Of a stretch of DNA of 64,000 nt, positions 1 to 64,000 are shown one piece after another. The position numbers were made by a program, and so were the translations under genes. The first letter of the stretch is position 1; each line of letters opens with the position of its first letter. Origin of the DNA: a virus; IMG/VR virus record IMGVR_UViG_3300028840_004168, positions 1 to 64,000 of that record; one strand, 5' to 3'. The notes below the pieces were generated by a model, which was not told the DNA's origin, did no database searches, and was given only the letters and a program-made list of their open reading frames with translations.

Positions 1-69
1 CAAAGCTACTCCGATGACACTTTGGAAATAAGCAGCCATCTGCAACGCTGAATAAATAAATGCTTCCAT
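1..69 (-). CDS. Partial small hydrophobic protein, runs off the window
   Basis: An ATG at 67-69 opens a frame of 23 codons that stays open to the window edge (it begins MEAFIYSALQM). An AGAGGA sequence lies about 9 nt upstream, inside the end of the preceding gene. Composition is hydrophobic, consistent with a membrane segment. The protein is truncated by the window, so no function is offered. Confidence 0.45.
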   Translation of the reverse strand, partial: MEAFIYSALQMAAYFQSVIGVAL

Positions 70-76
70 AATCAAA

Positions 77-241
77 TTATCCTCTCCATTTTTCAGGCAC
101 AGAGCATCTGTTGCAGCCTTTTTTAGTGCCGCATATGAATGAGTCTATGAACCTGTCTATGCACCAGTTCTTCTTGACACTATCCATAACAGGTGCTTTC
201 TGCGCCTTTTTGTTAGACTTCTTTTGTGCTTTCTTAGCCAT
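77..241 (-). CDS. Small basic Cys-containing protein (54 aa)
   Basis: ATG at 239-241 sits 8 nt after a GGAGG ribosome binding site and is preceded by a perfect sigma-70 promoter, so expression is well supported. The N-terminal third is Lys/Ala/Gln-rich (MAKKAQKKSNKKAQK) like a nucleic-acid-binding tail. The C-terminal half holds four cysteines in the pattern WC...ICGTKKGCNRC, which could bind a metal. No family recognised. The gene ends 7 nt before the next start codon. Confidence 0.7.
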   Translation of the reverse strand: MAKKAQKKSNKKAQKAPVMDSVKKNWCIDRFIDSFICGTKKGCNRCSVPEKWRG

Positions 242-271
242 ATAAAAAACCTCCAGTTCGAGCTAAGTTCA

Positions 272-300
272 ATTATAATTTGCTTTTTAGGAAATGTCAA
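272..300 (-). promoter_or_regulatory. Sigma-70 promoter P1
   Basis: On the minus strand TTGACA (295-300), a 17-nt spacer and TATAAT (272-277) match the consensus exactly. It points at the small gene starting at 241 and lies about 30 nt upstream of that start codon. Confidence 0.9.
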
Positions 301-326
301 GCGAAAAGTTAAGACCTAAAAGCACC

Positions 327-361
327 AAAAGCGCTAGTGCCTTAGTTCACTAAACGCCTTT
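327..361 (-). ncRNA. Hairpin of candidate small RNA unit 2
   Basis: On the minus strand AAAGGCGTTTAGTG pairs with CACTAGCGCTTTT around a short loop, with one bulge and a G-U pair. It lies about 25-60 nt downstream of promoter P2 and resembles the hairpin at 428-465 (AAAGGCGTT...AGCGCTTTT in both). The following bases (GGTGCTTTTAGG) make only a weak U-tract, so termination here would be partial. Confidence 0.5.
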
Positions 362-390
362 GATGCATTAACAAAATTTTATCAGATTAT

Positions 391-418
391 ATATTATCAA
401 ACTGATTTTAAAAGTCAA
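391..418 (-). promoter_or_regulatory. Sigma-70-like promoter P2
   Basis: TTGACT (413-418), 16-nt spacer, TAATAT (391-396) on the minus strand. It lies between the terminator at 423-465 and the hairpin at 327-361, with no ORF directly downstream other than the gene at 77-241. Confidence 0.55.
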
Positions 419-422
419 GCAT

Positions 423-465
423 AAAAAACACAAAAAGCGCTGAAGTGATCCAACGCCTTTTGTGT
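423..465 (-). terminator. Rho-independent terminator of candidate small RNA unit 1
   Basis: Minus-strand stem ACACAAAAGGCG / CGCTTTTTGTGT (12 bp, one G-U pair; 454-465 with 428-439), 14-nt loop, followed directly by a run of T (423-428). It lies about 40-75 nt downstream of promoter P3, so the pair would define a transcript of roughly 75 nt. Confidence 0.75.
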
Positions 466-499
466 AGAAATCTTCTATCCAAAGCCACATTAGATAGTC
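424..499 (-). ncRNA. Candidate small RNA (about 75 nt)
   Basis: The interval runs from the predicted start of P3 (about 7 nt past its -10) to the terminator U-tract. It has no credible ORF. Besides the terminator hairpin it can form an upstream stem CTATC / GATAG. Calling it a small RNA is inference from promoter-terminator spacing; it could also be a leader that attenuates read-through from the genes upstream. Confidence 0.45.
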
Positions 500-505
500 G
501 ATTAT

Positions 506-533
506 ATTTTAACAACTCGGCAGCAAAAGTCAA
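506..533 (-). promoter_or_regulatory. Sigma-70 promoter P3
   Basis: TTGACT (528-533), 16-nt spacer, TAAAAT (506-511) on the minus strand. An A-rich tract and the 14-bp palindrome at 548-561 lie just upstream, the same arrangement as upstream of promoter P5 at 7393-7421. Confidence 0.65.
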
Positions 534-547
534 GTATGTTTTTATTT

Positions 548-561
548 TCTGAAATTACAGA
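548..561. repeat. Dispersed palindrome TCTGAAATTACAGA
   Basis: A 14-bp near-perfect palindrome lying immediately after the stop codon of the methyltransferase gene that ends at 562 and about 15 nt upstream of the -35 box of P3. The same sequence recurs across the window. Confidence 0.8.
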
Positions 562-1155
562 TTATTTTATGATAACTCCTTGATGGTTGAACGCCACTGG
601 AACATTGCTGCCTTTAAAATATTCATCGACTGCAATGCGTGCGCCCTCTGTCTTAGGAAAGAAATAGTCATCGCACACAACGATGCCGTTTGAAAACAAC
701 CTGGGATAAAAGAATTCAAGGCAGTCTTTTGTAGACTGGTATATGTCAACGTCAATGTGGACGAAAGAGAACGTTAGATCTCTGATGCTGTCAGCAGTCT
801 CAGGGAACCTACCTTTGTAGATCGTAGTGTTCTTATACTCATCAAGCATGGCTATTGTGTTCTCAGCGTTCGGAGTCTTAAGCATTCCTTTCCAGCAATA
901 GTTATCTTTCTCATTTGTTTCAGGCATCCCTTCAAAAGTATCGAACAAGTGTATATGGCAGCTTGGCGCAGCTTCAGCCAGCACCATCCCTGAACCACCT
1001 TTGAATACGCCTATCTCAGCTATGTTGCTTCCAGGAAATATCATGTTAGTTCGTAATGCCAATCGATAAATCACGAATAGATTAGCAGGCGGTATGATTG
1101 TATATGACTTAGCCCTGGCCTGCAGCTTTGCAAAATCTTTATCCTGTTTCCACAT
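562..1155 (-). CDS. TylF/MycF-like O-methyltransferase (macrocin O-methyltransferase family)
   Basis: A 197-residue SAM-dependent methyltransferase. The motif AEIGVFKGGSG (about residues 46-56) is the TylF-type glycine-rich SAM loop. HLFDTFEGMPE follows, and VHIDVDIYQSTKDCL plus VVCDDYF near the C terminus supply the acidic metal/substrate residues typical of the family, which usually methylates sugar hydroxyls. The start is supported by GGAGAG just upstream of ATG, and the gene overlaps the previous methyltransferase by 17 nt. It is the last gene of a surface-modification operon (4 kb to 0.56 kb), so a sugar substrate on virion or host glycan is likely. The exact acceptor cannot be told. Confidence 0.85.
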   Translation of the reverse strand: MWKQDKDFAKLQARAKSYTIIPPANLFVIYRLALRTNMIFPGSNIAEIGVFKGGSGMVLAEAAPSCHIHLFDTFEGMPETNEKDNYCWKGMLKTPNAENTIAMLDEYKNTTIYKGRFPETADSIRDLTFSFVHIDVDIYQSTKDCLEFFYPRLFSNGIVVCDDYFFPKTEGARIAVDEYFKGSNVPVAFNHQGVIIK

Positions 1156-1750
1156 GATCTCTCCATTTCTGTTGCTTTATTTTTTTGATTACGATCTCTA
1201 TAGAGAACTCTGCATAAGGATGTTCTTTAATGCCTAAATCGTAAACATGCCCTTCATCACACTTCTTGATATAGACAACGTCACACTCTTTTCTTGGCAG
1301 AGCATCTGCTATCTCTCCTGCAGATACTATATGAGGTTCAGGGTAAGATACCATAGAGAAGTAGAACTTATGACTGGGATTCCACCTTGACGGCAGGTCT
1401 TCTTTCCTTTCATACAGATCCATATGAGGCAGGTATAGCAGGAGATGACCGTCATACTTGATCTTGCGCCACCATTGTCTCAATGCATCGAAAGGATTTG
1501 GTATGTGCTCAAGGCAATGCGATGAATAGATATAGTCGCATGTCTGATCAGGGATGCTCTCTACATCTTTAAACCTGCATCTATGCTTATCAGGCATTTT
1601 ATCAATACACTCGCAGCCAGCAACAAGCAGAGGATCACCACCTGCGCCAATATCGATACCATAGCCATTAGTATATAAATCAAAGAATCCCTCTCTTTTT
1701 CTTCTTTCCACAGCACTTGATGTGCCGCCTTTCCTGCGTGCATTATTCAT
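1139..1750 (-). CDS. Class I SAM-dependent methyltransferase
   Basis: 203 residues. YGIDIGAGGDPLL (about residues 30-42) is motif I, CDYIYSSHCLEHIPNP is the usual post-II/IV block of small methyltransferases and YLPHMDLY follows. The protein is of Methyltransf_11 type. It overlaps the neighbouring methyltransferase genes on both sides (17 nt and 8 nt), which implies translational coupling. The conserved N-terminal NNARRKGGTSSAVE stretch is not typical of DNA methylases, and no target-recognition domain is present. A carbohydrate or small-molecule acceptor is inferred from neighbours. Confidence 0.8.
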   Translation of the reverse strand: MNNARRKGGTSSAVERRKREGFFDLYTNGYGIDIGAGGDPLLVAGCECIDKMPDKHRCRFKDVESIPDQTCDYIYSSHCLEHIPNPFDALRQWWRKIKYDGHLLLYLPHMDLYERKEDLPSRWNPSHKFYFSMVSYPEPHIVSAGEIADALPRKECDVVYIKKCDEGHVYDLGIKEHPYAEFSIEIVIKKIKQQKWRDHVETG

Positions 1751-2411
1751 TCGATACCCTGTATATAAAGGTTATCTGGTTTGCCCTTGTATGCCCCTGC
1801 AGGTTCTTAGGGCATTCAACCTTAAGCTGTTCTATAATCTGGCCTTCACTTTTGAAAGGGCTCATGTGCCTGCCTTCGCCTGTGTTTTTTGGCTCTATAG
1901 GAATGCTGCCTAGAAGTATGCCATTAGACTTCAACAGCTTCTTTGACTTGGCAACGACCTCTTCAGGATATTTCAGATGTTCAAATATGTCTATCCCTAT
2001 GATCATATCAAATCTCGTAGTGATCTTATCCAGGATGATATTCAAATCGGCCTGGATGAAGTCACAGCTGTAAAATACTTTCTCTTTTGCAGCAAGAGCT
2101 TTGGCTGCCTCTATTCTTTTCATAGAGTAGTCGATGCCATAAGTAAGCCACTTGTATTTCTTTACCATGTGAACTGCTGTCTCGCCAGTGCCGCAACCTA
2201 TGTCCAGCACTATCTTTCCAGCGTCTGCTTTCATGTTTATCTTGTGCATCAGCTCATCAAAAGACTTGCTGGTAAAAGAACAATTAAGCCACACACTTTT
2301 GTTGTAGTAATCAAGATGGTTGTCATAAAACTGCTGCCACTTCTTTTCCTCTTCATGTTTAACATCATGAAACCTTCTTGAAGTCAGTATTCCCATGTCG
2401 TTCTTACTCAT
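1743..2411 (-). CDS. Class I SAM-dependent methyltransferase (UbiE/Methyltransf_25 type)
   Basis: 222 residues. VLDIGCGTGETAVH (about residues 69-82) is a clear motif I, YGIDYSMKRIEAAK is the acidic motif II and FDMIIGIDIFEHLKYPEE the post-I block. The N-terminal 60 residues (QQFYDNHLDYYNKSVW...) look like a substrate lid. Third and most 5' of three adjacent methyltransferases. The acceptor is unknown. The gene lies 7 nt after the sulfotransferase-like gene, in one transcription unit. Confidence 0.82.
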   Translation of the reverse strand: MSKNDMGILTSRRFHDVKHEEEKKWQQFYDNHLDYYNKSVWLNCSFTSKSFDELMHKINMKADAGKIVLDIGCGTGETAVHMVKKYKWLTYGIDYSMKRIEAAKALAAKEKVFYSCDFIQADLNIILDKITTRFDMIIGIDIFEHLKYPEEVVAKSKKLLKSNGILLGSIPIEPKNTGEGRHMSPFKSEGQIIEQLKVECPKNLQGHTRANQITFIYRVSNE

Positions 2412-2418
2412 GTCTACC

Positions 2419-2988
2419 TCAGTTAAACCATTTGTCGTTTCTGTTGGTCAGCTTATGCTGCAGGTATTCTTCTGTTTCATAGAGGGGCAGCCCAAGCTGC
2501 TTCATTAGAGCGTTTACACTGCGCATGTCTGTCACAATAGATTCATAGTTGGTTAATATAAAGGGCAGCGCCGCATTCTCTATCTCTCTGAATATATGAG
2601 CATACGCTTTCTGCGTTCTTTCCAGTGCAGCCTGTATCTTTTCAAATTCAGACATCTTGTTATAGTCTTTCATATCTCTCATATGCATCTTAGCCATAGA
2701 GCATGCCTGCGGATACCAGTCTCTTGACGTGATCACGACCACAATATTTTTATAGCCTGCTCTCATCAGCTTCTGTTTCATGTTAAGCATGTTAGGCCAT
2801 TCGACTCCATGAGGAACGCTCTTGCGCCACACGACAGGATCTCCGTTAGTGCCTTTGAAATCTTCCTTATCCCATTTCTGCCTGTGTTCCGCATCTCCCA
2901 GGCATCCTTTTGACAATAGTAATCGGGTAGTCATCCTTGTGCCTGTGCTTTCAGGGCCAATCACAATGTAAGCTCTGCCTTTCATCAT
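2419..2988 (-). CDS. Sulfotransferase-like P-loop protein
   Basis: 189 residues opening with YIVIGPESTGTRMTTRLLL, a P-loop-like 5'-phosphosulfate binding loop, followed by VVVITSRDWYPQACSMAKMH (the region that in sulfotransferases reads ...RDPR.. and holds the 3'-phosphate binding Arg/Ser) and a C-terminal ILTNYESIVTDMRSV block, as in sulfotransferase families where the Y-E-x-L stretch precedes the last helices. It would transfer sulfate from PAPS to a sugar or protein. The 4-nt ATGA overlap with the upstream glycosyltransferase supports a shared glycan-modifying pathway. A kinase is the main alternative; the lack of a Walker B/kinase lid argues against it. Confidence 0.65.
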   Translation of the reverse strand: MMKGRAYIVIGPESTGTRMTTRLLLSKGCLGDAEHRQKWDKEDFKGTNGDPVVWRKSVPHGVEWPNMLNMKQKLMRAGYKNIVVVITSRDWYPQACSMAKMHMRDMKDYNKMSEFEKIQAALERTQKAYAHIFREIENAALPFILTNYESIVTDMRSVNALMKQLGLPLYETEEYLQHKLTNRNDKWFN

Positions 2989-3836
2989 TCACTCCTTAAA
3001 AAATTTTCTAAAATTTCATAATTTATTTTTGACTGTATTGTGTAATACATTTTTTTGTCTTCGTTTGGCTTAGGAGAAAAATCTACTCCGAGAAAAGGTT
3101 TGAGCCCTGGCATCGTGCCCTTCAACGTGTGGTCTATCAGGGCATCTATATCATGTCTGAAAGTCTTTCTATGCCTGTGCTCAGAGTTGTTGCCATAGAT
3201 AGCGACAAGCTTCTTAGGCGCAAAACCAGCAGTAGCAGCAAAATGCGTGATGCCAGTATCACCGCCCACATAGACATCGGCAGTCATAATCTCTCTGGTA
3301 GTATCGTCTATACTGCCACAGACGCTGCTGATAGCCTTTGCATTCTCTTCAGTGAAAGGTATTTCACTGACTACCCTCTTCTCTCCTACTACTACAACAT
3401 CATAGCCTGTATCTCTGAGAGCGCTTACGATCTTATTAACCAGCAATACGTTCCAGTTTCTATCTGCATTGTAAGGAGCATTCATCAACGGATTAACCAC
3501 AGCTTTCTTTTTGTCATACTGGTTTTTATATATATTTTTTATCTTGAGAGTTACCTGCATGATCCTGTGAATGAAATCCCACCAAGCCCAAACATTGCCA
3601 CCATAAGGCCAATCAGGGCCTGGAGTGTCTGTAACTCTCTCTGGAAAATATTTCATCAGGTATCTTGAATTGACATCTATCGGGCACTCTGACATGTTGA
3701 ACAGTATCTCTTTTCCGTAGTGCTGCCTCATAGCTTCATTGATAGCCATTACTGCGATCAGATCTCCCATCCTGACATGACCGAAGTTTCCTTTCGTTGT
3801 ATATATGTTGCTTTCAAGGTTGTCTAATCTAAACAT
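2985..3836 (-). CDS. Glycosyltransferase family 9-like (heptosyltransferase-like)
   Basis: 283 residues. The C-terminal nucleotide-sugar half contains YVGGDTGITHFAATAGFAPKKLVAIYG (about residues 191-217), the GT9 signature in which D-x-G-x-x-H-x-A-A contacts the donor. The N-terminal half starts with a GHVRMGDLIA acceptor-side loop, as in ADP-heptose:LPS transferases (normally G-D). It is a shorter relative of the intein-containing GT9 enzyme at 32993. Likely adds a sugar to a glycan later sulfated and methylated by the next gene products. The palindrome-like TCTAAAATTTCATA lies in its last codons at 3007-3020. Confidence 0.78.
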   Translation of the reverse strand: MFRLDNLESNIYTTKGNFGHVRMGDLIAVMAINEAMRQHYGKEILFNMSECPIDVNSRYLMKYFPERVTDTPGPDWPYGGNVWAWWDFIHRIMQVTLKIKNIYKNQYDKKKAVVNPLMNAPYNADRNWNVLLVNKIVSALRDTGYDVVVVGEKRVVSEIPFTEENAKAISSVCGSIDDTTREIMTADVYVGGDTGITHFAATAGFAPKKLVAIYGNNSEHRHRKTFRHDIDALIDHTLKGTMPGLKPFLGVDFSPKPNEDKKMYYTIQSKINYEILENFLRSE

Positions 3837-3839
3837 GTT

Positions 3840-4625
3840 TTACTCCAGGTTAAGATTTATTTTTATAAAGTCTTTATCTATCGTATTGAGATAAAGAGCG
3901 CCGTTGACAACTAGCTCATACAATACTTCTTTCTGAAATTTTTTGACAGGCGCTTGGCGCTTGCTTTCGCCAGACATGTCATCTTCAAAGTTACCTTTAT
4001 CATCACACATCAATATATATCTTATCAGGTCTATACCTATCACACCGAATGCGAAAGCATCTGCCATGTCACTTACATCAGTGTCATAGTCATAGTTCTT
4101 GTATACCGATTTTATCATGAGATCTTTGGTCTTAGAAGGAGTCACTGCAGGATTCTTCTGAGACAAACCGCCAGCGTATTTCTTAGCCCTTAACGGCGGC
4201 ACACGTATACAGACTATTTCGTTATCCCACATGATAGCCCTTGTCAAGAAGCCATGCTCTCCAGACAGAGCAGCAGAGTTAGGGCTGTTGTATGAGTATC
4301 CTTCCATTACAACAAGGTCTATGCAGATGTCTCTCTCTTTCATCTCTTCCAGGATCTCACTCACCCTGTCCCTGATAATGATCAATCGCTTGTCTGTGTT
4401 GTTGATCTTGCTTGAGTTGAAAGCTATCAGCTCTTCATGGACTACATCTCTCTGTGCATCAAGCACCACTACTCCGTATGAAGTTGTAGAAGGATCTATA
4501 CCAATAGCATAGCAGTCAGCAGGAGAAGTTTCGAGCTTGGCAAAATACTCTCTCATGGAGATGATGTTTTCCTTGAAGGCTGCCTGTTTCTCTGCTTTCC
4601 TCATGTTCTTTTCTTTTTTAGCCAT
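3840..4625 (-). CDS. RuvC-like Holliday junction resolvase
   Basis: 261 residues with an RNase H-like nuclease fold. AIGIDPSTTSYG carries the first Asp (D44), VVMEGYSYN the Glu (E108) and SDMADAFAFG the C-terminal acidic pair (D186, D189), i.e. the D-E-D-D set of RuvC. The family cuts four-way junctions symmetrically; in phages it resolves recombination intermediates before packaging. The N-terminal 36 residues are a Lys-rich extension, and about 50 residues follow the domain. Start and the previous stop overlap as TAATG. Together with RecA, Rad50/Mre11-like and UvsW-like genes it completes a recombination set. Confidence 0.85.
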   Translation of the reverse strand: MAKKEKNMRKAEKQAAFKENIISMREYFAKLETSPADCYAIGIDPSTTSYGVVVLDAQRDVVHEELIAFNSSKINNTDKRLIIIRDRVSEILEEMKERDICIDLVVMEGYSYNSPNSAALSGEHGFLTRAIMWDNEIVCIRVPPLRAKKYAGGLSQKNPAVTPSKTKDLMIKSVYKNYDYDTDVSDMADAFAFGVIGIDLIRYILMCDDKGNFEDDMSGESKRQAPVKKFQKEVLYELVVNGALYLNTIDKDFIKINLNLE

Positions 4626-4966
4626 TAGATAAATTTCCTTATGTTGGCCTTTCGTTTTTTAAACTTCTTTGCGTTGATCAGACACTCATGTATTGCCTTT
4701 CTCAGATCGACAGGTATGTCATGGTTATCGTGCAGTGAGATCAAGTAGAAGAAGCCCCACCTGTTCTTGGCTATCTCACCTATGGGCTGCCCTTTATAAG
4801 CCCCTGAGAGCATGACTATCGTGCCCTCGACGTGCCTGTATTCTATGTTGGCACTCTTCTTAGTCTTTCTGACTCTGCCAGATTCGCCCTTGTCATATCC
4901 TTCTATTTTATCAAGATCAAGTGCCATGATTGAATAGTGCGTGGCAGCACATGTCTGCGCCGTCAC
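4625..4966 (-). CDS. Small basic protein of unknown function (up to 113 aa)
   Basis: The frame opens with GTG at 4966; an internal ATG (residue 15, position 4924: MALDLDKIEGYDKGESGR) is an alternative start. Neither has a clear ribosome binding site, and a 9-bp hairpin at 4939-4984 covers the GTG region. The protein contains VEGTIVMLSGAYKGQPIGEIAK, a KOW/SH3-like beta segment, and a strongly basic C terminus (KKFKKRKANIRKF), suggesting nucleic acid binding. No family recognised. Its stop overlaps the RuvC-like start. Confidence 0.65.
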   Translation of the reverse strand: MTAQTCAATHYSIMALDLDKIEGYDKGESGRVRKTKKSANIEYRHVEGTIVMLSGAYKGQPIGEIAKNRWGFFYLISLHDNHDIPVDLRKAIHECLINAKKFKKRKANIRKFI

Positions 4967-5004
4967 TTCTCTGTACTGCCACGCTTGTTAGCAAAAGAGC
5001 TAAC
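4939..5004 (-). promoter_or_regulatory. Two consecutive hairpins in the leader of the 4625 gene
   Basis: First hairpin on the minus strand: GTTAGC / GCTAAC (4987-5004, loop of 6). Second: GCGTGGCAG / CTGCCACGC (4939-4984, 9 bp, loop 28 nt) covering the putative GTG start. No U-tract follows either, so translation control or RNA processing is more likely than termination. The GTGGCAG/CTGCCAC stem is shared with the hairpin at 5530-5567. Confidence 0.5.
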
Positions 5005-5009
5005 GATGG

Positions 5010-5312
5010 TTAGATTGTTGTTATTTGCCGTTTCTTCTTCTGAGGCATCAAGTGACTGCCCCCTTTGTTAAACACACCTTCAGTTCGTATCTTCGCTACA
5101 ATCCTGTTAACCTGAATGATAAACTCTTCAGGGTATTCATCGAACAGGATTGTTTCGAAAATTGCATTTGCCATGTTTGTGATTGAGTCTTCTAGCGACA
5201 GCCCCAGGAAGAGGCCAGTTGTAACCATACTGTGTATCAGTGATGACAGCGATTGCGTTTCGCCGTTTAAGGAAATTTTATCTTCACCCAAGAATTTAAA
5301 ATGAAATTCCAT
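5010..5312 (-). CDS. Small protein of unknown function (100 aa)
   Basis: The frame can open with GTG at 5327, overlapping the previous stop, or with ATG at 5312 (MEFHFKFLGEDKISLNGE). The ATG is preferred although neither has a strong ribosome binding site. The centre is helical (LSSLIHSMVTTGLFLGLSLEDSITNMANAIFETIL) and the C terminus basic (MPQKKKRQITTI). It belongs to the gene series downstream of the Ycf46-like ATPase. No family recognised. Confidence 0.65.
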   Translation of the reverse strand: MEFHFKFLGEDKISLNGETQSLSSLIHSMVTTGLFLGLSLEDSITNMANAIFETILFDEYPEEFIIQVNRIVAKIRTEGVFNKGGSHLMPQKKKRQITTI

Positions 5313-5319
5313 ATTTTTT

Positions 5320-5511
5320 TTACCCACAGAGCAGATTGATGTTCTTAGCCTCTTCGGTTTTGACAGCGTCAGCCAGGATGTCTTTGGAGTCTTTAGTAAC
5401 CCAACTCAACTCAGTGAACTCTGCACCTATAGTGATGCTGAATTCCTCTGTACCATTGTCCTTGCCTACTTCAGTGTATTCTGCCGGATCTATGATTATT
5501 TCTGATGCCAT
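5320..5511 (-). CDS. Small acidic protein of unknown function (63 aa)
   Basis: ATG at 5509-5511 follows the leader AAGGAGCAAACGATGG that is shared by other genes of this cassette. A longer frame to 5583 exists but lacks a start signal and covers a hairpin, so it is not used. The protein (MASEIIIDPAEYTEVGKD...) is acidic and has alternating beta-type residues ITIGAEFTELSW. Members of the DUF1257/DUF2997/Ycf46 gene set often have such small companions, but I do not recognise this one. Confidence 0.65.
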   Translation of the reverse strand: MASEIIIDPAEYTEVGKDNGTEEFSITIGAEFTELSWVTKDSKDILADAVKTEEAKNINLLCG

Positions 5512-5529
5512 CGTTTGCTCCTTAAAGTG

Positions 5530-5567
5530 TGTGGCAGGGACGGTTGAGAACCGATCCCCCTGCCACA
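5530..5567 (-). promoter_or_regulatory. Long GC-rich hairpin in an intergenic leader
   Basis: Minus-strand TGTGGCAGGG pairs perfectly with CCCTGCCACA (10 bp; 5558-5567 with 5530-5539); inside the loop CGGTT pairs with AACCG around a three-base turn. It occupies the 77-nt gap between the DUF2997-like stop and the start at 5511 and ends 12 nt before the AAGGAG site. There is no U-tract. Likely an mRNA processing or stability element, or a translational switch. Confidence 0.65.
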
Positions 5568-5588
5568 AGTCGGGCTCACACACCCCTC

Positions 5589-5777
5589 TTAATATTTCTG
5601 CCAGACTACATCACTTTCAGCTTCAAATACTTCCTGCTTCATTTCTCTCTCTTCGAGCTGGCCCATCTGGTCTAGGAAGTCCAGAGCTTTGGTGCATTCA
5701 TCACCTGTGAAGCCCTGTGCTTCCACTTCTACTTTTCCGTTAGGACGGAATGTGATTTTAGCTTCTTCTGTTGCCAT
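5589..5777 (-). CDS. DUF2997-like protein
   Basis: 62 residues from ATG at 5777 (AAGGGGG lies 8 nt upstream; an in-frame GTG three codons earlier is too close to it). The sequence KITFRPNGKVEVEAQGFTGDECTKALDFLDQMG matches the pattern of DUF2997: a short beta hairpin that ends in a G-x-x-G-x-x-C turn followed by a helix. In bacteria this small family is commonly found beside DUF1257 proteins and a Ycf46-like ATPase, as it is here. Family assignment is by recall of the pattern; biochemical role is unknown. Confidence 0.65.
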   Translation of the reverse strand: MATEEAKITFRPNGKVEVEAQGFTGDECTKALDFLDQMGQLEEREMKQEVFEAESDVVWQKY

Positions 5778-5790
5778 TGAATACACCCCC

Positions 5791-6252
5791 TTAGTATTTT
5801 TCTCTCTTCACTTCGATCTTGATAGCGCCATCGTCCTGGAAGAGAAATTTGTCGTTATAGGTTTTAGGAACGAGAATACCGTCCTTGTCACGCTGCCAGA
5901 TAGTGAACTGGCGCTTCTCTGCCTGTTCTACTGCACTGTGGGCATTATACAGGACATTGACCTTGCTGCCATTCTCTCCGATCTTACGGCTGATGCGATT
6001 GTTCCAGTCATCATACTCGAACCTGCAATTGCCCTCTGCATCTTCGACCATCGCCGCCTGATAGCCATCGTCAAAACCAGAGATCACGAACGTCCTCTGG
6101 CCTTCTTTGCCAACGTTCATGCGACCATAACCCTTGATAGTCTGCTCTCCCTGGGCTTCTACCATCTGGAGATCAAGTTCAGCAAGGGCACGCTGCAGCA
6201 TTTCTGCGCTAACGTTTTTTAACTCAGTCTTGATAGTTGATTTGTGGCTCAT
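5791..6252 (-). CDS. DUF1257 (Ycf35-like) protein
   Basis: 153 residues. The N terminus MSHKSTIKTELKNVSAEMLQRALAELDL follows the DUF1257/Ycf35 pattern (MSH-x-x-T-I-x-T-x-I-x-D...L..AL..L), and the rest is a predicted beta-rich domain with a repeated basic strand. Ycf35 is a plastid and cyanobacterial protein of unknown function. ATG follows GGAGCAAAC, and promoter P4 lies directly upstream, so it can be transcribed on its own or with the DUF2997-like gene 13 nt downstream. Clustering with the Ycf46-like ATPase supports the assignment. Confidence 0.75.
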   Translation of the reverse strand: MSHKSTIKTELKNVSAEMLQRALAELDLQMVEAQGEQTIKGYGRMNVGKEGQRTFVISGFDDGYQAAMVEDAEGNCRFEYDDWNNRISRKIGENGSKVNVLYNAHSAVEQAEKRQFTIWQRDKDGILVPKTYNDKFLFQDDGAIKIEVKREKY

Positions 6253-6279
6253 GTTTGCTCCTTTGCTTAAATTTGAATC

Positions 6280-6308
6280 ATTATAATCATTGCTTTCCTA
6301 TAAGTCAA
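6280..6308 (-). promoter_or_regulatory. Sigma-70 promoter P4
   Basis: TTGACT (6303-6308), 17-nt spacer, TATAAT (6280-6285) on the minus strand, 28 nt upstream of the DUF1257-like start codon. The -35 lies just outside the end of the upstream gene (stop at 6312). Confidence 0.88.
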
Positions 6309-6311
6309 GCA

Positions 6312-7364
6312 TTATTTGCTTTGTGCCTTTTTGAAGTTAATTTTTCTCCGCTTGTTCCTGATCAACTTGACAGTAGCCTTATCTGTGCTCTCAAGTATGC
6401 TTGAGAGTGCCTCATTTACCGCCTGAGCCGCTTTCTTGTCATCTCTAATACCTTCACCGCCACCAGACTTAGAAATCAATTTCTGAAGGTCTGAGAGCTG
6501 TCTCTCGATGCTTCTATCGCCAGTGAAGTTAAACGCCTTGACCTGATCGATCAGGATAGCCAGCCGCTTTGTATTAGCCTGAGAGATAATGTTATCCTCT
6601 TTAATCTTCCTTGCAGCCAGAGAACAGAATTCATCAATACGGTCTTTAAGGCTATCAACTACTCCACCTACAAATCCGTCTACCCTCTTCTCCATTTCCT
6701 GACAGTATTTCTTCCGAGCAGCTATCAGGGTATCAGCATCTATCTCAGTCATGGCAGCGTTAGCACCCATCTGCGGAGATCTGATTTCAAACAATACATA
6801 GTCGAAGCGATACTGCCCCTCTATATATCCCTTATCAGGCATCGCAGCTCTCAGGCTGTGGTGAAACACACTCTTGAATTGTTCGATAGTGCCTTTGTAT
6901 CCCCTTGCTACGGCGTTAGTATATGCTGCCTGTGTGATATTATCATAGGACTCAAGCAGCTTGTTCAGCCTGTTTACATAGGAATTGATTACGTCCTCAG
7001 CAGCAGACTCGAACTCTTCTCTGATCTCATCCAGCTTCTCAGTGACAGTCTCTATAAAATTATAAGGAATGAAGAAGAGTCCATTAGCCAGGAAAGGCAT
7101 TCCATACTGCTGCAGGATGTTCCTTGCTTTGGCATCAGCGTTCCTGGGTTTGTTCCTCAGCTCTCTGGATATGAGATACTTGGAACCAAGAGACATGACC
7201 TCTTTGTTAATGTCTTCATCATTCAATCCGAGATCGGACGGCTTGATAGCCTTACGCCCTGTCCAAAATGAAATGTTCAGGGCGCAGACTACTCCGTTCT
7301 CATAGATCCTGTCAGTGATCGGCTTGGCTTTGATCTGTCGTTTCTTTTTAGTTTCGTTTACCAT
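6312..7364 (-). CDS. DUF3150-like coiled-coil protein
   Basis: 350 residues from ATG at 7364, which follows AAAGGAGCAAACG; the longer frame to 7421 has no start signal and would include the promoter. The N-terminal block ALNISFWTGRKAIKPSDLGL..EVMSLGSKYLISRELRNKPRNADAKARNILQQYGMPFLANGLFFIP fits the DUF3150 pattern (W-x-G-R/K, S/D-LGL, LGSK, A-R-x-x-L..G-x-P-F). A long amphipathic central region and a basic C terminus (KLIRNKRRKINFKK) follow. DUF3150 genes often sit beside AAA+ ATPases. Role unknown; a substrate or adaptor of the ATPase is plausible. Confidence 0.65.
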   Translation of the reverse strand: MVNETKKKRQIKAKPITDRIYENGVVCALNISFWTGRKAIKPSDLGLNDEDINKEVMSLGSKYLISRELRNKPRNADAKARNILQQYGMPFLANGLFFIPYNFIETVTEKLDEIREEFESAAEDVINSYVNRLNKLLESYDNITQAAYTNAVARGYKGTIEQFKSVFHHSLRAAMPDKGYIEGQYRFDYVLFEIRSPQMGANAAMTEIDADTLIAARKKYCQEMEKRVDGFVGGVVDSLKDRIDEFCSLAARKIKEDNIISQANTKRLAILIDQVKAFNFTGDRSIERQLSDLQKLISKSGGGEGIRDDKKAAQAVNEALSSILESTDKATVKLIRNKRRKINFKKAQSK

Positions 7365-7392
7365 CGTTTGCTCCTTTAAAGCATTTTCTTCA

Positions 7393-7421
7393 AGTATACT
7401 TGGCTTTTTAAAAACTGTCAA
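7393..7421 (-). promoter_or_regulatory. Sigma-70 promoter P5
   Basis: TTGACA (7416-7421), 17-nt spacer, TATACT (7393-7398) on the minus strand, 28 nt before the ATG of the DUF3150-like gene. The palindrome at 7431-7444 lies 9 nt upstream of the -35. Confidence 0.88.
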
Positions 7422-7430
7422 GTATTTTTT

Positions 7431-7444
7431 TCTGAAATTTCAGA
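7431..7444. repeat. Dispersed palindrome TCTGAAATTTCAGA (perfect)
   Basis: A perfect 14-bp palindrome placed between the stop codon of the Ycf46-like gene (7445) and the -35 box of promoter P5. One of the best copies in the window and one of three that are intergenic. Confidence 0.85.
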
Positions 7445-9049
7445 TCAAACATTTATGTTCCTTTTCTTTTTCTGGCCTTGCGACTTCTTCTCCATCGGAG
7501 TAGAAGCTGGCATTGCCCTTCCAGACAGCTTAGCCCTCATGGTATCTATCTGTGTCTTCATAGTCTTTGTCAGAGGGTTAATCTCTCTCAGCTCTGCTTC
7601 CAGATCCTTGTCAGCCAGCTTGCGTTTTCCATCGCTGAAAGACCTGAACAGCGCTCCATTGACTATTTCTTCGATCTCGCTGCCAGTCAGATCCTGAGCC
7701 ATGTTAGACAGCTTCTCAAGGTTATAGTTTTTAGGCTTGCGACCCCTTTTCTTCAGGTGGATCTCAAAGATCTCTTTACGCTCTTTGTGATTTGGAAGAT
7801 CGACATATACCAGATTGTCGAAACGCCCTCTGCGCAGGAACTCAGGCGGTAAGCTGTCGATGTTATTGCAGGTAGCAACTACAAAAACAAAAGACTTCTT
7901 TTCCTGCAGCCACGTGAGCAGCTTTCCGAAGACCCTTGCAGTAACACCGCTATCGGTATTGCCAGAGCTCTGCACCCCTGCCAGACCTTTTTCGATCTCA
8001 TCAACGAACAGGATACAGGGAGCCATAGCTTCGGCAGTAGCAATGATCTTGTTGACATTGGCCTCAGACTGGCCTACCAGAGAACCGAACACCTTGCCGA
8101 TGTCAAAGTATAACAAGGGCAGACCCCAGTTTACAGCGATGGCCTTACCCACCAGAGACTTACCACAGCCAGGGATACCCAGGAGCATGATGCCCTTCGG
8201 TATCGGGAGCCCATAATCTCTGGCCTCTTTGGTGAATGCGCTTTTGCGCAGCTCAAGCCAGCCTTTAAGTCTGTCAAGGCCGCCTACTTCATTCATGTTG
8301 GTTTCAGGATGGAAGACATCTATCAGCGTGCTCTTCTTCAGCTGCTTGCTCTTTTCTTCCTGAATAGTTTCAGGATCAAGATCGCCCTGCTTCTTGACGA
8401 TGCCTAAAGCATATGCGCCAGATATCTCCTGGGAAGTCATACCCTGAGCTGATCTTACCAATGCAGCTATCCTGTCTTCTTCGATCTCTTCCATATCAAG
8501 ATCGGCATCTTTAAGAGTATCTTCCAGACAGATCTTAACTTCTTCTTCTGTAGGAAGTGCAAACTCCATCCAGGCCACATCTTTTTCGATCTCGATAGGC
8601 AGCTCGATCTGTGCGCCAGTGATAATCAGGTTCTTGCTGACCTGTCTGAATTCAGCGCCCAGGTCTTTGATATACTGTTTTACCATAGGATGCTTCAAGT
8701 ATTCATGGAAGTTGAACATCACTATAATGCTCTTGTCTTCAAAGCTTCTGGTATAGGACAGTGCCTGAATAGCATCCAGTATAGGCCTGTCATTACCACC
8801 ATTTTCTCCAGTAGCTACCGCTACATCAGCATGGTCTTTAAACCCTTCAGTGCATGTCCACTTGTAGTATTTGACCTCTCTATCAGAGGCGTATACCTTA
8901 GCAGCAACGAGCTTGATAGCATCTTCCAGTCTATGATCTTCATATGACTGAATGGTTATTACGCCCATACTGGCATTGAAATGATCCCAAAGGCTTTGCT
9001 GGAATTCGGTAAGCTCAATTTTTTCAACATCAATTTTTTCTTCGTCCAT
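7445..9049 (-). CDS. Ycf46-like AAA+ ATPase
   Basis: 534 residues. The N-terminal half (about 1-240) is the Ycf46-type domain, with MVKQYIKDLGAEFRQVSKNLIITG and LPIEIEKDVAWMEFALPTEEE matching the family's 'elevated stress/ELP-like' region. The AAA+ core follows: NEVGGLDRLKGWL, Walker A GIPGCGKS (291-298), pore-type FGSLVGQSE, Walker B ILFVDEIEK (346-354), sensor 1 VATCNN and arginine fingers in FLRRGRFDN (405-413). Ycf46 is a plastid/cyanobacterial ATPase linked to photosynthesis regulation in cyanobacteria, but non-photosynthetic homologues are common. ATG follows GGAGCCAACG, with its own promoter P6. With the DUF3150, DUF1257 and DUF2997-like genes downstream it forms a conserved neighbourhood. 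Confidence 0.88.
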   Translation of the reverse strand: MDEEKIDVEKIELTEFQQSLWDHFNASMGVITIQSYEDHRLEDAIKLVAAKVYASDREVKYYKWTCTEGFKDHADVAVATGENGGNDRPILDAIQALSYTRSFEDKSIIVMFNFHEYLKHPMVKQYIKDLGAEFRQVSKNLIITGAQIELPIEIEKDVAWMEFALPTEEEVKICLEDTLKDADLDMEEIEEDRIAALVRSAQGMTSQEISGAYALGIVKKQGDLDPETIQEEKSKQLKKSTLIDVFHPETNMNEVGGLDRLKGWLELRKSAFTKEARDYGLPIPKGIMLLGIPGCGKSLVGKAIAVNWGLPLLYFDIGKVFGSLVGQSEANVNKIIATAEAMAPCILFVDEIEKGLAGVQSSGNTDSGVTARVFGKLLTWLQEKKSFVFVVATCNNIDSLPPEFLRRGRFDNLVYVDLPNHKERKEIFEIHLKKRGRKPKNYNLEKLSNMAQDLTGSEIEEIVNGALFRSFSDGKRKLADKDLEAELREINPLTKTMKTQIDTMRAKLSGRAMPASTPMEKKSQGQKKKRNINV

Positions 9050-9088
9050 CGTTGGCTCCTTAAAAAATATTTAAAACATCTAAATGCA

Positions 9089-9116
9089 ATTATACTTATC
9101 TCTTCACGTTTGTCAA
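9089..9116 (-). promoter_or_regulatory. Sigma-70 promoter P6
   Basis: TTGACA (9111-9116), 16-nt spacer, TATAAT (9089-9094) on the minus strand, 39 nt upstream of the Ycf46-like start. A ribosome site AAGGAGCC lies in the short leader. Confidence 0.88.
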
Positions 9117-9144
9117 CTATTTTTTTTATTTAATTACATTTTTT

Positions 9145-9471
9145 TTAATCGCCATCGCTTTCATCCAGGGCTTTGTCCAACGCATCTCCTATGTCTCTCT
9201 GGATTATATCTATCTTTATATTTCCTATTCTCTTCTGCATGCTCCATTTAGCATAGATCAGATACCAGCACCCAGTAAAGCAAATCAGTATATACCAAAG
9301 CGCAGCTGCTGACAATGCAAGAGGATGCTCTCTAAGTGCTTCAGCAGGTATCCTCTTCAAGCTGTTAAGAACGTTGTCCATGTTAGTGTAGACGGCATAC
9401 AGGTATGCCGATATCGGCCCTAAAATAATGAGCCCCCATTTGATGATTTCCATTGCTGTTTGTTTGTCCAT
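9145..9471 (-). CDS. Small membrane protein (108 aa), two predicted TM segments
   Basis: ATG at 9471 follows TTAGGAGGTTTGT. Two hydrophobic stretches, IIKWGLIILGPISAYLYAVY (about 9-28) and LSAAALWYILICFTGCWYLIY (about 53-73), flank a short polar loop; the C-terminal tail is acidic (DALDKALDESDGD). It has its own promoter P7. Size and two-TM layout are compatible with a holin or another small phage membrane protein; nothing proves it. Confidence 0.7.
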   Translation of the reverse strand: MDKQTAMEIIKWGLIILGPISAYLYAVYTNMDNVLNSLKRIPAEALREHPLALSAAALWYILICFTGCWYLIYAKWSMQKRIGNIKIDIIQRDIGDALDKALDESDGD

Positions 9472-9506
9472 ACAAACCTCCTAAGTATATTTTACTCCTA
9501 TTTCCA

Positions 9507-9534
9507 AGTATACTTAGATTTATACGAAAGTCAA
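9507..9534 (-). promoter_or_regulatory. Sigma-70 promoter P7
   Basis: TTGACT (9529-9534), 16-nt spacer, TATACT (9507-9512) on the minus strand, 36 nt upstream of the small membrane protein gene. Confidence 0.8.
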
Positions 9535-9586
9535 GATAAAAATATATTTTATCCCTTAGCCAAACCGCCCTTTCTAAAACTCCAAA

Positions 9587-10135
9587 TTATTGCGAGACGA
9601 TCAATATAAACCTGAAGTAGCCGACAGGATGGATGAGATGGCTGTTCAGTATTTCGTCATGGATATATACCCTGGGAGTTTTGTAGTATGACTCTCCGAA
9701 CATCCTCTGCATGTGAGTTCTATATGTGGTCAGGTCATAGTTGAACTGGCGCTTGACTTCATCTTCGTCAGTAAGACCATGCTGTTCTTCGTAATTTATT
9801 TCAAACTTAACAATCCTGACAAACAATTCTTCGTCAGTAATCGCAGCCTTTAAATGAGCAAGCATATCTATGGGCTTACCAATGAGCTCTTGAGGGATGC
9901 TGTCTTTTACAGGCGGCCCATCCGATCTGATGGTAGTAAGGATGTTACCCCTGTATTTGCTTTCGATGTAGTCAGCTACAACATGTCTTATTATCCCCTC
10001 TATATTCTTGTGAATGCCGTCTGGCGGTCTTTGCTCTAGCAGCTTGATCGTTTCTTCAGTGAGTTCAACAGTCACATCGTATGTGACTTTTGTGTCATCG
10101 ACACGCAACTTCCCTTTCTTTTTTGGTTCGTCCAT
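9587..10135 (-). CDS. Hypothetical protein (182 aa)
   Basis: ATG at 10135 follows AAGGAGCTAACCG. The N terminus is basic, then YDVTVELTEETIKLLEQRPPDGIHKNIEGIIRHVVADYIESKY resembles a short beta strand plus two helices, as in DNA-binding or dimerisation domains of the ribbon-helix-helix type, but the match is weak. The C terminus ends in a hydrophobic FRFILIVSQ. No family recognised. A 52-nt P7 leader region lies downstream. Confidence 0.7.
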   Translation of the reverse strand: MDEPKKKGKLRVDDTKVTYDVTVELTEETIKLLEQRPPDGIHKNIEGIIRHVVADYIESKYRGNILTTIRSDGPPVKDSIPQELIGKPIDMLAHLKAAITDEELFVRIVKFEINYEEQHGLTDEDEVKRQFNYDLTTYRTHMQRMFGESYYKTPRVYIHDEILNSHLIHPVGYFRFILIVSQ

Positions 10136-10157
10136 CGGTTAGCTCCTTTCTATTTTT

Positions 10158-10331
10158 TTATATGTCTTTGCCGCAATTGACGCAATACAGCACATCTTCA
10201 GTGTAGCACATCCTGTCATCCATGCGCCATCCCATTTCTTCAAGCGGCACTTCAGCAGGCTTGCCTTCTGTCATCTTCGACACGCACTCTTTACAATAAA
10301 GCTCTTTCCCTAAAACATGAACAGCTTCCAT
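10158..10331 (-). CDS. Small zinc-ribbon protein (57 aa)
   Basis: ATG at 10331 is preceded by AGGAGATTGCG. The 57-residue product has two pairs of cysteines, LYCKEC (13-16) and YCVNC (50-53), forming a typical zinc ribbon around an acidic middle (MTEGKPAEVPLEEMGWRMDDR). It sits between two phage genes of unknown role with short spacing. Probable metal-stabilised protein binding nucleic acid or another protein. Confidence 0.75.
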   Translation of the reverse strand: MEAVHVLGKELYCKECVSKMTEGKPAEVPLEEMGWRMDDRMCYTEDVLYCVNCGKDI

Positions 10332-10340
10332 CGCAATCTC

Positions 10341-10628
10341 CTATATATCTTCTATAAGCCACGCATAGATAGGAGTCTTCTCGCCCATGTATGCGCCGCC
10401 TATATTAAAGTCAAAGAACTCCAGCGCTTCTTCTCTGGTCATGCCGTCTCTTTTCATCAGCACTTCCACTATTTTGCCGATGCTGTAGATGACAAGGTCG
10501 TTTCCCATTACGGTTGTTACTCCAACGATTGCGTCATCCAGCCCATCGGCGACAAGCAGATTTTCATACTGCTCGGAAAGTTTTTCTTGAATTTCAGATT
10601 TTTTATTCTGATTTTTTATCTCCGACAT
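10341..10628 (-). CDS. Conserved phage protein of unknown function (95 aa)
   Basis: The start overlaps the end of the upstream membrane gene by 26 nt. The C-terminal block DGMTREEALEFFDFNIGGAYMGEKTPIYAW is a pattern I have seen in many phage hypothetical proteins (M-T-x-E-E-A-x-E-F-F-x-F-N-x-x-x-A-Y-x-G). The central VIYSIGKIVEVLMK suggests an alpha/beta fold. Function unknown. A degenerate copy of the palindrome lies at 10585-10598. Confidence 0.75.
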   Translation of the reverse strand: MSEIKNQNKKSEIQEKLSEQYENLLVADGLDDAIVGVTTVMGNDLVIYSIGKIVEVLMKRDGMTREEALEFFDFNIGGAYMGEKTPIYAWLIEDI

Positions 10629-11079
10629 TTTCCAAGTCCTTCTCGATCTCGATAAGTTTTATTTGCTCAAGCATGAATTGCTTCTTATCTTCAAGCTCTT
10701 TTTCTTTTTTCTTTATCAGCATATCAAGCTCTCGTATCATCTCTTTCATAAAGTCAGTGCAGGCATCCCCTCTGGCCTCACACCTGTCTTCCAGCTTCCA
10801 TTTGCGCTCTGTAGCGGCTGCTATTTCGTCCTGTATTATTTTATGTTCAAGCTTGTAATCAAAGACAACAGTATTCTTATAAAGCTGCTGCCTGACATCC
10901 TGGATATTCTTCTGCGCCTTCTGGTCTACTTTTTTGACATCATCTGCTTTGGCAAAATAAGCATTAAATCCCAAGACAATGCTAACAAAAGCAGCCATAG
11001 TCATAATAGAGGCTATTATAACTTTTATGTTAGTGATAAATTTAAGCACTCCATTCTTCTTGTCATTATCATTTGCCAT
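10603..11079 (-). CDS. Membrane-anchored coiled-coil protein (158 aa)
   Basis: A basic N terminus is followed by one TM segment (VIIASIMTMAAFVSIVLGFNAYFA, given here as residues about 20-42) and a long charged coiled coil (KKVDQKAQKNIQDVRQQLYKN...KEMIRELDMLIKKKEKELEDKK) with two cysteines. This single-TM plus coiled-coil layout occurs in phage i-spanins and other envelope proteins. No partner o-spanin is visible, so the role stays open. Confidence 0.7.
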   Translation of the reverse strand: MANDNDKKNGVLKFITNIKVIIASIMTMAAFVSIVLGFNAYFAKADDVKKVDQKAQKNIQDVRQQLYKNTVVFDYKLEHKIIQDEIAAATERKWKLEDRCEARGDACTDFMKEMIRELDMLIKKKEKELEDKKQFMLEQIKLIEIEKDLENVGDKKSE

Positions 11080-11314
11080 CCTGTTTCTCCTTCAATACTT
11101 TTTCTTTGTCTATCCATCCCCACTTGTCTCTGTTGATCGTAAAAGCAAGCGTCATATCTTTACAGATTTTAGACTTTTCACAATACCTGCAAACTATCTG
11201 GTAAGGATGGTAGTGCATCCCGAATTTGTCGCATAAAGAATCTACTGGAAAATAATCTGCAAACAAATCTTTCCAGTCTTCAAGCCTCATTCTCTTTGCA
11301 GCTTCGGTTATCAT
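11069..11314 (-). CDS. Small Cys/His protein (81 aa)
   Basis: ATG overlaps the stop of the Rad50-like gene (ATGA) and has GGAGAAAAG upstream. CDKFGMHYHPYQIVCRYCEKSKICKDM contains four cysteines and two histidines and probably binds a metal. The end, DREKWGWIDKEKVLKEKQDGK-like, is charged. No family recognised; translational coupling links it to the Rad50-like gene. Confidence 0.7.
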   Translation of the reverse strand: MITEAAKRMRLEDWKDLFADYFPVDSLCDKFGMHYHPYQIVCRYCEKSKICKDMTLAFTINRDKWGWIDKEKVLKEKQDGK

Positions 11315-13218
11315 TTTCTTTTCTCCATCCTGCTGATGCCGCCTTCCTTAACAACAAACAGCACGTTGTCAAAATTCTTCTTGAGTTCTACCCTATGGCT
11401 GACAAGCAATACCTTGCTCTTCAGCCTTTGGAAGTAACCCATGAAAGCTTTAATGCCAGCAGCGTCCAGAGATTCAAAAGCGCTTTCGTCTTCGATGCTG
11501 AAATCTATGTTCCTGGATTGCATGACTTGATGCTCGATAGCGCTGTCCATTGCAAACTCTACAGCCGCAAGCTCTCTGCCGCTAAGCACGTTCAGCGGCT
11601 TAGGTTGATTGGCCTTATCGAATATGCTGAATTCGATTTCGCCAGATCTTTTGTCTGTTACGCTTATTTCAACTCTTATCTCATCGTCTATCTCTTCAAG
11701 CGTTTCGTTGACGGCGATGTTGATCTCAGGTATCACTTCTTCCAGCAGCATCTTCTTGACATTGTCCCTGCCAAACCGCATAGACATGAAGTCATAATAC
11801 CTGATGTCGTTTCTCAGAGATTTAACCCTGTAGGTTGCTTCCTTGATCTGTTGTTTTATAGATTCAATTTGTTCTGCCGTATTGGTTAATGATTTTTCGT
11901 AAGCCTCTATTTTCTCTCTGGCAGCGCTGATCGTAGATGTGCGTGAAGCTATATCTTCCTTTACACCGCCAGTGGCTTCTCTTGCCAGTTCTATTTTGCT
12001 CTTGATAGACTTCTGTTTCTCAGAGAGCTTTTTCATCGTAGCATCTCTTTTATCTTTCACTTCCTGTATCTTTGCCGTCAATGCTTTATGGTCAGCATCG
12101 GTATTTGCAAGATTGGCTGTATCTGATTCAACCTTTTTCCTTGCTTCTTTTAAAATTTTGAAAAGGTCTTTTCTGATAACGTCTTTATGTTTTTCTCCTA
12201 CATCCTGTTTGCATGTAGGGCAGTTTTCTATTTTTGTTATGACTTGTATCTGGTGCTCTATCCTGTTTATTTCTCTTTTGCTGTCCTCTATTTTGCTGTT
12301 AATCATAGTCTTGGAAGCATCAAGCTTGCCTTCTTCTTTGTTCATGCTTTGCAATTTCTCTGAGCACTCTCTTTCAATGTCAGCTTTTTTTATTGCAATT
12401 TCATTATTTTCTTTTACAAGTTTAGACTCATCGCCATGCTTCTTCTTGCTTTTAGCCAGTTTGATTTTCAGATTTTTAATTTCTGCATCTTGCCGTTTGA
12501 TCTTCTCTTTCTCACCAGCTATAACATCGTCATAGTCAGCACTTTCTTTTTCGAAGTGTTCTTGGCTGCGCCCCAGGTCTTCTAGCTTGCTTTCCAGCCT
12601 GCTCCTTTCAGCAGCCATGCTATTGAGCTCTCCGTCTATGTATTTCTTTGCATCGTCTATCCATCCCCAATTCATGATAAACAGAAGGAAGTCCTGGCGC
12701 TCGGCATTACCCATGTGCAGGAACCGCTTGTTAGCTTTCTTTGTAAACCTCTCGTAGTGAGACTGATGATGGAAGACAGTCTTAAGCATCTGGTCTTTAG
12801 TGAATCCTAGAAGATCAACTATCTCTTTGTTTACATCAGAAGGGCGCATCTGTTTTGTAATACAGCTTCGCTTGGCTCCATCGTATTTGTAGATATGAAC
12901 TTCGTTCTTGAATTCAGAATGCTTCCTATGGCGCACGATAGCATACTTGTTGCCGTCTGCGTGCATAAACTGAAGCTCTCCCCTGCATCCTTTTTCAAAA
13001 ACTCCCAGGATAGAATCTCCTGTAATGTTGTTAGGAGTTTCGCCAAAAGGTATCCACAGAAAACAAGACAGGAAGTTACTCTTGCCTGCTTTATTGGCTA
13101 TGCAGTCATCTTCGTCTCTGTTGTCACCAGTTATGAAATAAACTCCGTTGTCTGTTAGATCTACTTCTGCATGTTCAAAAGTTATATACTTATCCAGTAT
13201 TACTTTAGTTGGGTTCAT
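11311..13218 (-). CDS. Rad50/SbcC-like ATPase (T4 gp46-type)
   Basis: 635 residues. The ABC-type head is split by coiled coils: an N-terminal Walker A variant in FITGDNRDEDDCIANKAGKSNF (about 28-49), long coiled coil, a zinc hook CPTC (333-336), a second coiled coil, the signature LSGRELAAVE (545-554), Walker B FSIEDESAFESLD and a D-loop. The protein pairs with an Mre11/SbcD nuclease to process DNA ends; the likely partner is at 15608. The Walker A loop is longer than usual (10-residue insertion between GDN and AGKS), as in T4 gp46-type enzymes. TCATGA overlap with the phosphoesterase upstream. Confidence 0.88.
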   Translation of the reverse strand: MNPTKVILDKYITFEHAEVDLTDNGVYFITGDNRDEDDCIANKAGKSNFLSCFLWIPFGETPNNITGDSILGVFEKGCRGELQFMHADGNKYAIVRHRKHSEFKNEVHIYKYDGAKRSCITKQMRPSDVNKEIVDLLGFTKDQMLKTVFHHQSHYERFTKKANKRFLHMGNAERQDFLLFIMNWGWIDDAKKYIDGELNSMAAERSRLESKLEDLGRSQEHFEKESADYDDVIAGEKEKIKRQDAEIKNLKIKLAKSKKKHGDESKLVKENNEIAIKKADIERECSEKLQSMNKEEGKLDASKTMINSKIEDSKREINRIEHQIQVITKIENCPTCKQDVGEKHKDVIRKDLFKILKEARKKVESDTANLANTDADHKALTAKIQEVKDKRDATMKKLSEKQKSIKSKIELAREATGGVKEDIASRTSTISAAREKIEAYEKSLTNTAEQIESIKQQIKEATYRVKSLRNDIRYYDFMSMRFGRDNVKKMLLEEVIPEINIAVNETLEEIDDEIRVEISVTDKRSGEIEFSIFDKANQPKPLNVLSGRELAAVEFAMDSAIEHQVMQSRNIDFSIEDESAFESLDAAGIKAFMGYFQRLKSKVLLVSHRVELKKNFDNVLFVVKEGGISRMEKRK

Positions 13219-14003
13219 GATGCCTCAAGGTTGTCTAGGTTTATAAGTTTTATTTCTCCATCTATTATTTCAGCACAGGTAGCATGCTCATAGAAATCTC
13301 CGATACAGATAACCTCTTTGTTTCCAAGCTGCCATCTTCCCTGCCTGTGCATATGCCCCATTATTATAGTGTCTTCTCCAGGAAGCACAGATGACATTTT
13401 CTCTACAAGGTGCTCTCCATAAGCTTCTGCTATACGGCTGTTATGTGCGGTATAAGCTGATATAGAGATAGCTTCTGGATTCCCCTTGAGTTTTCTCACT
13501 ATCTTGCCAAAGAAATTTTCAGTCCTGAGAAACGGAGCCAGGACTTGTTTGTAGTCGTGCCAGTGATTATCGAATGCGTCACCATGCATAAATCTGGTAA
13601 GTCTGTCTCCTACCATCGCAGTAAACCCAATAGTAGGATAGATAGTGATCTGAGCTCCGTCAAGTTCATCATAAGAAAGCTCATGATCTCCATAAAAGCC
13701 ATAGAATCCAAACATAGTCTGAGGCAGATACTGCATCGCTTTCAGCTCATGATTGCCGATGCACCAGATGATCTTGTCAAAGCAGCATGTCGCTTTAACA
13801 AAGAACCAGTGCGCTTCTTTCATTATGTGCCAGATCTGCTCTCTCACAATATCTAATCCATCTCCCAGGATGATAAGAGTATCTATCCTGTCAGGCTTTG
13901 TGGTTACATAGTTAGTAAAAAATTTTTCAAATATAATCCTTCCACTCTTATGGAATTCAGAACCAAAATGTATATCAGAAACTAATAATGCATTGTTAAC
14001 CAT
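13215..14003 (-). CDS. Calcineurin-like metallophosphoesterase (LpxH-like)
   Basis: 262 residues with the metal-binding set of the family: SDIHFG (9-14), LGDGLD (47-52), GNHEL, HGDAFDNHWHD and GHMHR. The HGD(A)xxD block resembles LpxH/UDP-diacylglucosamine pyrophosphatase-like enzymes more than Mre11. It overlaps the Rad50-like gene by 4 nt, the place Mre11/gp47 usually holds, yet a better Mre11 match exists at 15608. It may hydrolyse a nucleotide or phosphodiester; DNA nuclease activity is possible. Confidence 0.8.
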   Translation of the reverse strand: MVNNALLVSDIHFGSEFHKSGRIIFEKFFTNYVTTKPDRIDTLIILGDGLDIVREQIWHIMKEAHWFFVKATCCFDKIIWCIGNHELKAMQYLPQTMFGFYGFYGDHELSYDELDGAQITIYPTIGFTAMVGDRLTRFMHGDAFDNHWHDYKQVLAPFLRTENFFGKIVRKLKGNPEAISISAYTAHNSRIAEAYGEHLVEKMSSVLPGEDTIIMGHMHRQGRWQLGNKEVICIGDFYEHATCAEIIDGEIKLINLDNLEAS

Positions 14004-14280
14004 TGCTCCCTAACTCCTTGATCATCTTTAGATGATCGAAGTGAGGGCATGCAGGATTTAAATGTGTCAAACTATAAACTATTAAATAATTGCCGATATC
14101 GGCCTTGTGCTTCTCAACGAATACCCTTCTGTTTTTCTTAAGCAGGCTCAAGGGTATTCGCTGCTGGTATGTCCCTCTGGTCTTCTGACCGCCGACCACA
14201 GGGCCGATAGAAGCTATTACTTCACTACAGGTGCAGGTGTCAGGAACTTCTTTGTAATGCTTTATGGGAACGTCTTTCAT
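13996..14280 (-). CDS. Hypothetical protein (94 aa)
   Basis: Overlaps the phosphoesterase start by 8 nt. It has cysteines in TCTCSEV and CPHFDHLKM and a basic centre (RIPLSLLKKNRRVFVEKHKADIGNYLIVYSLTHLNP). The paired Cys/His groups (C-x-C near the start, C-x-H-x-x-H near the end) could bind zinc. No family recognised. Confidence 0.7.
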   Translation of the reverse strand: MKDVPIKHYKEVPDTCTCSEVIASIGPVVGGQKTRGTYQQRIPLSLLKKNRRVFVEKHKADIGNYLIVYSLTHLNPACPHFDHLKMIKELGSNG

Positions 14281-14288
14281 GTTGTCTC

Positions 14289-14915
14289 CTAATTCCAGTT
14301 GGTTTCATCATCATCTTTTTTCTTTTTGCTAGGCTCCCAACTGTCCAGGTCGAAGTTGCTCTTTCCTTCTCTGACTGCTTTCTTTATCGTATGTTTGATA
14401 TTACCCATGAACGCTTCGAATAGTTGATGGGAGATAATGTTATTATGCATCATAACATGAACTGTGCATATCAGAGCAGGAACCATGATGGCCTGCATTA
14501 CATCCCCTATCCTGCCGCTTACCAAACCAGCAGTCATCTTGAAGCCATCCAGTTCATCAGGCAGATCTTCAAAAAGATCTTCACCAAAAGCTTTGCTCAG
14601 CTTGCTCATGGAATAATCAAACATGTCATTAAACACAAAGCCCATGTCATATTTCTTAATCAAACTTCTGACAGCCCTATAGCCTTCGTAGTCAGTAACT
14701 CCGTCAACCATGATATCAAATATAGCCCTGTGCTTGATCTGTTCAGGGTATTTATCAAGCACTTCATGGTATTCATCTGCATCTCTCACGTTCACGAGCT
14801 CTGACTTCAGATCTAAATACAGCTGGTCATCACTCTTAGCAGTGCTCTCCTGCGGAGTTTCACACGTTATTGTTTTCTTTTCTTCTTTACTGCTTTTTTG
14901 GGATTTCTTTACCAT
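14289..14915 (-). CDS. Hypothetical protein (208 aa)
   Basis: Start at ATG 14915 is fixed by AAAGGAGCAAACG; the longer frame to 14969 lacks a signal. The N terminus is Lys/Ser-rich (MVKKSQKSSKEEKK). The central region is helical: YDMGFVFNDMFDYSMSKLSKAF, MTAGLVSGRIGDVMQAIMVPALICTVHVMMHNN. The C terminus is again charged and Asp/Lys-rich. The gene overlaps the upstream membrane gene by 29 nt. Unknown function. Confidence 0.72.
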   Translation of the reverse strand: MVKKSQKSSKEEKKTITCETPQESTAKSDDQLYLDLKSELVNVRDADEYHEVLDKYPEQIKHRAIFDIMVDGVTDYEGYRAVRSLIKKYDMGFVFNDMFDYSMSKLSKAFGEDLFEDLPDELDGFKMTAGLVSGRIGDVMQAIMVPALICTVHVMMHNNIISHQLFEAFMGNIKHTIKKAVREGKSNFDLDSWEPSKKKKDDDETNWN

Positions 14916-15333
14916 CGTTTGCTCCTTTCTCTGGTTTTGGTTTTTCCTGCTTCTCAGCAGTTTCTTCAAGCTGCTTTACTGCAGGTTGTTTTGGTATCTG
15001 AATAAGCATGTTAAGCTCAAGGTCATAAGCCATCATATACTCATCAGATGTTTTAATAAAAAAGCGAACGGCCCCTTGTCTAGTTGTAATAAAAAAGGAC
15101 GATATGCCCCCAATGTTTAATGGTTTGATGTATTGTATGTCTGCATAGCTTTTTATTAGCTGCACAAGCTGCAGATCTTCAGGAGACACATGCCTGTCTG
15201 ACTCTATGACAATAGGCTCAAAGTTTTTTATTTTGCTATACTGATAGCCTGTTAATGCACCCATCATCAATATGATTGCCAGTAAAAAACTAATTACATA
15301 CCCACTAAGATTACGTTCGCTTTTTGTTGTCAT
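14887..15333 (-). CDS. Single-TM envelope-type protein (148 aa)
   Basis: ATG at 15333 is preferred over the ATG six nt upstream because AAGGG is then 8 nt away. After a short basic N terminus comes one TM helix, GYVISFLLAIILMMGALTGY (about 10-29), then a soluble beta-rich domain (VIESDRHVSPEDLQLVQLIKSY) and a Lys/Glu/Pro-rich C terminus. This looks like a signal-anchor protein facing the periplasm. Close packing with the holin-like gene suggests a lysis or envelope role, unproven. Confidence 0.7.
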   Translation of the reverse strand: MTTKSERNLSGYVISFLLAIILMMGALTGYQYSKIKNFEPIVIESDRHVSPEDLQLVQLIKSYADIQYIKPLNIGGISSFFITTRQGAVRFFIKTSDEYMMAYDLELNMLIQIPKQPAVKQLEETAEKQEKPKPEKGANDGKEIPKKQ

Positions 15334-15335
15334 TA

Positions 15336-15611
15336 TCATTTCCCTTCTTTTTCTTTCATCTCTGCTTCGCCTTCTTTAAGCGCTTCTTTGACAGTCTTGC
15401 CCCATTTAATAGGCTTACCCTGTCCATCACGCAATCCGATGGTTGCAGCAGCGATCATTATTATTTCCACCAGCGTTCCTACATCTATCTGTCCACCTGT
15501 GTAGGCACTGACGGCTGCGACCACTCCAAAAAGAGCAGCCAATATTGATTTTGATTTCCAAGCAGATTTTATTTCCTGCTTTGTAGCTAAATGATATTCT
15601 TTTTCAGTCAT
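15336..15611 (-). CDS. Holin-like small membrane protein (91 aa)
   Basis: Two hydrophobic segments, SILAALFGVVAAVSAYTG (about 22-39) and GTLVEIIMIAAATIGLRDG (about 45-63), joined by a short turn, with charged termini; the last 20 residues are Lys/Glu-rich. The AATIGLRDG turn is common in small phage membrane proteins of the holin type. Overlaps both neighbours by about 4 nt. No endolysin is visible nearby, so this is a structural guess. Confidence 0.6.
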   Translation of the reverse strand: MTEKEYHLATKQEIKSAWKSKSILAALFGVVAAVSAYTGGQIDVGTLVEIIMIAAATIGLRDGQGKPIKWGKTVKEALKEGEAEMKEKEGK

Positions 15612-16750
15612 GATATCTCTCCTAATATCTTTCTTCCAATATCTCTCAATTTAGTTTTCTTCAGTGTTGTATCATCTGTGTTGATGATATGTTCCATTAG
15701 TTCTTTCCTGTTGTCCGAATTTTTTGATAGGAGAGGTTTTTTATTATTGGTTTCTTCTTTGAGCTTGTATGTCGCTTTCGTGTTAACAAAATCTTTTATT
15801 TTTTCTGAAATTTCAGATTTTATTTTTAAAGTAACGTTCGTAACTTTCAGCCTTGCTGTATGCCGAGTATATTTTTTTAAAATGCCCCTGATGTCATCCA
15901 GGTTCTGATTAAAGTCACGAGTATGGTCATAATTAAAATCGATGTCTTTAAATTTTGTAAAGCTGTTAAGGTCTAAGGACTCCCAGGTATCAGCCAGATT
16001 GCCTTCTTCGCTAGTCCTTACCCTTACCGCACGCTTGATCTCATCAAGGTCGTTGAAGTCTTTCATATATGGATTCCCAGGTATAATAATATTCCCAAGA
16101 CCTGCCACATTATCGTAATAGTGATGACAGTGACCAATAGCGATAAGATCATATGTGCCAGAAAGAATACGTAAATCTTTTTGAGAAAGACCGCTATCAA
16201 AGATTTCCCTTTTATCATGCCTGATTCCTTTCACTGGCGCATGCATGATGCACACAGTCTTGAGATCGAACAGCTTAGTGCCGTCTGTATCTTCAAGTTC
16301 TTTGTCTGGTTCAATAGCTTCTGTCTCTGAACCATATGGATAAAAGAAATATGCTGTGTCTGTAGATCTGTCTACTACTACTGTGGGATTTAAGATAGGA
16401 ACGAAGTAATCTGGCCTGAAGACTTCATACTGGCTGAGAATATTATAGTCCTGAGAATACATTTCATGGTTGCCAAGCATAGCGAAGATGCGAAGAGCTG
16501 TGCCGTGTTTATCTCTCAATCTTTTCATCAGCCTTGCAAACCTGCTGGCAGTCTCTGAGTCCAAAAAGTTGTTTTCAAATACATCGCCAGCTACTATGAT
16601 AGCACCCCAATCATCTTCCTCTGTGGAATACTCTGCTATCTCTTCTATAGCCGCTTCAGCATTGTCTATGCCATTATAAGGGAGGCTGGCATCCAAGTGC
16701 CAGTCAGCGGTTATTATTGGATCTCCTAAGTCCCAACGCATTTTAATCAT
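15608..16750 (-). CDS. Mre11/SbcD-like nuclease (T4 gp47-type)
   Basis: 380 residues from ATG at 16750 (AAGGTGG upstream; a TTG one codon earlier is not needed). Metallophosphoesterase motifs: ITADWHLDAS (D-x-H), VAGDVFENN (GD), MLGNHEMYS (GNHE), IMHAPVK and IGHCHHYYDN (GHxH). VIIPGNPYMKDFND is typical of the Mre11 capping transition. It is the probable partner of the Rad50-like ATPase at 11311, though the two are separated by five genes. Promoter P8 lies upstream. The best intragenic palindrome copy (15804-15817) lies in its C-terminal third. Confidence 0.85.
   Translation of the reverse strand: MIKMRWDLGDPIITADWHLDASLPYNGIDNAEAAIEEIAEYSTEEDDWGAIIVAGDVFENNFLDSETASRFARLMKRLRDKHGTALRIFAMLGNHEMYSQDYNILSQYEVFRPDYFVPILNPTVVVDRSTDTAYFFYPYGSETEAIEPDKELEDTDGTKLFDLKTVCIMHAPVKGIRHDKREIFDSGLSQKDLRILSGTYDLIAIGHCHHYYDNVAGLGNIIIPGNPYMKDFNDLDEIKRAVRVRTSEEGNLADTWESLDLNSFTKFKDIDFNYDHTRDFNQNLDDIRGILKKYTRHTARLKVTNVTLKIKSEISEKIKDFVNTKATYKLKEETNNKKPLLSKNSDNRKELMEHIINTDDTTLKKTKLRDIGRKILGEIS
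15804..15817. repeat. Dispersed palindrome TCTGAAATTTCAGA (perfect), intragenic
   Basis: Perfect 14-bp palindrome inside the Mre11-like gene, encoding Ser-Glu-Ile-Ser-Glu. AT-rich flanks on both sides (TTTT before, TTTTAT after) match those of the other copies. Confidence 0.85.
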
Positions 16751-16773
16751 CAAGCCACCTTTCTACAAATCAA

Positions 16774-16802
16774 AGCATATCAAGCTTTTTATTTATTGTC
16801 AA
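16774..16802 (-). promoter_or_regulatory. Sigma-70 promoter P8
   Basis: TTGACA (16797-16802), 17-nt spacer, TATGCT (16774-16779) on the minus strand; the -35 overlaps the last codons of the small gene upstream. It points at the Mre11-like gene, 24 nt from its start. Confidence 0.75.
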
Positions 16803-16965
16803 CTATTTTTTTATCTTCTTTTATTAATTTTACTAGTTCTACTACGGCCCAGTCAAGCGCCTGTTCTCTTGTGTGCAGTTCAGATACTTTATTGCGCATA
16901 ACTTTAGCGTTCCATTTGGTTTCAGAGTCATAGTAGATAAAACAAATGTCTTTATCGTAACTCAT
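16789..16965 (-). CDS. Small protein of unknown function (58 aa)
   Basis: ATG at 16965 follows GGGAGAAAGGGC. The product begins MSYDKDICFIYYDSETKWNAKV and ends in a Lys-rich helix (VELVKLIKEDKKIVDNK). It looks like a short beta-alpha domain. It lies between two phage transcription units; its final codons carry the -35 of promoter P8. No family recognised. Confidence 0.65.
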   Translation of the reverse strand: MSYDKDICFIYYDSETKWNAKVMRNKVSELHTREQALDWAVVELVKLIKEDKKIVDNK

Positions 16966-17009
16966 GCCCTTTCTCCCTGTTGAGAGTTTTTATTCACGGC
17001 AATATTTTT

Positions 17010-17023
17010 TCTGAAATTTCATA
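17010..17023. repeat. Dispersed palindrome, one mismatch (TCTGAAATTTCATA)
   Basis: Intergenic copy in the 100-nt gap between the gene starting at 16965 and the stop at 17066, again followed on the minus strand by an A-tract. The rest of this gap shows no hairpin or clear promoter. Confidence 0.65.
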
Positions 17024-17065
17024 TTATTTTATCAAAAAGCTATGCGCAATTGCAATCATTATTTT

Positions 17066-17548
17066 TTAATCTTCTTTCTTGATTTTCTTAATCAATCTTA
17101 CAAGTAATTCGGCTATCGCTATAATCACAGCAGCTGCCAATATAAGCCCAATAGCAGCTTTAAACCATAAAACCCAAAAAGATTTCCTATCCTGCTTAGC
17201 AACAGGCAGATTGTCACTGCCAGCATGACTATCTGTATTTGCAGCCATAACGCCATGAGCAAGTGGTTCGCCAGCAATGCTCCACTCACCTGTAAAGGCA
17301 GCATCTTCAGTCCTGGCAAACGCTTCCAAAGCAACGCTCCTTTTTTTTCTGAACACAGTGCTTCTTGTCCCATCCTCATTGATCTCTACCCTGTCTTCAT
17401 ATATGTTTATCGTGCACCACTTGCCTTTATACATGAGCTCTATCTCTACAGCCTTGTCTATATCTGCACCTATAGGCTCTTCAGGCGTATAAACCCATGC
17501 AATCATCAGGACTGCAAGTATAATTATAATCTGTTTCATAATTATCAT
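17066..17548 (-). CDS. Two-TM envelope protein (160 aa)
   Basis: The N terminus MIIMKQIIIILAVLMIAWVY is a signal anchor or signal peptide, followed by a soluble beta-rich domain (VEIELMYKGKWCTINIYEDRVEINEDG...SVALEAFARTEDAAFTGEW) and a C-terminal TM helix WVLWFKAAIGLILAAAVIIA with a Lys-rich tail. ATG overlaps the upstream stop (ATGA) with GAGG near by; an ATG three codons later is the alternative. Likely an inner-membrane protein with a periplasmic domain. Function unknown. Confidence 0.68.
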   Translation of the reverse strand: MIIMKQIIIILAVLMIAWVYTPEEPIGADIDKAVEIELMYKGKWCTINIYEDRVEINEDGTRSTVFRKKRSVALEAFARTEDAAFTGEWSIAGEPLAHGVMAANTDSHAGSDNLPVAKQDRKSFWVLWFKAAIGLILAAAVIIAIAELLVRLIKKIKKED

Positions 17549-17760
17549 TTTTCCTCTTCCAATATTTTTTTTAGCCTTACTCTGAAATCATCCATGTCAT
17601 CGAAAATATCATCTAAGTTTAAAGGCTGTCTGTCTGACTCAGAACGTGGCCTTGTGCATTTCGGATTGTTACATGACACTCTGCCGTTGTCGTCTAATAT
17701 AACTCCCCCATGCCTTATTACCCTGCCACAGTAAGGACATTCATCTTTGAATTGGAACAT
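17545..17760 (-). CDS. Small zinc-ribbon protein (71 aa)
   Basis: ATG at 17760 has GGAG 6 nt upstream; the in-frame extension to 17805 overlaps the previous gene and is rejected. CPYCGRVI (8-11) and CNNPKC form a four-cysteine ribbon around a beta hairpin; the C terminus is acidic with a final helix (DDFRVRLKKILEEEK). Metal binding is very likely; target unknown. Confidence 0.72.
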   Translation of the reverse strand: MFQFKDECPYCGRVIRHGGVILDDNGRVSCNNPKCTRPRSESDRQPLNLDDIFDDMDDFRVRLKKILEEEK

Positions 17761-17762
17761 AC

Positions 17763-18221
17763 CTATCTCCAATCTACATAAGAACCATATATATCTACAA
17801 CCCATACTGTAATAGGAAGGTCATAGTAATCTATAGTTTCAAATAATCGCTTGATGTGCTTCTTATCTTTATCAAGATCTTTTGCCACTATCAAGATCGC
17901 TGCCATCTTGTCAAGTTTAGCTGCATAGTATAGTGACTGCCCAACTGCATTATACCACTTATGAGCGAAGTCTATCTCTACAGCATACTGCTTAGTGACA
18001 CAATCGCATCTAGGAGAATTCCTGTTGAAAGTCTCTACTCTTACCTCTGTGTCATATGGCTTGATGCACCACCTGTCACGATACCAAGCTTCGTCATGAT
18101 CAGTTGACTGAGCATACAAATAGCAGAATGGAGTAATCATTGCCATGCACACTACAAAAAAGAAAAACCTGCTGACAACAAAAAACTTAAACGTAGGTAA
18201 ATAATTTTTATTTTTTTTCAT
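17763..18221 (-). CDS. Exported PD-(D/E)XK-nuclease-like protein (152 aa)
   Basis: A Lys-rich start and hydrophobic stretch FFVVSRFFFFVVCMAMITPFCYLYAQS (given as residues about 13-39) look like a signal peptide with an A-x-x cleavage region. The mature part reads DTEVRVETFN...RCDCVTKQYAVEIDFAHKWYNAVGQSLYYAAKLDKMAAILIVAKD. E-x-D-F-x-x-K-W followed by AxGQxLYYA is the pattern of a small PD-(D/E)XK-type nuclease-like family also found in bacterial exported proteins. The catalytic Lys position is not certain. It starts in the overlap ATGA of the previous gene. Confidence 0.6.
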   Translation of the reverse strand: MKKNKNYLPTFKFFVVSRFFFFVVCMAMITPFCYLYAQSTDHDEAWYRDRWCIKPYDTEVRVETFNRNSPRCDCVTKQYAVEIDFAHKWYNAVGQSLYYAAKLDKMAAILIVAKDLDKDKKHIKRLFETIDYYDLPITVWVVDIYGSYVDWR

Positions 18222-18349
18222 TTGTCATCTCCAAAGCAAAATTTTAAACCAAACATGGGAATAGGAAGGAAATATAAAATTCTATCTTTTTTGTCCCAAT
18301 AAAATCCTATCCAAAAATCTTCCCATGCAAATAATAATTCAATCCTCAT
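18218..18349 (-). CDS. Small aromatic protein common in phages (43 aa)
   Basis: ATG at 18349 with AGGAG 7 nt upstream; its stop overlaps the next start (ATGA). The sequence pattern M-R-I-E-L-L-F-A-W-E-D-F-W-I-G-F-Y-W-D followed by a hydrophobic YFLPIPMFG is one I recognise from many phage genomes as an unnamed small protein. Rich in Trp and Phe, likely a folded mini-domain or membrane-associated peptide. Confidence 0.7.
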   Translation of the reverse strand: MRIELLFAWEDFWIGFYWDKKDRILYFLPIPMFGLKFCFGDDK

Positions 18350-18350
18350 G

Positions 18351-18506
18351 CTATTCTCCTAAATATTCTTTTACATATTTATCTAACTCTTTATCCGCTT
18401 CCTCTTTAGTTTCAAACGGCCCATGCCTGTCTGCCCAGGTTTCATCCCAAAAATACCACTTGCCATCTTCTTGATGCACTATGTCTTTGGCTTTTTTATT
18501 CTTCAT
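18351..18506 (-). CDS. Small conserved phage protein (51 aa)
   Basis: Start at ATG 18506 with CAGGAGATC upstream; the frame to 18596 lies inside RecA and is rejected. The motif GKWYFWDETWADRHGPFETKEEADKELDKY is a common short phage/bacterial module (W-x-F-W-D-E...G-P-F/Y-x-T-x-x-E-A). The start lies inside the last codons of the RecA gene. Function unknown. Confidence 0.72.
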   Translation of the reverse strand: MKNKKAKDIVHQEDGKWYFWDETWADRHGPFETKEEADKELDKYVKEYLGE

Positions 18507-19737
18507 CCATGATCTCCTGCAGCTTTGTTTTGGCTTTGTAATTATCCTGGAAGTAACGGACAAACTTGTGCTGGCCTTCAGGGTCAAGCTTCTCAAACTC
18601 TCTGCCTAACTTGTCAAACATTTTATATTTGAACTCAATATCATCTATGGCTATCTCTGCTTCGCCAGTAGCTGCCACCAATCCGCTTTTCCGAACAAGC
18701 TTGTCAAGGTCATAAATAAAGTTATATCCCTCATTGAATAGTATTTTATACTCAACCATCTTGATATCAGGCTGTCTGCCTTTGAGCTCCCTGACTTCTA
18801 TTTCGCCTTTAAGCCCTACCCTTACGCCGTTATCCTCTATCCACTCTTTGCGCTTGATGTAGAGCAGCACAGTAGTAGCAAAAGACACAGCATCTTTGGT
18901 CAGAAATGTGTTGCTTCCATAGCCAATAGTGCTTGTCTTCTGTGCTACCAGAAACAGCATAGCCCCTGTTTCTACTACATCATCGTAGATCTCACGAAAC
19001 AATTCTCTCATGGCTTTGCTGTGACTCCCTGGCTGTGCTGCTTTTACAGTGCTTTCGCTGGCCTCTGCATCGTCATACTTAGGATCTCCTTTGGTAGTCT
19101 TCTTCTTAGTCATCCTTTTGACTTCAGCCTCACTTGTAGTTGCAGATATGCTGTCCCATATGATTACCACAGGGAAGTAACCATACTTGTTTCTCAGCTC
19201 TCTTATTTTTTTAAACATAGCAAACAGGCGCACGCCTATTTCTTCGATGGTTAAGCGTCTGCCTTTTTCAAACATCTCTTTGCTTGGCTGCATCATGATA
19301 AAATTTTCTGAAATTACAGATTGGGAAATGCCATATCTGCCATAGAGCTTTTGCACATACTCATCAGTCAACGTCCGTTCCTGGTCTATGTAGATCACGA
19401 TGCCTTCTTTCAAGAGGATTGATTTTGCCACTTCCAAAGCAAATGTAGTCTTGCCAACTTTAGCAGGGCCGAAGATTGTAACAGCCCTGCCCATCGGCAA
19501 TCCGTAATCTCCTGTCGTAACTGATTTGACCACAGCCCTTTCCAGGTGTGGCAGTCCGATCTGCAGCACTTCTTTGATGTTTGACTTAAGCTCTATAGGC
19601 GCAACCGCCGTCCCTTCTCCGAACAGCTTATTAGCAAAGACACTAAGAGTGCTGCCTACTTTTTTCTGAGCTTTTGGAACTGATTTTTTCTTGCCAGAAT
19701 TATTTGTAATGGCCTTCTTTGCTGCTTTCTTAACCAT
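18496..19737 (-). CDS. recA: RecA-like recombinase
   Basis: 413 residues. A basic N-terminal tail, then PMGRAVTIFGPAKVGKTTFALEVAKS with Walker A GPAKVGKT (about 88-95), IVYIDQERTL and a Walker B-like VVIIWDSISATTSE, followed by the DNA-binding loop region and MLFLVAQKTSTIGYGSNTFLTKDAV (loop 2/Q-motif). It promotes strand invasion for recombination-dependent replication, with the SSB, UvsW-like helicase and Rad50/Mre11 pair as partners. ATG follows AGGAGCAGTC. It is longer than bacterial RecA and closer in style to phage recombinases. Palindrome copy at 19307-19320. Confidence 0.88.
   Translation of the reverse strand: MVKKAAKKAITNNSGKKKSVPKAQKKVGSTLSVFANKLFGEGTAVAPIELKSNIKEVLQIGLPHLERAVVKSVTTGDYGLPMGRAVTIFGPAKVGKTTFALEVAKSILLKEGIVIYIDQERTLTDEYVQKLYGRYGISQSVISENFIMMQPSKEMFEKGRRLTIEEIGVRLFAMFKKIRELRNKYGYFPVVIIWDSISATTSEAEVKRMTKKKTTKGDPKYDDAEASESTVKAAQPGSHSKAMRELFREIYDDVVETGAMLFLVAQKTSTIGYGSNTFLTKDAVSFATTVLLYIKRKEWIEDNGVRVGLKGEIEVRELKGRQPDIKMVEYKILFNEGYNFIYDLDKLVRKSGLVAATGEAEIAIDDIEFKYKMFDKLGREFEKLDPEGQHKFVRYFQDNYKAKTKLQEIMDEE
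19307..19320. repeat. Dispersed palindrome TCTGAAATTACAGA, intragenic
   Basis: Inside the recA-like gene, encoding Ser-Val-Ile-Ser-Glu on the minus strand. Differs from a perfect palindrome at one pair. Confidence 0.8.
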
Positions 19738-19745
19738 GACTGCTC

Positions 19746-20186
19746 CTATGTTTCTATATAATTATTATGGATCTTCAGATGGCATATCTCGCACAGCACC
19801 ATGACATTCAAAGGACTGTCATAATCTTCATGGTGCAGACATAGCTTGTCTATAGCCCCACAGCATTCGCACTTTTCTTTTGCAATCTTGCCAATTTTAG
19901 CTGCATACTTAGATTTAGATCGTGCCAATATTTTGTCACGATTCTTCTCATAGTATCTCTTATCCCTTATGCGCTTGGCTGCTTTGGCTGCATCCGTCTG
20001 GCGATAAGCCCTGTCATGCGCCCTTTCTCTTTCTATATTTTTGACATAATTATTATGGCGCTGAAGATTACAGCATGTCTTGCATGCATAGGCCAGTCCA
20101 TCCTTTGTCTTTTTATGTTTATGGTATTCAGACAAAGGCTGGAACTGACCGCATTTGGTGCATTGTTTGATATCGCTGTTATTCAT
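19746..20186 (-). CDS. HNH endonuclease (free-standing, homing-type)
   Basis: 146 residues. An N-terminal zinc finger CTKCGQFQPLSEYHKHKKTKDG..CKTC (about 9-38), a basic helical linker typical of HNH homing enzymes (AYRQTDAAKAAKRIRDKRYYEKNRDKILARSKSKY), then HNH motif C-x-x-C..LHHEDYDSPLNVMVLCEICHLKIHN. The two H and final N/H supply the metal site. Such genes sit between conserved replication genes; this one separates RecA from SSB with only 8 nt to RecA, so it may be a selfish insertion or have been recruited. Confidence 0.87.
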   Translation of the reverse strand: MNNSDIKQCTKCGQFQPLSEYHKHKKTKDGLAYACKTCCNLQRHNNYVKNIERERAHDRAYRQTDAAKAAKRIRDKRYYEKNRDKILARSKSKYAAKIGKIAKEKCECCGAIDKLCLHHEDYDSPLNVMVLCEICHLKIHNNYIET

Positions 20187-20200
20187 ACAATGCTCCTTTG

Positions 20201-21271
20201 TCAGAAGGGGATGTCCTCTTCGCTATCAACTGGTTTAGGAGCACTCTTCTTGCCACTAGCTTTTTTGCCACTAGCTTTTTTGCCTGAACGTGCAGGAGGC
20301 TTAGGCTCTGGCTCTGCCGTCTCTCCCTCTTCTGCTTCATCTATGCAAGCAGCAAGCTGTATACAGTCTTTACACTCTTCTTTTTCTATGCTGTATTTAC
20401 CGAAGCATGGTTTGATATTGGCATTAGGAGCGCTTTCAGATGCCTCTGTAAGCCCTTCCATTATGCGATTCTGGTCTTCCAGCGTAGGAATGCCAGTGAA
20501 CTCAGGAACATCAAGATTAGGTATAGCTGCCTCTATATCTTCCCTGACTGATGCATCAGATAAAAACTCAGTTATAGCTTCCGTTACATGAGGGGGAGCC
20601 ATTTCTACCTGATAATCTGTATTGATGCCACTACCTTCTTTTATAATTACGACAGGCTGAGGATGTTCCAGGTCAGTGATATCTCCATACAGATTAATTT
20701 TATTCCTGATACCTTTTTGAACAGTAACGCCAGCAGTAGCTACCTGTATAAAGTTCTTACAGGAGCCGCCGTAAGTCTTCTTATCATCGATCTTTATGGC
20801 GTTGTTAAAAGGACAACCGTTGCACTGCTCGACATTATCAAGATGATTTTCATCTTTAAAATAACCGAAACAATCAGGAATGGCCTTAGTCTTCTCGAAT
20901 AGCGGAGTCAGGTCAATAATGTTCATCCTGTACTGCACCTTTCGAGCTTTCATGTTGAATTTTCTTTGCTCATCTTGTGGAAGGCTTTTGAAGTCCTCAG
21001 CCCATATCGTAGGATAAACGCTATTGCAGACAGCGCAATCCTCTACAGGCTGCTGCTTTTCCCATCTACGACAATTGACTACCTTGTTGTTAGGGCCGAC
21101 ATTGAAGTGCTTGACGGTCTTAACCCAGGGCACTCCGTCCATGTCGTCATGCGGTGGACAAAGCAACCAGATGTTTTCACCATGAAAAATTTTTGTGTAA
21201 TAATTGAAGCCGCTGCCAGTCTCTTCACTTGCTCCAGACTGTTTAGTCTTCTCTACATTTAACTTACCCAT
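20201..21271 (-). CDS. ssb: Single-stranded DNA-binding protein (gp32-like)
   Basis: 356 residues. The OB-fold part has YTKIFHGENIWLLCPPHDDMDGVPWVKTVKHFNV, followed by a zinc-binding region CRRWEKQQPVEDCAVCNSVY, aromatic residues YRMNIIDLTPL and a second Cys cluster FGYFKDENHLDNVEQCNGCPF...GGSCKNF. A further Cys group and a Pro/Lys-rich linker end in PVDSEEDIPF. The last six residues match the bacterial SSB C-terminal tip (D-D-D-I-P-F), which recruits replication and repair partners. Size and zinc sites resemble T4 gp32-like phage SSBs; the tip is unusual for that class. Confidence 0.85.
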   Translation of the reverse strand: MGKLNVEKTKQSGASEETGSGFNYYTKIFHGENIWLLCPPHDDMDGVPWVKTVKHFNVGPNNKVVNCRRWEKQQPVEDCAVCNSVYPTIWAEDFKSLPQDEQRKFNMKARKVQYRMNIIDLTPLFEKTKAIPDCFGYFKDENHLDNVEQCNGCPFNNAIKIDDKKTYGGSCKNFIQVATAGVTVQKGIRNKINLYGDITDLEHPQPVVIIKEGSGINTDYQVEMAPPHVTEAITEFLSDASVREDIEAAIPNLDVPEFTGIPTLEDQNRIMEGLTEASESAPNANIKPCFGKYSIEKEECKDCIQLAACIDEAEEGETAEPEPKPPARSGKKASGKKASGKKSAPKPVDSEEDIPF

Positions 21272-21350
21272 AATTGCACTCCTTTCCTTGCGTGCTTAAA
21301 TTAAATTAATGGCTGTACTTGCCTTAGTTTTAGTAATGCTGTAATTGGAG

Positions 21351-21369
21351 TATTAGCACTGGGCTAATA
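21351..21369 (-). promoter_or_regulatory. Hairpin in the 107-nt gap upstream of the SSB gene
   Basis: TATTAGC / GCTAATA, 7 bp with a 5-nt loop, just downstream of the stop at 21379. AT-rich and without U-tract; weak evidence. The rest of the gap 21272-21378 contains GGAAAGGAG for the SSB start and no clear promoter. Confidence 0.35.
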
Positions 21370-21378
21370 TTTCAAAGA

Positions 21379-21963
21379 TCAATCTGTATCTATCTTCTCT
21401 TCTATCCTGTTCTTGCGTTTGTGAAGGTATCCATCAGTTCTGTCTGTGTCTACCCTTGATTCCAACGCTCTGAACTTGATAGAAAGAGCATTGATAGAAG
21501 TCTTTAACTTTTTATAGATCGTATCCGCAGCGGATATATCAGACTTCTTTTTAGCGTAAAGCGGATCAGCTTTAATAGTATTTGAAATTGCAGTTTCTGT
21601 CAACTTTTCTTTTGCGTCTTTCTTTTCCTGGTAATAGCGGTTAGCCCACCAGCTTTCAAAATCGATTTCAAGGCTGTCTCTTAACGCCCTGAACTCTTCA
21701 CGCAAAATACCAATGTTGTACATCTCCGTTGATATTTCGTCAAGCATGTCTAAGACATTATGACTGCGAAGCAGTAATGCCAGAGGCTTTACAACTATCT
21801 CATGTTCGTCCATAACAACAGCTATAGTGCCAAGTTCTTTCATCTTGGCTTCTATGGCTGCATCTGTAAGCCTCTTCTGACTGACAGTTTCATGGATAGA
21901 GATTACTGATTCGCTGCTAGGAGATGATTTTTTAGAACTTTTTTTCTGAGCTGTCTTCGCCAT
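21379..21963 (-). CDS. Coiled-coil protein of unknown function (194 aa)
   Basis: N-terminal Ser/Lys-rich tail (AKTAQKKSSKKSSPSSESVI), then a globular part with IAVVMDEHEIVVKPLALLL and a long helical region predicted to form coiled coils (EIDFESWWANRYYQEKKDAKEKLTETAISNTIKADPLYAKKKSDI..YKKLKTSINALSIKFRALESRV). It lies between SSB and HU-like genes. A degenerate palindrome copy is at 21581-21594. Function unknown; the position suggests a replication accessory factor. Confidence 0.68.
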   Translation of the reverse strand: MAKTAQKKSSKKSSPSSESVISIHETVSQKRLTDAAIEAKMKELGTIAVVMDEHEIVVKPLALLLRSHNVLDMLDEISTEMYNIGILREEFRALRDSLEIDFESWWANRYYQEKKDAKEKLTETAISNTIKADPLYAKKKSDISAADTIYKKLKTSINALSIKFRALESRVDTDRTDGYLHKRKNRIEEKIDTD

Positions 21964-21973
21964 AAGTCATCTC

Positions 21974-22384
21974 CTATTCATCATCAGGATAAAGATGTGG
22001 GTTGAGCTGCCGCATGAGCTTCTTAGACATCTTGTAGACTATCTTAGTTCTTTCAGCAACTGTGATTTCTTCACCAGTTCTAGGATTCCTGCCAGGATAA
22101 GCATCTCTGGTATACACATGGAACTTGCCAATGTATGAAGAAAGAGAAACGTCTTCGCCTCTCATCAGATGATCACCAAAAGCAATGTCAAAAAACTTAT
22201 TGATTATGTTTTTAACATCTACGTTTGAGATATCATAGCCGTCTGCTCTCATAGCAGCAGCTACTTCCTTCTGAAGATCTTCATAATAGACATGCAGTTT
22301 GCGTGGTTCATTCTTCTTACTGGTTTTCTTTTTGGTTGTTTTCTTTTTAGCTACCGTCTTTTTAGCAGCTGCTTTCTTAGCCAT
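21974..22384 (-). CDS. HU/IHF-like DNA-binding protein
   Basis: 136 residues: a Lys/Ala-rich N-terminal tail (KKAAAKKTVAKKKTTKKKTSKK) followed by an HU-type domain, with VKNIINKFFDIAFGDHLMRGEDVSLSSYIGKFHVYTRDAYPGRNPRTGEEITV. GRNPRTGEEI is the HU arm signature. The basic tail resembles that of some actinobacterial and chlamydial HU-like proteins. Bends or compacts DNA; a candidate for binding the dispersed palindrome, though HU is usually non-specific. Confidence 0.88.
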   Translation of the reverse strand: MAKKAAAKKTVAKKKTTKKKTSKKNEPRKLHVYYEDLQKEVAAAMRADGYDISNVDVKNIINKFFDIAFGDHLMRGEDVSLSSYIGKFHVYTRDAYPGRNPRTGEEITVAERTKIVYKMSKKLMRQLNPHLYPDDE

Positions 22385-22388
22385 TTTG

Positions 22389-25300
22389 TTACCCCCTATG
22401 TAGGATATTAAGCTTGCATTCAGGTTCTAAAATGAAAGACTTAGTGCCATTCCTCATGTTTCCTTTAGCACATATTAAAATTACATCGCCTTTCTTTGGT
22501 TTCTTACTTTTGTCTTTTTGAATCTCTTTCCAAAAGTCATTGAATGCAACGACACTCGCATCAGCGCCTTTATCTCTGATAGTAATGAATGCCATCCGTC
22601 CTTTTTTTGAAACATGTTCTTTAAATCCAACAACTTTTCCGAGTAAATTGTATTCGTTACCTATAAACACTGTATCCATTTTAGCAAAGTCATGCGTTTT
22701 GTCAACAAAATTTTGATACACTCCATCAAAAAGCTCGGTATAGTTGATCATATCTACACCTAACACTTCTGACCGCCTCATAACCAAGTCTATTTCATCA
22801 CTTGCAGTTAAATCTTCTGGAAGCAGTTCTCTGCGTTCGTTATAGTAAAGAGCTAATTGTTCTTTTATTGACAGATCGGTTATGTCAGCAAAGCAGCCGC
22901 CGATAATCATGTTAGTAGCAGCTGTTTTGTTTGCCATCTTTTTATTTTCTGTAATTACAGAAACAAAATACTCAAAGCTATCGAACGGCAACATGTTCAT
23001 AATATTGCCATAGACAGAATCGCCTACGCCTTTTATCATATTTAAAGGCATAACTATTCTGTTACCATCAAGCATAAACCTGTCCCTGCTGGCATTAATA
23101 GATGGATATACCAGATCTACATCAAACCTGCTTACCTCTCTGATCACTTCATGCAGCTTAGATTTCTCTGTATAGTTAAGCCATGCTGTAAAAAACTCTA
23201 AAGAGTAGTATACCTTTAAATACATGCACACTACGGCATACAGGCTGTAGGCAGTAGCATGCGCCTTTGGAAAATTATACCTGCCGTGTTCTGCTATCAG
23301 CTTCCAGATCTCATTTGCTATATATCTAATAGTATCTTTATTTTCATCAGTCCATTTGGCTACAGCCCCTTTTACAAAGTCATCTTTAAAAGCCATGAAC
23401 TCTTCACGCTTCTTGCCTTTCTGCAGCTTGCGAAGTCTGTCTGCATCCACAGAAGGAAGTCCAGCAAAGTCAGTAACAAGGTGCATCATGTGTTCACTGT
23501 ATATAGGCACTCCAAACGTTTCTTTCAAAATAGCTTCAACAGATGGATGCAGGTATTCTACTTTAGCCTCTCCTTTTTTTCGTGCCAGGAAAAGCTTATG
23601 AGCACCAGACTGCAGAGGCCCAGGCCTGTTTAATGCATTCACAGCTATAATCTGTTCGAAGGTTTCAGGTTCAAGCTGCTTGAGGAACTTTGTTACATTA
23701 GGCCCCTTGAACTGAAACACGCCGCCTGTGTTGCCGAATCCAAACTGTTCTATGACACGCTTATCATTGACATCTATATTTCCTATATTCACATCTTCAT
23801 CATGCCTCTCACGTATAGAATCAAATGCCTCTTTAAATATAGACATAGTCTTGACTCCCAGGATATCAAGAGTCATAATGCCGCATGCATTAAGGAACTC
23901 TCCACCAGTATGACTATTCTCTGTTTCAGTAACTATGCCGCCTTCTTTAGACTTCATTACAGACAGGTAATCAGAATATTTTTCTGGCGTAATGATCAGT
24001 CCAGCGGCATGGACGCTCTTTGATTTAACAACTCCGATAACAGGCTTGACATACTTGAGATACCATTTATAGTTCTCATATCCATTACTGGCAAGCCAGT
24101 TTTTACCGAAGTCATCAAGGCCGAGATCGAATATGTTAGAAATGAAATCAGACTGCTGAATAAATATATCTTTGGTCAGTTTATTTATCAGCTGGAATTG
24201 AAAGCGATTCATCTCAATCTTATCGTCTTCCAGTTCAGCCATTTTATATCTTACGCTGGCAAGGCTTTTTAATGCCTGCTTAATCTGCAAACGCTGGTAT
24301 GCGCCTACCCTGCACACTCTTTCTTCACCATATTTCTCAGACATATATTCAAATATTTCATCTCTCCTATCACTCTCAACATCTATGTCTATATCAATAT
24401 CGTTCTCTCCAGATTCAATCCTGGCAGGGCTTATAAATCTGTCAAAAGATATTTTATGTTTAACAGGATCAAACAATATAAAATCCAGAAGGTATGCTAC
24501 CAGTGAGCCACCGACAGAACCTCTACAATGAGCCAGTATATCGTTGACATAGCAAAACTCAAACAGATCATCTACAATCAGGAAATAGTCTATCGCATCA
24601 AGCTGCACAATGGTTTCAAACTCATACTCCAGGCGCTCAACATACTTGCTGTATTCTTTGTCTAGCATCTTTTCTTTATCTGCCAGTTCTTTTAAGCGAT
24701 CATTCAGCAACAAGTAGAAAAGCTGATTCTTTTTGTTATGGCTGGCACAAGGCGGCATCTTGCTAGGGCGCACAGTGTTCCAGTTTATATGTTTAAAGTA
24801 GTAATGCTTCCTGATATTGTAATCAGGTATTTTGAAATCTCCCAAAGGCATCTCATAATCACACTTACTGACCACATCGTCCACATTGTCTATCGCTTCT
24901 CTGATTTCGCTTCTGAACCTGGAATAAGTTTGAGGGCAGTTCTTTTTGAATCCAATAATCATGCCATGCTTGTTCTTATAGTAGATGTCATCATTGTTGT
25001 ATTCAAAATTGATATTGCTTATCTTGATAAAGTCCTTGTGCATCTGCTGCTGGCGCTTGTAGAGGAAATGAACGTCATTAGTAGCGACAACGCCTATGCT
25101 TTCCTTCTTGGCATAAGAAAACAAAGCATAGTTTAACTCATCGTATACGCCTTCATAATCCAGAGGCATTACTTCAAAATAAAAATCTTTGCTAAATGCT
25201 TTTTTAAACTGATCTATTCTCCCCTTTATTTCTTTTGAAATTACATAATTATTTTTTCTAATAATGGAAGGAATGTAGCCGCCCATGCAGGCAGTCATAC

Positions 25301-26033
25301 AAATAACGCCTTCACTGTGAGCCAACAAACTATCAACATCCATTCTCGGATTGTAATAGAAATTTTCAGTGGCGTATCTGTTAAGCGCAAGTATGTTCTT
25401 GTAGCCTGTTTCATTCTTAGCTATCAAAGTTATATGATACCTGGATTCATCCTTGTCGTGCTCGCTGGCATCATGATCTACAAGATATCCTTCTACTCCG
25501 AAAATAGGCTTCACGCCAGCTCTTCTGGCTTCAAGAAATAGCGGCAGATGACATCCTAGCGCCCCATGATCTGTGGCGCATACTGCAGGTATGCTATGTT
25601 TAATAGCAAAATCTACTAAATCCTTTGGTCTAATGATGCCATCCAGCACGCTATATTCCGTATGCATGTGCAGCTGCACAAAATCATATTCTTTTTCCTG
25701 CGTAAATATTTCAGACACTTCAAAATCATCCATCAATGCATCTTTCAGGTAATACTCGTTCTTTCCATCGTTATCGCTTTTGATAGACAGCGCCTCTTCA
25801 GGAGTTAAAGATGCAAGTTTTTCATTGTAAAACATTAAAAGCTTGTAATCCCTGCGCTGGCATAAGTCTATTATTTGCTTGTTCACAGGGACGATGTCGT
25901 TATGGCTGAATGTAAGAACTGCTTCTACAGGAATGTGCACTTCGCCGTTTATTATAAACTTACCCTTCTCTACCTTATGGTCTATAAAGTAGTTATGATT
26001 TAACAATAATTCAAACACTTCCATTTGGCTCAT
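22389..26033 (-). CDS. dnaE: DNA polymerase III alpha subunit (DnaE-like)
   Basis: 1214 residues, a complete C-family polymerase. An extra N-terminal 110-residue part is followed by the PHP domain (LHMHTEYSVLDG at about 120, ATDHGALGC), the polymerase core with catalytic Asp block DIDIDIDVESDRRDEIFEYM (around residue 545), FGFGNTGGVFQF/SEHMMHLV-type finger motifs, a helix-hairpin-helix (PLNMIKGVGDSVYGNIMNM) and a C-terminal OB domain (VGFKEHVSKKGRMAFITIRD). Phage-encoded C-family polymerases are less common than A or B family. No exonuclease gene is adjacent, so proofreading may reside in PHP or elsewhere. Contains palindrome copies at 22948 and 25234. Confidence 0.92.
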   Translation of the reverse strand: MSQMEVFELLLNHNYFIDHKVEKGKFIINGEVHIPVEAVLTFSHNDIVPVNKQIIDLCQRRDYKLLMFYNEKLASLTPEEALSIKSDNDGKNEYYLKDALMDDFEVSEIFTQEKEYDFVQLHMHTEYSVLDGIIRPKDLVDFAIKHSIPAVCATDHGALGCHLPLFLEARRAGVKPIFGVEGYLVDHDASEHDKDESRYHITLIAKNETGYKNILALNRYATENFYYNPRMDVDSLLAHSEGVICMTACMGGYIPSIIRKNNYVISKEIKGRIDQFKKAFSKDFYFEVMPLDYEGVYDELNYALFSYAKKESIGVVATNDVHFLYKRQQQMHKDFIKISNINFEYNNDDIYYKNKHGMIIGFKKNCPQTYSRFRSEIREAIDNVDDVVSKCDYEMPLGDFKIPDYNIRKHYYFKHINWNTVRPSKMPPCASHNKKNQLFYLLLNDRLKELADKEKMLDKEYSKYVERLEYEFETIVQLDAIDYFLIVDDLFEFCYVNDILAHCRGSVGGSLVAYLLDFILFDPVKHKISFDRFISPARIESGENDIDIDIDVESDRRDEIFEYMSEKYGEERVCRVGAYQRLQIKQALKSLASVRYKMAELEDDKIEMNRFQFQLINKLTKDIFIQQSDFISNIFDLGLDDFGKNWLASNGYENYKWYLKYVKPVIGVVKSKSVHAAGLIITPEKYSDYLSVMKSKEGGIVTETENSHTGGEFLNACGIMTLDILGVKTMSIFKEAFDSIRERHDEDVNIGNIDVNDKRVIEQFGFGNTGGVFQFKGPNVTKFLKQLEPETFEQIIAVNALNRPGPLQSGAHKLFLARKKGEAKVEYLHPSVEAILKETFGVPIYSEHMMHLVTDFAGLPSVDADRLRKLQKGKKREEFMAFKDDFVKGAVAKWTDENKDTIRYIANEIWKLIAEHGRYNFPKAHATAYSLYAVVCMYLKVYYSLEFFTAWLNYTEKSKLHEVIREVSRFDVDLVYPSINASRDRFMLDGNRIVMPLNMIKGVGDSVYGNIMNMLPFDSFEYFVSVITENKKMANKTAATNMIIGGCFADITDLSIKEQLALYYNERRELLPEDLTASDEIDLVMRRSEVLGVDMINYTELFDGVYQNFVDKTHDFAKMDTVFIGNEYNLLGKVVGFKEHVSKKGRMAFITIRDKGADASVVAFNDFWKEIQKDKSKKPKKGDVILICAKGNMRNGTKSFILEPECKLNILHRG
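22948..22961. repeat. Dispersed palindrome TCTGTAATTACAGA (perfect), intragenic
   Basis: Perfect palindrome in which both halves carry the compensatory T/A change (position 5 and 10), inside the polymerase gene. Compensatory change across the dyad supports a dimeric binding site rather than coding chance. Confidence 0.8.
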
Positions 26034-26220
26034 TGCATCTTTTCCTATAGTCAGCGATATCAGCGATTGTTATCAGGCCGATATTTGTGTAGTATTTCCT
26101 CAGCCACACACGACAGATGAATTCTTTAGGGTGTGAGCACGAATCATTGGTCAAAAGATATTTACAGTATTTGTGATCTGACTCTAATCTGTGCTCACAC
26201 CTTGAGGTAGCTGTGAGAAT
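26011..26220 (-). CDS. Small Cys-rich protein with unclear start
   Basis: The frame overlaps the polymerase start by 23 nt and continues upstream into the out-of-frame repeats of the next gene; the true start is not evident (an ATT at 26220 is the first usable codon after the upstream stop). The readable part, SRCEHRLESDHKYCKYLLTN...CSHPKEF..CRVWLRKYYTN...ADYRKRC, has five cysteines and paired C-x-H motifs and looks like a metal-binding domain. It could alternatively be read by a ribosomal frameshift as a C-terminal extension of the 26231 protein. Confidence 0.45.
   Translation of the reverse strand: MLTATSRCEHRLESDHKYCKYLLTNDSCSHPKEFICRVWLRKYYTNIGLITIADIADYRKRCNEPNGSV
26130..26201 (-). repeat. 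11-bp perfect inverted repeat GGTGTGAGCAC / GTGCTCACACC
   Basis: Arms at 26130-26140 and 26191-26201, separated by 50 nt, in the overlap region between polymerase and the acidic zinc protein. As mRNA it would make a stable GC-rich stem over the start region of the small Cys-rich frame. The arms encode C-E-H and C-S-H, so coding repetition may contribute. Confidence 0.5.
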
Positions 26221-26230
26221 AACTTCTTTG

Positions 26231-27037
26231 TTAACCTCTGCCTCTACCAGCCCCTCTGCCTGTTCCTCTGCCTGTTCCAGTTTTCTTTGGAGCTGCTTTG
26301 CCAGCGCCTTTAGAATTAGTTGGCTTAGGAGCAGTAGCCTTCTTACCACTACCGCCTCTGCCACTGCTTTTGGAGCTGCTTTTAGCAGACTCCTTTTTAG
26401 AAGCAGGTTCTGCTTTCTTTGTTTCTTCTTTGACAGTATCTTTCTTAGGAGCAGGAGCTGCTTTTGCAGCAGGAGCTGCTTTTGCAGCAGGAGCTGCTTT
26501 TGCAGCAGGAGACGGCGCAGGCGCTTCAATGCTTTCAATCGCCTTTACAAATTTGGCAACGCCAGTTTCGATACCATCTCCTACCTTTTTAATAATAGCT
26601 TCGACAGCCTTGATCAACTTGTTGATCTGAACGTTTAATTCTTTCAGCTCTTCCTCAACAGCAGTCAGATCAATGCCTGCATCTGCATCTTCTTCTTCTA
26701 CAGCCTCATCGTCTTCTACAGCCTCATCGTCTTCTACAGCCTGATCGTCTTCTACAGCCTCATCTTCTTCTACAGCCTCATCGTCTTCTACAGTCTCATC
26801 TTCTTCTACAGCCTGATCGTCTACATCATCACCTTGAAACTCTTTGTATATAGCAGTAAGCCTTACACAGTCATCACATAGATCAGGGTTATCTTCCTTG
26901 CACTGAATGCATTCCTCATGATTAGGCAGATGATATGCTCCGAAGTCGCTACAGTCCAGCTCAGAATATTTCTCTCTTGTCTCAGCTACATCTTCACGCC
27001 AGTTAACTTCTAAATCTTGTCCTTTCTTTTTAGCCAT
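26231..27037 (-). CDS. Zinc-binding acidic/basic low-complexity protein (268 aa)
   Basis: Four zones can be read. Residues 1-70: a zinc-type head with CSDFGAYHLPNHEECIQCKEDNPDLCDDC. Residues about 74-115: acidic tandem units of the type A-V-E-D-D-E. Then a short coiled coil (LTAVEEELKELNVQINKLIKAVEAIIKKVG). The rest is Ala/Pro/Lys-rich (three repeats of PAAKAA), Lys/Ser-rich and ends in Gly-Arg repeats (RGTGRGAGRGRG), an RNA- or DNA-binding type tail. The opposite-charge layout resembles chaperones or condensate-forming scaffolds. Lies between primase and polymerase. Confidence 0.75.
   Translation of the reverse strand: MAKKKGQDLEVNWREDVAETREKYSELDCSDFGAYHLPNHEECIQCKEDNPDLCDDCVRLTAIYKEFQGDDVDDQAVEEDETVEDDEAVEEDEAVEDDQAVEDDEAVEDDEAVEEEDADAGIDLTAVEEELKELNVQINKLIKAVEAIIKKVGDGIETGVAKFVKAIESIEAPAPSPAAKAAPAAKAAPAAKAAPAPKKDTVKEETKKAEPASKKESAKSSSKSSGRGGSGKKATAPKPTNSKGAGKAAPKKTGTGRGTGRGAGRGRG
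26463..26515 (-). repeat. Three tandem 18-bp repeats in the coding sequence
   Basis: GCAGCAGGAGCTGCTTTT repeats three times and codes for Lys-Ala-Ala-Pro-Ala-Ala units. Expected to vary in copy number by slippage. Confidence 0.8.
26695..26822 (-). repeat. Tandem 18-bp acidic-coding repeats
   Basis: Repeats of the type TCTTCTACAGCCTCATCG in seven or so imperfect copies, each coding for a six-residue Glu/Asp-Ala-Val unit on the minus strand. Confidence 0.8.
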
Positions 27038-27050
27038 GATTAAGCTCCTT

Positions 27051-28106
27051 TCATAAGTCTAGGTTTAAACCTATTTTAAAAGTTGTTATTATTTGTTTAT
27101 TTCTAAACAATTCATTCATCACATCTAAATCAACTATGTCATTTGGATCGCCAGACTCTAGCTGAATGACCGACAACGCCCCGCCAAAAAAATCTAAAAT
27201 TACAGATTTATTTTTCTCAAGATCATTTTCTTTGACATCAGAATCAAGCATCAAAATTATTTCTTCAGGAGCAAGTGCTGATAGAAGATAGGCCTGATAC
27301 TCACTTATCTTAGATCCAAGTATAGCTACAGTATTATGATAATCATAATCCCACATTCTGACAGCATCGAATATTCCTTCTGTAACCAGGACATAGTCTA
27401 TATGTTCAAGAGTAAGCAATCTATTATATCCAAACAGCATCCTGTTCTTGAAAGAGCCAGGGGGATTTTCCGTCTTAGGATCTCCATCAAGAAATGTTAT
27501 TGCCTGAAAGGTGTGTTCGTCCAGCGTAGTGATAGGAACAAATATCCTGTTCTCATACCTGGGCTTGATAATACCATCTTGTTTTTTCCTGCAGCTTTTT
27601 ATAGGTTCTGTGTATATGCATTCATAGCATATCCTGCAGCTAAGATCAGAAGCTTTAGCAAAGTCTAGCCCTCTGCCTGTCAGGTATTCAGGATAGTCAT
27701 CTTCGAGCAGCACTTCACTGCAGTCTGGTATAGATATCTTTACCTTTTTATCTTCAGTAGCAAATGATTCTATATGATCTGGCATTCTAACATGAATATT
27801 AAATGAATCAGAATCTTTCTTGTAAAGGTCTTCTACTGTATCTATAGGTATATCAAGATATTCGCCAACGAATTGTATAAAGTTGCCTGACCAGCTGCAT
27901 CTTGCACGATAACAAAATCCAGCTCCAGTTTTTTCATTTAAGAAAAACTTTTGTGATTTGTAAGATATATTTTGCCGTTGGCAAAAAGGGCAATCGAAAT
28001 TCAATTCGTTCCCTCTGTGAGCATTGCTTGAACGCACAACTCTATACCTAATGTTATGTTCTTCAAGGAATGCCTTGATATCAAATAATTCTCCGAGTAG
28101 CGGCAT
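27051..28106 (-). CDS. dnaG: DnaG-like primase
   Basis: 351 residues, shorter than bacterial DnaG and without a helicase-binding C-terminal domain. An N-terminal zinc ribbon FDCPFCQRQNISY...GFCYRARCSWSGNFIQF (about 34-72) contacts template. The Toprim part includes VLVTEGIFDAVRMWDY (E near 237) and EIILMLDSDVKENDLEKN (D-x-D). It makes RNA primers for the polymerase. It lies directly upstream of the polymerase region in the transcript and overlaps the stop of the previous gene by 1 nt. A palindrome copy with one mismatch is at 27193-27206. Confidence 0.87.
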   Translation of the reverse strand: MPLLGELFDIKAFLEEHNIRYRVVRSSNAHRGNELNFDCPFCQRQNISYKSQKFFLNEKTGAGFCYRARCSWSGNFIQFVGEYLDIPIDTVEDLYKKDSDSFNIHVRMPDHIESFATEDKKVKISIPDCSEVLLEDDYPEYLTGRGLDFAKASDLSCRICYECIYTEPIKSCRKKQDGIIKPRYENRIFVPITTLDEHTFQAITFLDGDPKTENPPGSFKNRMLFGYNRLLTLEHIDYVLVTEGIFDAVRMWDYDYHNTVAILGSKISEYQAYLLSALAPEEIILMLDSDVKENDLEKNKSVILDFFGGALSVIQLESGDPNDIVDLDVMNELFRNKQIITTFKIGLNLDL

Positions 28107-28408
28107 TAGCTTTGAGCCTTCTTACCTTTCCTCTGGCCTTGTTTATTAGTGCCTGAACGCTGTCCTGCAAGATCATTTTCCAATGCTCCATCAATATTAA
28201 ACAGCAAGCCCTGGCCTTTTAAAGCAGCTGTAGCACAGTATTTCTCGAATGCATCAAAGAACTGCTCTTTGGCATGCCTCAACTCTTTATCGAAGTTACC
28301 CATGTCTTCTATCTCTACTTCGATCTGCATTGAAGGCTTAATGTTAGAGTATTGTTTCTTCAAAGGAATAGTGATCGCAGCTTCTAAAGCTACTTTTTTT
28401 ACTTTCAT
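28106..28408 (-). CDS. Small protein of unknown function (100 aa)
   Basis: The N-terminal part LEAAITIPLKKQYSNIKPSMQIEVEIED looks like a beta sandwich strand set seen in small phage replication accessory proteins; then a helix (FDKELRHAKEQFFDAFEKYCATAALKG) and a basic tail (GTNKQGQRKGKKAQS). Start codon follows AGGAGCC. It has its own promoter P9 and couples to the primase through a 1-nt overlap. Function unknown. Confidence 0.7.
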   Translation of the reverse strand: MKVKKVALEAAITIPLKKQYSNIKPSMQIEVEIEDMGNFDKELRHAKEQFFDAFEKYCATAALKGQGLLFNIDGALENDLAGQRSGTNKQGQRKGKKAQS

Positions 28409-28435
28409 TTTGGCTCCTAGTGCAAATTATAAGTA

Positions 28436-28465
28436 ATTATATGCTTAGCTTTTGGCAAATGTCAA
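28436..28465 (-). promoter_or_regulatory. Sigma-70 promoter P9
   Basis: TTGACA (28460-28465), 18-nt spacer, TATAAT (28436-28441) on the minus strand, 27 nt upstream of the start at 28408. It would drive primase and polymerase separately from the helicase genes. Confidence 0.85.
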
Positions 28466-28473
28466 GAAAAAAA

Positions 28474-29817
28474 TTAATCGCCAGTATAATCCGTAATCAA
28501 TGCCAAACCTTTCATGGCTGTTAACGGTATATTTTGCCTGCTTTCTCCTTCTCGCCATTTTGATAAAAATCCATTCATTTGATTCTGTGCTTCCATTTCT
28601 CTATTTTCACCTAAACCAAAAATTATGTCAAGTATCTTTGCCTTATCATACGCTTCACTGACATCTTCTTTTGTCAATACGGTTTTATCGGCTGATACTT
28701 TTGCTTGTATAGCTGTCCATCCAGATCTCTTTTCGTCTTTCATCCAGTCTTTATATGCCTGACAATTTTCTTTCTGTTTAAATCTTTCTTCTGTGGCCTT
28801 ACCGTTATATCCAACTATATCTAAATAATCAATATTTATTTGATGAAATTTTAATCCAAGTTCTCTTTCTTTTGTGTGTGTGATATGTTTCAATTCATCC
28901 ATAGTTTCAGAGCTGCATTCAACGATTTCAACATGCCCTGTTGTGCTTGAGTTTTTTATCTGGTTCATTATCCTGTTGGCTTCATGCGTTTCTCTTCTGG
29001 ACATGCCGCAATTCTTTATCTTATAGAAGTCTATCCCAAGCGTCCTGGCATCCAGCCTTGTAGTGACAAGGGACTGGACATCTTCAAATGTAAATATTAT
29101 GACGTTATAGCTATTCATCATGGCTGAATATGCCATGTTTACCAGGAATATTGACTTGCCTACATTGGGCTTTGTAAGGACGGCAGCTGCCTTAGTAGCA
29201 TCTACACCGCCATACAGGTATCCATCCAGCTGCATTATGCCAGTAGGTATCATAAAATCATTATCGTCTATTTCTCCCCTCAGAGTAGTCATCCTGCGAT
29301 GACGCTCATACCTCATTGCCTGTCTATCTTCCCAGTTGCCAACAAAGTCAATAGATTCTGATTCGTCCGACACTCCTATCTCTGCCAAAGAGCTTTTAAC
29401 ATTGCTAAGCTCTCTGTAGAAGTCACCGCCGTTTAAAATAGAATCTCCAAAAGAATCTATGACGTTCTTTACCTGCACCATATCAAAGTATTCTTTAATT
29501 TCTGCTAAGGCAAAGTCAGCATCCCTGACAGCTTTTGCCTGCAGCTCTTTAAAATCCATATAATAGATGTCTTTTTTCTTGTCGCTTATCTTCCTGTCTT
29601 TATCAAGAATCCTTCTCAATACTTTTCTGCTAAGCGGCCTGTCTTGCTGCCAGCGCTTGAAAATGCACTGGTAGAAGTAGTTGTGCTGAGGCATCCTGAA
29701 TATGCGTCTATTGCCTACAAAAGTGCAGAGCATAGAACAAAACTCAGTATCTCTCAAAGCTTTAGCTAGTATGTCTCTCTCAAAAGCAGGCGTTAGTTTT
29801 GGACTACCATCAGCCAT
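28474..29817 (-). CDS. DnaB-like replicative helicase
   Basis: 447 residues. The N-terminal part (to about 180) is the helical primase-interaction region. The RecA-like motor starts at GGVDATKAAAVLTKPNVGKS, with Walker A TKPNVGKS near 213; VIIFTFEDVQSLVTTRLDAR (motif 1a with the DnaB E-x-x-x-x-x-x-x-R pattern); QINIDYLDIV (Walker B); and a C-terminal KWREGES-type motif 4. Unwinds the fork with the loader next door and primase downstream. The start is supported by the spacing to the loader gene (8 nt). Confidence 0.88.
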   Translation of the reverse strand: MADGSPKLTPAFERDILAKALRDTEFCSMLCTFVGNRRIFRMPQHNYFYQCIFKRWQQDRPLSRKVLRRILDKDRKISDKKKDIYYMDFKELQAKAVRDADFALAEIKEYFDMVQVKNVIDSFGDSILNGGDFYRELSNVKSSLAEIGVSDESESIDFVGNWEDRQAMRYERHRRMTTLRGEIDDNDFMIPTGIMQLDGYLYGGVDATKAAAVLTKPNVGKSIFLVNMAYSAMMNSYNVIIFTFEDVQSLVTTRLDARTLGIDFYKIKNCGMSRRETHEANRIMNQIKNSSTTGHVEIVECSSETMDELKHITHTKERELGLKFHQINIDYLDIVGYNGKATEERFKQKENCQAYKDWMKDEKRSGWTAIQAKVSADKTVLTKEDVSEAYDKAKILDIIFGLGENREMEAQNQMNGFLSKWREGESRQNIPLTAMKGLALITDYTGD

Positions 29818-29825
29818 AGTGACCT

Positions 29826-30683
29826 CTATATATTAAACCTGTAATCAATGGTTGTATCTAATAAAATAAATTCATATCTTTCTTGTAATACAGAGACTAT
29901 CGAATCATTGTATTCATCACACAAATCATCAGGGCTGTAATTGGTGCTGATTATAGTAGCCAGCCCATTGTCCACTCTGTATTTTATTATTGTTTCAATA
30001 GCCGTCTGAACCTCAAAAGCCATCTTCTCAACCTTTGTCTCTTTGCCAAATTCGTCTATGGCGAGAAAGTCGCAATTGAGAATGACCTTAAAAAGTTTTT
30101 TATAAAAAGCGCTTTGTTCATTTATATATCTTTTAGAACTGCTCATGAAAATATCAACCAGATCTCTCATGCTCGCATAGTATAAAGAAAAATCTGGAAT
30201 TTCAGAAAATTTATCCATCAAGTCGAGCATAGTTATCGTTTTGCCACAGCCATTTGGCCCGAACAAAAATAATGACTTGCCATCTTTATACCTTTCATTG
30301 CTGATATAGCTATTGATCCTGTCTTTATACAGGAACATCACTTTGCCAGGAGAAGACTTGTAAACAGCTTCGCCATCTACTATTTCTTTTCTGAAACGAT
30401 ATGGCACGCATTTCTTTTCAAAGATGCCTCTCCTTGAGTCTTTTACTTTATCAAGCTTGCTTGTCGGAATGCCTGCTTTGACCAGCGTTGCCAGCCTGTC
30501 ATATCTTTTAACACATTTGCATCTGGCAACTTTAGGCATCCGCTTCTTCATGTCGAACGTTACAACATTCCCATTGTCACACTCATTACAAGCGCCCACT
30601 ATACTGCGCCGTAGAGCGTCCAGCCTGTCGGCATTCATTTCATAAAGTATATTTTCTTCTGACAATACTACATCTTCAAGCAC
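29826..30683 (-). CDS. DnaC/IstB-like helicase loader ATPase
   Basis: 285 residues. An N-terminal zinc-type region (ACNECDNGNVVTFDMKKRMPKVARCKCVKRYDRL, four Cys) precedes an AAA+ core: Walker A LFLFGPNGCGKT (near 140), Walker B FLAIDEFGKE, sensor 1 TIISTNYSP and an arginine-finger type VLQERYEF. The layout matches bacterial DnaC and DnaI loaders (zinc head, AAA+). Located just upstream of the DnaB-like gene, as expected for its loader. The degenerate palindrome at 30193-30206 lies inside. Confidence 0.85.
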   Translation of the reverse strand: MLEDVVLSEENILYEMNADRLDALRRSIVGACNECDNGNVVTFDMKKRMPKVARCKCVKRYDRLATLVKAGIPTSKLDKVKDSRRGIFEKKCVPYRFRKEIVDGEAVYKSSPGKVMFLYKDRINSYISNERYKDGKSLFLFGPNGCGKTITMLDLMDKFSEIPDFSLYYASMRDLVDIFMSSSKRYINEQSAFYKKLFKVILNCDFLAIDEFGKETKVEKMAFEVQTAIETIIKYRVDNGLATIISTNYSPDDLCDEYNDSIVSVLQERYEFILLDTTIDYRFNI

Positions 30684-30693
30684 ATTACATCCT

Positions 30694-31242
30694 TTACTTA
30701 AACATTTCTGTTTCTATCTTTGACTTGGAAACAGTTCCTCTAGCGCCCTTCCTCTTATTAAATTTTTTGTCTTTGTTTAAAAAGTTTATGAGCATCTTAG
30801 AGCTACATATAAAACCTACCAATATCGCAACAGAGTTAGTATAATTCATCCTGGCTATGTCTGAGTTATAATAATATTCATATATATAGTTCAGATAAAT
30901 GCCATATTCATCTTTAGGAATGTAATCATATCCATGATCATTAAGGAATGTTACAATTTTCCTTCTGGTATCTTTGTCAGGAAATCCAGGCGCTATCAAA
31001 TCGTTTCTGTTTAAAAGCTCTTTTATAGCGTCAATAAATGCCTCAGACTTTGTATCTACTTTATCAGTATAAATTCTGATATTCCTCTGCGGCGTTTTTA
31101 ATATCTTTGATATCTCTTCTTTTATTGTGGCATTAGATAAGCCAAGCTCTATCAGATCAAGCGCTTCAGCGTTTATTCTTACTTTTATTTTTGTTTGCTT
31201 TGGCCCTTCTTGGCTTTTTTTGCCTTGTGCTTTCTTTGCCAT
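30694..31242 (-). CDS. Hypothetical protein with helix-turn-helix-like N terminus (182 aa)
   Basis: Start at ATG 31242 (a TTG two codons earlier is not needed). After a Lys-rich tail, IKVRINAEALDLIELGLSNATIKEEISKILKTPQRNIRIY looks like a helix-turn-helix with a resolvase-like LGLSNATIKEEI recognition turn. The C-terminal part FVNYIYEYYYNSDIARMNYTNSVAILVGF-type is hydrophobic and helical. It lies 10 nt before the loader gene and may act with it at the origin, an inference. Confidence 0.65.
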   Translation of the reverse strand: MAKKAQGKKSQEGPKQTKIKVRINAEALDLIELGLSNATIKEEISKILKTPQRNIRIYTDKVDTKSEAFIDAIKELLNRNDLIAPGFPDKDTRRKIVTFLNDHGYDYIPKDEYGIYLNYIYEYYYNSDIARMNYTNSVAILVGFICSSKMLINFLNKDKKFNKRKGARGTVSKSKIETEMFK

Positions 31243-31516
31243 TATCAAGCTCTAATGTTAATAGGTTAATAAGTGACTTGTTCAAATCAGGAATTGCAAA
31301 TATCCCCAGCTTAACAATCTGCTCAGTCCTGTATTCACAGACCAGTCCTGTGCAATCCCATTCGATGTCGTATGTCAAAGAAACCCTTAGCTCCTGCGTT
31401 AATACATGCTGCTTGCCGCATATGATCGGCTTGTTGTAAACCTCTTTGACAGTGCCAAGCATGTCTCCTTCAGGGTAATAGACCCTGTCTCCTTTGTTAA
31501 GCAACTTGCTGTTCAT
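31166..31516 (-). CDS. Small basic protein of unknown function (116 aa)
   Basis: The N-terminal part KGDRVYYPEGDMLGTVKEVYNKPIICGK...LRVSLTYDIEWDCTG resembles a KOW or SH3-like beta barrel (as in small phage proteins that begin KGDxVxxxGxxGxV), with a C-terminal basic tail (RQKKPRRAKANKNKSKNKR). It overlaps both neighbours: helicase end by 20 nt and the next gene start by 77 nt. Possibly a nucleic-acid-binding accessory. Confidence 0.65.
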   Translation of the reverse strand: MNSKLLNKGDRVYYPEGDMLGTVKEVYNKPIICGKQHVLTQELRVSLTYDIEWDCTGLVCEYRTEQIVKLGIFAIPDLNKSLINLLTLELDNGKESTRQKKPRRAKANKNKSKNKR

Positions 31517-32990
31517 GTACTGTCAAAGCAGGCTCACTGTAATAAACGCCCAATCGCCCAAAGCTGTGAGCGCTTAAATACTTATTCTGCCTGTGCAGAT
31601 AGTCAACGTAATAAACCTTCTGATGCTTATTAGGATCGATGTCAACAGCTCCAGGATCTTTTCTCTTTCTTAGTATCCTGCCGAGCTTTTGAACTGTAGC
31701 CACAGGGCTATCGCCCCCACAGGCATTGATTGCAGCATCAGCTTCAGGGAAGTCTAACCCTTCGTTGCCTAGCTTTGTAATCAGCAGCCCACGCAGATCA
31801 CCAGATCTGTAAGCATCAAAAATTTCTTCACGTTGATCTGTTTTTATTTTGCCATGAACGAACTCGTAATGATCTTCATGCAGTTTCTTGCTTTCTGTGA
31901 TCATCTGTTTGATCTTGTAGCCATGTTCAAGGCGGTCAACAAATATAATGAATTGCAGTCCACGCTCGTAAAAGAATCGTGCACGTTTAACTATATCTAT
32001 ATTTAAAGGTTCGAAATCTACGATTGCATTCTGGTATACTTCAGTCCAGTGATCGCCGCCTATACCAGCAGCAGGCATGTTATATACCATAATACTGGCA
32101 TCGGCAAGCCATCCCCTTTCTATCAATTCAGAGGTAGACATGTTATAGATGACATTGCCGACATGCCCTTCCAGATACAGGTCATCGTCATACTTACGAA
32201 AGGCTGTAGCTGAAAATCCCCAACGGCATCCAGTATTGGTGCAGCGCCGTATTATAGTCCTGAACATCTTGCTGGCGCTATGATGGTATTCGTCAAGTAT
32301 AAGGCCGTCTACCCCTGCCAGCCATTCCTTCATAAATTTGTTTTGCCTTTTGTCTTTGCTCCTATTCTTTTCATACAGCGACTTAACAATGGCAATAGTA
32401 AAAGGCTTATCGAACTCATAGTTACCATCTCCTATCATGCCAACGTTATCTTCGCCAACAAGGTTCTTGTAGAATTTAACATGCTGATAAGCAATAGAAC
32501 TCAGGTCGATCACGATGAGCATTCTATTAAATTTGTAGGCGTTGCTTAAAAGGCCCATGATCAAGCTTTTGCCAGAGCCAGTAGCCATAGAAAAACCGCC
32601 ACAAGCATTGTCTATACCAGCCTGCAAAGCTTCATTCTGGTAGTCCCTGGGCACAAATGGCATCCCCTGAATAAAGGAAGCAAGTCTGGCCTCATCGTGG
32701 TCTACCTTAGTCCTCTCATCCTCTATCTCAATGTTCCTAAACCCTGCATTATATATGGCTGTGCATACATGATTTGTGAGTCCAGAAGGGAATGTTTTAT
32801 ATTTTTCGTTGAATAGCTTGACATAAGGAGACAAGGTATACCCTTGTTTTAACAAATTCTCTTTATTAGGATCATAGAATTTTGTTTCATTTCCTATAAT
32901 CTTAAGTATATCTTGATATGCATCAAGTTTTATATTAGTCACGAAAGTCTTGTTATTCTTGACTTTCAATGAAATATCAGGTCTAGGCAT
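31497..32990 (-). CDS. SF2 DNA helicase (UvsW-like)
   Basis: 497 residues. A short N-terminal domain (to about 110) precedes motifs QNEALQAG (Q region), Walker A ATGSGKS (near 131-137), DEYH (near 231, motif II, matching UvsW/RecG-type rather than DEAD), SATAF (motif III) and GLDFPEADA...QKLGRILRKR (motifs V and VI, the arginine finger). UvsW-type helicases migrate branched DNA and help recombination-dependent replication. The following gene overlaps. It begins right after the glycosyltransferase gene. Confidence 0.85.
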   Translation of the reverse strand: MPRPDISLKVKNNKTFVTNIKLDAYQDILKIIGNETKFYDPNKENLLKQGYTLSPYVKLFNEKYKTFPSGLTNHVCTAIYNAGFRNIEIEDERTKVDHDEARLASFIQGMPFVPRDYQNEALQAGIDNACGGFSMATGSGKSLIMGLLSNAYKFNRMLIVIDLSSIAYQHVKFYKNLVGEDNVGMIGDGNYEFDKPFTIAIVKSLYEKNRSKDKRQNKFMKEWLAGVDGLILDEYHHSASKMFRTIIRRCTNTGCRWGFSATAFRKYDDDLYLEGHVGNVIYNMSTSELIERGWLADASIMVYNMPAAGIGGDHWTEVYQNAIVDFEPLNIDIVKRARFFYERGLQFIIFVDRLEHGYKIKQMITESKKLHEDHYEFVHGKIKTDQREEIFDAYRSGDLRGLLITKLGNEGLDFPEADAAINACGGDSPVATVQKLGRILRKRKDPGAVDIDPNKHQKVYYVDYLHRQNKYLSAHSFGRLGVYYSEPALTVHEQQVA

Positions 32991-32992
32991 TA

Positions 32993-35236
32993 CTATTCCT
33001 TATCTGGATTAGTCACATCTACCAAATCACTTGCTGCGTCTATAACATGCATGGACTCATATAGCTGGAAGCATGGTGAAGGCAACCCCATGATGCATGG
33101 CTCATGTCCATGAGTAAAACAGTTGTGAACAGTCCATGTCTTAGCTATATACGATTCATCGCCTTGCACTTCCAGGTTATATACAGTGCCTGTGTGCTTC
33201 TTCACAGAACAGCTTTCCACCTTTAGGAACTTCTTATCTCCAATCGATCTGACATCTATCTGTTTGTTTACCGAAGTCAGCTTGTAGTTAAAGTTAGGCT
33301 CTCCTGTGATATCAGCAAATTCATTAATAGCCCTCATCATTATCGCAATACTGTAGATATACCTTTTGTTTCGTGATCTGACAGTAAAGGGCTCTTCATC
33401 GTTATTGATTTTGAATCCTGCCAGAAAGCTGGCTATGTTGCGTTCATCCAGCCCAAAGAACCATCTCGGTATGATCTTATCCCTGTATGGCTGTTTAGCT
33501 CCGAACAAGCGCTGTAAGAATCTGGCAAGGATATCGCATTCGATCAGGATTATAATTTTGCCGTCTGCATTATATTTAAATTTAATAACACTATCATCAA
33601 GGTCAAATAAATATTTTGTAATTGCAGAAATTTCATCTTTGGCTTGATCGTTTTTGGCAGCTATGTCTACTATAAATCTTGACTTGGTTCCTTTCTCTTC
33701 AGCCATAATTCCTATCCTGCCGCTACTTACAAAGATACCGAAGAACTTCAACAGCTCAGGAGTAAGGCTGAGCTTGTTATCTATCCTTATTCCTTTTGAC
33801 TTATCAAAGACAGTGTGTATGGTTTTATCTTTTTCATCATAGATTATATCTTCACTGTCAAGTGAGCGAGTATCTTTATCTGTAAGAGTTTTGGAGATGA
33901 GCAGGTTAACAAGGTTTACATAGACATTATAATCGAAATAATTAATGTAGACATCTTTGTTATCGTTTATCATGCTCTTTATCGTCTTTATAGGCAGATA
34001 TCCGATTATAGGTTCCATGCCTGCATGCGGATGGTCATACGTGCACAGCACTGGATGATCTTCTGTAGCCTTTAGAGGTTCGCTAATTCCTTTTATATTG
34101 AGAACCACTATGTCTTCATCTTTAACATCACGTCTCATTACATCAGTCACAGGCATGAACCGTCCCTGGTCTGTAAGCACTTTGTCTGTGCTTATATCTA
34201 TATGAGATATAGGCTTTACTATATTCTTCTCTACCATTATTTCCTGGTTTCCCAGGAAGCATGGAGCGCATGGAGGCTTTACATCTAATGCCCTAACGTT
34301 AGTATAATACCTCATTCTCAGATCAGATGGGAATGGGCCGTATATAGCCACAGTAGGTTTCTTTAACGCACCAGCCAGATGCCCTATAGATGAATCAGGC
34401 ACTACAGCAAGGTCGCACAGGTCTATAAGTGCTATCACCTGTTGCCAAGTAGGACATATATCAGCAGAGAAGTAGTAGTCATCAGGGTTAACTCTGAAGA
34501 ACCTCAGATCGTTCTTTATAGATACAGCCTCTCTTGCAGACGATGCCATAACTACATTCCATCCTGTGTCTTTAAAATAGCTGGCAACCTCTACTTGCTT
34601 CTTCTGATCTGGAGTCCTGATTGGAGAAGATGCCCTCATGTGTATCACAAGAGTCTTCTTGCCGTTAGATAAGAATACATTATCTTCTATAAGCTTTTCC
34701 TGCAGTTCTTTATCTACATGCACATAAGGAAGCTTTTCTTCTGCAGGAATAGGCTCATGATCTATGAAAAGCCTTTCCAGGAACAGATCATAGGCATTCA
34801 TCTGTGAAGCTTTTTCGCTTCCTTCAATTATGCCTTCAAAAATAATATGGTAGTCAGCTGCTTCCCATTCCTTAAGCAGCAAAGGTGCAGATCCTATTAC
34901 ATCTATATATGGATTGCCCTCTATAACTCCATGATATCTTTCAGCACAATACACATGGACTATTGCTTCTGGATATTTCTTTTTCAAATGTTTGATTGCT
35001 ACGGAAAGGAAGAGTATGTCACCAGCGCCGCCGTTTCTCAAGGCATACAGCGTCTTGCCATTCAGGTCTTCACCTTCATATTTTTTATAGTAGCTGTAAA
35101 AGTCAGCCACCATATACTTTTCAGGGTTGCGTCCTACCAGATCCTGCCATTGCCTTGCCGTCATGTCATTGACGACATAAAACTCGTCAGGGACTATCTG
35201 CTCCGAGACTTTGTCCTTCAACATTATCAGTCTCAT
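32993..35236 (-). CDS. GT9 glycosyltransferase interrupted by an intein (extein 367 aa)
   Basis: 747 residues. Extein N-part (1-325): GT9 fold with NGGAGDILFLSVAIKHLKKKYP (acceptor side), VIHMRASSPIR, and VVPDSSIGHLAGALKKPTVAIYGPF (donor site). It is cut inside the Cys-rich motif; after splicing the junction reads PPCAP-CFTHGHEPCIMG, matching the metal-like C-x-x-C...C-x-x-x loop of many GT9 heptosyltransferases. C-extein: residues 706-747. The ATG at 35236 sits close to the preceding gene. The enzyme likely glycosylates LPS-like or virion glycan. No other replication gene in the window carries an intein. Confidence 0.87.
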   Translation of the reverse strand: MRLIMLKDKVSEQIVPDEFYVVNDMTARQWQDLVGRNPEKYMVADFYSYYKKYEGEDLNGKTLYALRNGGAGDILFLSVAIKHLKKKYPEAIVHVYCAERYHGVIEGNPYIDVIGSAPLLLKEWEAADYHIIFEGIIEGSEKASQMNAYDLFLERLFIDHEPIPAEEKLPYVHVDKELQEKLIEDNVFLSNGKKTLVIHMRASSPIRTPDQKKQVEVASYFKDTGWNVVMASSAREAVSIKNDLRFFRVNPDDYYFSADICPTWQQVIALIDLCDLAVVPDSSIGHLAGALKKPTVAIYGPFPSDLRMRYYTNVRALDVKPPCAPCFLGNQEIMVEKNIVKPISHIDISTDKVLTDQGRFMPVTDVMRRDVKDEDIVVLNIKGISEPLKATEDHPVLCTYDHPHAGMEPIIGYLPIKTIKSMINDNKDVYINYFDYNVYVNLVNLLISKTLTDKDTRSLDSEDIIYDEKDKTIHTVFDKSKGIRIDNKLSLTPELLKFFGIFVSSGRIGIMAEEKGTKSRFIVDIAAKNDQAKDEISAITKYLFDLDDSVIKFKYNADGKIIILIECDILARFLQRLFGAKQPYRDKIIPRWFFGLDERNIASFLAGFKINNDEEPFTVRSRNKRYIYSIAIMMRAINEFADITGEPNFNYKLTSVNKQIDVRSIGDKKFLKVESCSVKKHTGTVYNLEVQGDESYIAKTWTVHNCFTHGHEPCIMGLPSPCFQLYESMHVIDAASDLVDVTNPDKE
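33122..34261 (-). other. Intein (380 aa) with degenerate LAGLIDADG domain
   Basis: Residues 326-705 of the 32993 protein. Block A starts with Cys326; block B TEDHPVL (391-397) has the conserved His; block F VYNLEVQGDESYIAKTWTVH leads to penultimate His704, terminal Asn705 and Cys706 as +1 nucleophile. All splicing residues are present. Residues 495-508 (LLKFFGIFVSSGRI) and 603-612 (SFLAGFKINN) match LAGLIDADG helices, but the catalytic acidic positions read Ser and Asn, so the homing endonuclease is probably inactive. Confidence 0.9.
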
Positions 35237-35696
35237 ATATTATTCTCCTTTCCTGTTCACTCCCATGTTGATATGATGTTAACTCCAGGCTACCATGCAT
35301 CCTACCAGTATCATCCATACCAGTAACAGTTATGATAAGCCTATTAAGGTTAGATCTGTATTCTTCTTTATTTATAGCTTCTGTTTCATTTAAATATTCT
35401 ATAAGGGTATTTAGATTTATAAAGGTGGAGTAAGTAGATGTTTTCAATTCCTGAATGGTAGCACTATTGAGAGCATTGTCGTGCAGTATCTGCTGCCTGA
35501 ACTTTTCAAAAGAAAGCAGCAGCCTTATCGCTTCGCCTCTGGTAAAATTAGGATTGTTTGCTTGAGTTGGATCTAGGATAGGCTGATTTAGGCCTTGACT
35601 GGCTATTGCTTGAACTAAAGGATCTTTTCTTGCTCTCTTACGGTCTTGCGCTTTTTGAATTGCCTTCTTTCTTGGTGGTTTTTTCTTTTTCGTCAT
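35187..35696 (-). CDS. Basic helical protein of unknown function (169 aa)
   Basis: ATG at 35696 (MTKKKKPPRKKAIQKAQDRK) is preferred; an ATG seven codons earlier overlaps the previous gene further. A highly basic N terminus is followed by a helical core (NFTRGEAIRLLLSFEKFRQQILHDNALNSATIQELKT and IEYLNETEAINKEEYRSNLNRLIITV). The stop lies inside the GT9 gene (50-nt overlap). Unknown function; might bind nucleic acid. Confidence 0.6.
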   Translation of the reverse strand: MTKKKKPPRKKAIQKAQDRKRARKDPLVQAIASQGLNQPILDPTQANNPNFTRGEAIRLLLSFEKFRQQILHDNALNSATIQELKTSTYSTFINLNTLIEYLNETEAINKEEYRSNLNRLIITVTGMDDTGRMHGSLELTSYQHGSEQERRIIYETDNVEGQSLGADSP

Positions 35697-35877
35697 GTTT
35701 TCTACCATCTCTTTCAAGATAATTCATTATAAGTTTGTTTAATATTTTGGTTATGCTTGTGCCGTTTCCTATTGCATTTAACTTAAGTTCATTTTTGATA
35801 TCTGTAGGCAAAAAGAACCCTACATAGCTTTTGTTATCTATATCCACAGCAACTCTTCCCTTGTTAAATTTTCCCAA
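35638..35877 (-). CDS. Ribbon-helix-helix type regulator (up to 79 aa)
   Basis: VGFFLPTDIKNELKLNAIGNGTSITKILNKLIMNYLER has the ribbon strand plus two helices and the G-x-x-x-T-x-x-x-x-x-L pattern of Arc/MetJ-type DNA-binding proteins. The frame opens with TTG at 35877; a GTG 11 codons in has a better ribosome site (GGAAGAG 5 nt upstream), so the product may be shorter. Basic tail KHDEKEKTTKKEGN. Located between the late and replication genes with a promoter upstream, it is the best candidate transcription regulator in the window. Confidence 0.7.
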   Translation of the reverse strand: MGKFNKGRVAVDIDNKSYVGFFLPTDIKNELKLNAIGNGTSITKILNKLIMNYLERDGRKHDEKEKTTKKEGNSKSARP

Positions 35878-35895
35878 TTTTGCCAGCTAGATTTA

Positions 35896-35924
35896 ACCGT
35901 AACAAAAGAAAAAATCATTGTCAA
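35896..35924 (-). promoter_or_regulatory. Putative promoter P10 upstream of the regulator
   Basis: TTGACA (35919-35924) and a 17-nt spacer lead to a poor -10 (TACGGT, 35896-35901) on the minus strand. It lies in the 91-nt gap 35878-35968, the only sizeable break between the tail genes and the regulator, so it may start the early block. Confidence 0.45.
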
Positions 35925-35968
35925 GCTAATTTTTAAATTTTTAAAAAAAAGCTTGGAAAGCTGTATTA

Positions 35969-36550
35969 TTAACTATTATTGGGTATCGGGATTGTCTTGT
36001 GCGCTTTGCACGATGGACAGTATACTTTCACACTCTTACTTCCGCAACACTTGCCTTTAATCACTAATTCAGCGCCGCAACGTGGGCAAGGATTGTAAGG
36101 CAGCTTGTTTTCAGGCTGTGCAGTTGCATGTTTTACTTTTGTTTCTCTTACAATCTCTTTTTTGACAACTGGAGTAGGAGCCATATTCTTACCATGACCA
36201 GGAATATCTTCTGGCCTTTGTGCGAAAAATGCACTATCCGCACCTGGATAAATAAACCCAGCCCTCTGCGTAATTTCCACAATAGTTTCTTTTGGAATTT
36301 TAGATAAAATCTTTTCCTGGTAATTCTTACTTTCCTCTTTCATTTTTTTAATTTCTTCTTCTGACAGCTGTGGAACTGGAGTTATCTCATGTGCATACTT
36401 AGGATGAAATAAGGTAGTAACCATTAGATTTTCTATTGGTACTATTCCTTTTTTGAATACAGGTTTAATGTCCTCATAAGGCACTTCAAAACCTGAAAAT
36501 TCAATTATAATTTTCTTATTATCATCATCAAAAATCATTTTAGTTTCCAT
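35969..36550 (-). CDS. Zinc-ribbon protein (193 aa)
   Basis: ATG at 36550 with AAGGAAC 8 nt upstream; the frame to 36598 is not needed. N-terminal beta strands KMIFDDDNKKIIIEFSGFEVPYEDIKPVF, a helical middle (IPKETIVEITQRAGFIYPGADSAFFAQ), and a C-terminal zinc ribbon CPRCGAELVIKGKCCGSKSVKVYCPSCKAHK. Last gene of the tail-region operon. Possibly a regulator or an accessory protein; no family recognised. Confidence 0.65.
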   Translation of the reverse strand: METKMIFDDDNKKIIIEFSGFEVPYEDIKPVFKKGIVPIENLMVTTLFHPKYAHEITPVPQLSEEEIKKMKEESKNYQEKILSKIPKETIVEITQRAGFIYPGADSAFFAQRPEDIPGHGKNMAPTPVVKKEIVRETKVKHATAQPENKLPYNPCPRCGAELVIKGKCCGSKSVKVYCPSCKAHKTIPIPNNS

Positions 36551-36560
36551 ACTATGTTCC

Positions 36561-38834
36561 TTATAAAACGCCAGTTGTGTCTTGAGATTGACCATCATAA
36601 AAACAAATTTGATACATCATGTTGTAATAAGTATAATCGCCATAGATGCAATACTGCACAGGAGGCCACTCAAGATCATCTATCCAACAAAATTCTGTAA
36701 GCTGCATCCTGCTGTATCTCCGTCTCGGCTGATACACTTCGTTTTGAAACCCTTTTGGATATTCTGCCAATTTTGTGCTTCTTTTGATTTCCCATAGCCC
36801 TTCATCCAACGGTTCTGGCTCAGGGCTTGATGAGCCAAAAAAAGTAAATTGATCAAGGCCAATCCCTCCGCAAAATTCTCCTAGAGGTATTTCAATTCCA
36901 AAACCATTAAGCCCTGCTACGAACGCAGGGACAGAGCAGCCGTCTCCTGGTATATAATGCTGTGTTTCAGAAGGAACCAGCACCCCTACCTGTTGAGGAA
37001 ACCCTGCTACTCTGACAGCGTTAGGAGCGCTAAATGGGCTTGTAATAAAGAAAGGTTTTCTCTGTTCATAAGGATCTGTCGGCTCGTCTTCTTGTAGAGA
37101 AAATATTTGCTTGTTAAAGGCATTTGTAATCTGAAACCCTTCCATAGCCTCTACATCAGAGGCATAAGAAGCGCTTACATGAGGGAACCAGCGTGGCGTA
37201 GAGATCAATGCATTTCTCGTAGGTTGAACCTTTATTTCCTGACCATACTGATTAGTATAGCAATGACCGCCAAGCGTCCTGATGAGCGTGCCCTTCCCAA
37301 ATTTACCAGTTTCAAATTCCAGATAGAAAATGCCCCATCTCTCTGCAGTCTCTCCGCATTCGCTTAAACTTGTACCAGAAGCTGTCTGCCTGTCTATAAG
37401 CGCCACGCATGCGCTATGGTTTACTGGAACCACCCATCTTACTGTCTCTTCAAAATTAGATTCCCAGTCTCTTCCCCATTCAAGATGCTGCCACTTGTAA
37501 TTAATAGTTGCCCATCCTAAATCAATATCTTTATGCCTGATCTTTCTAAAATATTTAGCTGGATCGTTAAACCCACTTTCATCCCATCCACGATTGCTAT
37601 CAGCCTGCGCTATGATATAATCAAACTTGTTCATTGTGTCGTAAGCTATCCCTTTAAATTGACTGTATGGGTTGTAAGGAATGTCAAATTCACAACGCCA
37701 GTATGCACCTAGAATGCATAGGTTCTCTTCTGCATAAGGCCTGTAAAGGCAAGCTATCATAGGAAGCGCCGTCCCAGCATCGGCTCCCCAGTAAGGAGTT
37801 GGGAACCTTTTAAATGCTCCTAAGTCTGTCCTTATATTTTTTGCATACCACGACTCGCCACTTATTTTAATCACCTGTTCAGTTTTATTCCACACCAGAG
37901 GATATATCATTACATGCATCGTTGACTGATTGCCCATCTTCCTGTTTTGACAATCACGCCAGTCTGTGCAAGGGAACCTAGTGGAGCCAGGGCCACCCCC
38001 GCATCCTGGTTGCACGTATGACAAATCAGCCCATCTATCCCAAGTGATCCTGTAAAGCATCCCTATTTCATTACCGGAAGGAGTGTTCTTATCTATTATT
38101 CTGTAATTAGCATAAGCATAAAGGCCATCACCAGGAAGGCCATTATAAATTGAAGCATCAGAAGTAGTGCCCCATGTTACATATGGAATGCCACACCCCC
38201 TCTGACCCAGAGAATACATATCCAGCATGCCAAGCTCCAACTCTGATTGTGACCAGGGAACTTCTGCATACCTGGCAGAGCCTTCTTCTATTTTGTCGTA
38301 TATATCCATTTCACCATTTTTATGATCCCATGCTTTTCCTTTGAATTCATAGTATCTGGCATGCCCTTCACTTGGACTATAGTTATGATATTTTCCTTCG
38401 ATTATATAGCCGCCTGCGCCGCATGATCCACCAGCAGGATGTTTCCCTACTACAGCAACAGGGTTGCCGCTTAAAAACATCAATATAACCCTGTCTTTTT
38501 TTGCAAAAGGAGTATCGGTATGCCAATACCCTTCACTTTCAAACTGGCTGCTCAATCCAGGTATATATCCATGAGTGGTATAATAATTAGGATCATCAGT
38601 TGTAGGAGAAGCGCAATGGTAATGTATAGGTATGTCTTCATATATGACAGTCCTTCTGTGTGGCTCACATTCTGTTCTAGTTGGATTTGCTTGAGTCACA
38701 CATTCAGAATTATCCCAGTCAGGCATTTCTTCTACCTTGACACTGCAGTTCACCCCATGCACTAGCTCAACTATCTCTCCTACTTTGAAAGTAACCTTGT
38801 ATTCTTCGTCTGATGGATAAGCAAGATATGACAT
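36561..38834 (-). CDS. Large virion-associated protein, possible tail adhesin (757 aa)
   Basis: ATG at 38834 overlaps the previous stop as TAATG. The product is rich in Trp, Tyr, Gly and Cys and lacks transmembrane segments. Near residue 110-125, FAKKDRVILMFLSGNPVAVVGKHP resembles the OB-type barrel of baseplate spike proteins. The rest reads as aromatic beta-sheet (e.g. YVTWGTTSDASIYNGLPGDGLYAYANYRI). As the last gene of the tail module it could be a receptor-binding protein. Function is inferred from place and composition only. Confidence 0.6.
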   Translation of the reverse strand: MSYLAYPSDEEYKVTFKVGEIVELVHGVNCSVKVEEMPDWDNSECVTQANPTRTECEPHRRTVIYEDIPIHYHCASPTTDDPNYYTTHGYIPGLSSQFESEGYWHTDTPFAKKDRVILMFLSGNPVAVVGKHPAGGSCGAGGYIIEGKYHNYSPSEGHARYYEFKGKAWDHKNGEMDIYDKIEEGSARYAEVPWSQSELELGMLDMYSLGQRGCGIPYVTWGTTSDASIYNGLPGDGLYAYANYRIIDKNTPSGNEIGMLYRITWDRWADLSYVQPGCGGGPGSTRFPCTDWRDCQNRKMGNQSTMHVMIYPLVWNKTEQVIKISGESWYAKNIRTDLGAFKRFPTPYWGADAGTALPMIACLYRPYAEENLCILGAYWRCEFDIPYNPYSQFKGIAYDTMNKFDYIIAQADSNRGWDESGFNDPAKYFRKIRHKDIDLGWATINYKWQHLEWGRDWESNFEETVRWVVPVNHSACVALIDRQTASGTSLSECGETAERWGIFYLEFETGKFGKGTLIRTLGGHCYTNQYGQEIKVQPTRNALISTPRWFPHVSASYASDVEAMEGFQITNAFNKQIFSLQEDEPTDPYEQRKPFFITSPFSAPNAVRVAGFPQQVGVLVPSETQHYIPGDGCSVPAFVAGLNGFGIEIPLGEFCGGIGLDQFTFFGSSSPEPEPLDEGLWEIKRSTKLAEYPKGFQNEVYQPRRRYSRMQLTEFCWIDDLEWPPVQYCIYGDYTYYNMMYQICFYDGQSQDTTGVL

Positions 38835-40663
38835 TATATTATCCCAATTCCCCAATCATCATAGTTAGCAAATCTATAAGGCATTATCATGTAACTGTCT
38901 TGCGCAGGGACGTTAACGCCCATCTCTGCCAGAGCTTCAAAACATTCTTCTATAGTTGTTATACTGGCAGCTATACTTTCACATTCAGGCTGCCAATAGC
39001 TCTGGCAATCTTTGTTTGAATTGTGTTTCAAAGCAAGCTCCCATTGCTCCATTTCATCTGACTCAATAAAATCTTCTTCTTTTGCAGTGCTGGGAAGAGG
39101 CATATTGATAGCGCAATTAACCTCAATGCATGAGCTTACAAATTGCTGCTTGGCCTGCCCCATATTATCTGTGCGAGTAGGGCAAACATTCCTCATATTT
39201 GGCTGCACTTTATTAAGATTGCCTAAAGCATCTTGCTGATACGGCTCTTCACATGCTACCTTTGCAATAGCGTAATAGTCATCAATAGCCCATGAGGTAG
39301 CGTCCATCGAAGCGCAGTTCAAAAAACCGCCTTCGCATTCCATCACATATATAATAGTTACCTCTCCTTGTAAACTGCCTATATATGCCCATCTCAAGTA
39401 TCCTCCTGTAAATCCAGGAGTTCTGTAATATGTCAGACTAAGGACATAGTAATCAAGAAAGCTTGACTGCCAGTTCTCAGTACCATAATTATATTTCTGT
39501 GCAAAATACTGTCCATTACACAGATGCCCTTCTGGAAACGTCATTGTAACAGTAATAGATTCACCAGGAACATTCCTGTCATGAGTCAGCTGCCTTATTA
39601 CTTTATTATCATTATCGCATTCAGCACAGCAGCGCTCAACATATTGAACCCACTCATCAGACATCACTACTAAATCAGCGTTGTAGCCTGACGGATCGCC
39701 AATGTTCTCTATATAAATCAAGCCGCTTAATGAAGTAATTACATACACTGTGGCTTTGCAAGTATTAGTTATTTTATTATAATAAATCTCAAGAGCGCCT
39801 AATGGCCTTACTTCCCAAAAGAAATAAGAAAGCTTATTAAAGTTGCAAATGCAGTAATGGCTGGAATACAAATAATAGTCAGGCTCAGGATAAACCGCAT
39901 TTTGCACTTGGGCATTATTAAACCCAGGAGCATAGCCAGACCAGTATATAGGACGTATAGCAGCAGTAGGGCACATGTCTACCTCAACCACATTAGGATT
40001 GCAATTCGAACCTTTTTCGCATATCAAAGCTTCTACTATAGTATGTCCATATGCATTCGGAGCTATATTTTGATAGTTCTCTTCTCCCTCTGCAACCTCC
40101 AGCCTTTGATCTACACAAGGATCTTGATATGGTTTGCATTGATCAGGTATTATCTGAGGGCATGCTCTTGTGCAGGCTTCTATATTAACTACACTTTGAG
40201 CGCATTGAAGATAGCTGTTAAGCCGTTGCTGGTAGACAGGCCAGGGCTCGAAAGGCTGCTGCTGAGGCAGCGCACCGCACCTGCCCTCTATGCATTCATC
40301 AAAACACTGGGTAGCGTTTTGTGCATCCCCATCAGTGTTTCCAAACTCTTTAGGGCACGCATCTTTACAGGATTGCCTTTCTGCTTCAACACAGTATTCA
40401 TAAGTAGCCATCCGATAATAAAACGACCTCCAGTTTTCAGTATCAGACTGTTCTGGCATTTTACCACATTTATCTTCTATACATATATCATAACAGCTTA
40501 GGTCTATAACTCTTATTCCAGGCTCATATTTGACATCTATAGCCCTGACTTGCTGAGGCATAGGATTACATATGTCTAAAGTAAAGGTGAGGCTTTTTTG
40601 ATTTTCAATAAATATGGTAGGCTCAACTGGGACTTTTACATCTCCGTCATCTCCGTTTGCCAT
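38834..40663 (-). CDS. Cys-rich protein with tandem repeats (609 aa), possible tail fibre part
   Basis: Two N-terminal repeats of about 65 residues carry the same pattern: CYDICIEDKCGKMPEQ...W..FYYRMATYEYCV...CKDACP and CFDECIEGRCGALPQQ...WPVYQQRLNSYLQC...CTRACPQ. Further pairs of cysteines occur later (CCAECDN, CNGQYF). Such even spacing suggests disulphide-linked or metal-binding modules. The central part is aromatic and beta-rich. Unusual for a phage tail protein made in the reducing cytoplasm, so a metal role should be kept in mind. Stop and next start overlap. Confidence 0.6.
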   Translation of the reverse strand: MANGDDGDVKVPVEPTIFIENQKSLTFTLDICNPMPQQVRAIDVKYEPGIRVIDLSCYDICIEDKCGKMPEQSDTENWRSFYYRMATYEYCVEAERQSCKDACPKEFGNTDGDAQNATQCFDECIEGRCGALPQQQPFEPWPVYQQRLNSYLQCAQSVVNIEACTRACPQIIPDQCKPYQDPCVDQRLEVAEGEENYQNIAPNAYGHTIVEALICEKGSNCNPNVVEVDMCPTAAIRPIYWSGYAPGFNNAQVQNAVYPEPDYYLYSSHYCICNFNKLSYFFWEVRPLGALEIYYNKITNTCKATVYVITSLSGLIYIENIGDPSGYNADLVVMSDEWVQYVERCCAECDNDNKVIRQLTHDRNVPGESITVTMTFPEGHLCNGQYFAQKYNYGTENWQSSFLDYYVLSLTYYRTPGFTGGYLRWAYIGSLQGEVTIIYVMECEGGFLNCASMDATSWAIDDYYAIAKVACEEPYQQDALGNLNKVQPNMRNVCPTRTDNMGQAKQQFVSSCIEVNCAINMPLPSTAKEEDFIESDEMEQWELALKHNSNKDCQSYWQPECESIAASITTIEECFEALAEMGVNVPAQDSYMIMPYRFANYDDWGIGII

Positions 40664-40675
40664 CTGTTGCTCCTG

Positions 40676-40942
40676 TTATAAATATACTACGGTTGTTGGA
40701 TTTATGCGTTTGCCTTGCGCTTTACCTATTATTCTCATCCTATTAGTTTTGCCATCTATAAGTCCAAGCAACACTCTGTCATCGACATTGTATGATTCAT
40801 TATTCAGCACCACGCCGTTTTTAATAATACCCCCAGCAGTTAGCTTGACTTCATATTTGCTGCCGTTCCTGGCTGTAATAACACCTTCCTGGACACTGTC
40901 TTTAAATGCAGCTTTGGCTATGGCAATAATAGCTGTTTTCAT
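40676..40942 (-). CDS. Small OB-fold-like tail protein (88 aa)
   Basis: VQEGVITARNGSKYEVKLTAGGIIKNGVVLNNESYNVDDRVLLGLIDGKTNRMRIIGKAQ has the strand pattern of an OB barrel seen in baseplate spike/hub proteins (gp5-type). It overlaps the next gene by 4 nt. Role in the baseplate is inferred. Confidence 0.6.
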   Translation of the reverse strand: MKTAIIAIAKAAFKDSVQEGVITARNGSKYEVKLTAGGIIKNGVVLNNESYNVDDRVLLGLIDGKTNRMRIIGKAQGKRINPTTVVYL

Positions 40943-41280
40943 GATGGCTGTTCATACCTCTCTAAATTAAGTTGATCGGTCATAGTTGTTCTGGTTATTA
41001 TAATCTGTCTGTTCCTCAAAAAGTATAAAGATGATACATTAAATTTTTCTGAATTTACATAAATTTTATCTCCATCTTTTACATGTTCCCTGATGGATAA
41101 ATTTGTTTTAACATTTAATGCTACAGGCTCATAATAATATCCATTCAAAACTATAGTGCCACGCCTGACTGCCATGTTTTCTGTAACCAGCATTTCATCC
41201 TGCAATGGTGGAGCCTCTTTGTCACCAGGATTTCTTATCAGCCTTACACTTACTGTAGGCGGCACGCTTGGGAATGCCAT
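40939..41280 (-). CDS. Small tail protein (113 aa)
   Basis: Beta-rich product with VSVRLIRNPGDKEAPPLQDEMLVTENMAVRRGTIVLNGYYYEPVALNV, KDGDKIYVNSEKFNVSSLYFLRNRQIIITRTTMTDQLNLERY; ends in PS. It overlaps both neighbours closely. A degenerate palindrome is at 41048-41061. Unknown function, structural by position. Confidence 0.6.
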   Translation of the reverse strand: MAFPSVPPTVSVRLIRNPGDKEAPPLQDEMLVTENMAVRRGTIVLNGYYYEPVALNVKTNLSIREHVKDGDKIYVNSEKFNVSSLYFLRNRQIIITRTTMTDQLNLERYEQPS

Positions 41281-41282
41281 TT

Positions 41283-42329
41283 TTAAACTCCAAATTTATC
41301 ATTGGCTAAGCCATCTTTATCAGACGGTATGTAGCCAGTTTTTTCTATTAATATACTGTGAGTGCCACTTTGCGTTTGGCCTATGGAGATGCTGCCATCG
41401 CTTGCTGTAACCCCTACAAACTGACCATCTACATACACCTTAGCGCCTCCCAGTAATTCTTTAGTATTAAAATCTCTCACCTTGATCGTAACAAGCTTGT
41501 CTTCAGCTACATCGCAAGCTTCACTGATTTCAAACTGCAATGTAGTGTAAACCGTCTCGCTTACAACTGTGTCTTCTGATTGCAGCTGCTCTACCTTGTG
41601 CAAAAATAATGCTAACACTTCGCCAGGATCATTGATTTGAGCATACAAAGAATCATATGCTGCCCTGTAAGATACCTTAGCTATTCCAAATCCAAAATCT
41701 TTGAGATCAGCATTAGGGCCATTGTTCTGCTGAAACGGCAGCGCATCAGGATCATAAGGATTGTCAACATCTCTTTTGCTTATCTGGACAATACCTCCTA
41801 CAGTGTTTCCAGCAAGCGTAGATCCAGTAGGAACTATAATATTAGCGCCTCTTCCATAAAATATTTTAGTTCCTCCAGGGCCGTCAATGGCCTGTGAGCC
41901 ATAGTCTGTGAAGCCGCCTATATCCCCACTTTGATCAGTGCATCCAGTATCGAAATTGCCGCCTTCAACTACAATCTGTGTGCCTCCTGATTCATAGTCA
42001 TAGCTTCCTAAAGATACTCCCAGCCATCCCAGTTTAAATCCGCTGTAGATAGGCTTGCTCGTGTTGGCAACGAAATTATTGAATATAATAACCTCTTCTA
42101 TTTCTTCATAAGCCGTTCCTGCTTTAACAAAAAATCCTTTAGTGAGATATTTATCATAGTCAACATTACTATATACTCTCACATATACAGGTTCTCCAAC
42201 TTGAAAGCAGCTACGCCCACAGTTCTTATCGTCATCAAGCTGTGCCATTATAACTCTTTGAGCGCCTGCAAGATTACGCAAACACCCCACTTCAAACTGA
42301 AGCGTTGAAATAACTACTTGTTCAGCCAT
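41283..42329 (-). CDS. Tail protein with C-terminal PEGA/carboxypeptidase-regulatory-like domain (348 aa)
   Basis: The N-terminal region has a conserved motif DDDKNCGRSCFQVGEPVYVRVY shared with the next gene product. Residues about 270-345 (LVTIKVRDFNTKELLGGAKVYVDGQFVGVTASDGSISIGQTQSGTHSILIEKTGY) match the PEGA-type domain, a small beta sandwich found on surface-exposed proteins that bind carbohydrate or polymer. A virion surface protein is likely. It appears to be a duplicated and elaborated relative of the 42346 product. Confidence 0.68.
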   Translation of the reverse strand: MAEQVVISTLQFEVGCLRNLAGAQRVIMAQLDDDKNCGRSCFQVGEPVYVRVYSNVDYDKYLTKGFFVKAGTAYEEIEEVIIFNNFVANTSKPIYSGFKLGWLGVSLGSYDYESGGTQIVVEGGNFDTGCTDQSGDIGGFTDYGSQAIDGPGGTKIFYGRGANIIVPTGSTLAGNTVGGIVQISKRDVDNPYDPDALPFQQNNGPNADLKDFGFGIAKVSYRAAYDSLYAQINDPGEVLALFLHKVEQLQSEDTVVSETVYTTLQFEISEACDVAEDKLVTIKVRDFNTKELLGGAKVYVDGQFVGVTASDGSISIGQTQSGTHSILIEKTGYIPSDKDGLANDKFGV

Positions 42330-42345
42330 GCTTCACCTTCTAATT

Positions 42346-42903
42346 TTATAGTTCAGCCCATGCCAGCAACAGGGCAGTAGCTTCAGACTCTCCCAGCACA
42401 TCTGGATTGGTAACGAGAACTCTAATCTCATCCCAGTCTGCAGAATAAATCACATGTGCTACCCCAGGAAGTATTACACCTTCCTCATCTTCAGTGGCGC
42501 ATCCTCCACCTGAATCTGTAGGAAAGGCTGTAATCCTGTTTGACCCTACTGGATTGTTAATTAGCGGCCCTGCGTCTGGCGGCTCCAGCCCAAACCATTC
42601 AAGAGTGTCAATGTCTGTGATTGGCTTAGAGACAGATCCTTCATAACCATCCAGCACTATGAACTCATCAAATTCATCAGTCTCACCACTAACAACAGAA
42701 GCATTGCCTACATTAGAATACGCTGATGGAGTAAGCGTCAATGGATACTTGTAAGCTTTGACAAATACCGTATCTCCGACCTGAAAACAATTGCGCCCAC
42801 AATTTTTGTTATCATTTAATTCAAGGTCAATAGAGGCATCCGACTCAGCTTCACAGACTCCAACTGTGAATTCTAATGATGATACTACTACATTCGTTGC
42901 CAT
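42346..42903 (-). CDS. Tail protein, paralogue of the 41283 protein (185 aa)
   Basis: Shares the N-terminal layout (V-V-S-S/T-L-x-F-x-V-G) and the motif DNKNCGRNCFQVGDTVFVKAY with the 41283 product, but lacks the PEGA domain. 16 nt separate the two genes, indicating tandem duplication. Ends in ATALLLAWAEL. Virion role inferred from location. Confidence 0.65.
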   Translation of the reverse strand: MATNVVVSSLEFTVGVCEAESDASIDLELNDNKNCGRNCFQVGDTVFVKAYKYPLTLTPSAYSNVGNASVVSGETDEFDEFIVLDGYEGSVSKPITDIDTLEWFGLEPPDAGPLINNPVGSNRITAFPTDSGGGCATEDEEGVILPGVAHVIYSADWDEIRVLVTNPDVLGESEATALLLAWAEL

Positions 42904-42913
42904 CTTAAACTCC

Positions 42914-44299
42914 TTATTCTAAGTAAGTTTCTTTTTCACTTAGCTCTAAAAAAACTTTATGACATTCATTTTCTTCGCCTGCTGGCGATTGACAAATATA
43001 TCTAAACCTGAGAAATTCAGTTTTATAAGAAGCTATAAACACGCCGCAGTAAGGATGTTCAGTCGTCACCAACTTATAACCGTCTGAGTAAGTATAATCT
43101 CCCAGGTCTTTGCCGAAGTATCTGCCAGTCAGTTCTTTGGCAGGTCTTGCCAGCGTGCCTACGCCGTCATTGATCACTATCTCTTCTTCTTCTATTTCTT
43201 CTTCTTCAAGCGTAAGCAACAGAAAACTGGTTATCTCAGCAGTAGTATCTGTCTGGCTGGTCAAACAATATTCAAATCTTTCATCAAATGCTTCCTGCAG
43301 ATCCATGTCGGCTCGTATAAACGGACTAATGTAAGCCCTTATATACCCTTCTTCTCCATAATCAAACGATGACTCACCACATTCTATTTCAAGGTCTATG
43401 CTGTGATCGAGATCAGCGCCAGTCTCTTCAACGCCTGTTATAAGAAGGTTGTTGTATCCCGTATTTGCAGACTCATCAAAATCGATTGACTCTATATAAT
43501 TATAGTCGAACAGCATCGCATCAGGACTTACAATTATATTATCCCAATCCCTGTTGTTATTGGCACAGCCAGCATTGATCTCTTTGATAAACAGGTTTCC
43601 AAAAACATCTGGATCACTGCTGGTAGCGTCAGGTTGATCATGTGAATTCCTTATTCTAAATCCAATTATATCACAAACATTAGCAATCACCTGCAAAGGT
43701 GTGCTGTTAGAAACAGAAAACGTGCCAGGGTAAACAGGGAAGCTTTCTTTGAAGAAATTTTCAGTAGAAGTGCTGTCATACATGACATCTAATAAAGATA
43801 TCAGCCCTGAGCTCCCCCAATAATCATTAGACGTATCTATCATCTCTTGCACTATATCATGTGCAAAAATTAATTCTGAAGACTGCCACACGTAAGGAGT
43901 AGCGCCTGCTTCTATCTCTTCGTCTGTTTTGTCCGTGATCGTGATCGTATAAGGATTGTCTAACCTGGCTAATTTAGCTCTTCCCCAAATAGAGTATGCA
44001 CCGCTTCTGATATCGTTCTTGCCGCTTACTTCTTCAATTAGAAATCTGAACTCCCAGTATGCAGGCGGCGTATCTCCTTCGATATAACTCCGCATCCTCA
44101 GCCATATACGCTCGTTTCCATCAAGGCGATATTCATTCATCAAGTCATAGTAGGTATCATCTATAAATGATATTTCAACAGTATCTGAGAATGATGACTC
44201 ATCGATGTTTAGAGATATCTGCTCAATATACTCCTGCAGCTCTATATCGCTGGTGCTATCAACCCTTAATATTATTTTTACGTCATGTATTAAATGCAT
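42914..44299 (-). CDS. Baseplate/tail hub-like protein (461 aa)
   Basis: Starts MHLIHDVKIILRVDSTSDIELQEYIEQISLNIDESSFSDTVEISFID and continues with ...YWEFRFLIEEVSGKNDIRSGAYSIWGRAKLARLDNPYTITITD, a pattern seen in phage tail hub and late-control (gp27/gpD-like) proteins, where small beta domains form a ring at the tail tip. Several charged acidic segments (LTLEEEEIEEEE) occur in the second half. Located between the tail-tip small proteins and the repeat protein. Assignment is tentative. Confidence 0.6.
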   Translation of the reverse strand: MHLIHDVKIILRVDSTSDIELQEYIEQISLNIDESSFSDTVEISFIDDTYYDLMNEYRLDGNERIWLRMRSYIEGDTPPAYWEFRFLIEEVSGKNDIRSGAYSIWGRAKLARLDNPYTITITDKTDEEIEAGATPYVWQSSELIFAHDIVQEMIDTSNDYWGSSGLISLLDVMYDSTSTENFFKESFPVYPGTFSVSNSTPLQVIANVCDIIGFRIRNSHDQPDATSSDPDVFGNLFIKEINAGCANNNRDWDNIIVSPDAMLFDYNYIESIDFDESANTGYNNLLITGVEETGADLDHSIDLEIECGESSFDYGEEGYIRAYISPFIRADMDLQEAFDERFEYCLTSQTDTTAEITSFLLLTLEEEEIEEEEIVINDGVGTLARPAKELTGRYFGKDLGDYTYSDGYKLVTTEHPYCGVFIASYKTEFLRFRYICQSPAGEENECHKVFLELSEKETYLE

Positions 44300-44301
44300 C
44301 T

Positions 44302-45195
44302 TTAAAACGCCACTTCGTAAGATGTTATATCGACAGCGATGTTATAGCTAACGATTACTTCTTCTATTGCCAGATCTTTATCAACTATTTCGTATGGTAT
44401 GACAACATCGCTGCTAACAGTTTCTAAAAGAGCGTTTACAATGATAGTCTCTTCGCTCTCAAGTCCTACCAGATCATAGACAATAATCATGTCAGATCCA
44501 ACTTCGATACTATAAGAAACTACCAAGTCTTCTTTTGCCAGTGGCTCCAGCTCATATACAATAACAACGTCATCGCTTATAACCACTGTTCCAACAGAAT
44601 AAGGCACGATTACTTCAGATGACATGGTAAGAGAATATGAAACGATAACTTCTTCGCTGGCTAATGGTTCCAGCTCATATACGATTATAGTGTCGCTGCT
44701 TACCGTAGTCACGCCGATGTTGTAATCAATGATCATCTCTGACGCAAGCATAATGCTGTAATCAACGATCATCTCTTGACTTGCAAGTGCGCCTATCTCA
44801 TTAACAATTATAGTCTCATCTGAGATAACACTCATCAACCCATACAGGATGATCTTCTCGTTGGCAGTCAATATCGGAATTACAACTACCGTCTCTTGAG
44901 ATATATACAGTTCTAACCTGATGTCATGATCTTTGTTTTGCGTCTGTCCGTCAAAGAGCATATATATATCATGATCTTTATCTTGATGCTGCCCATCAAG
45001 GCTCAAGAATATATCATGATCTTTATCATACTGAACCTCTACTAAAATAACATTATCAGAAAGCTCTCCTACAACAGCAAGAGTGTGTATTACTGAATCA
45101 CTGTTTTCACCTGCAACAATTCCTTGATCCACTATTGCAGAGTCAGAATAGTTAACAGAGGAAATTCCTCTTGAGCCAAACCAGGGCAATAGCAT
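44302..45195 (-). CDS. Repetitive beta-rich tail protein (297 aa)
   Basis: Most of the protein is built of near-identical beta units: SDTIIVYELEPLASEEVIVSYSLTM-like segments repeat at about 38-residue spacing (VYELEPLASEEVIVSYS, VYELEPLAKEDLVVSYS, VYDLVGLESEETIIV), and an earlier triplet of KDHDIFLSLDGQ / KDHDIYMLFDGQ / KDHDIRLEL. Such repeats occur in beta-helical or fibrous tail proteins. Aliphatic (V, I) content is very high. A tail fibre or tail-tip strand is plausible. Confidence 0.6.
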   Translation of the reverse strand: MLLPWFGSRGISSVNYSDSAIVDQGIVAGENSDSVIHTLAVVGELSDNVILVEVQYDKDHDIFLSLDGQHQDKDHDIYMLFDGQTQNKDHDIRLELYISQETVVVIPILTANEKIILYGLMSVISDETIIVNEIGALASQEMIVDYSIMLASEMIIDYNIGVTTVSSDTIIVYELEPLASEEVIVSYSLTMSSEVIVPYSVGTVVISDDVVIVYELEPLAKEDLVVSYSIEVGSDMIIVYDLVGLESEETIIVNALLETVSSDVVIPYEIVDKDLAIEEVIVSYNIAVDITSYEVAF

Positions 45196-45207
45196 GCTAA
45201 ATTCCTA

Positions 45208-45828
45208 TTATACATCCACAGTCATAGCCGCACGAGTTCTGATCGAAATGTTGGTATAAACAACTGAATTCGGATCGACAGGCACAGTAACCCTGCGCCA
45301 GAATGTTTCCGATGCAGGCGCAGTCAGATTGCCAAGTGCCAAATCTGCCCCTGGAACTGCTGTGGTATCCAAGCCTGCTTGCGTCTCAGCAAATTTATAC
45401 CATGTTTCCTGCGCATCGCCAGGGACAGCAGGAGTAAGATCATACGGCCCGACTGTTAAGTTAGTAGCATCATACACTGCATACAATAACGATCCTGTGC
45501 TATGCGTAACAGCAGTAGTGTCAAGAAACCCACGCACTACAGTCAATGTCTTTCCATTGACTGCCGTGATAAGTATCTTCTCGCTGTCTACCTGCGCTAC
45601 TACAACTTCACCAAACATCCCATCGATAGTGCTATCGTTGATAGCTATAAACGTATCAGCAGCTCCGATAGACCCATCTAAAGTAGTTTGTTCCGCAGCA
45701 ATCCATAGCTGTTCGTCTTGAGTAGTAGAGTCAGAAGGAATAATAGCATAATCAGGATTATTATAATATTGCAACTGGCTTACTCTGTCTGTCAAAGCAG
45801 CATCTTTATATATTCTTAGAATAGGCAT
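45208..45828 (-). CDS. Tail protein, paralogue pair member A (206 aa)
   Basis: Begins MPILRIYKDAALTDRVSQL and contains KILITAVNGKTLTVVRGFLDTTAVTHSTGSLLYAVYDATNLTV, a motif seen in phage virion proteins of the distal tail. The neighbour at 45845 has the same architecture (..YTIDRGVLGTAIQSYTAGTVVRAAYDYADITV). The two genes are 16 nt apart. C terminus ends with a W-x-R-x-x-x-P strand pattern (RRVTVPVDPNS). Confidence 0.65.
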   Translation of the reverse strand: MPILRIYKDAALTDRVSQLQYYNNPDYAIIPSDSTTQDEQLWIAAEQTTLDGSIGAADTFIAINDSTIDGMFGEVVVAQVDSEKILITAVNGKTLTVVRGFLDTTAVTHSTGSLLYAVYDATNLTVGPYDLTPAVPGDAQETWYKFAETQAGLDTTAVPGADLALGNLTAPASETFWRRVTVPVDPNSVVYTNISIRTRAAMTVDV

Positions 45829-45844
45829 AATTACCTCTTAATGC

Positions 45845-46468
45845 TTATGATGGACGATGCACTAAACGTTTAGCTCTAACTCTCCATCTTAAATCACTCT
45901 TGTAAAACGCAGACTGCCCAGGTGGAACAACAATATTGCGATAAAACATCACAGTCTCATTGTAAGCCACACTGCCGATGTTCAGCTGCAAAGCAGCAGT
46001 AGTATCCCATTCAGGAGAAGAGGCATCGTAATAAGTCAACGAAACCCTGCACCAGCCAGACTCATCAGTAGCATCTGTATCATGACCGCTTACTGTTATA
46101 TCAGCATAATCGTAAGCAGCCCTTACCACAGTGCCTGCAGTATAGCTCTGTATCGCAGTTCCCAGGACACCCCTGTCAATTGTATAATGACCGCCTCCTA
46201 GATCGCCAATTATAGCTGCAAGCTCAGTAGCGCCCAGGAATACAATATCTCCAGCATCGAAAACACCCTGCGCCAGAAACATATCACCAGCAGTAGCGTC
46301 AAGAGCGTTTGCAAGCTCTGTACGCATATTCCCCAGGTAAAGAGTCTCTACCTCACGCTGCCCGATAGTGCCGTTAAACACGCCTGAGTCTGGATTAGTC
46401 ATCGTGCCGTCAAGAGACAATGGCCTTGTTAAAGCTTCGTCTTCGAAGATTCTAAGTGAAACAGACAT
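45845..46468 (-). CDS. Tail protein, paralogue pair member B (207 aa)
   Basis: MSVSLRIFEDEALTRPLSL parallels MPILRIYKDAALTDRVSQL of the neighbour, and YTIDRGVLGTAIQSYTAGTVVRAAYDYADITVSG matches its central motif; both end in an Arg-rich strand. A tandem duplication. Role in the tail tip is inferred from location. Confidence 0.65.
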   Translation of the reverse strand: MSVSLRIFEDEALTRPLSLDGTMTNPDSGVFNGTIGQREVETLYLGNMRTELANALDATAGDMFLAQGVFDAGDIVFLGATELAAIIGDLGGGHYTIDRGVLGTAIQSYTAGTVVRAAYDYADITVSGHDTDATDESGWCRVSLTYYDASSPEWDTTAALQLNIGSVAYNETVMFYRNIVVPPGQSAFYKSDLRWRVRAKRLVHRPS

Positions 46469-46479
46469 TCAAGCCTCCG

Positions 46480-47544
46480 TTATGCACTTTCGCCAGCCTG
46501 ATTCAAATGCGGATCATTTCTCGACTCACTAGCTGAATTAGCTGGAATGATTTCTTTGACCCACACCCCTTTAGCAGATTGACTGGTAGTAAACACTATC
46601 TGATTCCCAGCAACCCAGCTACCAGCGCCCCATGCATCTGTAGGAATATAAAAGTAATAAGAGCTTCCATTGATAGCATAGTAAGCTGAACTTTTATTGC
46701 CTGGAGGAAGAGCGCCTGTAGCTGCTCCAGAAACAGTGAAAGCAGTAGAACTTGTAAACGTAATTGTCCAAGTATCAACTATACTTCCAATATTATAAAC
46801 ATAGACATTATCGACAATAAAAGTAGCAGGCCCAGTCTGACTGACAATCGCCTTGTCTGCCTGCGTATCTCCCAGCTCTACGCATGAAGCTCCAAAGGTA
46901 TAATAGCTGGTAGCATGTGTTGGCCCTAAAGTATAAGCGTTCCATGAATAGCGTGTAGCCGTAGAAAGCAAAATAGTAGCTACATTGCTTATCCATGAGA
47001 CAGCGCCAGAAGGTATTGCCCTGACATACTCTTCTTGCTTAACAACAAAGATGCCCTGAGAGTCATTGTATTCATACTCTGCCAGTCTAATAAGAGCACC
47101 ATCGTCAACGCCATCGTAAGGCCCACCTGAAGGCCCATCAAACGCAAGGGCTATGCTGGTAGAATCAGCAGCTATGTTAGCATTGATTTTACCGCATCCA
47201 TGCCAGCTGGGAACTGACCCTATGGCTGCCTGCGTATCTGTGTTAGTCCCTGCGCCTAGCCTGAGCCAGTCATCTCCAGGACTCTGTCTGCCTACACATA
47301 TGCGATGATTGACAAGCGCCAATCCATCTCTAGTGGCATCGCTAAGATCAGCTTCGTTCTTACAGAAGAGTTTACGATATCTGGTAAGACCAGTTATGCG
47401 TTCCGCTTCTGAAACATTAGGAAGCAGATTTTCTGCAACATTAGAAGTAATCCTGTTGCTAGAAATACCGCCGCCATTCGTAGGATCGTCACTGTTTACC
47501 AACGCCCGAAACATTTTTAAATCGGCTGAAACAATCCCTGCCAT
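46480..47544 (-). CDS. Conserved phage tail-region protein (354 aa)
   Basis: The N-terminal segment DLKMFRALVNSDDPTNGGGISSNRITSNVAENLLPNVSEAERITGLTRYRKLFCKNEADL follows a pattern that I recognise in unnamed virion proteins of other phages (L-x-x-x-x-S..N-G-G...NLLPxVSEAERxxGLTRYRKxFxKNE). The rest is beta-rich, with VKVKEIIPANSASESRND-type ending. Structural by location and family pattern. Start after AAACCTCC-complement GGAGGTTTT. Confidence 0.68.
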   Translation of the reverse strand: MAGIVSADLKMFRALVNSDDPTNGGGISSNRITSNVAENLLPNVSEAERITGLTRYRKLFCKNEADLSDATRDGLALVNHRICVGRQSPGDDWLRLGAGTNTDTQAAIGSVPSWHGCGKINANIAADSTSIALAFDGPSGGPYDGVDDGALIRLAEYEYNDSQGIFVVKQEEYVRAIPSGAVSWISNVATILLSTATRYSWNAYTLGPTHATSYYTFGASCVELGDTQADKAIVSQTGPATFIVDNVYVYNIGSIVDTWTITFTSSTAFTVSGAATGALPPGNKSSAYYAINGSSYYFYIPTDAWGAGSWVAGNQIVFTTSQSAKGVWVKEIIPANSASESRNDPHLNQAGESA

Positions 47545-47555
47545 TGTAAAACCTC

Positions 47556-47951
47556 CTAATTAAGATTCTCTGATAATGTTTTTACTTCTTCATCTGTTAA
47601 ATCTAATTCGCCTTCTTTAGATTTAGAATAAATTAAATCATAAACCGCATGTAAATAATTCGATAGCCTGTGAATTATTATACCAACAAAAAACGGAATA
47701 GCAAAAAATAAAATATGAAATTCAATATTTTTTATTTCCATATATATAAACGCTGCAACATATGCCACAACCCATCCAAGCCAAACGGATTGACAATACT
47801 TACAATCTAGGAACTCTTGATAATGCTTGTTATCAGAAAAAGATTTGACAAACCTTCTCAGCGGCTGCACAGGCAGCCCATCAACCCACAATTGGCACAA
47901 TGCCTCAGTTAGTATCGCTGCTAGTATTATCATAAGTATTGCCAGTCCCAT
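47556..47951 (-). CDS. Membrane protein with DUF1360-like motif (131 aa)
   Basis: Start ATG 47951 follows AAGGAG. Three to four hydrophobic segments: MGLAILMIILAAILTEALCQLW, WLGWVVAYVAAFIYM, FHILFFAIPFFVGIIIH. The motif LDCKYCQSVWLG (C-x-x-C-x-S-x-W) between the first two is that of the DUF1360 family of small membrane proteins. Sits within the tail module. Role unknown; could assist DNA injection or envelope alteration. Confidence 0.65.
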   Translation of the reverse strand: MGLAILMIILAAILTEALCQLWVDGLPVQPLRRFVKSFSDNKHYQEFLDCKYCQSVWLGWVVAYVAAFIYMEIKNIEFHILFFAIPFFVGIIIHRLSNYLHAVYDLIYSKSKEGELDLTDEEVKTLSENLN

Positions 47952-47955
47952 CAAT

Positions 47956-48096
47956 TTATCTCCTTTGTTGTCTTTTATGTTTTAAAAAGTTATAACTGCA
48001 ATTAGCCCTGCTACACCTTTTCTTTTTATATGTTCTGCCACAGCATTTCTTCGTGACCTTATAAATAAGGTTGCTGCCGCACTTCGGACACTTCAT
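47956..48096 (-). CDS. Small zinc-ribbon basic protein (46 aa)
   Basis: ATG at 48096 with GGAAG upstream. 46 residues: MKCPKCGSNLIYKVTKKCCGRTYKKKRCS... with C-x-x-C and further cysteines, i.e. a zinc ribbon similar to the C-terminal domain of the 35969 protein (CPRCGAELVIKGKCCG). Overlaps the next gene by 4 nt. The relation between the two zinc ribbons hints at a shared partner. Confidence 0.68.
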   Translation of the reverse strand: MKCPKCGSNLIYKVTKKCCGRTYKKKRCSRANCSYNFLKHKRQQRR

Positions 48097-48491
48097 ATTT
48101 CTTCCAGTATCAAAGTATAAGTCCGTTCATTTCCTCTGAACGCAGGTGAAAACCCTACCCTCCTTACCCTATAAAGCGGCACATAAGTAATAAAACCAGA
48201 GCCAGAAGTTACTACCTCATGAATAGTCCTGGTATTTGATTCTTGAGTTATCGGTATGCCATCCCTGAAAGTCAGTTCTCCTTTGACATTTGCCAACTGA
48301 CTTAACCATGCATATTGAGTCTCAGTGATAGCACTGATAGTGAAGCGCTTCTTTATTTTCTCAGGATTAGACTGCAGCAGCTGACCAGCAATATTTCTTC
48401 TGACTTCTCCGAACCACATGTCTTCAGGCTCATAAGACTCTGGCTGATGCTCTATCAAAGTATTATTTATATATATTCCATCATAAGCCAT
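48093..48491 (-). CDS. Small tail protein (132 aa)
   Basis: Beta-rich: DGIYINNTLIEHQPESYEPEDMWFGEVRRNIAGQLLQSNPEKIKKRFTISAITETQYAWLSQLANVKGELTFRDG; ends with FRGNERTYTLILEEI. The pattern is typical of minor tail proteins with a small tube-type fold. Location, between the zinc ribbon and the tail-protein gene at 48704, agrees. Confidence 0.6.
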   Translation of the reverse strand: MAYDGIYINNTLIEHQPESYEPEDMWFGEVRRNIAGQLLQSNPEKIKKRFTISAITETQYAWLSQLANVKGELTFRDGIPITQESNTRTIHEVVTSGSGFITYVPLYRVRRVGFSPAFRGNERTYTLILEEI

Positions 48492-48507
48492 TATTTACCT
48501 CTATTAC

Positions 48508-48696
48508 TTATTGTTGAATCCTACAATATATTAAACCAGATGGTCGCCATAATAATCTTGTCTTATTGTATGAAACAATAAAATTATCATCAAAAGCAGC
48601 TCTTAAAGCAATAGTTTTTTCTTTTAAACTTCTTATAGAACCAATAACAACACCGCTTAATTCCCTCCTTAGTCTCAAAGCTTTTGTTAATTTCAA
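48508..48696 (-). CDS. Doubtful small ORF (62 aa)
   Basis: A frame starting with TTG at 48696 and lacking a clear ribosome binding site fills the 212-nt gap 48492-48703. Composition (RLRRELSGVVIGSIRSLKEKTIALRAAFDDNF) is plausible for a protein, but there is no recognisable motif. If not coding, the gap shows no hairpin or promoter. Confidence 0.35.
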   Translation of the reverse strand: MKLTKALRLRRELSGVVIGSIRSLKEKTIALRAAFDDNFIVSYNKTRLLWRPSGLIYCRIQQ

Positions 48697-48703
48697 TCAT
48701 CTG

Positions 48704-49876
48704 CTATTTCGCTCTCTCTACAAAGATCATGACATCATTCAAAGCGTTAAAGTTAAGAGTGTAAGTTATCACATAGCCGTCTCTTACAGGAGTGAAGGGC
48801 TCAAGGGTAGCTCTCCTGGCGCATACTATGACCTTGTCATTGCTGGAGGCACATTCAGCCACCATAACAAAATTAAATATGTCACCATCCAGGTAGCTCT
48901 GGTAGTCGCTCCTGTTATAAAATCTTATATCCACAGATCCAGCCACAGTCCTGCTTTTTAAAGAGTAAGCCATAGCTTCATCATCGCCAGGAAAATAATC
49001 TGGTCTTAGATCATTTATTATATCGATGTCAAATCCTGATGCTTCCGCTACTTGCAGCCCTTTGTATAGCCGCAGCGTCAGAGGATCTATTAAAGAAGGA
49101 TAGTGAGGATCGACAGTATAAGCGCCAACTGCTGATGTAGAATCAACTGCCTCTCTAGCAGCTATAAGGCCTGCAGACAGGCCAGCAATAGTATCAACAC
49201 TAAAGGTAAAGCTCAGCGCATTAACCTTGACACCGTTGTATAGGTAATAATCTATATCCCTCTGAGACTGCATACAGAGGCTCACAGGGAGATTGAAATG
49301 AACATCAGTATAGTAATTAGGGACGATGGCATACACATCACTGGCAGTTGAATCTACCAGCCCAAAGAACGCTTCTTCAGCAAAGTATCTCTTCGCATAT
49401 GTTGATTGCTCGCCTCTAGTCACTGTAAAGGTATAGTTGGGCGGCGGAGATCCATGCTTGTTTGCACTGACCAAGTCAAGCACTTCGCCCCCAACGAGAA
49501 AAGTATCCACGCCATCAAAGCCATCAGGGTCAAGTGTATTAACTTCGAAGTCCGTAGCAGTGCTGTCGGTAACGTCTTGATTGAGTGTGCCATAAATAAA
49601 CCCCTTACTTCCAAATAAACTTTTGTCAGTAAATTCGATCTTTCTACCAATGGCGGCTGTCATTACATCTATAATAGAAAGATCAGCCGATAGATCGACA
49701 TTGAGAGGCCCACTGCCAATGTAGTTAGTCTTCGCTAACTCACCATAGTTAATAAAGTTAAGCACATTGTAATCGTTTAAAGTAGAAACCACTCCCTCAG
49801 ATACCAAAGGGAAATATTTATCTGGAATTCCAGATTTAAAACTTGACTCTGTGCCTATGTATACAAACGATGCCAT
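48704..49876 (-). CDS. Tail structural protein (390 aa)
   Basis: Begins MASFVYIGTESSFKSGIP, with repeated strand-turn units (DVTDSTATDFEVNTLDPDG, LDLVSANKHGSPPPNYTFTVTRGEQ, LLSINFN-type ends) as in tail tube or distal tail proteins. It shares the layout of the tail tube gene (60020): T-x-S-x-G near the start and short beta modules. Lies directly after the tape measure gene, where distal tail proteins are usual. Exact role not determinable. Confidence 0.62.
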   Translation of the reverse strand: MASFVYIGTESSFKSGIPDKYFPLVSEGVVSTLNDYNVLNFINYGELAKTNYIGSGPLNVDLSADLSIIDVMTAAIGRKIEFTDKSLFGSKGFIYGTLNQDVTDSTATDFEVNTLDPDGFDGVDTFLVGGEVLDLVSANKHGSPPPNYTFTVTRGEQSTYAKRYFAEEAFFGLVDSTASDVYAIVPNYYTDVHFNLPVSLCMQSQRDIDYYLYNGVKVNALSFTFSVDTIAGLSAGLIAAREAVDSTSAVGAYTVDPHYPSLIDPLTLRLYKGLQVAEASGFDIDIINDLRPDYFPGDDEAMAYSLKSRTVAGSVDIRFYNRSDYQSYLDGDIFNFVMVAECASSNDKVIVCARRATLEPFTPVRDGYVITYTLNFNALNDVMIFVERAK

Positions 49877-49879
49877 TTA

Positions 49880-52800
49880 TCAATCCTGTATCTTTAACAT
49901 CTTTTCACGTTTAAGATCATCCCTGAAGCTCTTTGCCACTTCAGATCTGGTAACGAATTGTCCTTGATACTGCCTGTCTCCCACAGTCAATGTAAGATTG
50001 ATGCTGCCCATGTCTTCAGGATCTTTAGCAGTAGCAGCAGGCCTTTGCGATTCAGGCGCAACCATTCCACCAGAGTAAAATCTTTGTGAAGCGCTTGTCT
50101 CGAAAAATTCTTTATTAGCCCTGACCCCCTTGCGGCTCATCACAAAAGAACCTTCAGGCAGCACTGTCTGAATCCTGTCTATACCAGGAGTTCCAGAGAA
50201 CATGCTTACGCCTCTATTCATCAGCTTGAACATCTGCTTGTTCTGTTTGAACAACTGTGCAGGTATAAAAGCCTCTCCATCAGATACTCTTACAGGAACC
50301 ATACCGCCATGCTGGAAACTGCCTACTTCGCCACCTTGATATCCTCTACTTCCCATTATAGTAGTAGCAATGTCCTCAGCTCCTTCCCTAAAAGCTCTCT
50401 CAATCCTTTCAGCCATATAATCTGCTGTATCTCTGCCTTTGTCTTCAAGATAGTTCCAGGTCTTATTTAAATTATCTCTCACTGACTCAGATGCATCTGC
50501 AAAAGCTTCTCCCACTGGATCTCTTTCTATAAATTCCATAAAGCTGATTGCTCCCTGGAATATATCTGTAGATGCAAATTCAGCCAAAACTTTTTCAAGG
50601 CTTTCCTTTGTATAGTCAGCAGCTTCTTTTGATTTTTTCTCTAAGTAGTTTGCAGCTGCGTCATAATAAAGAGCTCCATCTTTAGAAGCACTAACAAGCT
50701 TGTCTTTAATTGTATCTGCAATCTCCTTAGTAACAGGAGATTCTTTAGTAGCCATCTGTTCTTGTAATTCTAGCTGCTTTTCATATTCCGCTACTGCCTT
50801 TTCAGCTACAGCAAGATTGTGTTCTTCAAGCCTTTGTTTTTCTGCAGCAGCCTCTACCTGTTTTGCTGCAATAGCTAAGTTCTGGCCCAACTCTTTCTTG
50901 CTTATCTCAACAGTTCTTTCCAGCTCTGTATTGTAATATGCTATCTTATCTCCTAAATCAGCATAGCCACCATACTGCGCCACGATTTCATCAAGAGTAA
51001 GCTTGTTAGCATCTTTCACTGCTTCTACCTGCTCTTTAACTCCAGCAGCCTCATCTTTAATAGATGACATTATCTCTTTATTCTTTTCCAGATTTACATT
51101 GGCACTCTCTACACTGACATTCATACTGTCCATTTGTGTAGCAGCTGTAGATACGCTTTCAGCACCGCTTTCCATATTAGCCTTAAAAATTTCAGCCGTT
51201 TTATTTACATCTTCAGAAGCTTGGCGCAACTCAATAATCTTATCCACGCTTGCCTGAATACTTGGACTTGCATCTGTAGATTTGACAAAGAGCGCCATCA
51301 CATAGGCAAGATCTTTTAAAACAGAAGTCATCTCTCTTAACTGTGCAACCATCTTATTCAGCGCTTCTTCAGAAGTAAGCAATTCGTTTTTAGCCTTTGC
51401 AAGTATAAATTGCTCTTCGGCATTAAGAGTATTCCTATTCCCCAATTCATCGACTATAGCCTTCTGGATCTTGACTTGCGCCTTAGCCACATCAAGACTT
51501 CCTTTATTAAGCATTTCTATAGTTCTATTTATATCTTGATATTCATCTTTTATCTTAACTAAAGCAGCTACCCTATCGTCATCATCGCTATCTTGAGCTT
51601 TTGCCAGCTTGTTAGCTCTCTCCATCTGATCTTCTAAGAGCTTCTTCTGATCTTCATAAAGCTCTATTGTTTTTTCAACAGATTCTCTCTGCCTGTCCAT
51701 CTGATGCACTGCCTGTGTGCCAACGCCGACAATACTTTTCTGCTCCTTATTTGCCTTTTGCAGCTCTTCAGATATTGCCGCAGTTTTAAGTCTCCACTCT
51801 TCAGTTATTCCAATCTCTTCCTCTATGAGCTTTTTATTATCTGCCAGCTGATTTTCAGTTCTCGCTAAAGCCTCAGTGGCAAGACCTACAGCTTCAGCAT
51901 AAAGTTCGCTGTTTGCTCTAATTTCTTTCAGGTCATCGTCCATTTTATTATATTTAGTTTCCAGCTTTTCTATTGCATATGTCTGGTTTAATACAGCCTC
52001 TGTATCCCAGGGATCTATATCTACCAGCTTTTTTCTTTCAGCGGCAATTTTTATAGTCAAGTCTTTCTGTTTTTCAAGTGTGTCTGTGCGCTTCTTCTCG
52101 GCCTTAACATAATCGTCCAGCCCCACACCAGCCTTTTCAAATATGTCCAGATCAGCAGCAGCCCTGTTAAAGTCTATGACTGCTTTTTCAGCTTCTCTTT
52201 GCGCATCTATATATTCCAGAAGTGCTTCCTGATTTCCTAATATAAGGCCGTTTAAATCAGAGTATGCGTCAAGAGCAGCACCAATTGCCTGTTTTGATAT
52301 ATCTCCAAACAGCTTTTGTTGCTGTCCTAGCTCATCGATGGAATGAGTAGTTCTGTTAACAGATCCTCTAAGAGTATCAATAAATTTCCTGGCCTTATCC
52401 ATACCTACACCAATCTTATCAAACTCTGCAGCCGCTTCGATACCAGCTATCCTTGCCATCTGTGCCTGGATATCCTGATAAATCACAGAAGTATCTTCAA
52501 GATTATCATTCCTGTCTTCTTCAAGTTTTACTATGGCAGCGATCACGCCTTCCACTTTTTCAGTAGTCCTTATCATCTCTGCCCAAGCTTCTTCATAATC
52601 CGTAGTAGTTTTTATAAGATGCCTGCTTTTATCGTCAACCACATCCATCTGGACAGCCCATACTTCGTAGACAGCCTCTGCAGTTCTGCCTAAAGTATTC
52701 ATATCCATGATAGCCTTATGCGTATTTAACGCCACATCGAGATCTACCTCAAGCATCTTAGCTTCAAAATGTCTCTGCAGCTGATCAACTATAATATCGG

Positions 52801-55800
52801 CTAACGATTTAATACTTTCTATCTGTTCGTTTAAATTTTCAAACCCTGCAAAATCAAGCTTAGTGTCAGCCATAGTCTTGGAAATAGACTTCATATTCTT
52901 TTCGACAATCCTATTCATGAGAGAGAAGCTATATCCGTAAGCGCCCACCATATTAGTAAGATCTTCTACTGTAGCGTCTTTAAGCGTATCCATTTTAAGC
53001 TTCAACGCATCCACTCCTGCCTCTACGCCCTTCATGCTTTTAGGAACCTCAATGCCGAAGAGATTGAAGCCTTCTGCCATAGCTCTTGCATAAGCTTCAC
53101 CAGTGACCTTGTCTTCCTTAAGCCTTTTGCTAAGAGCAAGCAACACATTTTTTACCGATTCTATCTTATCTTCTGGCCTCAACTCTGACATCAGCAATAA
53201 AGCCTTTGTAAACTCTTCAGTAGAATCAGCCCCTTCTGTCAGTAATTCAGCCATCCCTTGTGCTGCCTTAGATATGTCTATGAAAGACCTTTGCATCAAC
53301 GGACTTGCATCTATAGCATCTTCCGTTGCTGAAAACATTTTGCGCATTCCTTCTGTATAGTCTGTAGTCTTTACATTGGCATCATCCAGTTCTTTTATTA
53401 CATCGCCATATGACTCTCCTAATTCTCTTTGCGCTAACTTTAATTTGACAGCTAATCCAGCCTGTCTCTCAACAGCAGCAGAATACCTTTCCATATCCTC
53501 AGCCTTTGCAAATTCTTCCATATCTTTTGTGGCTGCTTGATACTCTGACCTGATGTTTTGTATCTCTCCTACCTGCTCTCCTAATGATTCACTAACACTT
53601 TTAAGACTTGGAAATATTTTATCCCAAACGCTTTTGATTGTATCGGCAAAAATCCCCCAAGCGGTCATTCCCTTAAGCATTCTCTTGATGAAATTAAAAA
53701 AAGTTCTTTCTGTCTTGCCTACCGCTTTATCAAAAGCTTCAACCCCTTTTATCATCTCCTTAAATGCTCTTGCCCTGAGAATCTTCTGCTGCTCCAGCTT
53801 CATCCTCTCAAGATGTTTTGTATTCTGCTCCAGATCTTTCCTGATTGCCTCTAATTGGCTTCTGTATTTATCCGCATCGACAATTCTTATATCAGGAACA
53901 TGTTTCCCTAAAAGAACAAATGCTTGGCTTACTTCTCTGGTATACTGATTCACATCTATCAAACTATTTTTATAATCATCAATAGCCTTAACAGCTTTTT
54001 TAATAGAATCTACTTGCTGATTATTTTCACCTATCTGCTGGTCAAGCAATTGAATGTTTTCTTTGATCTCTTCATTTGTAAGCTTTACCACTTTAATAAA
54101 CCATTTTAGCGCCATGATTGCCAGTTGAGCATAGATATAAAAACTTACAAGCCTTTGAGCCACTATTCCTAAAGTAGACCCTAAAATAGACAGCATGCCT
54201 ACAAAACTCATTCCTCCAGCTCTAAATATCTTAATTGCCTTTCCTGCGAGCTGCATTTTTTCTCCAAAGGTTTGAGCATTCTGCGATGCATTTATAAAGG
54301 CAGTCTGCATCTCTTGCTGTGCTGCAGCCAATCCGTTATATGCACCCTTCAGCTTATCAGTAATTCCTGCATTCTGAAGCATCTCAGCCGACAATGTTTT
54401 GCCTAAAGCGGCACTCTGGCTGACTGCATTTGAAAATCTAAACTGCTCTTTCCTTAATATTGCCTGCGATGTTGTAACTGCCTTCAGCTTGCCGTCCAGT
54501 TTATCTAAAGATGCCTGGAACGCCTTAGACCCTGCAGTCAGCCCTCTTCCAAATAAGTCTCCTTTTTTAGCTGCCGCACGTTCCGCTTCATTCATAGCCC
54601 TGGCAAGTTCATTTTCAAGTCTGATTTGTTCTTTAGTTGCGCCTCCAAATATCTTAAGCCTTTTAGCATTTCTAACATAAGACATTCCTAATGTCTTAAG
54701 ACCCTTAGCCTCTAATCCTATATACTGAGCATAATTCAGGGCTGTATACCCCAAAACATGATTAGTAAATAACGCCATTGACTTAGTCGTAGCTACCAGC
54801 ACTATTTTCCACGCAGCCCATACAGCTGCGATTTTTGCTATACTAGAAAGCGCACCACCAAACTTTTGATCAAGATTAATAACACCTTCAACTACTTTAG
54901 AAACTACATTGGCAAGACTAAGAAATGTCTCAACAAAAGGAGCCATGTTTATTCTCATCACCGCATCTATAGCCGCAGCCAGTCTTTTAAATACAAACTC
55001 AGGCTTATCAGCCATTTCATCGAACATCTCATCAGTAGCCGCTATTGCGTCTGTGCGCAAAGTATTGATAGACTCCCTTACTTCATCAGCATATTTAACC
55101 AGTGTGATAAATGACTTTGCACCACGCAGACCTAACCTTTCAAATACAACTCCTACATCTCCTGCCGTTAATGCTCCTGCCTCCATCCTTATGGCAACCT
55201 GATCAAGTATATCCAGGAAGTCAAGCGGTTTTGTAAGATCTATCTCTATGTCAAACGCCGCTGCAAACTTGTCAGCGTCTTTAGACATCCTTGCGAAGAT
55301 AACCTGCAAGCTACGGCCTGCGATACCAGCTTTAATCATATGGTCATTTAGAACGCCAAGTATACCTGAAAGATCATCATACGACAGGCCGACCTCTTTA
55401 GCTGTAGCGATTGAATATTTCATACCATCTCTGAGCTCGCTCATTTCAACAAGATGGTCACGGAACGTAGCAACCAGTGTGTCATTTATACTCTGGAACT
55501 GAGCTGTCTGATCACCTGTAGCCGATAATTCATCTCTGAAGTTTTTATAAATACCTGTCACCAGCTTTGTATAATCGCCGACTTCTTCTTCAGTAGCCAA
55601 GATAGCTTTCAATGTTGAATCAAACGCAGCCAGAGATTCTTCTGCCTGCAGACCAGCTGAACCTAACTGATAGAACAGCTCTCCAGTCTGTTCAAAAGTA
55701 GACCCTAATCCAGTAGCGGCCTGTATCATCTTAGAACGCATTACCACAGCGACTTCAGCTGTAGACATCATCTCACTTCGAACAGTTCTTAAAGCCCTGG

Positions 55801-58420
55801 CAAGCTGATCATAGATATCTACGATAGACTCTATTGCGCTTTTAAGTTTATCAAATGCTCCAAAGAACAAGGCAAAACCGATCAGCCATGCCGCCTGCGA
55901 CTTGACCATCTGAGTAAACCCTGAAACAGTCCATCTAGCCATCGCCTTGGTAGCATCAGCACTTCTAGCCATCATCAACTGAGATTGTTCCAGCTGCTTC
56001 CTGTATTCAGCCTGCTGCCTGTTTACCTTCTCCATCTCCATATTCAATATGTTAAGAGTTTGGATATGGCCTTTCTCAGAAACCTTAAGCGCATTTATTT
56101 TAGCACTTGTATCTCCAGATGATTTTCCAAGTCTTTCCATCTCTGATCTTGTCCACGCAATCTTTTCACTGGTAATGATCTGGTGCTGCAGCATCTCATT
56201 AAACTTCTGGTCTAAAAGGCCTATAGATTTATGAAGAAGGCTCGCTGATCTCGATGCCTCTCCTAACGATTGACCGAAAGACCTCTGACTTTGTTTGATA
56301 TCTTTAAGCATCCTGTCAAGCACTTCTAAGCTGCTGACAGTTTTATTATTGGTAAGATTGAATTTAAGAGCAGCCTGATTAGACTTGCTAAGTCCAGCTA
56401 CAAGATGTTTATACCCCTGAGAAGTTTTATCAAAATAAGGGATTACCTTCATCAGTCCTTTTTGCATCTTCTGGCTAAGCTCTATACCTAAAGCCTTTGC
56501 CGCCTGTGTATCTCTAAGCATAGTTATATTTAACTTTTCAAGCCCTTGTTCAGCCAGTTTGATAGCATTGGCAGCGTCTGTAAAGTCTTTCTCTGTAGCT
56601 ATTCCAAGCTTATCCATTGCCTGAACAAATTTCTCAACCTGTGATATTTGCTTTTGAAGTTGGAATGCTTTGCCCTGTTCGTTTAATGCTTTAAATCCCT
56701 GTGCGGCATCTAAGAACTGTTTATCAACGCCCTTCAGCATATTCATCTGGCCTATCATTCCTCTGATCACCTGATCTGTAGATACAAAGCTGGAACGTAA
56801 ATCTATTACCTTTTTATCCATTGCATCAAAAGTCTGATTAGTTTTCTGAAGCGCCTGCACATTTACCATGCCAGCAGTCATTGCCTGTTGTATTTTAGCA
56901 GTCTCATTTCCTAGCTGTGTAACTTTTTGTCTAACAGCATCTATGGTAAACCCATACTCCTGCAGAACAGCTTCCATCTCTTTCAAAGCTTCAGGGCTAA
57001 GACCACCTGGTATTCGTTTTTTACCAGTTGCTTGTCTGGCTTCAAGCTCTTGGAGATACTGTGACCACTTGACAAGCTCTTCCAAGCTCACCGCATACTT
57101 CTCTGATGCAGCGGCAGCCTCTTTCATGGATTTATCAGTCGTTTTTGCAAAATCCTGAGTAGACTTAGCAAGGTTGTGCCAGCGCAAGCTGGTCTTATCA
57201 GCGTTCTCTCTCAGCTTAGCTACATGCACCCCTACTCTGTCCATGATCTGCTGGAACGGTTCATACTCTCTGACCACGTCTCCGAACCATTTTAATTTTC
57301 CTGGCTGCTTGAGTTGTTGGAAGAAGCTACCAGCTACCAGTTCTGCTTTCTTCATGATATCAATAACCATTCGATACTGGTTTGCTTCTTCAGTTAAGGC
57401 CGCAGCCATGTCTTTAGCGCCAGCCTCTTGAGATTTACTAAGCTCTTTTATCTTGATATTCAGCGTCTCTAAATGCGCCTCCATGTCTTTAATGTGAGGC
57501 GATACTTCGTCAAACGCCTTTCCAAGCTGCGCTACCGCTTCTATCTCTGTTATCTTGCTCACGTCCATCTTGGAAAGATCGAATCTGAGATCTACATCTT
57601 TAAGCCCTATTACAGATTGTTTTGCTTTATCTATATATAAAGTAAATTTTTTCCATTCTTCAGCAGTTAAAGAAGTTCTGCTTTTAACCTTATCCATCAA
57701 CTCAGTTATCGTTTTCAAGCCTCTTTCTATAGCAGCCATATCGCCAGGAAGTATTTTTTCAACGCCACTCCTAGCTTCCTCACTCATAGCAGCCTGCAGG
57801 CGCTTGTCTATTCCAGGAGTCTTAACTGAAAGCACTATGGGATTATCCTTAGCAGCCGCACGCAATTTATTCCATGTCTCATTAAATCTGGCTACTATCT
57901 CGGTCAGCTTATCAGTGATAGGAAGCTCGGAAGAACCTTTTCCTTTGATGTCGATCACAATTTTTTTCTCAGAAAGTGTGGCTATCTTTGAAACAAACAT
58001 TTCTAGTTCTGCAGATGCCATTTTTATAGAGTCAACTATAGATTGGAATTGAGTAGCCACTCCACCTATAGTATTTGCGCTCTCACTAGCTATGCCAGTA
58101 TAAGCCTTTTGTAGAGCAGCAAGCTGCTTGGCTGCAGCACCAGCGTTAGCTTGTAATGCTTTTAGGCTGGCAGCTGTTTCAGCGATAACTGCATTGGCAG
58201 ACTCTGCTGCCCCTACAAGGCCGCTGTAGTTCGTATGTAGCGTCTCTATAGCTTCAACCGTTCCTTTAGCTACCTTGAAGTCTATATTGGCCTTAACAGC
58301 CTTAATCTCCTTAAGCTTCTCTTTTATCTCTTTAATCTGTTTAGTGACTATGCTGGATATAGTGCTCTGTCCAGGCTTAGCACTTACACTTATAGTTATA
58401 GTCTTATCAGCCTCTGGCAT
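49880..58420 (-). CDS. Tail tape measure protein (2846 aa)
   Basis: The largest gene. Residues roughly 860-1200 carry the phage tape measure domain: MIQAATGLGSTFEQTGELFYQLGSAGLQAEESLAAFDSTLKAILATEEEVGDY, VGLSYDDLSGILGVLNDHMIKAG, GVVFERLGLRGAKSFITLVKYADEV. Flanking regions are long coiled coils. Hydrophobic patches (AWLIGFALFFGAFDKL; LVSFYIYAQLAIMALKWFIKVV) may insert in the membrane at injection. The N-terminal and C-terminal regions are Lys/Glu-rich heptads. The usual relation of about 0.15 nm tail per residue would give a tail near 430 nm, very long. The C terminus (TLTVGDRQYQGQFVTRSEVAKSFRDDLK) is typical. Confidence 0.93.
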   Translation of the reverse strand: MPEADKTITISVSAKPGQSTISSIVTKQIKEIKEKLKEIKAVKANIDFKVAKGTVEAIETLHTNYSGLVGAAESANAVIAETAASLKALQANAGAAAKQLAALQKAYTGIASESANTIGGVATQFQSIVDSIKMASAELEMFVSKIATLSEKKIVIDIKGKGSSELPITDKLTEIVARFNETWNKLRAAAKDNPIVLSVKTPGIDKRLQAAMSEEARSGVEKILPGDMAAIERGLKTITELMDKVKSRTSLTAEEWKKFTLYIDKAKQSVIGLKDVDLRFDLSKMDVSKITEIEAVAQLGKAFDEVSPHIKDMEAHLETLNIKIKELSKSQEAGAKDMAAALTEEANQYRMVIDIMKKAELVAGSFFQQLKQPGKLKWFGDVVREYEPFQQIMDRVGVHVAKLRENADKTSLRWHNLAKSTQDFAKTTDKSMKEAAAASEKYAVSLEELVKWSQYLQELEARQATGKKRIPGGLSPEALKEMEAVLQEYGFTIDAVRQKVTQLGNETAKIQQAMTAGMVNVQALQKTNQTFDAMDKKVIDLRSSFVSTDQVIRGMIGQMNMLKGVDKQFLDAAQGFKALNEQGKAFQLQKQISQVEKFVQAMDKLGIATEKDFTDAANAIKLAEQGLEKLNITMLRDTQAAKALGIELSQKMQKGLMKVIPYFDKTSQGYKHLVAGLSKSNQAALKFNLTNNKTVSSLEVLDRMLKDIKQSQRSFGQSLGEASRSASLLHKSIGLLDQKFNEMLQHQIITSEKIAWTRSEMERLGKSSGDTSAKINALKVSEKGHIQTLNILNMEMEKVNRQQAEYRKQLEQSQLMMARSADATKAMARWTVSGFTQMVKSQAAWLIGFALFFGAFDKLKSAIESIVDIYDQLARALRTVRSEMMSTAEVAVVMRSKMIQAATGLGSTFEQTGELFYQLGSAGLQAEESLAAFDSTLKAILATEEEVGDYTKLVTGIYKNFRDELSATGDQTAQFQSINDTLVATFRDHLVEMSELRDGMKYSIATAKEVGLSYDDLSGILGVLNDHMIKAGIAGRSLQVIFARMSKDADKFAAAFDIEIDLTKPLDFLDILDQVAIRMEAGALTAGDVGVVFERLGLRGAKSFITLVKYADEVRESINTLRTDAIAATDEMFDEMADKPEFVFKRLAAAIDAVMRINMAPFVETFLSLANVVSKVVEGVINLDQKFGGALSSIAKIAAVWAAWKIVLVATTKSMALFTNHVLGYTALNYAQYIGLEAKGLKTLGMSYVRNAKRLKIFGGATKEQIRLENELARAMNEAERAAAKKGDLFGRGLTAGSKAFQASLDKLDGKLKAVTTSQAILRKEQFRFSNAVSQSAALGKTLSAEMLQNAGITDKLKGAYNGLAAAQQEMQTAFINASQNAQTFGEKMQLAGKAIKIFRAGGMSFVGMLSILGSTLGIVAQRLVSFYIYAQLAIMALKWFIKVVKLTNEEIKENIQLLDQQIGENNQQVDSIKKAVKAIDDYKNSLIDVNQYTREVSQAFVLLGKHVPDIRIVDADKYRSQLEAIRKDLEQNTKHLERMKLEQQKILRARAFKEMIKGVEAFDKAVGKTERTFFNFIKRMLKGMTAWGIFADTIKSVWDKIFPSLKSVSESLGEQVGEIQNIRSEYQAATKDMEEFAKAEDMERYSAAVERQAGLAVKLKLAQRELGESYGDVIKELDDANVKTTDYTEGMRKMFSATEDAIDASPLMQRSFIDISKAAQGMAELLTEGADSTEEFTKALLLMSELRPEDKIESVKNVLLALSKRLKEDKVTGEAYARAMAEGFNLFGIEVPKSMKGVEAGVDALKLKMDTLKDATVEDLTNMVGAYGYSFSLMNRIVEKNMKSISKTMADTKLDFAGFENLNEQIESIKSLADIIVDQLQRHFEAKMLEVDLDVALNTHKAIMDMNTLGRTAEAVYEVWAVQMDVVDDKSRHLIKTTTDYEEAWAEMIRTTEKVEGVIAAIVKLEEDRNDNLEDTSVIYQDIQAQMARIAGIEAAAEFDKIGVGMDKARKFIDTLRGSVNRTTHSIDELGQQQKLFGDISKQAIGAALDAYSDLNGLILGNQEALLEYIDAQREAEKAVIDFNRAAADLDIFEKAGVGLDDYVKAEKKRTDTLEKQKDLTIKIAAERKKLVDIDPWDTEAVLNQTYAIEKLETKYNKMDDDLKEIRANSELYAEAVGLATEALARTENQLADNKKLIEEEIGITEEWRLKTAAISEELQKANKEQKSIVGVGTQAVHQMDRQRESVEKTIELYEDQKKLLEDQMERANKLAKAQDSDDDDRVAALVKIKDEYQDINRTIEMLNKGSLDVAKAQVKIQKAIVDELGNRNTLNAEEQFILAKAKNELLTSEEALNKMVAQLREMTSVLKDLAYVMALFVKSTDASPSIQASVDKIIELRQASEDVNKTAEIFKANMESGAESVSTAATQMDSMNVSVESANVNLEKNKEIMSSIKDEAAGVKEQVEAVKDANKLTLDEIVAQYGGYADLGDKIAYYNTELERTVEISKKELGQNLAIAAKQVEAAAEKQRLEEHNLAVAEKAVAEYEKQLELQEQMATKESPVTKEIADTIKDKLVSASKDGALYYDAAANYLEKKSKEAADYTKESLEKVLAEFASTDIFQGAISFMEFIERDPVGEAFADASESVRDNLNKTWNYLEDKGRDTADYMAERIERAFREGAEDIATTIMGSRGYQGGEVGSFQHGGMVPVRVSDGEAFIPAQLFKQNKQMFKLMNRGVSMFSGTPGIDRIQTVLPEGSFVMSRKGVRANKEFFETSASQRFYSGGMVAPESQRPAATAKDPEDMGSINLTLTVGDRQYQGQFVTRSEVAKSFRDDLKREKMLKIQD

Positions 58421-58423
58421 AAG

Positions 58424-59293
58424 CTATCTCCTGGGAGATCTCGAAGAGCTTTTAAACTTGCCCTTGCTTGAGTTTTTATGATCATCCTTGTTCTGCTGCT
58501 GTTTATCCAACTCAGCTCTGGTAGCAGATTCTTCACTTAAGACTGTCTGCCTGATCTCATATGCAATGTTCGTCTGATCAAGGATGCCGCCGCTATTAAA
58601 AAGAACGTTGCTGTTATTTGCCCAGTATACCAGCGATACGGCGTTCTCTACATCATCAGATACAATTGACAATGGACATGTGCTAAACTTCTTAGATCCG
58701 ATAGCTAACACATCACTACCAAAATTATCTTCATCAGGTTTGCTATCGGACTTCTTAACTAAATGATACTTGCTTACCTTCTTTTTTTCAACTCTTTTTA
58801 TTTCTGAAATTTCAGATTTTTCTTCCTCATCCATCTCAACTTTATCAAGACCGAACCTCTGGCAATTACGCCTGCCGTTCAAATGCTGCTTCAGACAGTC
58901 ATCGCAATTCCAGGTGTTGTTCTTGTTATATTCCATGAACACATGCATCCTCACCAGCCCTTTGATATCATTTCTTATATCTTTGGCAATAGAGGAATTA
59001 TCAAATATAAAGTTATATATTTCTTCTAAGTATTTCTTCGGTATCATGCCTAAGTTATCAACACTATAAGGCACTTCATTGTCGGACTCATCTTTGAAAT
59101 TAGACCAGCCGACTATATTACTAGCCAGTATCTTGAGCATAATATCATTCATCCCTGGCCTCTCACGATCAAGCTGCAGCCGCTGTCCTACTGTCAGAAA
59201 CTGAACATAAAAAACTGTCTGCTCCTGTTCGGGCTTGTCTTTGTCATCCTCTACAATAAAAGGACAGATATAGTTAGCATCTAAGCAAATCAT
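58424..59293 (-). CDS. Tail assembly chaperone-like protein, large form (289 aa)
   Basis: The N-terminal third (NYICPFIVEDDKDKPEQEQTVFYVQFLTVGQ...MLKILASNIVGWSNFKDESDNEVPYSV) is related to the smaller chaperone-like gene upstream, which reads KYICKDDRDLPVEEQTIFTLRRIPLPKLAKIE...LAGWENFKDEDGEDIPFS. A zinc-type patch CDDCLKQHLNGRRNC follows, then a disordered Lys/Ser-rich end (KGKFKSSSRSPRR). It starts just upstream of the tape measure gene, where tail chaperones lie. Instead of the usual frameshifted pair, here two genes are separated by a terminator-like hairpin. Palindrome copy at 58803-58816. Confidence 0.72.
   Translation of the reverse strand: MICLDANYICPFIVEDDKDKPEQEQTVFYVQFLTVGQRLQLDRERPGMNDIMLKILASNIVGWSNFKDESDNEVPYSVDNLGMIPKKYLEEIYNFIFDNSSIAKDIRNDIKGLVRMHVFMEYNKNNTWNCDDCLKQHLNGRRNCQRFGLDKVEMDEEEKSEISEIKRVEKKKVSKYHLVKKSDSKPDEDNFGSDVLAIGSKKFSTCPLSIVSDDVENAVSLVYWANNSNVLFNSGGILDQTNIAYEIRQTVLSEESATRAELDKQQQNKDDHKNSSKGKFKSSSRSPRR
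58803..58816. repeat. Dispersed palindrome TCTGAAATTTCAGA (perfect), intragenic
   Basis: Perfect copy inside the chaperone-like gene, the only good one found in the structural half. On the minus strand it is followed by TTGAAA, 17 nt, TATCAT, a promoter-like pair. Confidence 0.85.
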
Positions 59294-59301
59294 AATTAAA
59301 C

Positions 59302-59340
59302 AAAAAGGGGCATAAGTCTATAGCTTCCTATGCCCCTCTT
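59302..59340 (-). terminator. Rho-independent terminator between the two chaperone-like genes
   Basis: On the minus strand AGGGGCATA pairs with TATGCCCCT (9 bp; 59329-59337 with 59306-59314) around a 14-nt loop, followed by TTTTTG. It lies in the 80-nt gap 59294-59373. It would attenuate transcription into the large chaperone-like and tape measure genes. Confidence 0.75.
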
Positions 59341-59373
59341 TCATCCTACATACCTCCGACTAATTAATATTTT

Positions 59374-59730
59374 TTAATCTTCATCCGCACCTGCTTGTCC
59401 TAAAATTGCGTCTGCCAGTTCCCTTCTGGCATCCGCAGGAATAGAAGAGAATAAATTAACATCATTAGAGAACGGTATATCTTCTCCGTCCTCATCCTTG
59501 AAATTCTCCCATCCTGCAAGTCCTTCCTGGAGTATCTTCATCTGATTGTTTCCAGTCCTGATCTTCTCTTCTCGCCTCTTGCCGATACCAGTAGCTTTAT
59601 ACAGTTCGTCTTCGATCTTAGCAAGTTTGGGGAGTGGAATACGCCGTAAGGTAAAAATAGTCTGTTCTTCAACAGGTAAATCTCTGTCATCTTTGCAGAT
59701 ATACTTTTGCTGCGCTGGTAGTGCTCTCAT
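59374..59730 (-). CDS. Tail assembly chaperone-like protein, short form (118 aa)
   Basis: ATG at 59730 with GGAGG 9 nt upstream; the frame to 60045 has no start signal. Contains KYICKDDRDLPVEEQTIFTLRRIPLPKLAKIEDELYK, EKIRTGNNQMKILQEGLAGWENFKDEDGEDIPFSND and an acidic end (GQAGADED). Shares a pattern with the next gene product, suggesting duplicated or split chaperones of the gpG/GT type that guide tape measure assembly. No slippery heptamer lies before its stop. Confidence 0.72.
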   Translation of the reverse strand: MRALPAQQKYICKDDRDLPVEEQTIFTLRRIPLPKLAKIEDELYKATGIGKRREEKIRTGNNQMKILQEGLAGWENFKDEDGEDIPFSNDVNLFSSIPADARRELADAILGQAGADED

Positions 59731-59966
59731 GTTGTCAAACCTCCATTTGGTTAAAAGTTTCCAAAAAAGTTTATGTTTAAAATATTGTAGCCCATTCTCT
59801 TTCAGGCTGCTTCCTAACTTTATCAGCGTCTTTAGATAAAGAGCTGTAAAGCGATACTTGATAAAGACTTTTATTAAATATGGCAATGCAAAAAATATTA
59901 TTAAAGCCTTTAAGATTTCTTTTCTGTTTATACATACTATTCCAATTAACATCATGTTGTTGAGCA

Positions 59967-60009
59967 AGGGGCAGGACAACATAGGAGCCAACCAAAGCGC
60001 CCTGCCCCT
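59967..60009 (-). terminator. GC-rich hairpin after the tail tube gene
   Basis: AGGGGCAGG / CCTGCCCCT (9 bp; 60001-60009 with 59967-59975), loop 25 nt, directly after the stop of the tail tube gene (60020). No good U-tract follows on the minus strand, so partial termination or mRNA protection is more likely. The rest of the 289-nt gap 59731-60019 has only small overlapping frames with no start signals, one of them encoding a possible TM peptide. Confidence 0.55.
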
Positions 60010-60019
60010 GCTACTGGAT

Positions 60020-61501
60020 CTATATGCTCGACTCGGTATTGACAATCACCAAATAAACTTCAGGCAGATTGTTCTCCAAGTCAGGATATGCGTCAAACGG
60101 CATATCAGCAGTGATCAAACTTTCATCGGCAATTACAGGAGTGCTCCCAGTATACTTGACTCTTGGGAAGACAACGTATTTCTGACGATATACGCCAGTG
60201 CTGCCGATTTCACCTTCGACACGGTCATCAATAAGAGCAAATTCGATCTTAGCAGGAATGTCATTCACGAACTTACTGTAGATGATCATATCATCAAACT
60301 CGATGTTAACCATTCCAGAAACTTCTCTCTGCTGTTCTGGCAACTGACTTCTTCCACTAAAACCGAACGGAATTTTATCAGGGAATAGATTGTTGTTAAT
60401 CGTATATTCACCTGACATAATTTCAGTCCAGTCACCATCAAGATAAAATGCACCCATGAAAGAAGTAAGAGGATCAGTAGAGCTTGGAGATCCTGAACCT
60501 GTGGTAGTCTGCAGAGATACAGGTTCATACTGCTCATGGTCGCTCTCGATAGAATTATCGCCAGCACCAGGAATTCCTGTCAAACGATATTCACCAGCTA
60601 CTATGGCCTTACCAGTGTAAGTAATGTCATTCTCACGACCAATCATGAGAGTGCCGCCGCCACTTGGGAACCCATCATATTCTTCCTGGGTTCTCAAAAC
60701 AACGTATACATCACCAATGCTGGCTGCCTGATCTAACAGGCCCATTGACCATTCTACTTTGCCTAACAGCGAATAGACGGCTGTGCAGATATCGTTCTCA
60801 GGAAATGTCTCTGTAAGGTTGTCAATCTTACAACCAGTATAAATAAATGCTGCAATATCACGCAACACTTCGATGCTTATTCCAGGCAGCAAGTCTGCTG
60901 AAACATCCATTACGTGAGTATATATTGCAGAGTAATTGGTGGAGTCATATAAGAAGATCCTTGAACCCTGAGTATAGTTAGCAGTAATACCTGAAACGCC
61001 TGTAAACTGATCGTTTCCAGCACCTGCAATGCCTGTATAGGCAAATTGCTCAGATGTAAGATCGCCAGTGTTGGCATCTCTACCAACTATGACTGCATCT
61101 CCACCAGTATTAATAAATCCTTCAGCAATCAGATCTCTGTCTGTATCAATAGTAACAGCAGGCGAAGTATAGCTTGCTGATGTTACTGCTGCTATGCCGC
61201 CGTCTACATATTGAAGTGACAAATAATCATCGCCATAGGCATTCTTCAACATCGTGGTCTGACCTTCTATATTCTGCTCGACATTGATATCGCCTGCAAT
61301 ACTTGCAGATCCACGAACCGATGTCGCTCTTGAACGGTCAGCCCTCAACTCATTAGAAACTAAGTAGGCTATCTCGTTGCTGATGCTTTCAGAGGTAAAT
61401 CTTAGAACTTTGTTCAGAGTAGCAAGAACGCCGTAACTAGCCTCTTCACCATAATGTATTACTCCACGAGCGCCTACCGCTGGAGTAGGTATGCCACCCA
61501 T
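60020..61501 (-). CDS. Tail tube protein (major tail protein) (493 aa)
   Basis: Starts MGGIPTPAVGARGVIHYGEEASYGVLATLNKVLRFTSESISNEIAYLVSNELRADRSRATSVRGSASIAGDINVEQN, the usual layout of phage tail tube proteins (E-x-S-x-G near the start, then L-x-x-E-I-R-x-x-R and G-x-x-x-x-x-G-x-i-x-x-E). The remaining 400 residues are beta-rich with extra domains (VSITVRD...; TSFMGAFYLDGDWTEIMSGEYTINNN). GGAGG lies 7 nt upstream of ATG. Long form, with inserted Ig-like domain expected. Confidence 0.82.
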   Translation of the reverse strand: MGGIPTPAVGARGVIHYGEEASYGVLATLNKVLRFTSESISNEIAYLVSNELRADRSRATSVRGSASIAGDINVEQNIEGQTTMLKNAYGDDYLSLQYVDGGIAAVTSASYTSPAVTIDTDRDLIAEGFINTGGDAVIVGRDANTGDLTSEQFAYTGIAGAGNDQFTGVSGITANYTQGSRIFLYDSTNYSAIYTHVMDVSADLLPGISIEVLRDIAAFIYTGCKIDNLTETFPENDICTAVYSLLGKVEWSMGLLDQAASIGDVYVVLRTQEEYDGFPSGGGTLMIGRENDITYTGKAIVAGEYRLTGIPGAGDNSIESDHEQYEPVSLQTTTGSGSPSSTDPLTSFMGAFYLDGDWTEIMSGEYTINNNLFPDKIPFGFSGRSQLPEQQREVSGMVNIEFDDMIIYSKFVNDIPAKIEFALIDDRVEGEIGSTGVYRQKYVVFPRVKYTGSTPVIADESLITADMPFDAYPDLENNLPEVYLVIVNTESSI

Positions 61502-61522
61502 ATTAAACCTCCATATTTAAAT

Positions 61523-62002
61523 TTAATTGTGTTCAGTATATCGCCTTTTCGTTATTTGAAAGTTAATAATGCCGCCGTAAAAGACACCATTAATTCTGCC
61601 CACTCTAACTCCAGGCCTGGAGCCAGTTACAGCAGTTCGCCTGTCATGAACATATCCATCTAGGTTAGAATACTTTGTGAAAAGCCTTGATATTTCATCG
61701 ATGTTCTCTCTCAACTCTTTGAACAACAGCCTTTCACTGAACTGTTCTTGATAAAAGATTATGTTATATACGTTGGTTATATCATGTTCACTTCTATACC
61801 TGTTAATTACCTTATGGCCTGAATGAATCGCTTCTACCCAGTCAATCGCAAGGCTTGGAGTAGAAGGAACATAAAGCACGTCTTCTGCGAATATGTTGTT
61901 GTTGCCAATACTCAGGCCATATTCGGCTTGATGTTCTTTAAAAGTTTCAACGATGTTTTCTGCACCATCGTCAATAAAGTTGCCAGTATCTATTACCGCC
62001 AT
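61523..62002 (-). CDS. Tail terminator-like protein (159 aa)
   Basis: DTGNFIDDGAENIVETFKEHQAEYGL..YNIIFYQEQFSERLLFKELRENIDEISRLFTKYSNLDGYVHDRRTAVTGSRPGVRVGRINGVFYGGIINFQIT fits the size and strand-helix order of neck or tail terminator proteins. It lies just before the tail tube gene, where tail terminators are found. Start and previous stop overlap by 1 nt. Confidence 0.65.
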   Translation of the reverse strand: MAVIDTGNFIDDGAENIVETFKEHQAEYGLSIGNNNIFAEDVLYVPSTPSLAIDWVEAIHSGHKVINRYRSEHDITNVYNIIFYQEQFSERLLFKELRENIDEISRLFTKYSNLDGYVHDRRTAVTGSRPGVRVGRINGVFYGGIINFQITKRRYTEHN

Positions 62003-62616
62003 TATACTAATCCTACATTCGACAAGATGTTCCCTACATTTATCGAAATTACTTCCATTACTTTATCGGCAAATGGAATGCCGCTTTCACCTGATAAAAA
62101 TTCTTTTGTAAGTTTCTCTCTGTAGTTAGCTCCTAAAAAATTGCTACGACTAAAAAAATGGTGAGGGTATGAACTATGGAATCCATCGAAGTTTACGCCT
62201 GTAGTTATAAAATCTGGTGGCCCACCTGTTCGTAATATAGCCGCTGTTGCAGATACTGCGTCAGGCGTAAGAAGGAATGCATTCTCTAAGGCAGCTGTTC
62301 TTAATCCAGGCTCTGTATATCTCGCTGCATCGATAGGATCGGTTCTCCCTTTATAAGTCGGAACGTCTTCGCTTTTATTAATATAACGTTCATACCTCTC
62401 GATAGTAGTCTGTTTTTTCGATGGCACATTTAGTGACTCGTATAAAGCCAGCCATCCGCTTCTCATCAAGTTCTCGATGGTAGTAAAGTTATTTTTCAAG
62501 TAGCTAGTGCCTGCACCTGGGCCAAAGATCTGCTTGTCAGCATCTTTCACTGCCCTCATGACAGCGCTGCCGTCTATCTTGAAATCGAATATTATGCCAA
62601 ACCCTTTATCTGCCAT
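62002..62616 (-). CDS. Neck/head-tail joining protein (204 aa)
   Basis: FDFKIDGSAVMRAVKDADKQIFGPGAG resembles the N-terminal helix of HK97 gp10-type head-tail joining proteins; the body includes YRKLTKEFLSGESGIPFADKVMEVISINVGNIL-type helices near the end. Overlaps the previous gene by 1 nt and the next by 1 nt, as neck genes commonly do. Confidence 0.62.
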   Translation of the reverse strand: MADKGFGIIFDFKIDGSAVMRAVKDADKQIFGPGAGTSYLKNNFTTIENLMRSGWLALYESLNVPSKKQTTIERYERYINKSEDVPTYKGRTDPIDAARYTEPGLRTAALENAFLLTPDAVSATAAILRTGGPPDFITTGVNFDGFHSSYPHHFFSRSNFLGANYREKLTKEFLSGESGIPFADKVMEVISINVGNILSNVGLV

Positions 62617-63095
62617 TAGAACACATCTTGATTAACGAAATTAGTTGGATATTTAGGCGTTGAAGTAAAATCAGTAAGATTAGGAGTACTTAACCTGGGA
62701 GCCGATGTCAATCCAGACCAAGTAGCTTCATAAACGCCCTGTTTATAGTTATGTATAAATTTCTCAAGGAACTCTTTATACTGGCCTTCAAAGAAATCAT
62801 CGATACCGCCTTCATCTCTTATGTTGAACTGAGTATAGAAGTTAGATCCAGAAATCAACTGAGATGATAGAAATGAAGTGGCATAAACAATATCATCTGG
62901 CACAGGAGCTGTTATCGGCAAACTGCCTGTAGGCAAATGCTCTCGCAACCTACCATCTATTTTGGTGCTTGCGATATTAATGAAGATCTCACATTGATCT
63001 GGAGTCATGTGATCATCAGTAGCAGTTCCAATGAGAAACTTCGAATTCTTTATTTGAAGTATATCTTTAACATTCTGAACAGTGCAATATCCCAT
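62616..63095 (-). CDS. Head-tail connector (gp6/DUF1320-like)
   Basis: MGYCTVQNVKDILQIKNSKFLIGTATDDHMTPDQCEIFINIASTKIDGRLREHL...VPDDIVYATSFLSSQLI is the strand-poor helical pattern of gp6/DUF1320-type connectors (V-x-x-V-x-x-x-L, D-x-x-I-x-x-x-I-x-x-A-x-x-x-I-D-G-x-L). It forms the ring between portal and neck. ATG follows an AGGTC-type site and the gene abuts the neck genes. Confidence 0.78.
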   Translation of the reverse strand: MGYCTVQNVKDILQIKNSKFLIGTATDDHMTPDQCEIFINIASTKIDGRLREHLPTGSLPITAPVPDDIVYATSFLSSQLISGSNFYTQFNIRDEGGIDDFFEGQYKEFLEKFIHNYKQGVYEATWSGLTSAPRLSTPNLTDFTSTPKYPTNFVNQDVF

Positions 63096-63110
63096 TACGA
63101 CCTCACTTTG

Positions 63111-63773
63111 TTATGAGGAACTTTTCTTACTGCTCTTGCCTGAACTTTTCTTGCCTGAACTTTTCTTGCCTGAACTTTTCTTACCACTGGACTTTTTACT
63201 GGAAGTCCTTCTCGTAACAGCCCTTTTCTTTTTAGAAGCAGGCGCAGGTTCTGGCTCAGGTTCTGGCTCAGGTTCTGGCTCAGGTTCTGGTTCTGGCTCA
63301 GGTTCTGGTTCAGGTTCTGGTTCTGGCTCAGGTTCAGGTTCAGGTTCAGATTCAGGTTCAGGTTCAAGCTCAGGTTCTGGTTCTGGCTTTGGAGCTGCTT
63401 TTGGTTTTGGATCAGGCCTTACTATCGGAGCTGGCATAGGAACAGTATCTGGATTTAAAAGACCAGAAGGAGTATTATCTGCTGCATCGCTGGCAGATGT
63501 TTCAGCTGTAAGCGCATCCAGCCTTGCTTTTGCATCTTCCATAGTGCCAGATACAATCTCAAATACAGGAGTGGTCTTTTTGGTTTTAGGATTAGTGTAT
63601 AACTCATCGTCATTCACTACATCGGTCAAAATCCTTATTGCAGCAGCCAAAGGCATGTCAGGATCATCCATGTCAAACTTATGGCCTGCATTGAAATTAG
63701 CTTGCCGCCTAGTCAAATCAAACTGCTTAATATAATGCCCTGGCACGTTAGTCTTAATAACGAGATCTCCCAT
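63111..63773 (-). CDS. Head-associated protein with Glu-Pro and Lys-Ser repeats (220 aa)
   Basis: The N-terminal 110 residues ([37 protein letters not shown]) resemble a small virion-capsid-associated protein. Then come about 25 Glu-Pro dipeptides (residues about 130-178), and finally [15 protein letters not shown] repeats. Such acidic/basic tails suggest binding to capsid or DNA. It sits between capsid and connector genes, a place where decoration or head-completion proteins are encoded. Reading the reverse strand here gives only a Gly-Ser shadow. Confidence 0.7.
63148..63190 (-). repeat. Lys-Ser-Ser-Gly coding tandem repeats
   Basis: Three 15-bp repeats of CTTGCCTGAACTTTT type code for K-S-S-G-K units at the end of the Glu-Pro protein. 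Confidence 0.75.
63238..63385 (-). repeat. Glu-Pro coding tandem repeats
   Basis: Repeats of GGTTCTGGCTCA (six-base GGYTCW units) fill about 140 bp and code for the E-P run. Prone to length change by slippage. Confidence 0.85.
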
Positions 63774-63800
63774 GATTGTTTTTCCTCCGTGTTGAATCTA

Positions 63801-63824
63801 CCAGGGGGCGATAAAGCCCCCTGG
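63801..63824 (-). terminator. Strong hairpin between the capsid gene end and the Glu-Pro gene
   Basis: CCAGGGGGC / GCCCCCTGG, 9 bp with a 6-nt loop. No U-tract on the minus strand, so it may be a partial terminator or protect the capsid mRNA 3' end. Located in the 73-nt gap between the stop at 63847 and the start at 63773. Confidence 0.65.
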
Positions 63825-63846
63825 CAAATAAATTTTGAAATTACAT

Positions 63847-64000
63847 TTAAAAGATTGTTGCCACAATGAAATCATCATTGCGATAACGAACAGGAAGTCC
63901 ATTAACGCCAGTGATAATGTCAATCCTCTTAGGATCTACTTTGTCATTAACTACAGTTTCAGCGAACACTCCAGGTTTAGGAGCCAGCATGTTGCCTTCG
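63847..64000 (-). CDS. Probable major capsid protein, C-terminal part only
   Basis: The last 50 codons of a gene entering from the right. It reads EGNMLAPKPGVFAETV...DPKRIDIITGVNGLPVRYRNDDFIVATIF*, resembling the C-terminal end of several phage major capsid proteins (G-x-P-x-R-x-x-N-D-D-F-x-V-A). Codon use (CGT, GGC) is less AT-biased than neighbours, which suits a highly expressed gene. Its place before connector and tail genes agrees. Truncated by the window, so the call is tentative. Confidence 0.6.
   Translation of the reverse strand, partial: EGNMLAPKPGVFAETVVNDKVDPKRIDIITGVNGLPVRYRNDDFIVATIF

Follow-up and report, generated by a model that had tools for sequence, protein, structure and literature searches.

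A phage cassette encoding a Ycf46-type AAA+ ATPase and a C-terminal peptide common to the ATPase and its DUF3150 partner

Results

Genes and signals of the cassette

We analyzed a window of 64,000 nucleotides, corresponding to positions 1 to 64,000 of the IMG/VR virus record IMGVR_UViG_3300028840_004168. An earlier note had described there a cassette coding for a Ycf46-like ATPase and for DUF3150-, DUF1257 (Ycf35)- and DUF2997-like proteins. All four genes lie on the minus strand, and their coordinates, which are unchanged, are listed below with those of the associated features in the order of transcription.

9089..9116, minus strand: sigma-70 promoter of the ATPase gene, TTGACA-16-TATAAT, 12/12 consensus
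7445..9049, minus strand: Ycf46-type AAA+ ATPase, 534 aa; Pfam AAA E 2.5e-28, full-length PHROG 8638 E 9e-130
7448..7462, minus strand: C-terminal peptide RNINV of the ATPase (in KKKRNINV-COOH)
7393..7421, minus strand: sigma-70 promoter of the DUF3150 gene, TTGACA-17-TATACT, 11/12
6312..7364, minus strand: DUF3150 protein, 350 aa; PF11348 E 1.1e-20, 74.5 bits for a gathering cut-off of 24.9
6333..6347, minus strand: C-terminal peptide RKINF of the DUF3150 protein (in KRRKINFKKAQSK), matching the tail of the ATPase encoded in this locus
6280..6308, minus strand: sigma-70 promoter of the DUF1257-like gene, TTGACT-17-TATAAT, 11/12
5791..6252, minus strand: divergent DUF1257 (Ycf35-like) protein, 153 aa; profile E 2.4e-14, model pLDDT 92.3
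5589..5777, minus strand: DUF2997 protein, 62 aa; PF11211 E 7e-9, 35.9 bits for a gathering cut-off of 24.1
5531..5566, minus strand: moderately stable leader hairpin 5' of the 63-aa ORF; MFE -32.8 kcal/mol over a 96-nt stretch, z -2.34
5320..5511, minus strand: 63-aa ORF with leader GGAGCAAACG; no family found
5010..5312 (or 5010-5327 from a GTG start, 105 aa), minus strand: ORF of about 100 aa with the tag-like end KKKRQITTI
4625..4927, minus strand: ORF of about 100 aa, family unknown, ending in KKRKANIRKFI
3840-4625: RuvC-like resolvase, directly after the preceding ORF; PHROG 159 E 6e-23

The strong sigma-70 promoters previously proposed for the ATPase and two of its partners are indeed near-perfect. 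The similar GGAGC(A/C)AACG leaders ascribed to the same genes are present before those of the ATPase and the DUF3150 protein, whereas the DUF1257-like gene has GGAGCAAACATG instead. The motif GGAGCMAACG is also found 5' of the 63-aa ORF and, at 14925 of the window, of one further gene. Homologues of the three small downstream genes are absent from related loci, and the 105-aa product has a tail of the same kind as that of the ATPase.

The C-terminal half of the ATPase has intact motifs: a Walker A (GIPGCGKS), a Walker B (ILFVDEIE), and an Arg-finger region (RRGRFD). The ATPase is of the classical AAA class (CDC48-like) and not of the MoxR/chelatase type. Its score against the curated CDC48/p97 model is 127 bits, to be compared with the 803 required, and it lacks the two active AAA modules of that family. 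The N-terminal half has no AAA match of its own; matched by profile to the C-terminal half, it gives a weak hit from sensor-1 to the lid (E 6e-4, probability 28%), a faint suggestion of a degenerate AAA domain. Relatives over the full length, N-terminal half included, occur in phages, plasmids, and cyanobacteria; as expected of a Ycf46-type ATPase, the phage protein has a single active AAA module, the C-terminal one. When the tree is rooted at its midpoint, the ATPase groups with those of phages and plasmids having DUF3150, apart from the cyanobacterial ones. An alignment was needed as query to detect relatives in viral contigs, where single-sequence queries with the ATPase or the phage polymerase gave no matches.

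The PF11348 match of the DUF3150 protein spans positions 4-162 of the 257 in the profile. Its structural model (pLDDT 76.7, below 50 at residues 336-350) predicts an alpha/beta N-terminal part with long helices, and disorder in the C-terminal tail. The model matches viral DUF3150 proteins (E 1e-10 to 4e-7) and no PDB fold at E<=1e-3. The DUF1257-like protein gives no hit to PF06868 in Pfam at the gathering cut-off. A profile made from 16 other DUF1257 proteins, with the phage's own protein left out, finds it at E 2.4e-14 as the sole match among 767 phage ORFs. It starts with MSH and sits between the protein in the third position and DUF2997, as in phages RHph_I4 and HJ05. A PDB sequence search with DUF1257 gave no matches. 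The model of the DUF1257-like protein matches no PDB fold at E<=1e-3, which leaves an SspB-like adaptor role of DUF1257 unsupported. The four families named in the earlier note were thus borne out, with DUF3150 and DUF2997 recognized by Pfam and DUF1257, whose membership is remote, by the profile excluding the phage protein.

Recurrence of the gene set

The gene set is also present in phages of Rhizobium, Aeromonas, and Pseudomonas, in several plasmids, and in about 12 viral contigs. Unrelated phages and plasmids encode either the complete set or, where DUF3150 is replaced, the three remaining genes. Neither of the outcomes that would have refuted the earlier note, partners lacking profile similarity to their families and a neighborhood that does not recur, was thus observed, and its inference of an AAA+ machine served by dedicated adaptors or substrates is supported. 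The ATPase, DUF1257, and DUF2997 look like the core of the system, and the ATPase is the only part found in every locus. The third position is a variable slot, occupied by DUF3150, by the DUF3150-like F33, or by the unrelated P210. A protein of F33 size in Dylan (Corndog cluster) matches the fold of the DUF3150 model (probability 0.98, E 4.7e-3). Our literature search found no paper on the four-gene set or on the shared tail described below.

A C-terminal tail shared by the ATPase and the slot protein

Sequence comparison establishes that the ATPase and the slot protein have in common an R-x-Phi-x-Phi end, preceded by a flexible linker. The tail occurs in 47 of the 83 ATPases, versus 4.1% of 1503 other ORFs, and in 8 of 21 ATPases once the set is reduced to less than 40% identity (p 1.5e-6). 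Slot proteins also carry it frequently (9/17 DUF3150, 3/4 P210, and 22/27 F33, the last count taking in the final 45 aa). Among proteins of the same operons, it was found in one of 32 DUF1257, none of 30 DUF2997, and none of 18 F20. The Arg of the DUF3150 tail (residue 340) is invariant in 15 DUF3150 proteins, despite only 14-24% identity in their bodies; the only other invariant residue is Met1.

The tail covaries between the ATPase and the slot protein of one locus. ATPase and DUF3150 tails from one locus resemble each other more closely than tails from different loci (16 pairs; none of 5000 permutations as good), and so do those of ATPase and F33 (p 0.03, by permutation); shared ancestry is included in both comparisons. 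In a rumen bacterium, arrays of tail-bearing genes (ERNLDL, ERNVDL, and others) lie directly upstream of an ATPase ending in GGRTLDF. The earlier note had not remarked on the shared tail. Some F33 proteins have QLxLF-like ends, and we considered the tail as a beta-clamp binder; this was set aside because the conserved residue is Arg and not Gln.

In this phage, a basic tail of similar kind terminates about ten other protein families, two of which are Cys-rich paralogue arrays located outside the window. Almost none of the tail-bearing proteins are named by Pfam and PHROGs, one of this phage being an HNH endonuclease, and a search by tail found no relatives of the first array. The phage has 29 tagged genes among 180, more than in 300 shuffles of the tails (mean 7.9, maximum 17), although basic composition explains part of the count. 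When the generic motif was counted in 12 other viral contigs, no clear enrichment across the proteome emerged, and we therefore do not claim large client sets as a general trait. Outside this phage, few additional genes encode the tail, and their numbers mostly do not exceed those of cross-genome controls.

Discussion

Proposed mechanism and alternatives

Of all clues to the way in which the components of the cassette fit together, the shared tail is the strongest. We tentatively favor the reading that the cassette is a phage version of a Ycf46-type AAA+ remodeling machine, with the tail as a docking peptide for partners and clients. The ATPase would form a p97-like ring in which the first tier is inactive and the second active. 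The tail would dock into a receptor shared within the complex; the most economical candidate is the ATPase itself, since no other part occurs in every locus. DUF3150 would be a dedicated partner or client docking by its tail, and the ATPase's own tail might compete with client docking or prime it. Using ATP, the machine would pull apart, assemble, or activate the tail-bearing proteins, early in infection as the host-type promoters suggest. It is these steps of docking and client handling that we infer. A more specific reading, which we regard as possible and hold more loosely, is that mobile elements carry an AAA+ system directed by a tag, in which the motor, the slot partner, and, in this phage, many other proteins share R-x-Phi-x-Phi as an address peptide through which clients are gathered and remodeled. 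By analogy, this would be a phage counterpart of ssrA-SspB-ClpX or MIM-Vps4 with lineage-specific pairs of tag and receptor.

The tail might have another local use, such as binding to nucleic acids, ribosomes, or membranes, its likeness between ATPase and neighbors being coincidental and no docking being needed. The tails of this phage are strongly basic, shuffling alone accounts for some of the tagged genes, and several ATPases lack the strict motif. However, the tail of the F33 clade (R-x-L-D-L-COOH) is acidic and yet common to ATPase and partner, and the DUF1257, DUF2997, and F20 proteins encoded in these operons largely lack it. We regard this explanation as unlikely.

We give slightly less credit to a chelatase-like machine for cofactor or metal loading, in which the ATPase with DUF1257 and DUF2997 inserts or repairs Fe-S or other metal centers in clients. 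The tail-bearing arrays of this phage carry 7-8 conserved Cys, and a Fer4_12/radical-SAM gene adjoins the ATPase in related bacterial loci. Synechocystis has a conserved cluster of duf2997, ycf35, and the ferredoxin fed7 (PMC4284462), and freshwater red algal plastids lost ycf35, ycf46, ycf34, and pbsA together (PMC5940233). Yet this cassette has no Fe-S gene, nor do many core-bearing phage loci, and the class of the ATPase is that of CDC48 rather than of chelatases.

A role in defense or anti-defense, like that of the AAA ATPase IetA or of the sgiAT toxin-antitoxin ATPase, seems improbable. The antitoxin of SGI1 is an AAA protein of the SpoVK/Ycf46/Vps4 group (PMC10954446), the AAA domain matches the PADLOC IetA (E 1e-28), and the host-type promoters suggest early expression. 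Nevertheless, the ATPase misses the curated IetA cut-off by far (87.8 vs 510 bits), the partners match nothing in PADLOC, and no protease match was found in the cassette or among the flanking genes that were scanned, whereas IetAS has an adjacent subtilase.

T4 internal proteins enter the capsid via an N-terminal signal. That the tail-bearing proteins are similarly loaded into the capsid during virion morphogenesis or packaging is very improbable: the arrays of small divergent paralogues with a conserved end do resemble internal-protein arrays in layout, but they occupy a part of the plus strand that has host-type promoters and is separate from the structural genes, and the virion-signal reading is further weakened because the Corndog relative of the ATPase was found in infected cells and not in CsCl-purified particles (PMC4351075).

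The cassette bears on Ycf46 and Ycf35, to which no molecular role has been assigned so far despite their wide distribution among cyanobacteria and the plastids of red algae. The compact phage version and its shared peptide allow a direct and cheap test of how clients are found, by peptide binding and mutation of the Arg. The tail also provides, in this phage, a list of candidate clients among nameless proteins.

Comparison with known systems

The MoxR/CbbQ systems of IncC and other plasmids resemble the cassette in that DUF3150 partners an AAA+ ATPase. They differ by the MoxR class of the ATPase, the presence of a vWA protein, and the R-x-Phi-x-Phi tail, found in 0 of 6 of their DUF3150 proteins. 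Corndog-cluster mycobacteriophages (Catdawg gp97/gp95) encode an ATPase of the same family, and the tail of its F33 partner is R-x-I-D-F; there, DUF1257 and DUF2997 were not detected and the ATPase tail is acidic (RVLDL).

The Ycf46 (Slr0374) homologues of cyanobacteria are 35-37% identical to the phage ATPase over the full length. In five cyanobacterial loci, Ycf46 has a conserved C-terminal peptide EY[QK]R[LM]EF (EW in one) and adjoins DUF1257 (Ycf35). This tail differs from that of the phage in being R-Phi-E-Phi, and it is missing from Prochlorococcus Ycf46. No other protein carries it in four cyanobacterial genomes, and an exact search of five found it in reading frame only in Ycf46 itself. 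The phage ATPase, in contrast, falls in the phage and plasmid clade with DUF3150 partners in the midpoint-rooted tree.

The plasmid cluster of Candidatus Manganitrophus (CP114559) has AAA, DUF1257, DUF2997, and DUF3150 all adjacent, although in another gene order and on a plasmid instead of a phage. Rhizobium phage RHph_I4 (gp084-087) and Aeromonas phage HJ05 (gp65-68) have the same order of ATPase, slot protein, DUF1257, and DUF2997; their slot is occupied by P210 and not by DUF3150, with the similar tails TRRAVKL and RNRKLKL.

A minus-strand cassette of four genes

The window covers the opening 64 kb of a phage record of 129,910 bases. On its minus strand, genes for an ATPase, a DUF3150 protein, a DUF1257-like protein and a DUF2997 protein follow each other in the order of transcription that the earlier note had claimed. 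They precede three small ORFs without known family and a RuvC-like gene.

Genes of the cassette
9049-7445, minus: AAA+ ATPase, 534 aa (Pfam, above cut-off)
7364-6312, minus: DUF3150 protein, 350 aa (Pfam, above cut-off)
6252-5791, minus: DUF1257-like protein, 153 aa (profile search; no Pfam name)
5777-5589, minus: DUF2997 protein, 62 aa (Pfam, above cut-off)

Three of the proposed family assignments were thus confirmed directly. The DUF1257 assignment was not recovered by the Pfam scan, which gives the 153-aa protein no such name, but it stands by a profile of 16 DUF1257 proteins, all from other genomes, to which this protein is the sole match among the phage's 767 ORFs (E = 2.4e-14). The Pfam DUF1257 model exceeds its own cut-off in 8 of 23 viral records.

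The strong sigma-70 promoters attributed to the ATPase and two partners were also found: near-consensus sequences precede the ATPase, DUF3150 and DUF1257-like genes (12/12, 11/12 and 11/12 matches, respectively). Hence, the host polymerase seems able to transcribe these three genes unaided by phage factors. Comparable promoters occur elsewhere in the phage, chiefly at 84-125 kb. A moderately stable hairpin (5531-5566) lies in the leader of a 63-aa ORF, immediately 5' of the ribosome-binding site. Counting the RuvC-like gene downstream, recombination-type genes lie on both flanks of the cassette, with an SbcC/Rad50-like ORF (11311-14003) and metallophosphoesterase-like ORFs (15608-16753) upstream.

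Recurrence of the gene set

The neighbourhood recurs in phages, a plasmid and viral loci. All four families are present at 14 surveyed ATPase loci (12 excluding the window and its duplicate), further loci hold two or three of them, and all four are adjacent on a Candidatus Manganitrophus plasmid. Rhizobium phage RHph_I4 and Aeromonas phage HJ05 show the order ATPase, P210 (an unrelated protein of ~210 aa), DUF1257, DUF2997, and the same families are present in Pseudomonas phage SM1 and Rhodobacter phage RcKickapoo. Another locus (L054) keeps DUF1257 and DUF2997 and has the ~270-aa F33 family in place of DUF3150; the fold of an F33-sized protein of phage Dylan matches that of the predicted DUF3150 structure (probability 0.98, E = 4.7e-3). 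Across a tree of 116 ATPases, DUF1257 and DUF2997 are dispersed across both halves and DUF3150 is mostly confined to the phage and plasmid part surrounding the window. Given this replacement, the fold match and these distributions, we interpret the system as a core made up of ATPase, DUF1257 and DUF2997, with a variable slot that DUF3150, F33 or P210 fills. That mobile elements carry the set is no new finding, since RHph_I4 and some plasmids already have it annotated. Neither the four genes as a unit nor the shared tail described below turned up in the literature searched, and the papers found under the DUF names concern neither phages nor function.

A C-terminal tail shared by the ATPase and the slot protein

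Full-length relatives of the ATPase occur in many phages, plasmids, viral contigs and bacteria, including cyanobacteria. Following a variable linker, they end in R-x-Phi-x-Phi, e.g., RALDL, RTLDI, RKVVL, RVLDL (Catdawg), RKVLV (satellite phage Javan368) and RNINV (window). This tail is found on 47 of 83 ATPases, versus 4.1% of 1503 other ORFs from the same loci, and on 8 of 21 after reduction to <40% identity (p = 1.5e-6). It lies at most one residue from the C-terminus in 55/56 cases; the second position after the arginine is L, V or I without exception, and the next residue is D or E in 40 of 48 distinct tails. A Treponema succinifaciens plasmid encodes, within a contractile-injection/baseplate gene cluster, an ATPase 41% identical to that of the window and ending in VRKLEM (L088, 10115-11539).

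The slot proteins carry the tail as well. The bodies of the DUF3150 proteins are just 14-24% identical to that of the window, and the tail arginine and Met1 are the only invariant residues (n = 15); in the predicted DUF3150 structure, the tail is disordered and follows a long helix. The motif ends 3 of 4 P210 and lies within the last 45 residues of 22 of 27 F33, against a background of 22% for that longer stretch. Other families from the same operons mostly lack it (DUF1257 1/32, DUF2997 0/30, family F20 0/18). Likeness to the ATPase tail is greater within than between loci for DUF3150 (16 loci; 0/5000 permutations) and F33 (p = 0.03), both comparisons still including shared ancestry.

Other tail-bearing proteins

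A basic form of the tail ends 29 of the 180 phage genes, where 3.1 are expected from internal windows and 7.9 from shuffled tails (maximum 17 in 300 shuffles). At the family level, 17 of 156 carry it, against a shuffled mean of 6.9 and maximum of 14. Since five of these 17 look marginal, the credible bearers are the ATPase, DUF3150 and roughly ten more families. One bearer is an HNH endonuclease, and two arrays lie outside the window.

Tail-bearing arrays
113.7-123.8 kb: 13 paralogues with 7-8 conserved Cys; tails KKKRSMFNFGGKK and alike
89.9-95.0 kb: five paralogues with CxxC; tail KKKRKFNQFKG

In the five-member array, 5 of 12 invariant positions fall in the tail. Both arrays (L098 and L099 in the whole record, G000) consist of divergent Cys-containing paralogues with a conserved basic-aromatic C-terminal tag and have neither Pfam nor convincing PHROG matches. 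Within the window, a structural-region ORF (63111-63773) has a long E-P dipeptide repeat and a repeated SSGKK tail, and an ORF with a glycosyltransferase-like start (32993-35236) seems to be interrupted by an intein-like insert, with TVHNC preceding the return of the host sequence.

The pattern is smaller in other genomes. Two additional proteins of a Vibrio plasmid end in KNKRKVILD, and neighbours on Paenibacillus and Arthrobacter plasmids end in FKRVIRL and SRRLDL. A rumen bacterium (L173) has six tandem ORFs ending in ERNLDL or similar directly before an ATPase ending in GGRTLDF; one scanned body has a helix-hairpin-helix domain, the remaining ORFs are its homologues, and a Fer4_12/radical-SAM gene sits among them. 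Most other viral contigs have zero to two extra bearers, not exceeding cross-genome controls, and in those cyanobacterial genomes where the Ycf46 tail is conserved, no second protein shows it. The same ATPase and a Fer4_12/radical-SAM-like protein are found together in L173 (3558-10387), L170 and L179, along with tail-bearing proteins that contain a helix-hairpin-helix region and are in tandem in the first two. These bacterial loci are possibly a separate, undescribed system.

A putative p97-like motor

The C-terminal half of the ATPase has intact Walker A (GIPGCGKS), Walker B (ILFVDEIE) and arginine (RRGRFD) regions, and its related solved structures are p97/CDC48 modules. Inspection of the N-terminal half revealed no nucleotide-binding motifs; its match to the C-terminal half from sensor-1 to lid (E = 6e-4, probability 28%) may reflect a first AAA tier that has degenerated.

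The most economical reading of these sequences is a p97-like motor, with DUF1257 and DUF2997 as core subunits, on which the partner and clients would dock via the tail. The likeliest receptor would be the ATPase itself, as the sole component common to every locus showing the tail. The strongest competing reading of function is cofactor loading. Pointing that way are the ferredoxin (PMC4284462) and radical-SAM neighbours of cellular relatives, the fact that red algal plastids have lost ycf34, ycf35, ycf46 and pbsA together (PMC5940233), and the phage's Cys-rich tail-bearing arrays. In Synechocystis, Ycf46 reportedly influences CO2 use and the activity of carbonic anhydrase (Jiang et al. 2015, as cited in PMC7496141). 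A relative of the ATPase was detected in cells infected with Corndog, whereas purified particles yielded none, and gp97 and gp95 of Catdawg were detected in lysate (PMC4351075); these findings are consistent with an intracellular role, as opposed to one in the virion.

The tail is absent (0/6) from the DUF3150 proteins that pair with MoxR ATPases and vWA proteins, whose ends are aromatic or hydrophobic instead. These DUF3150 proteins (L094, L248-L252) have a long linker followed by GIMLF, SFFF, DFWF, TYDF or TGFY, which may serve that other AAA+ system as a docking peptide.
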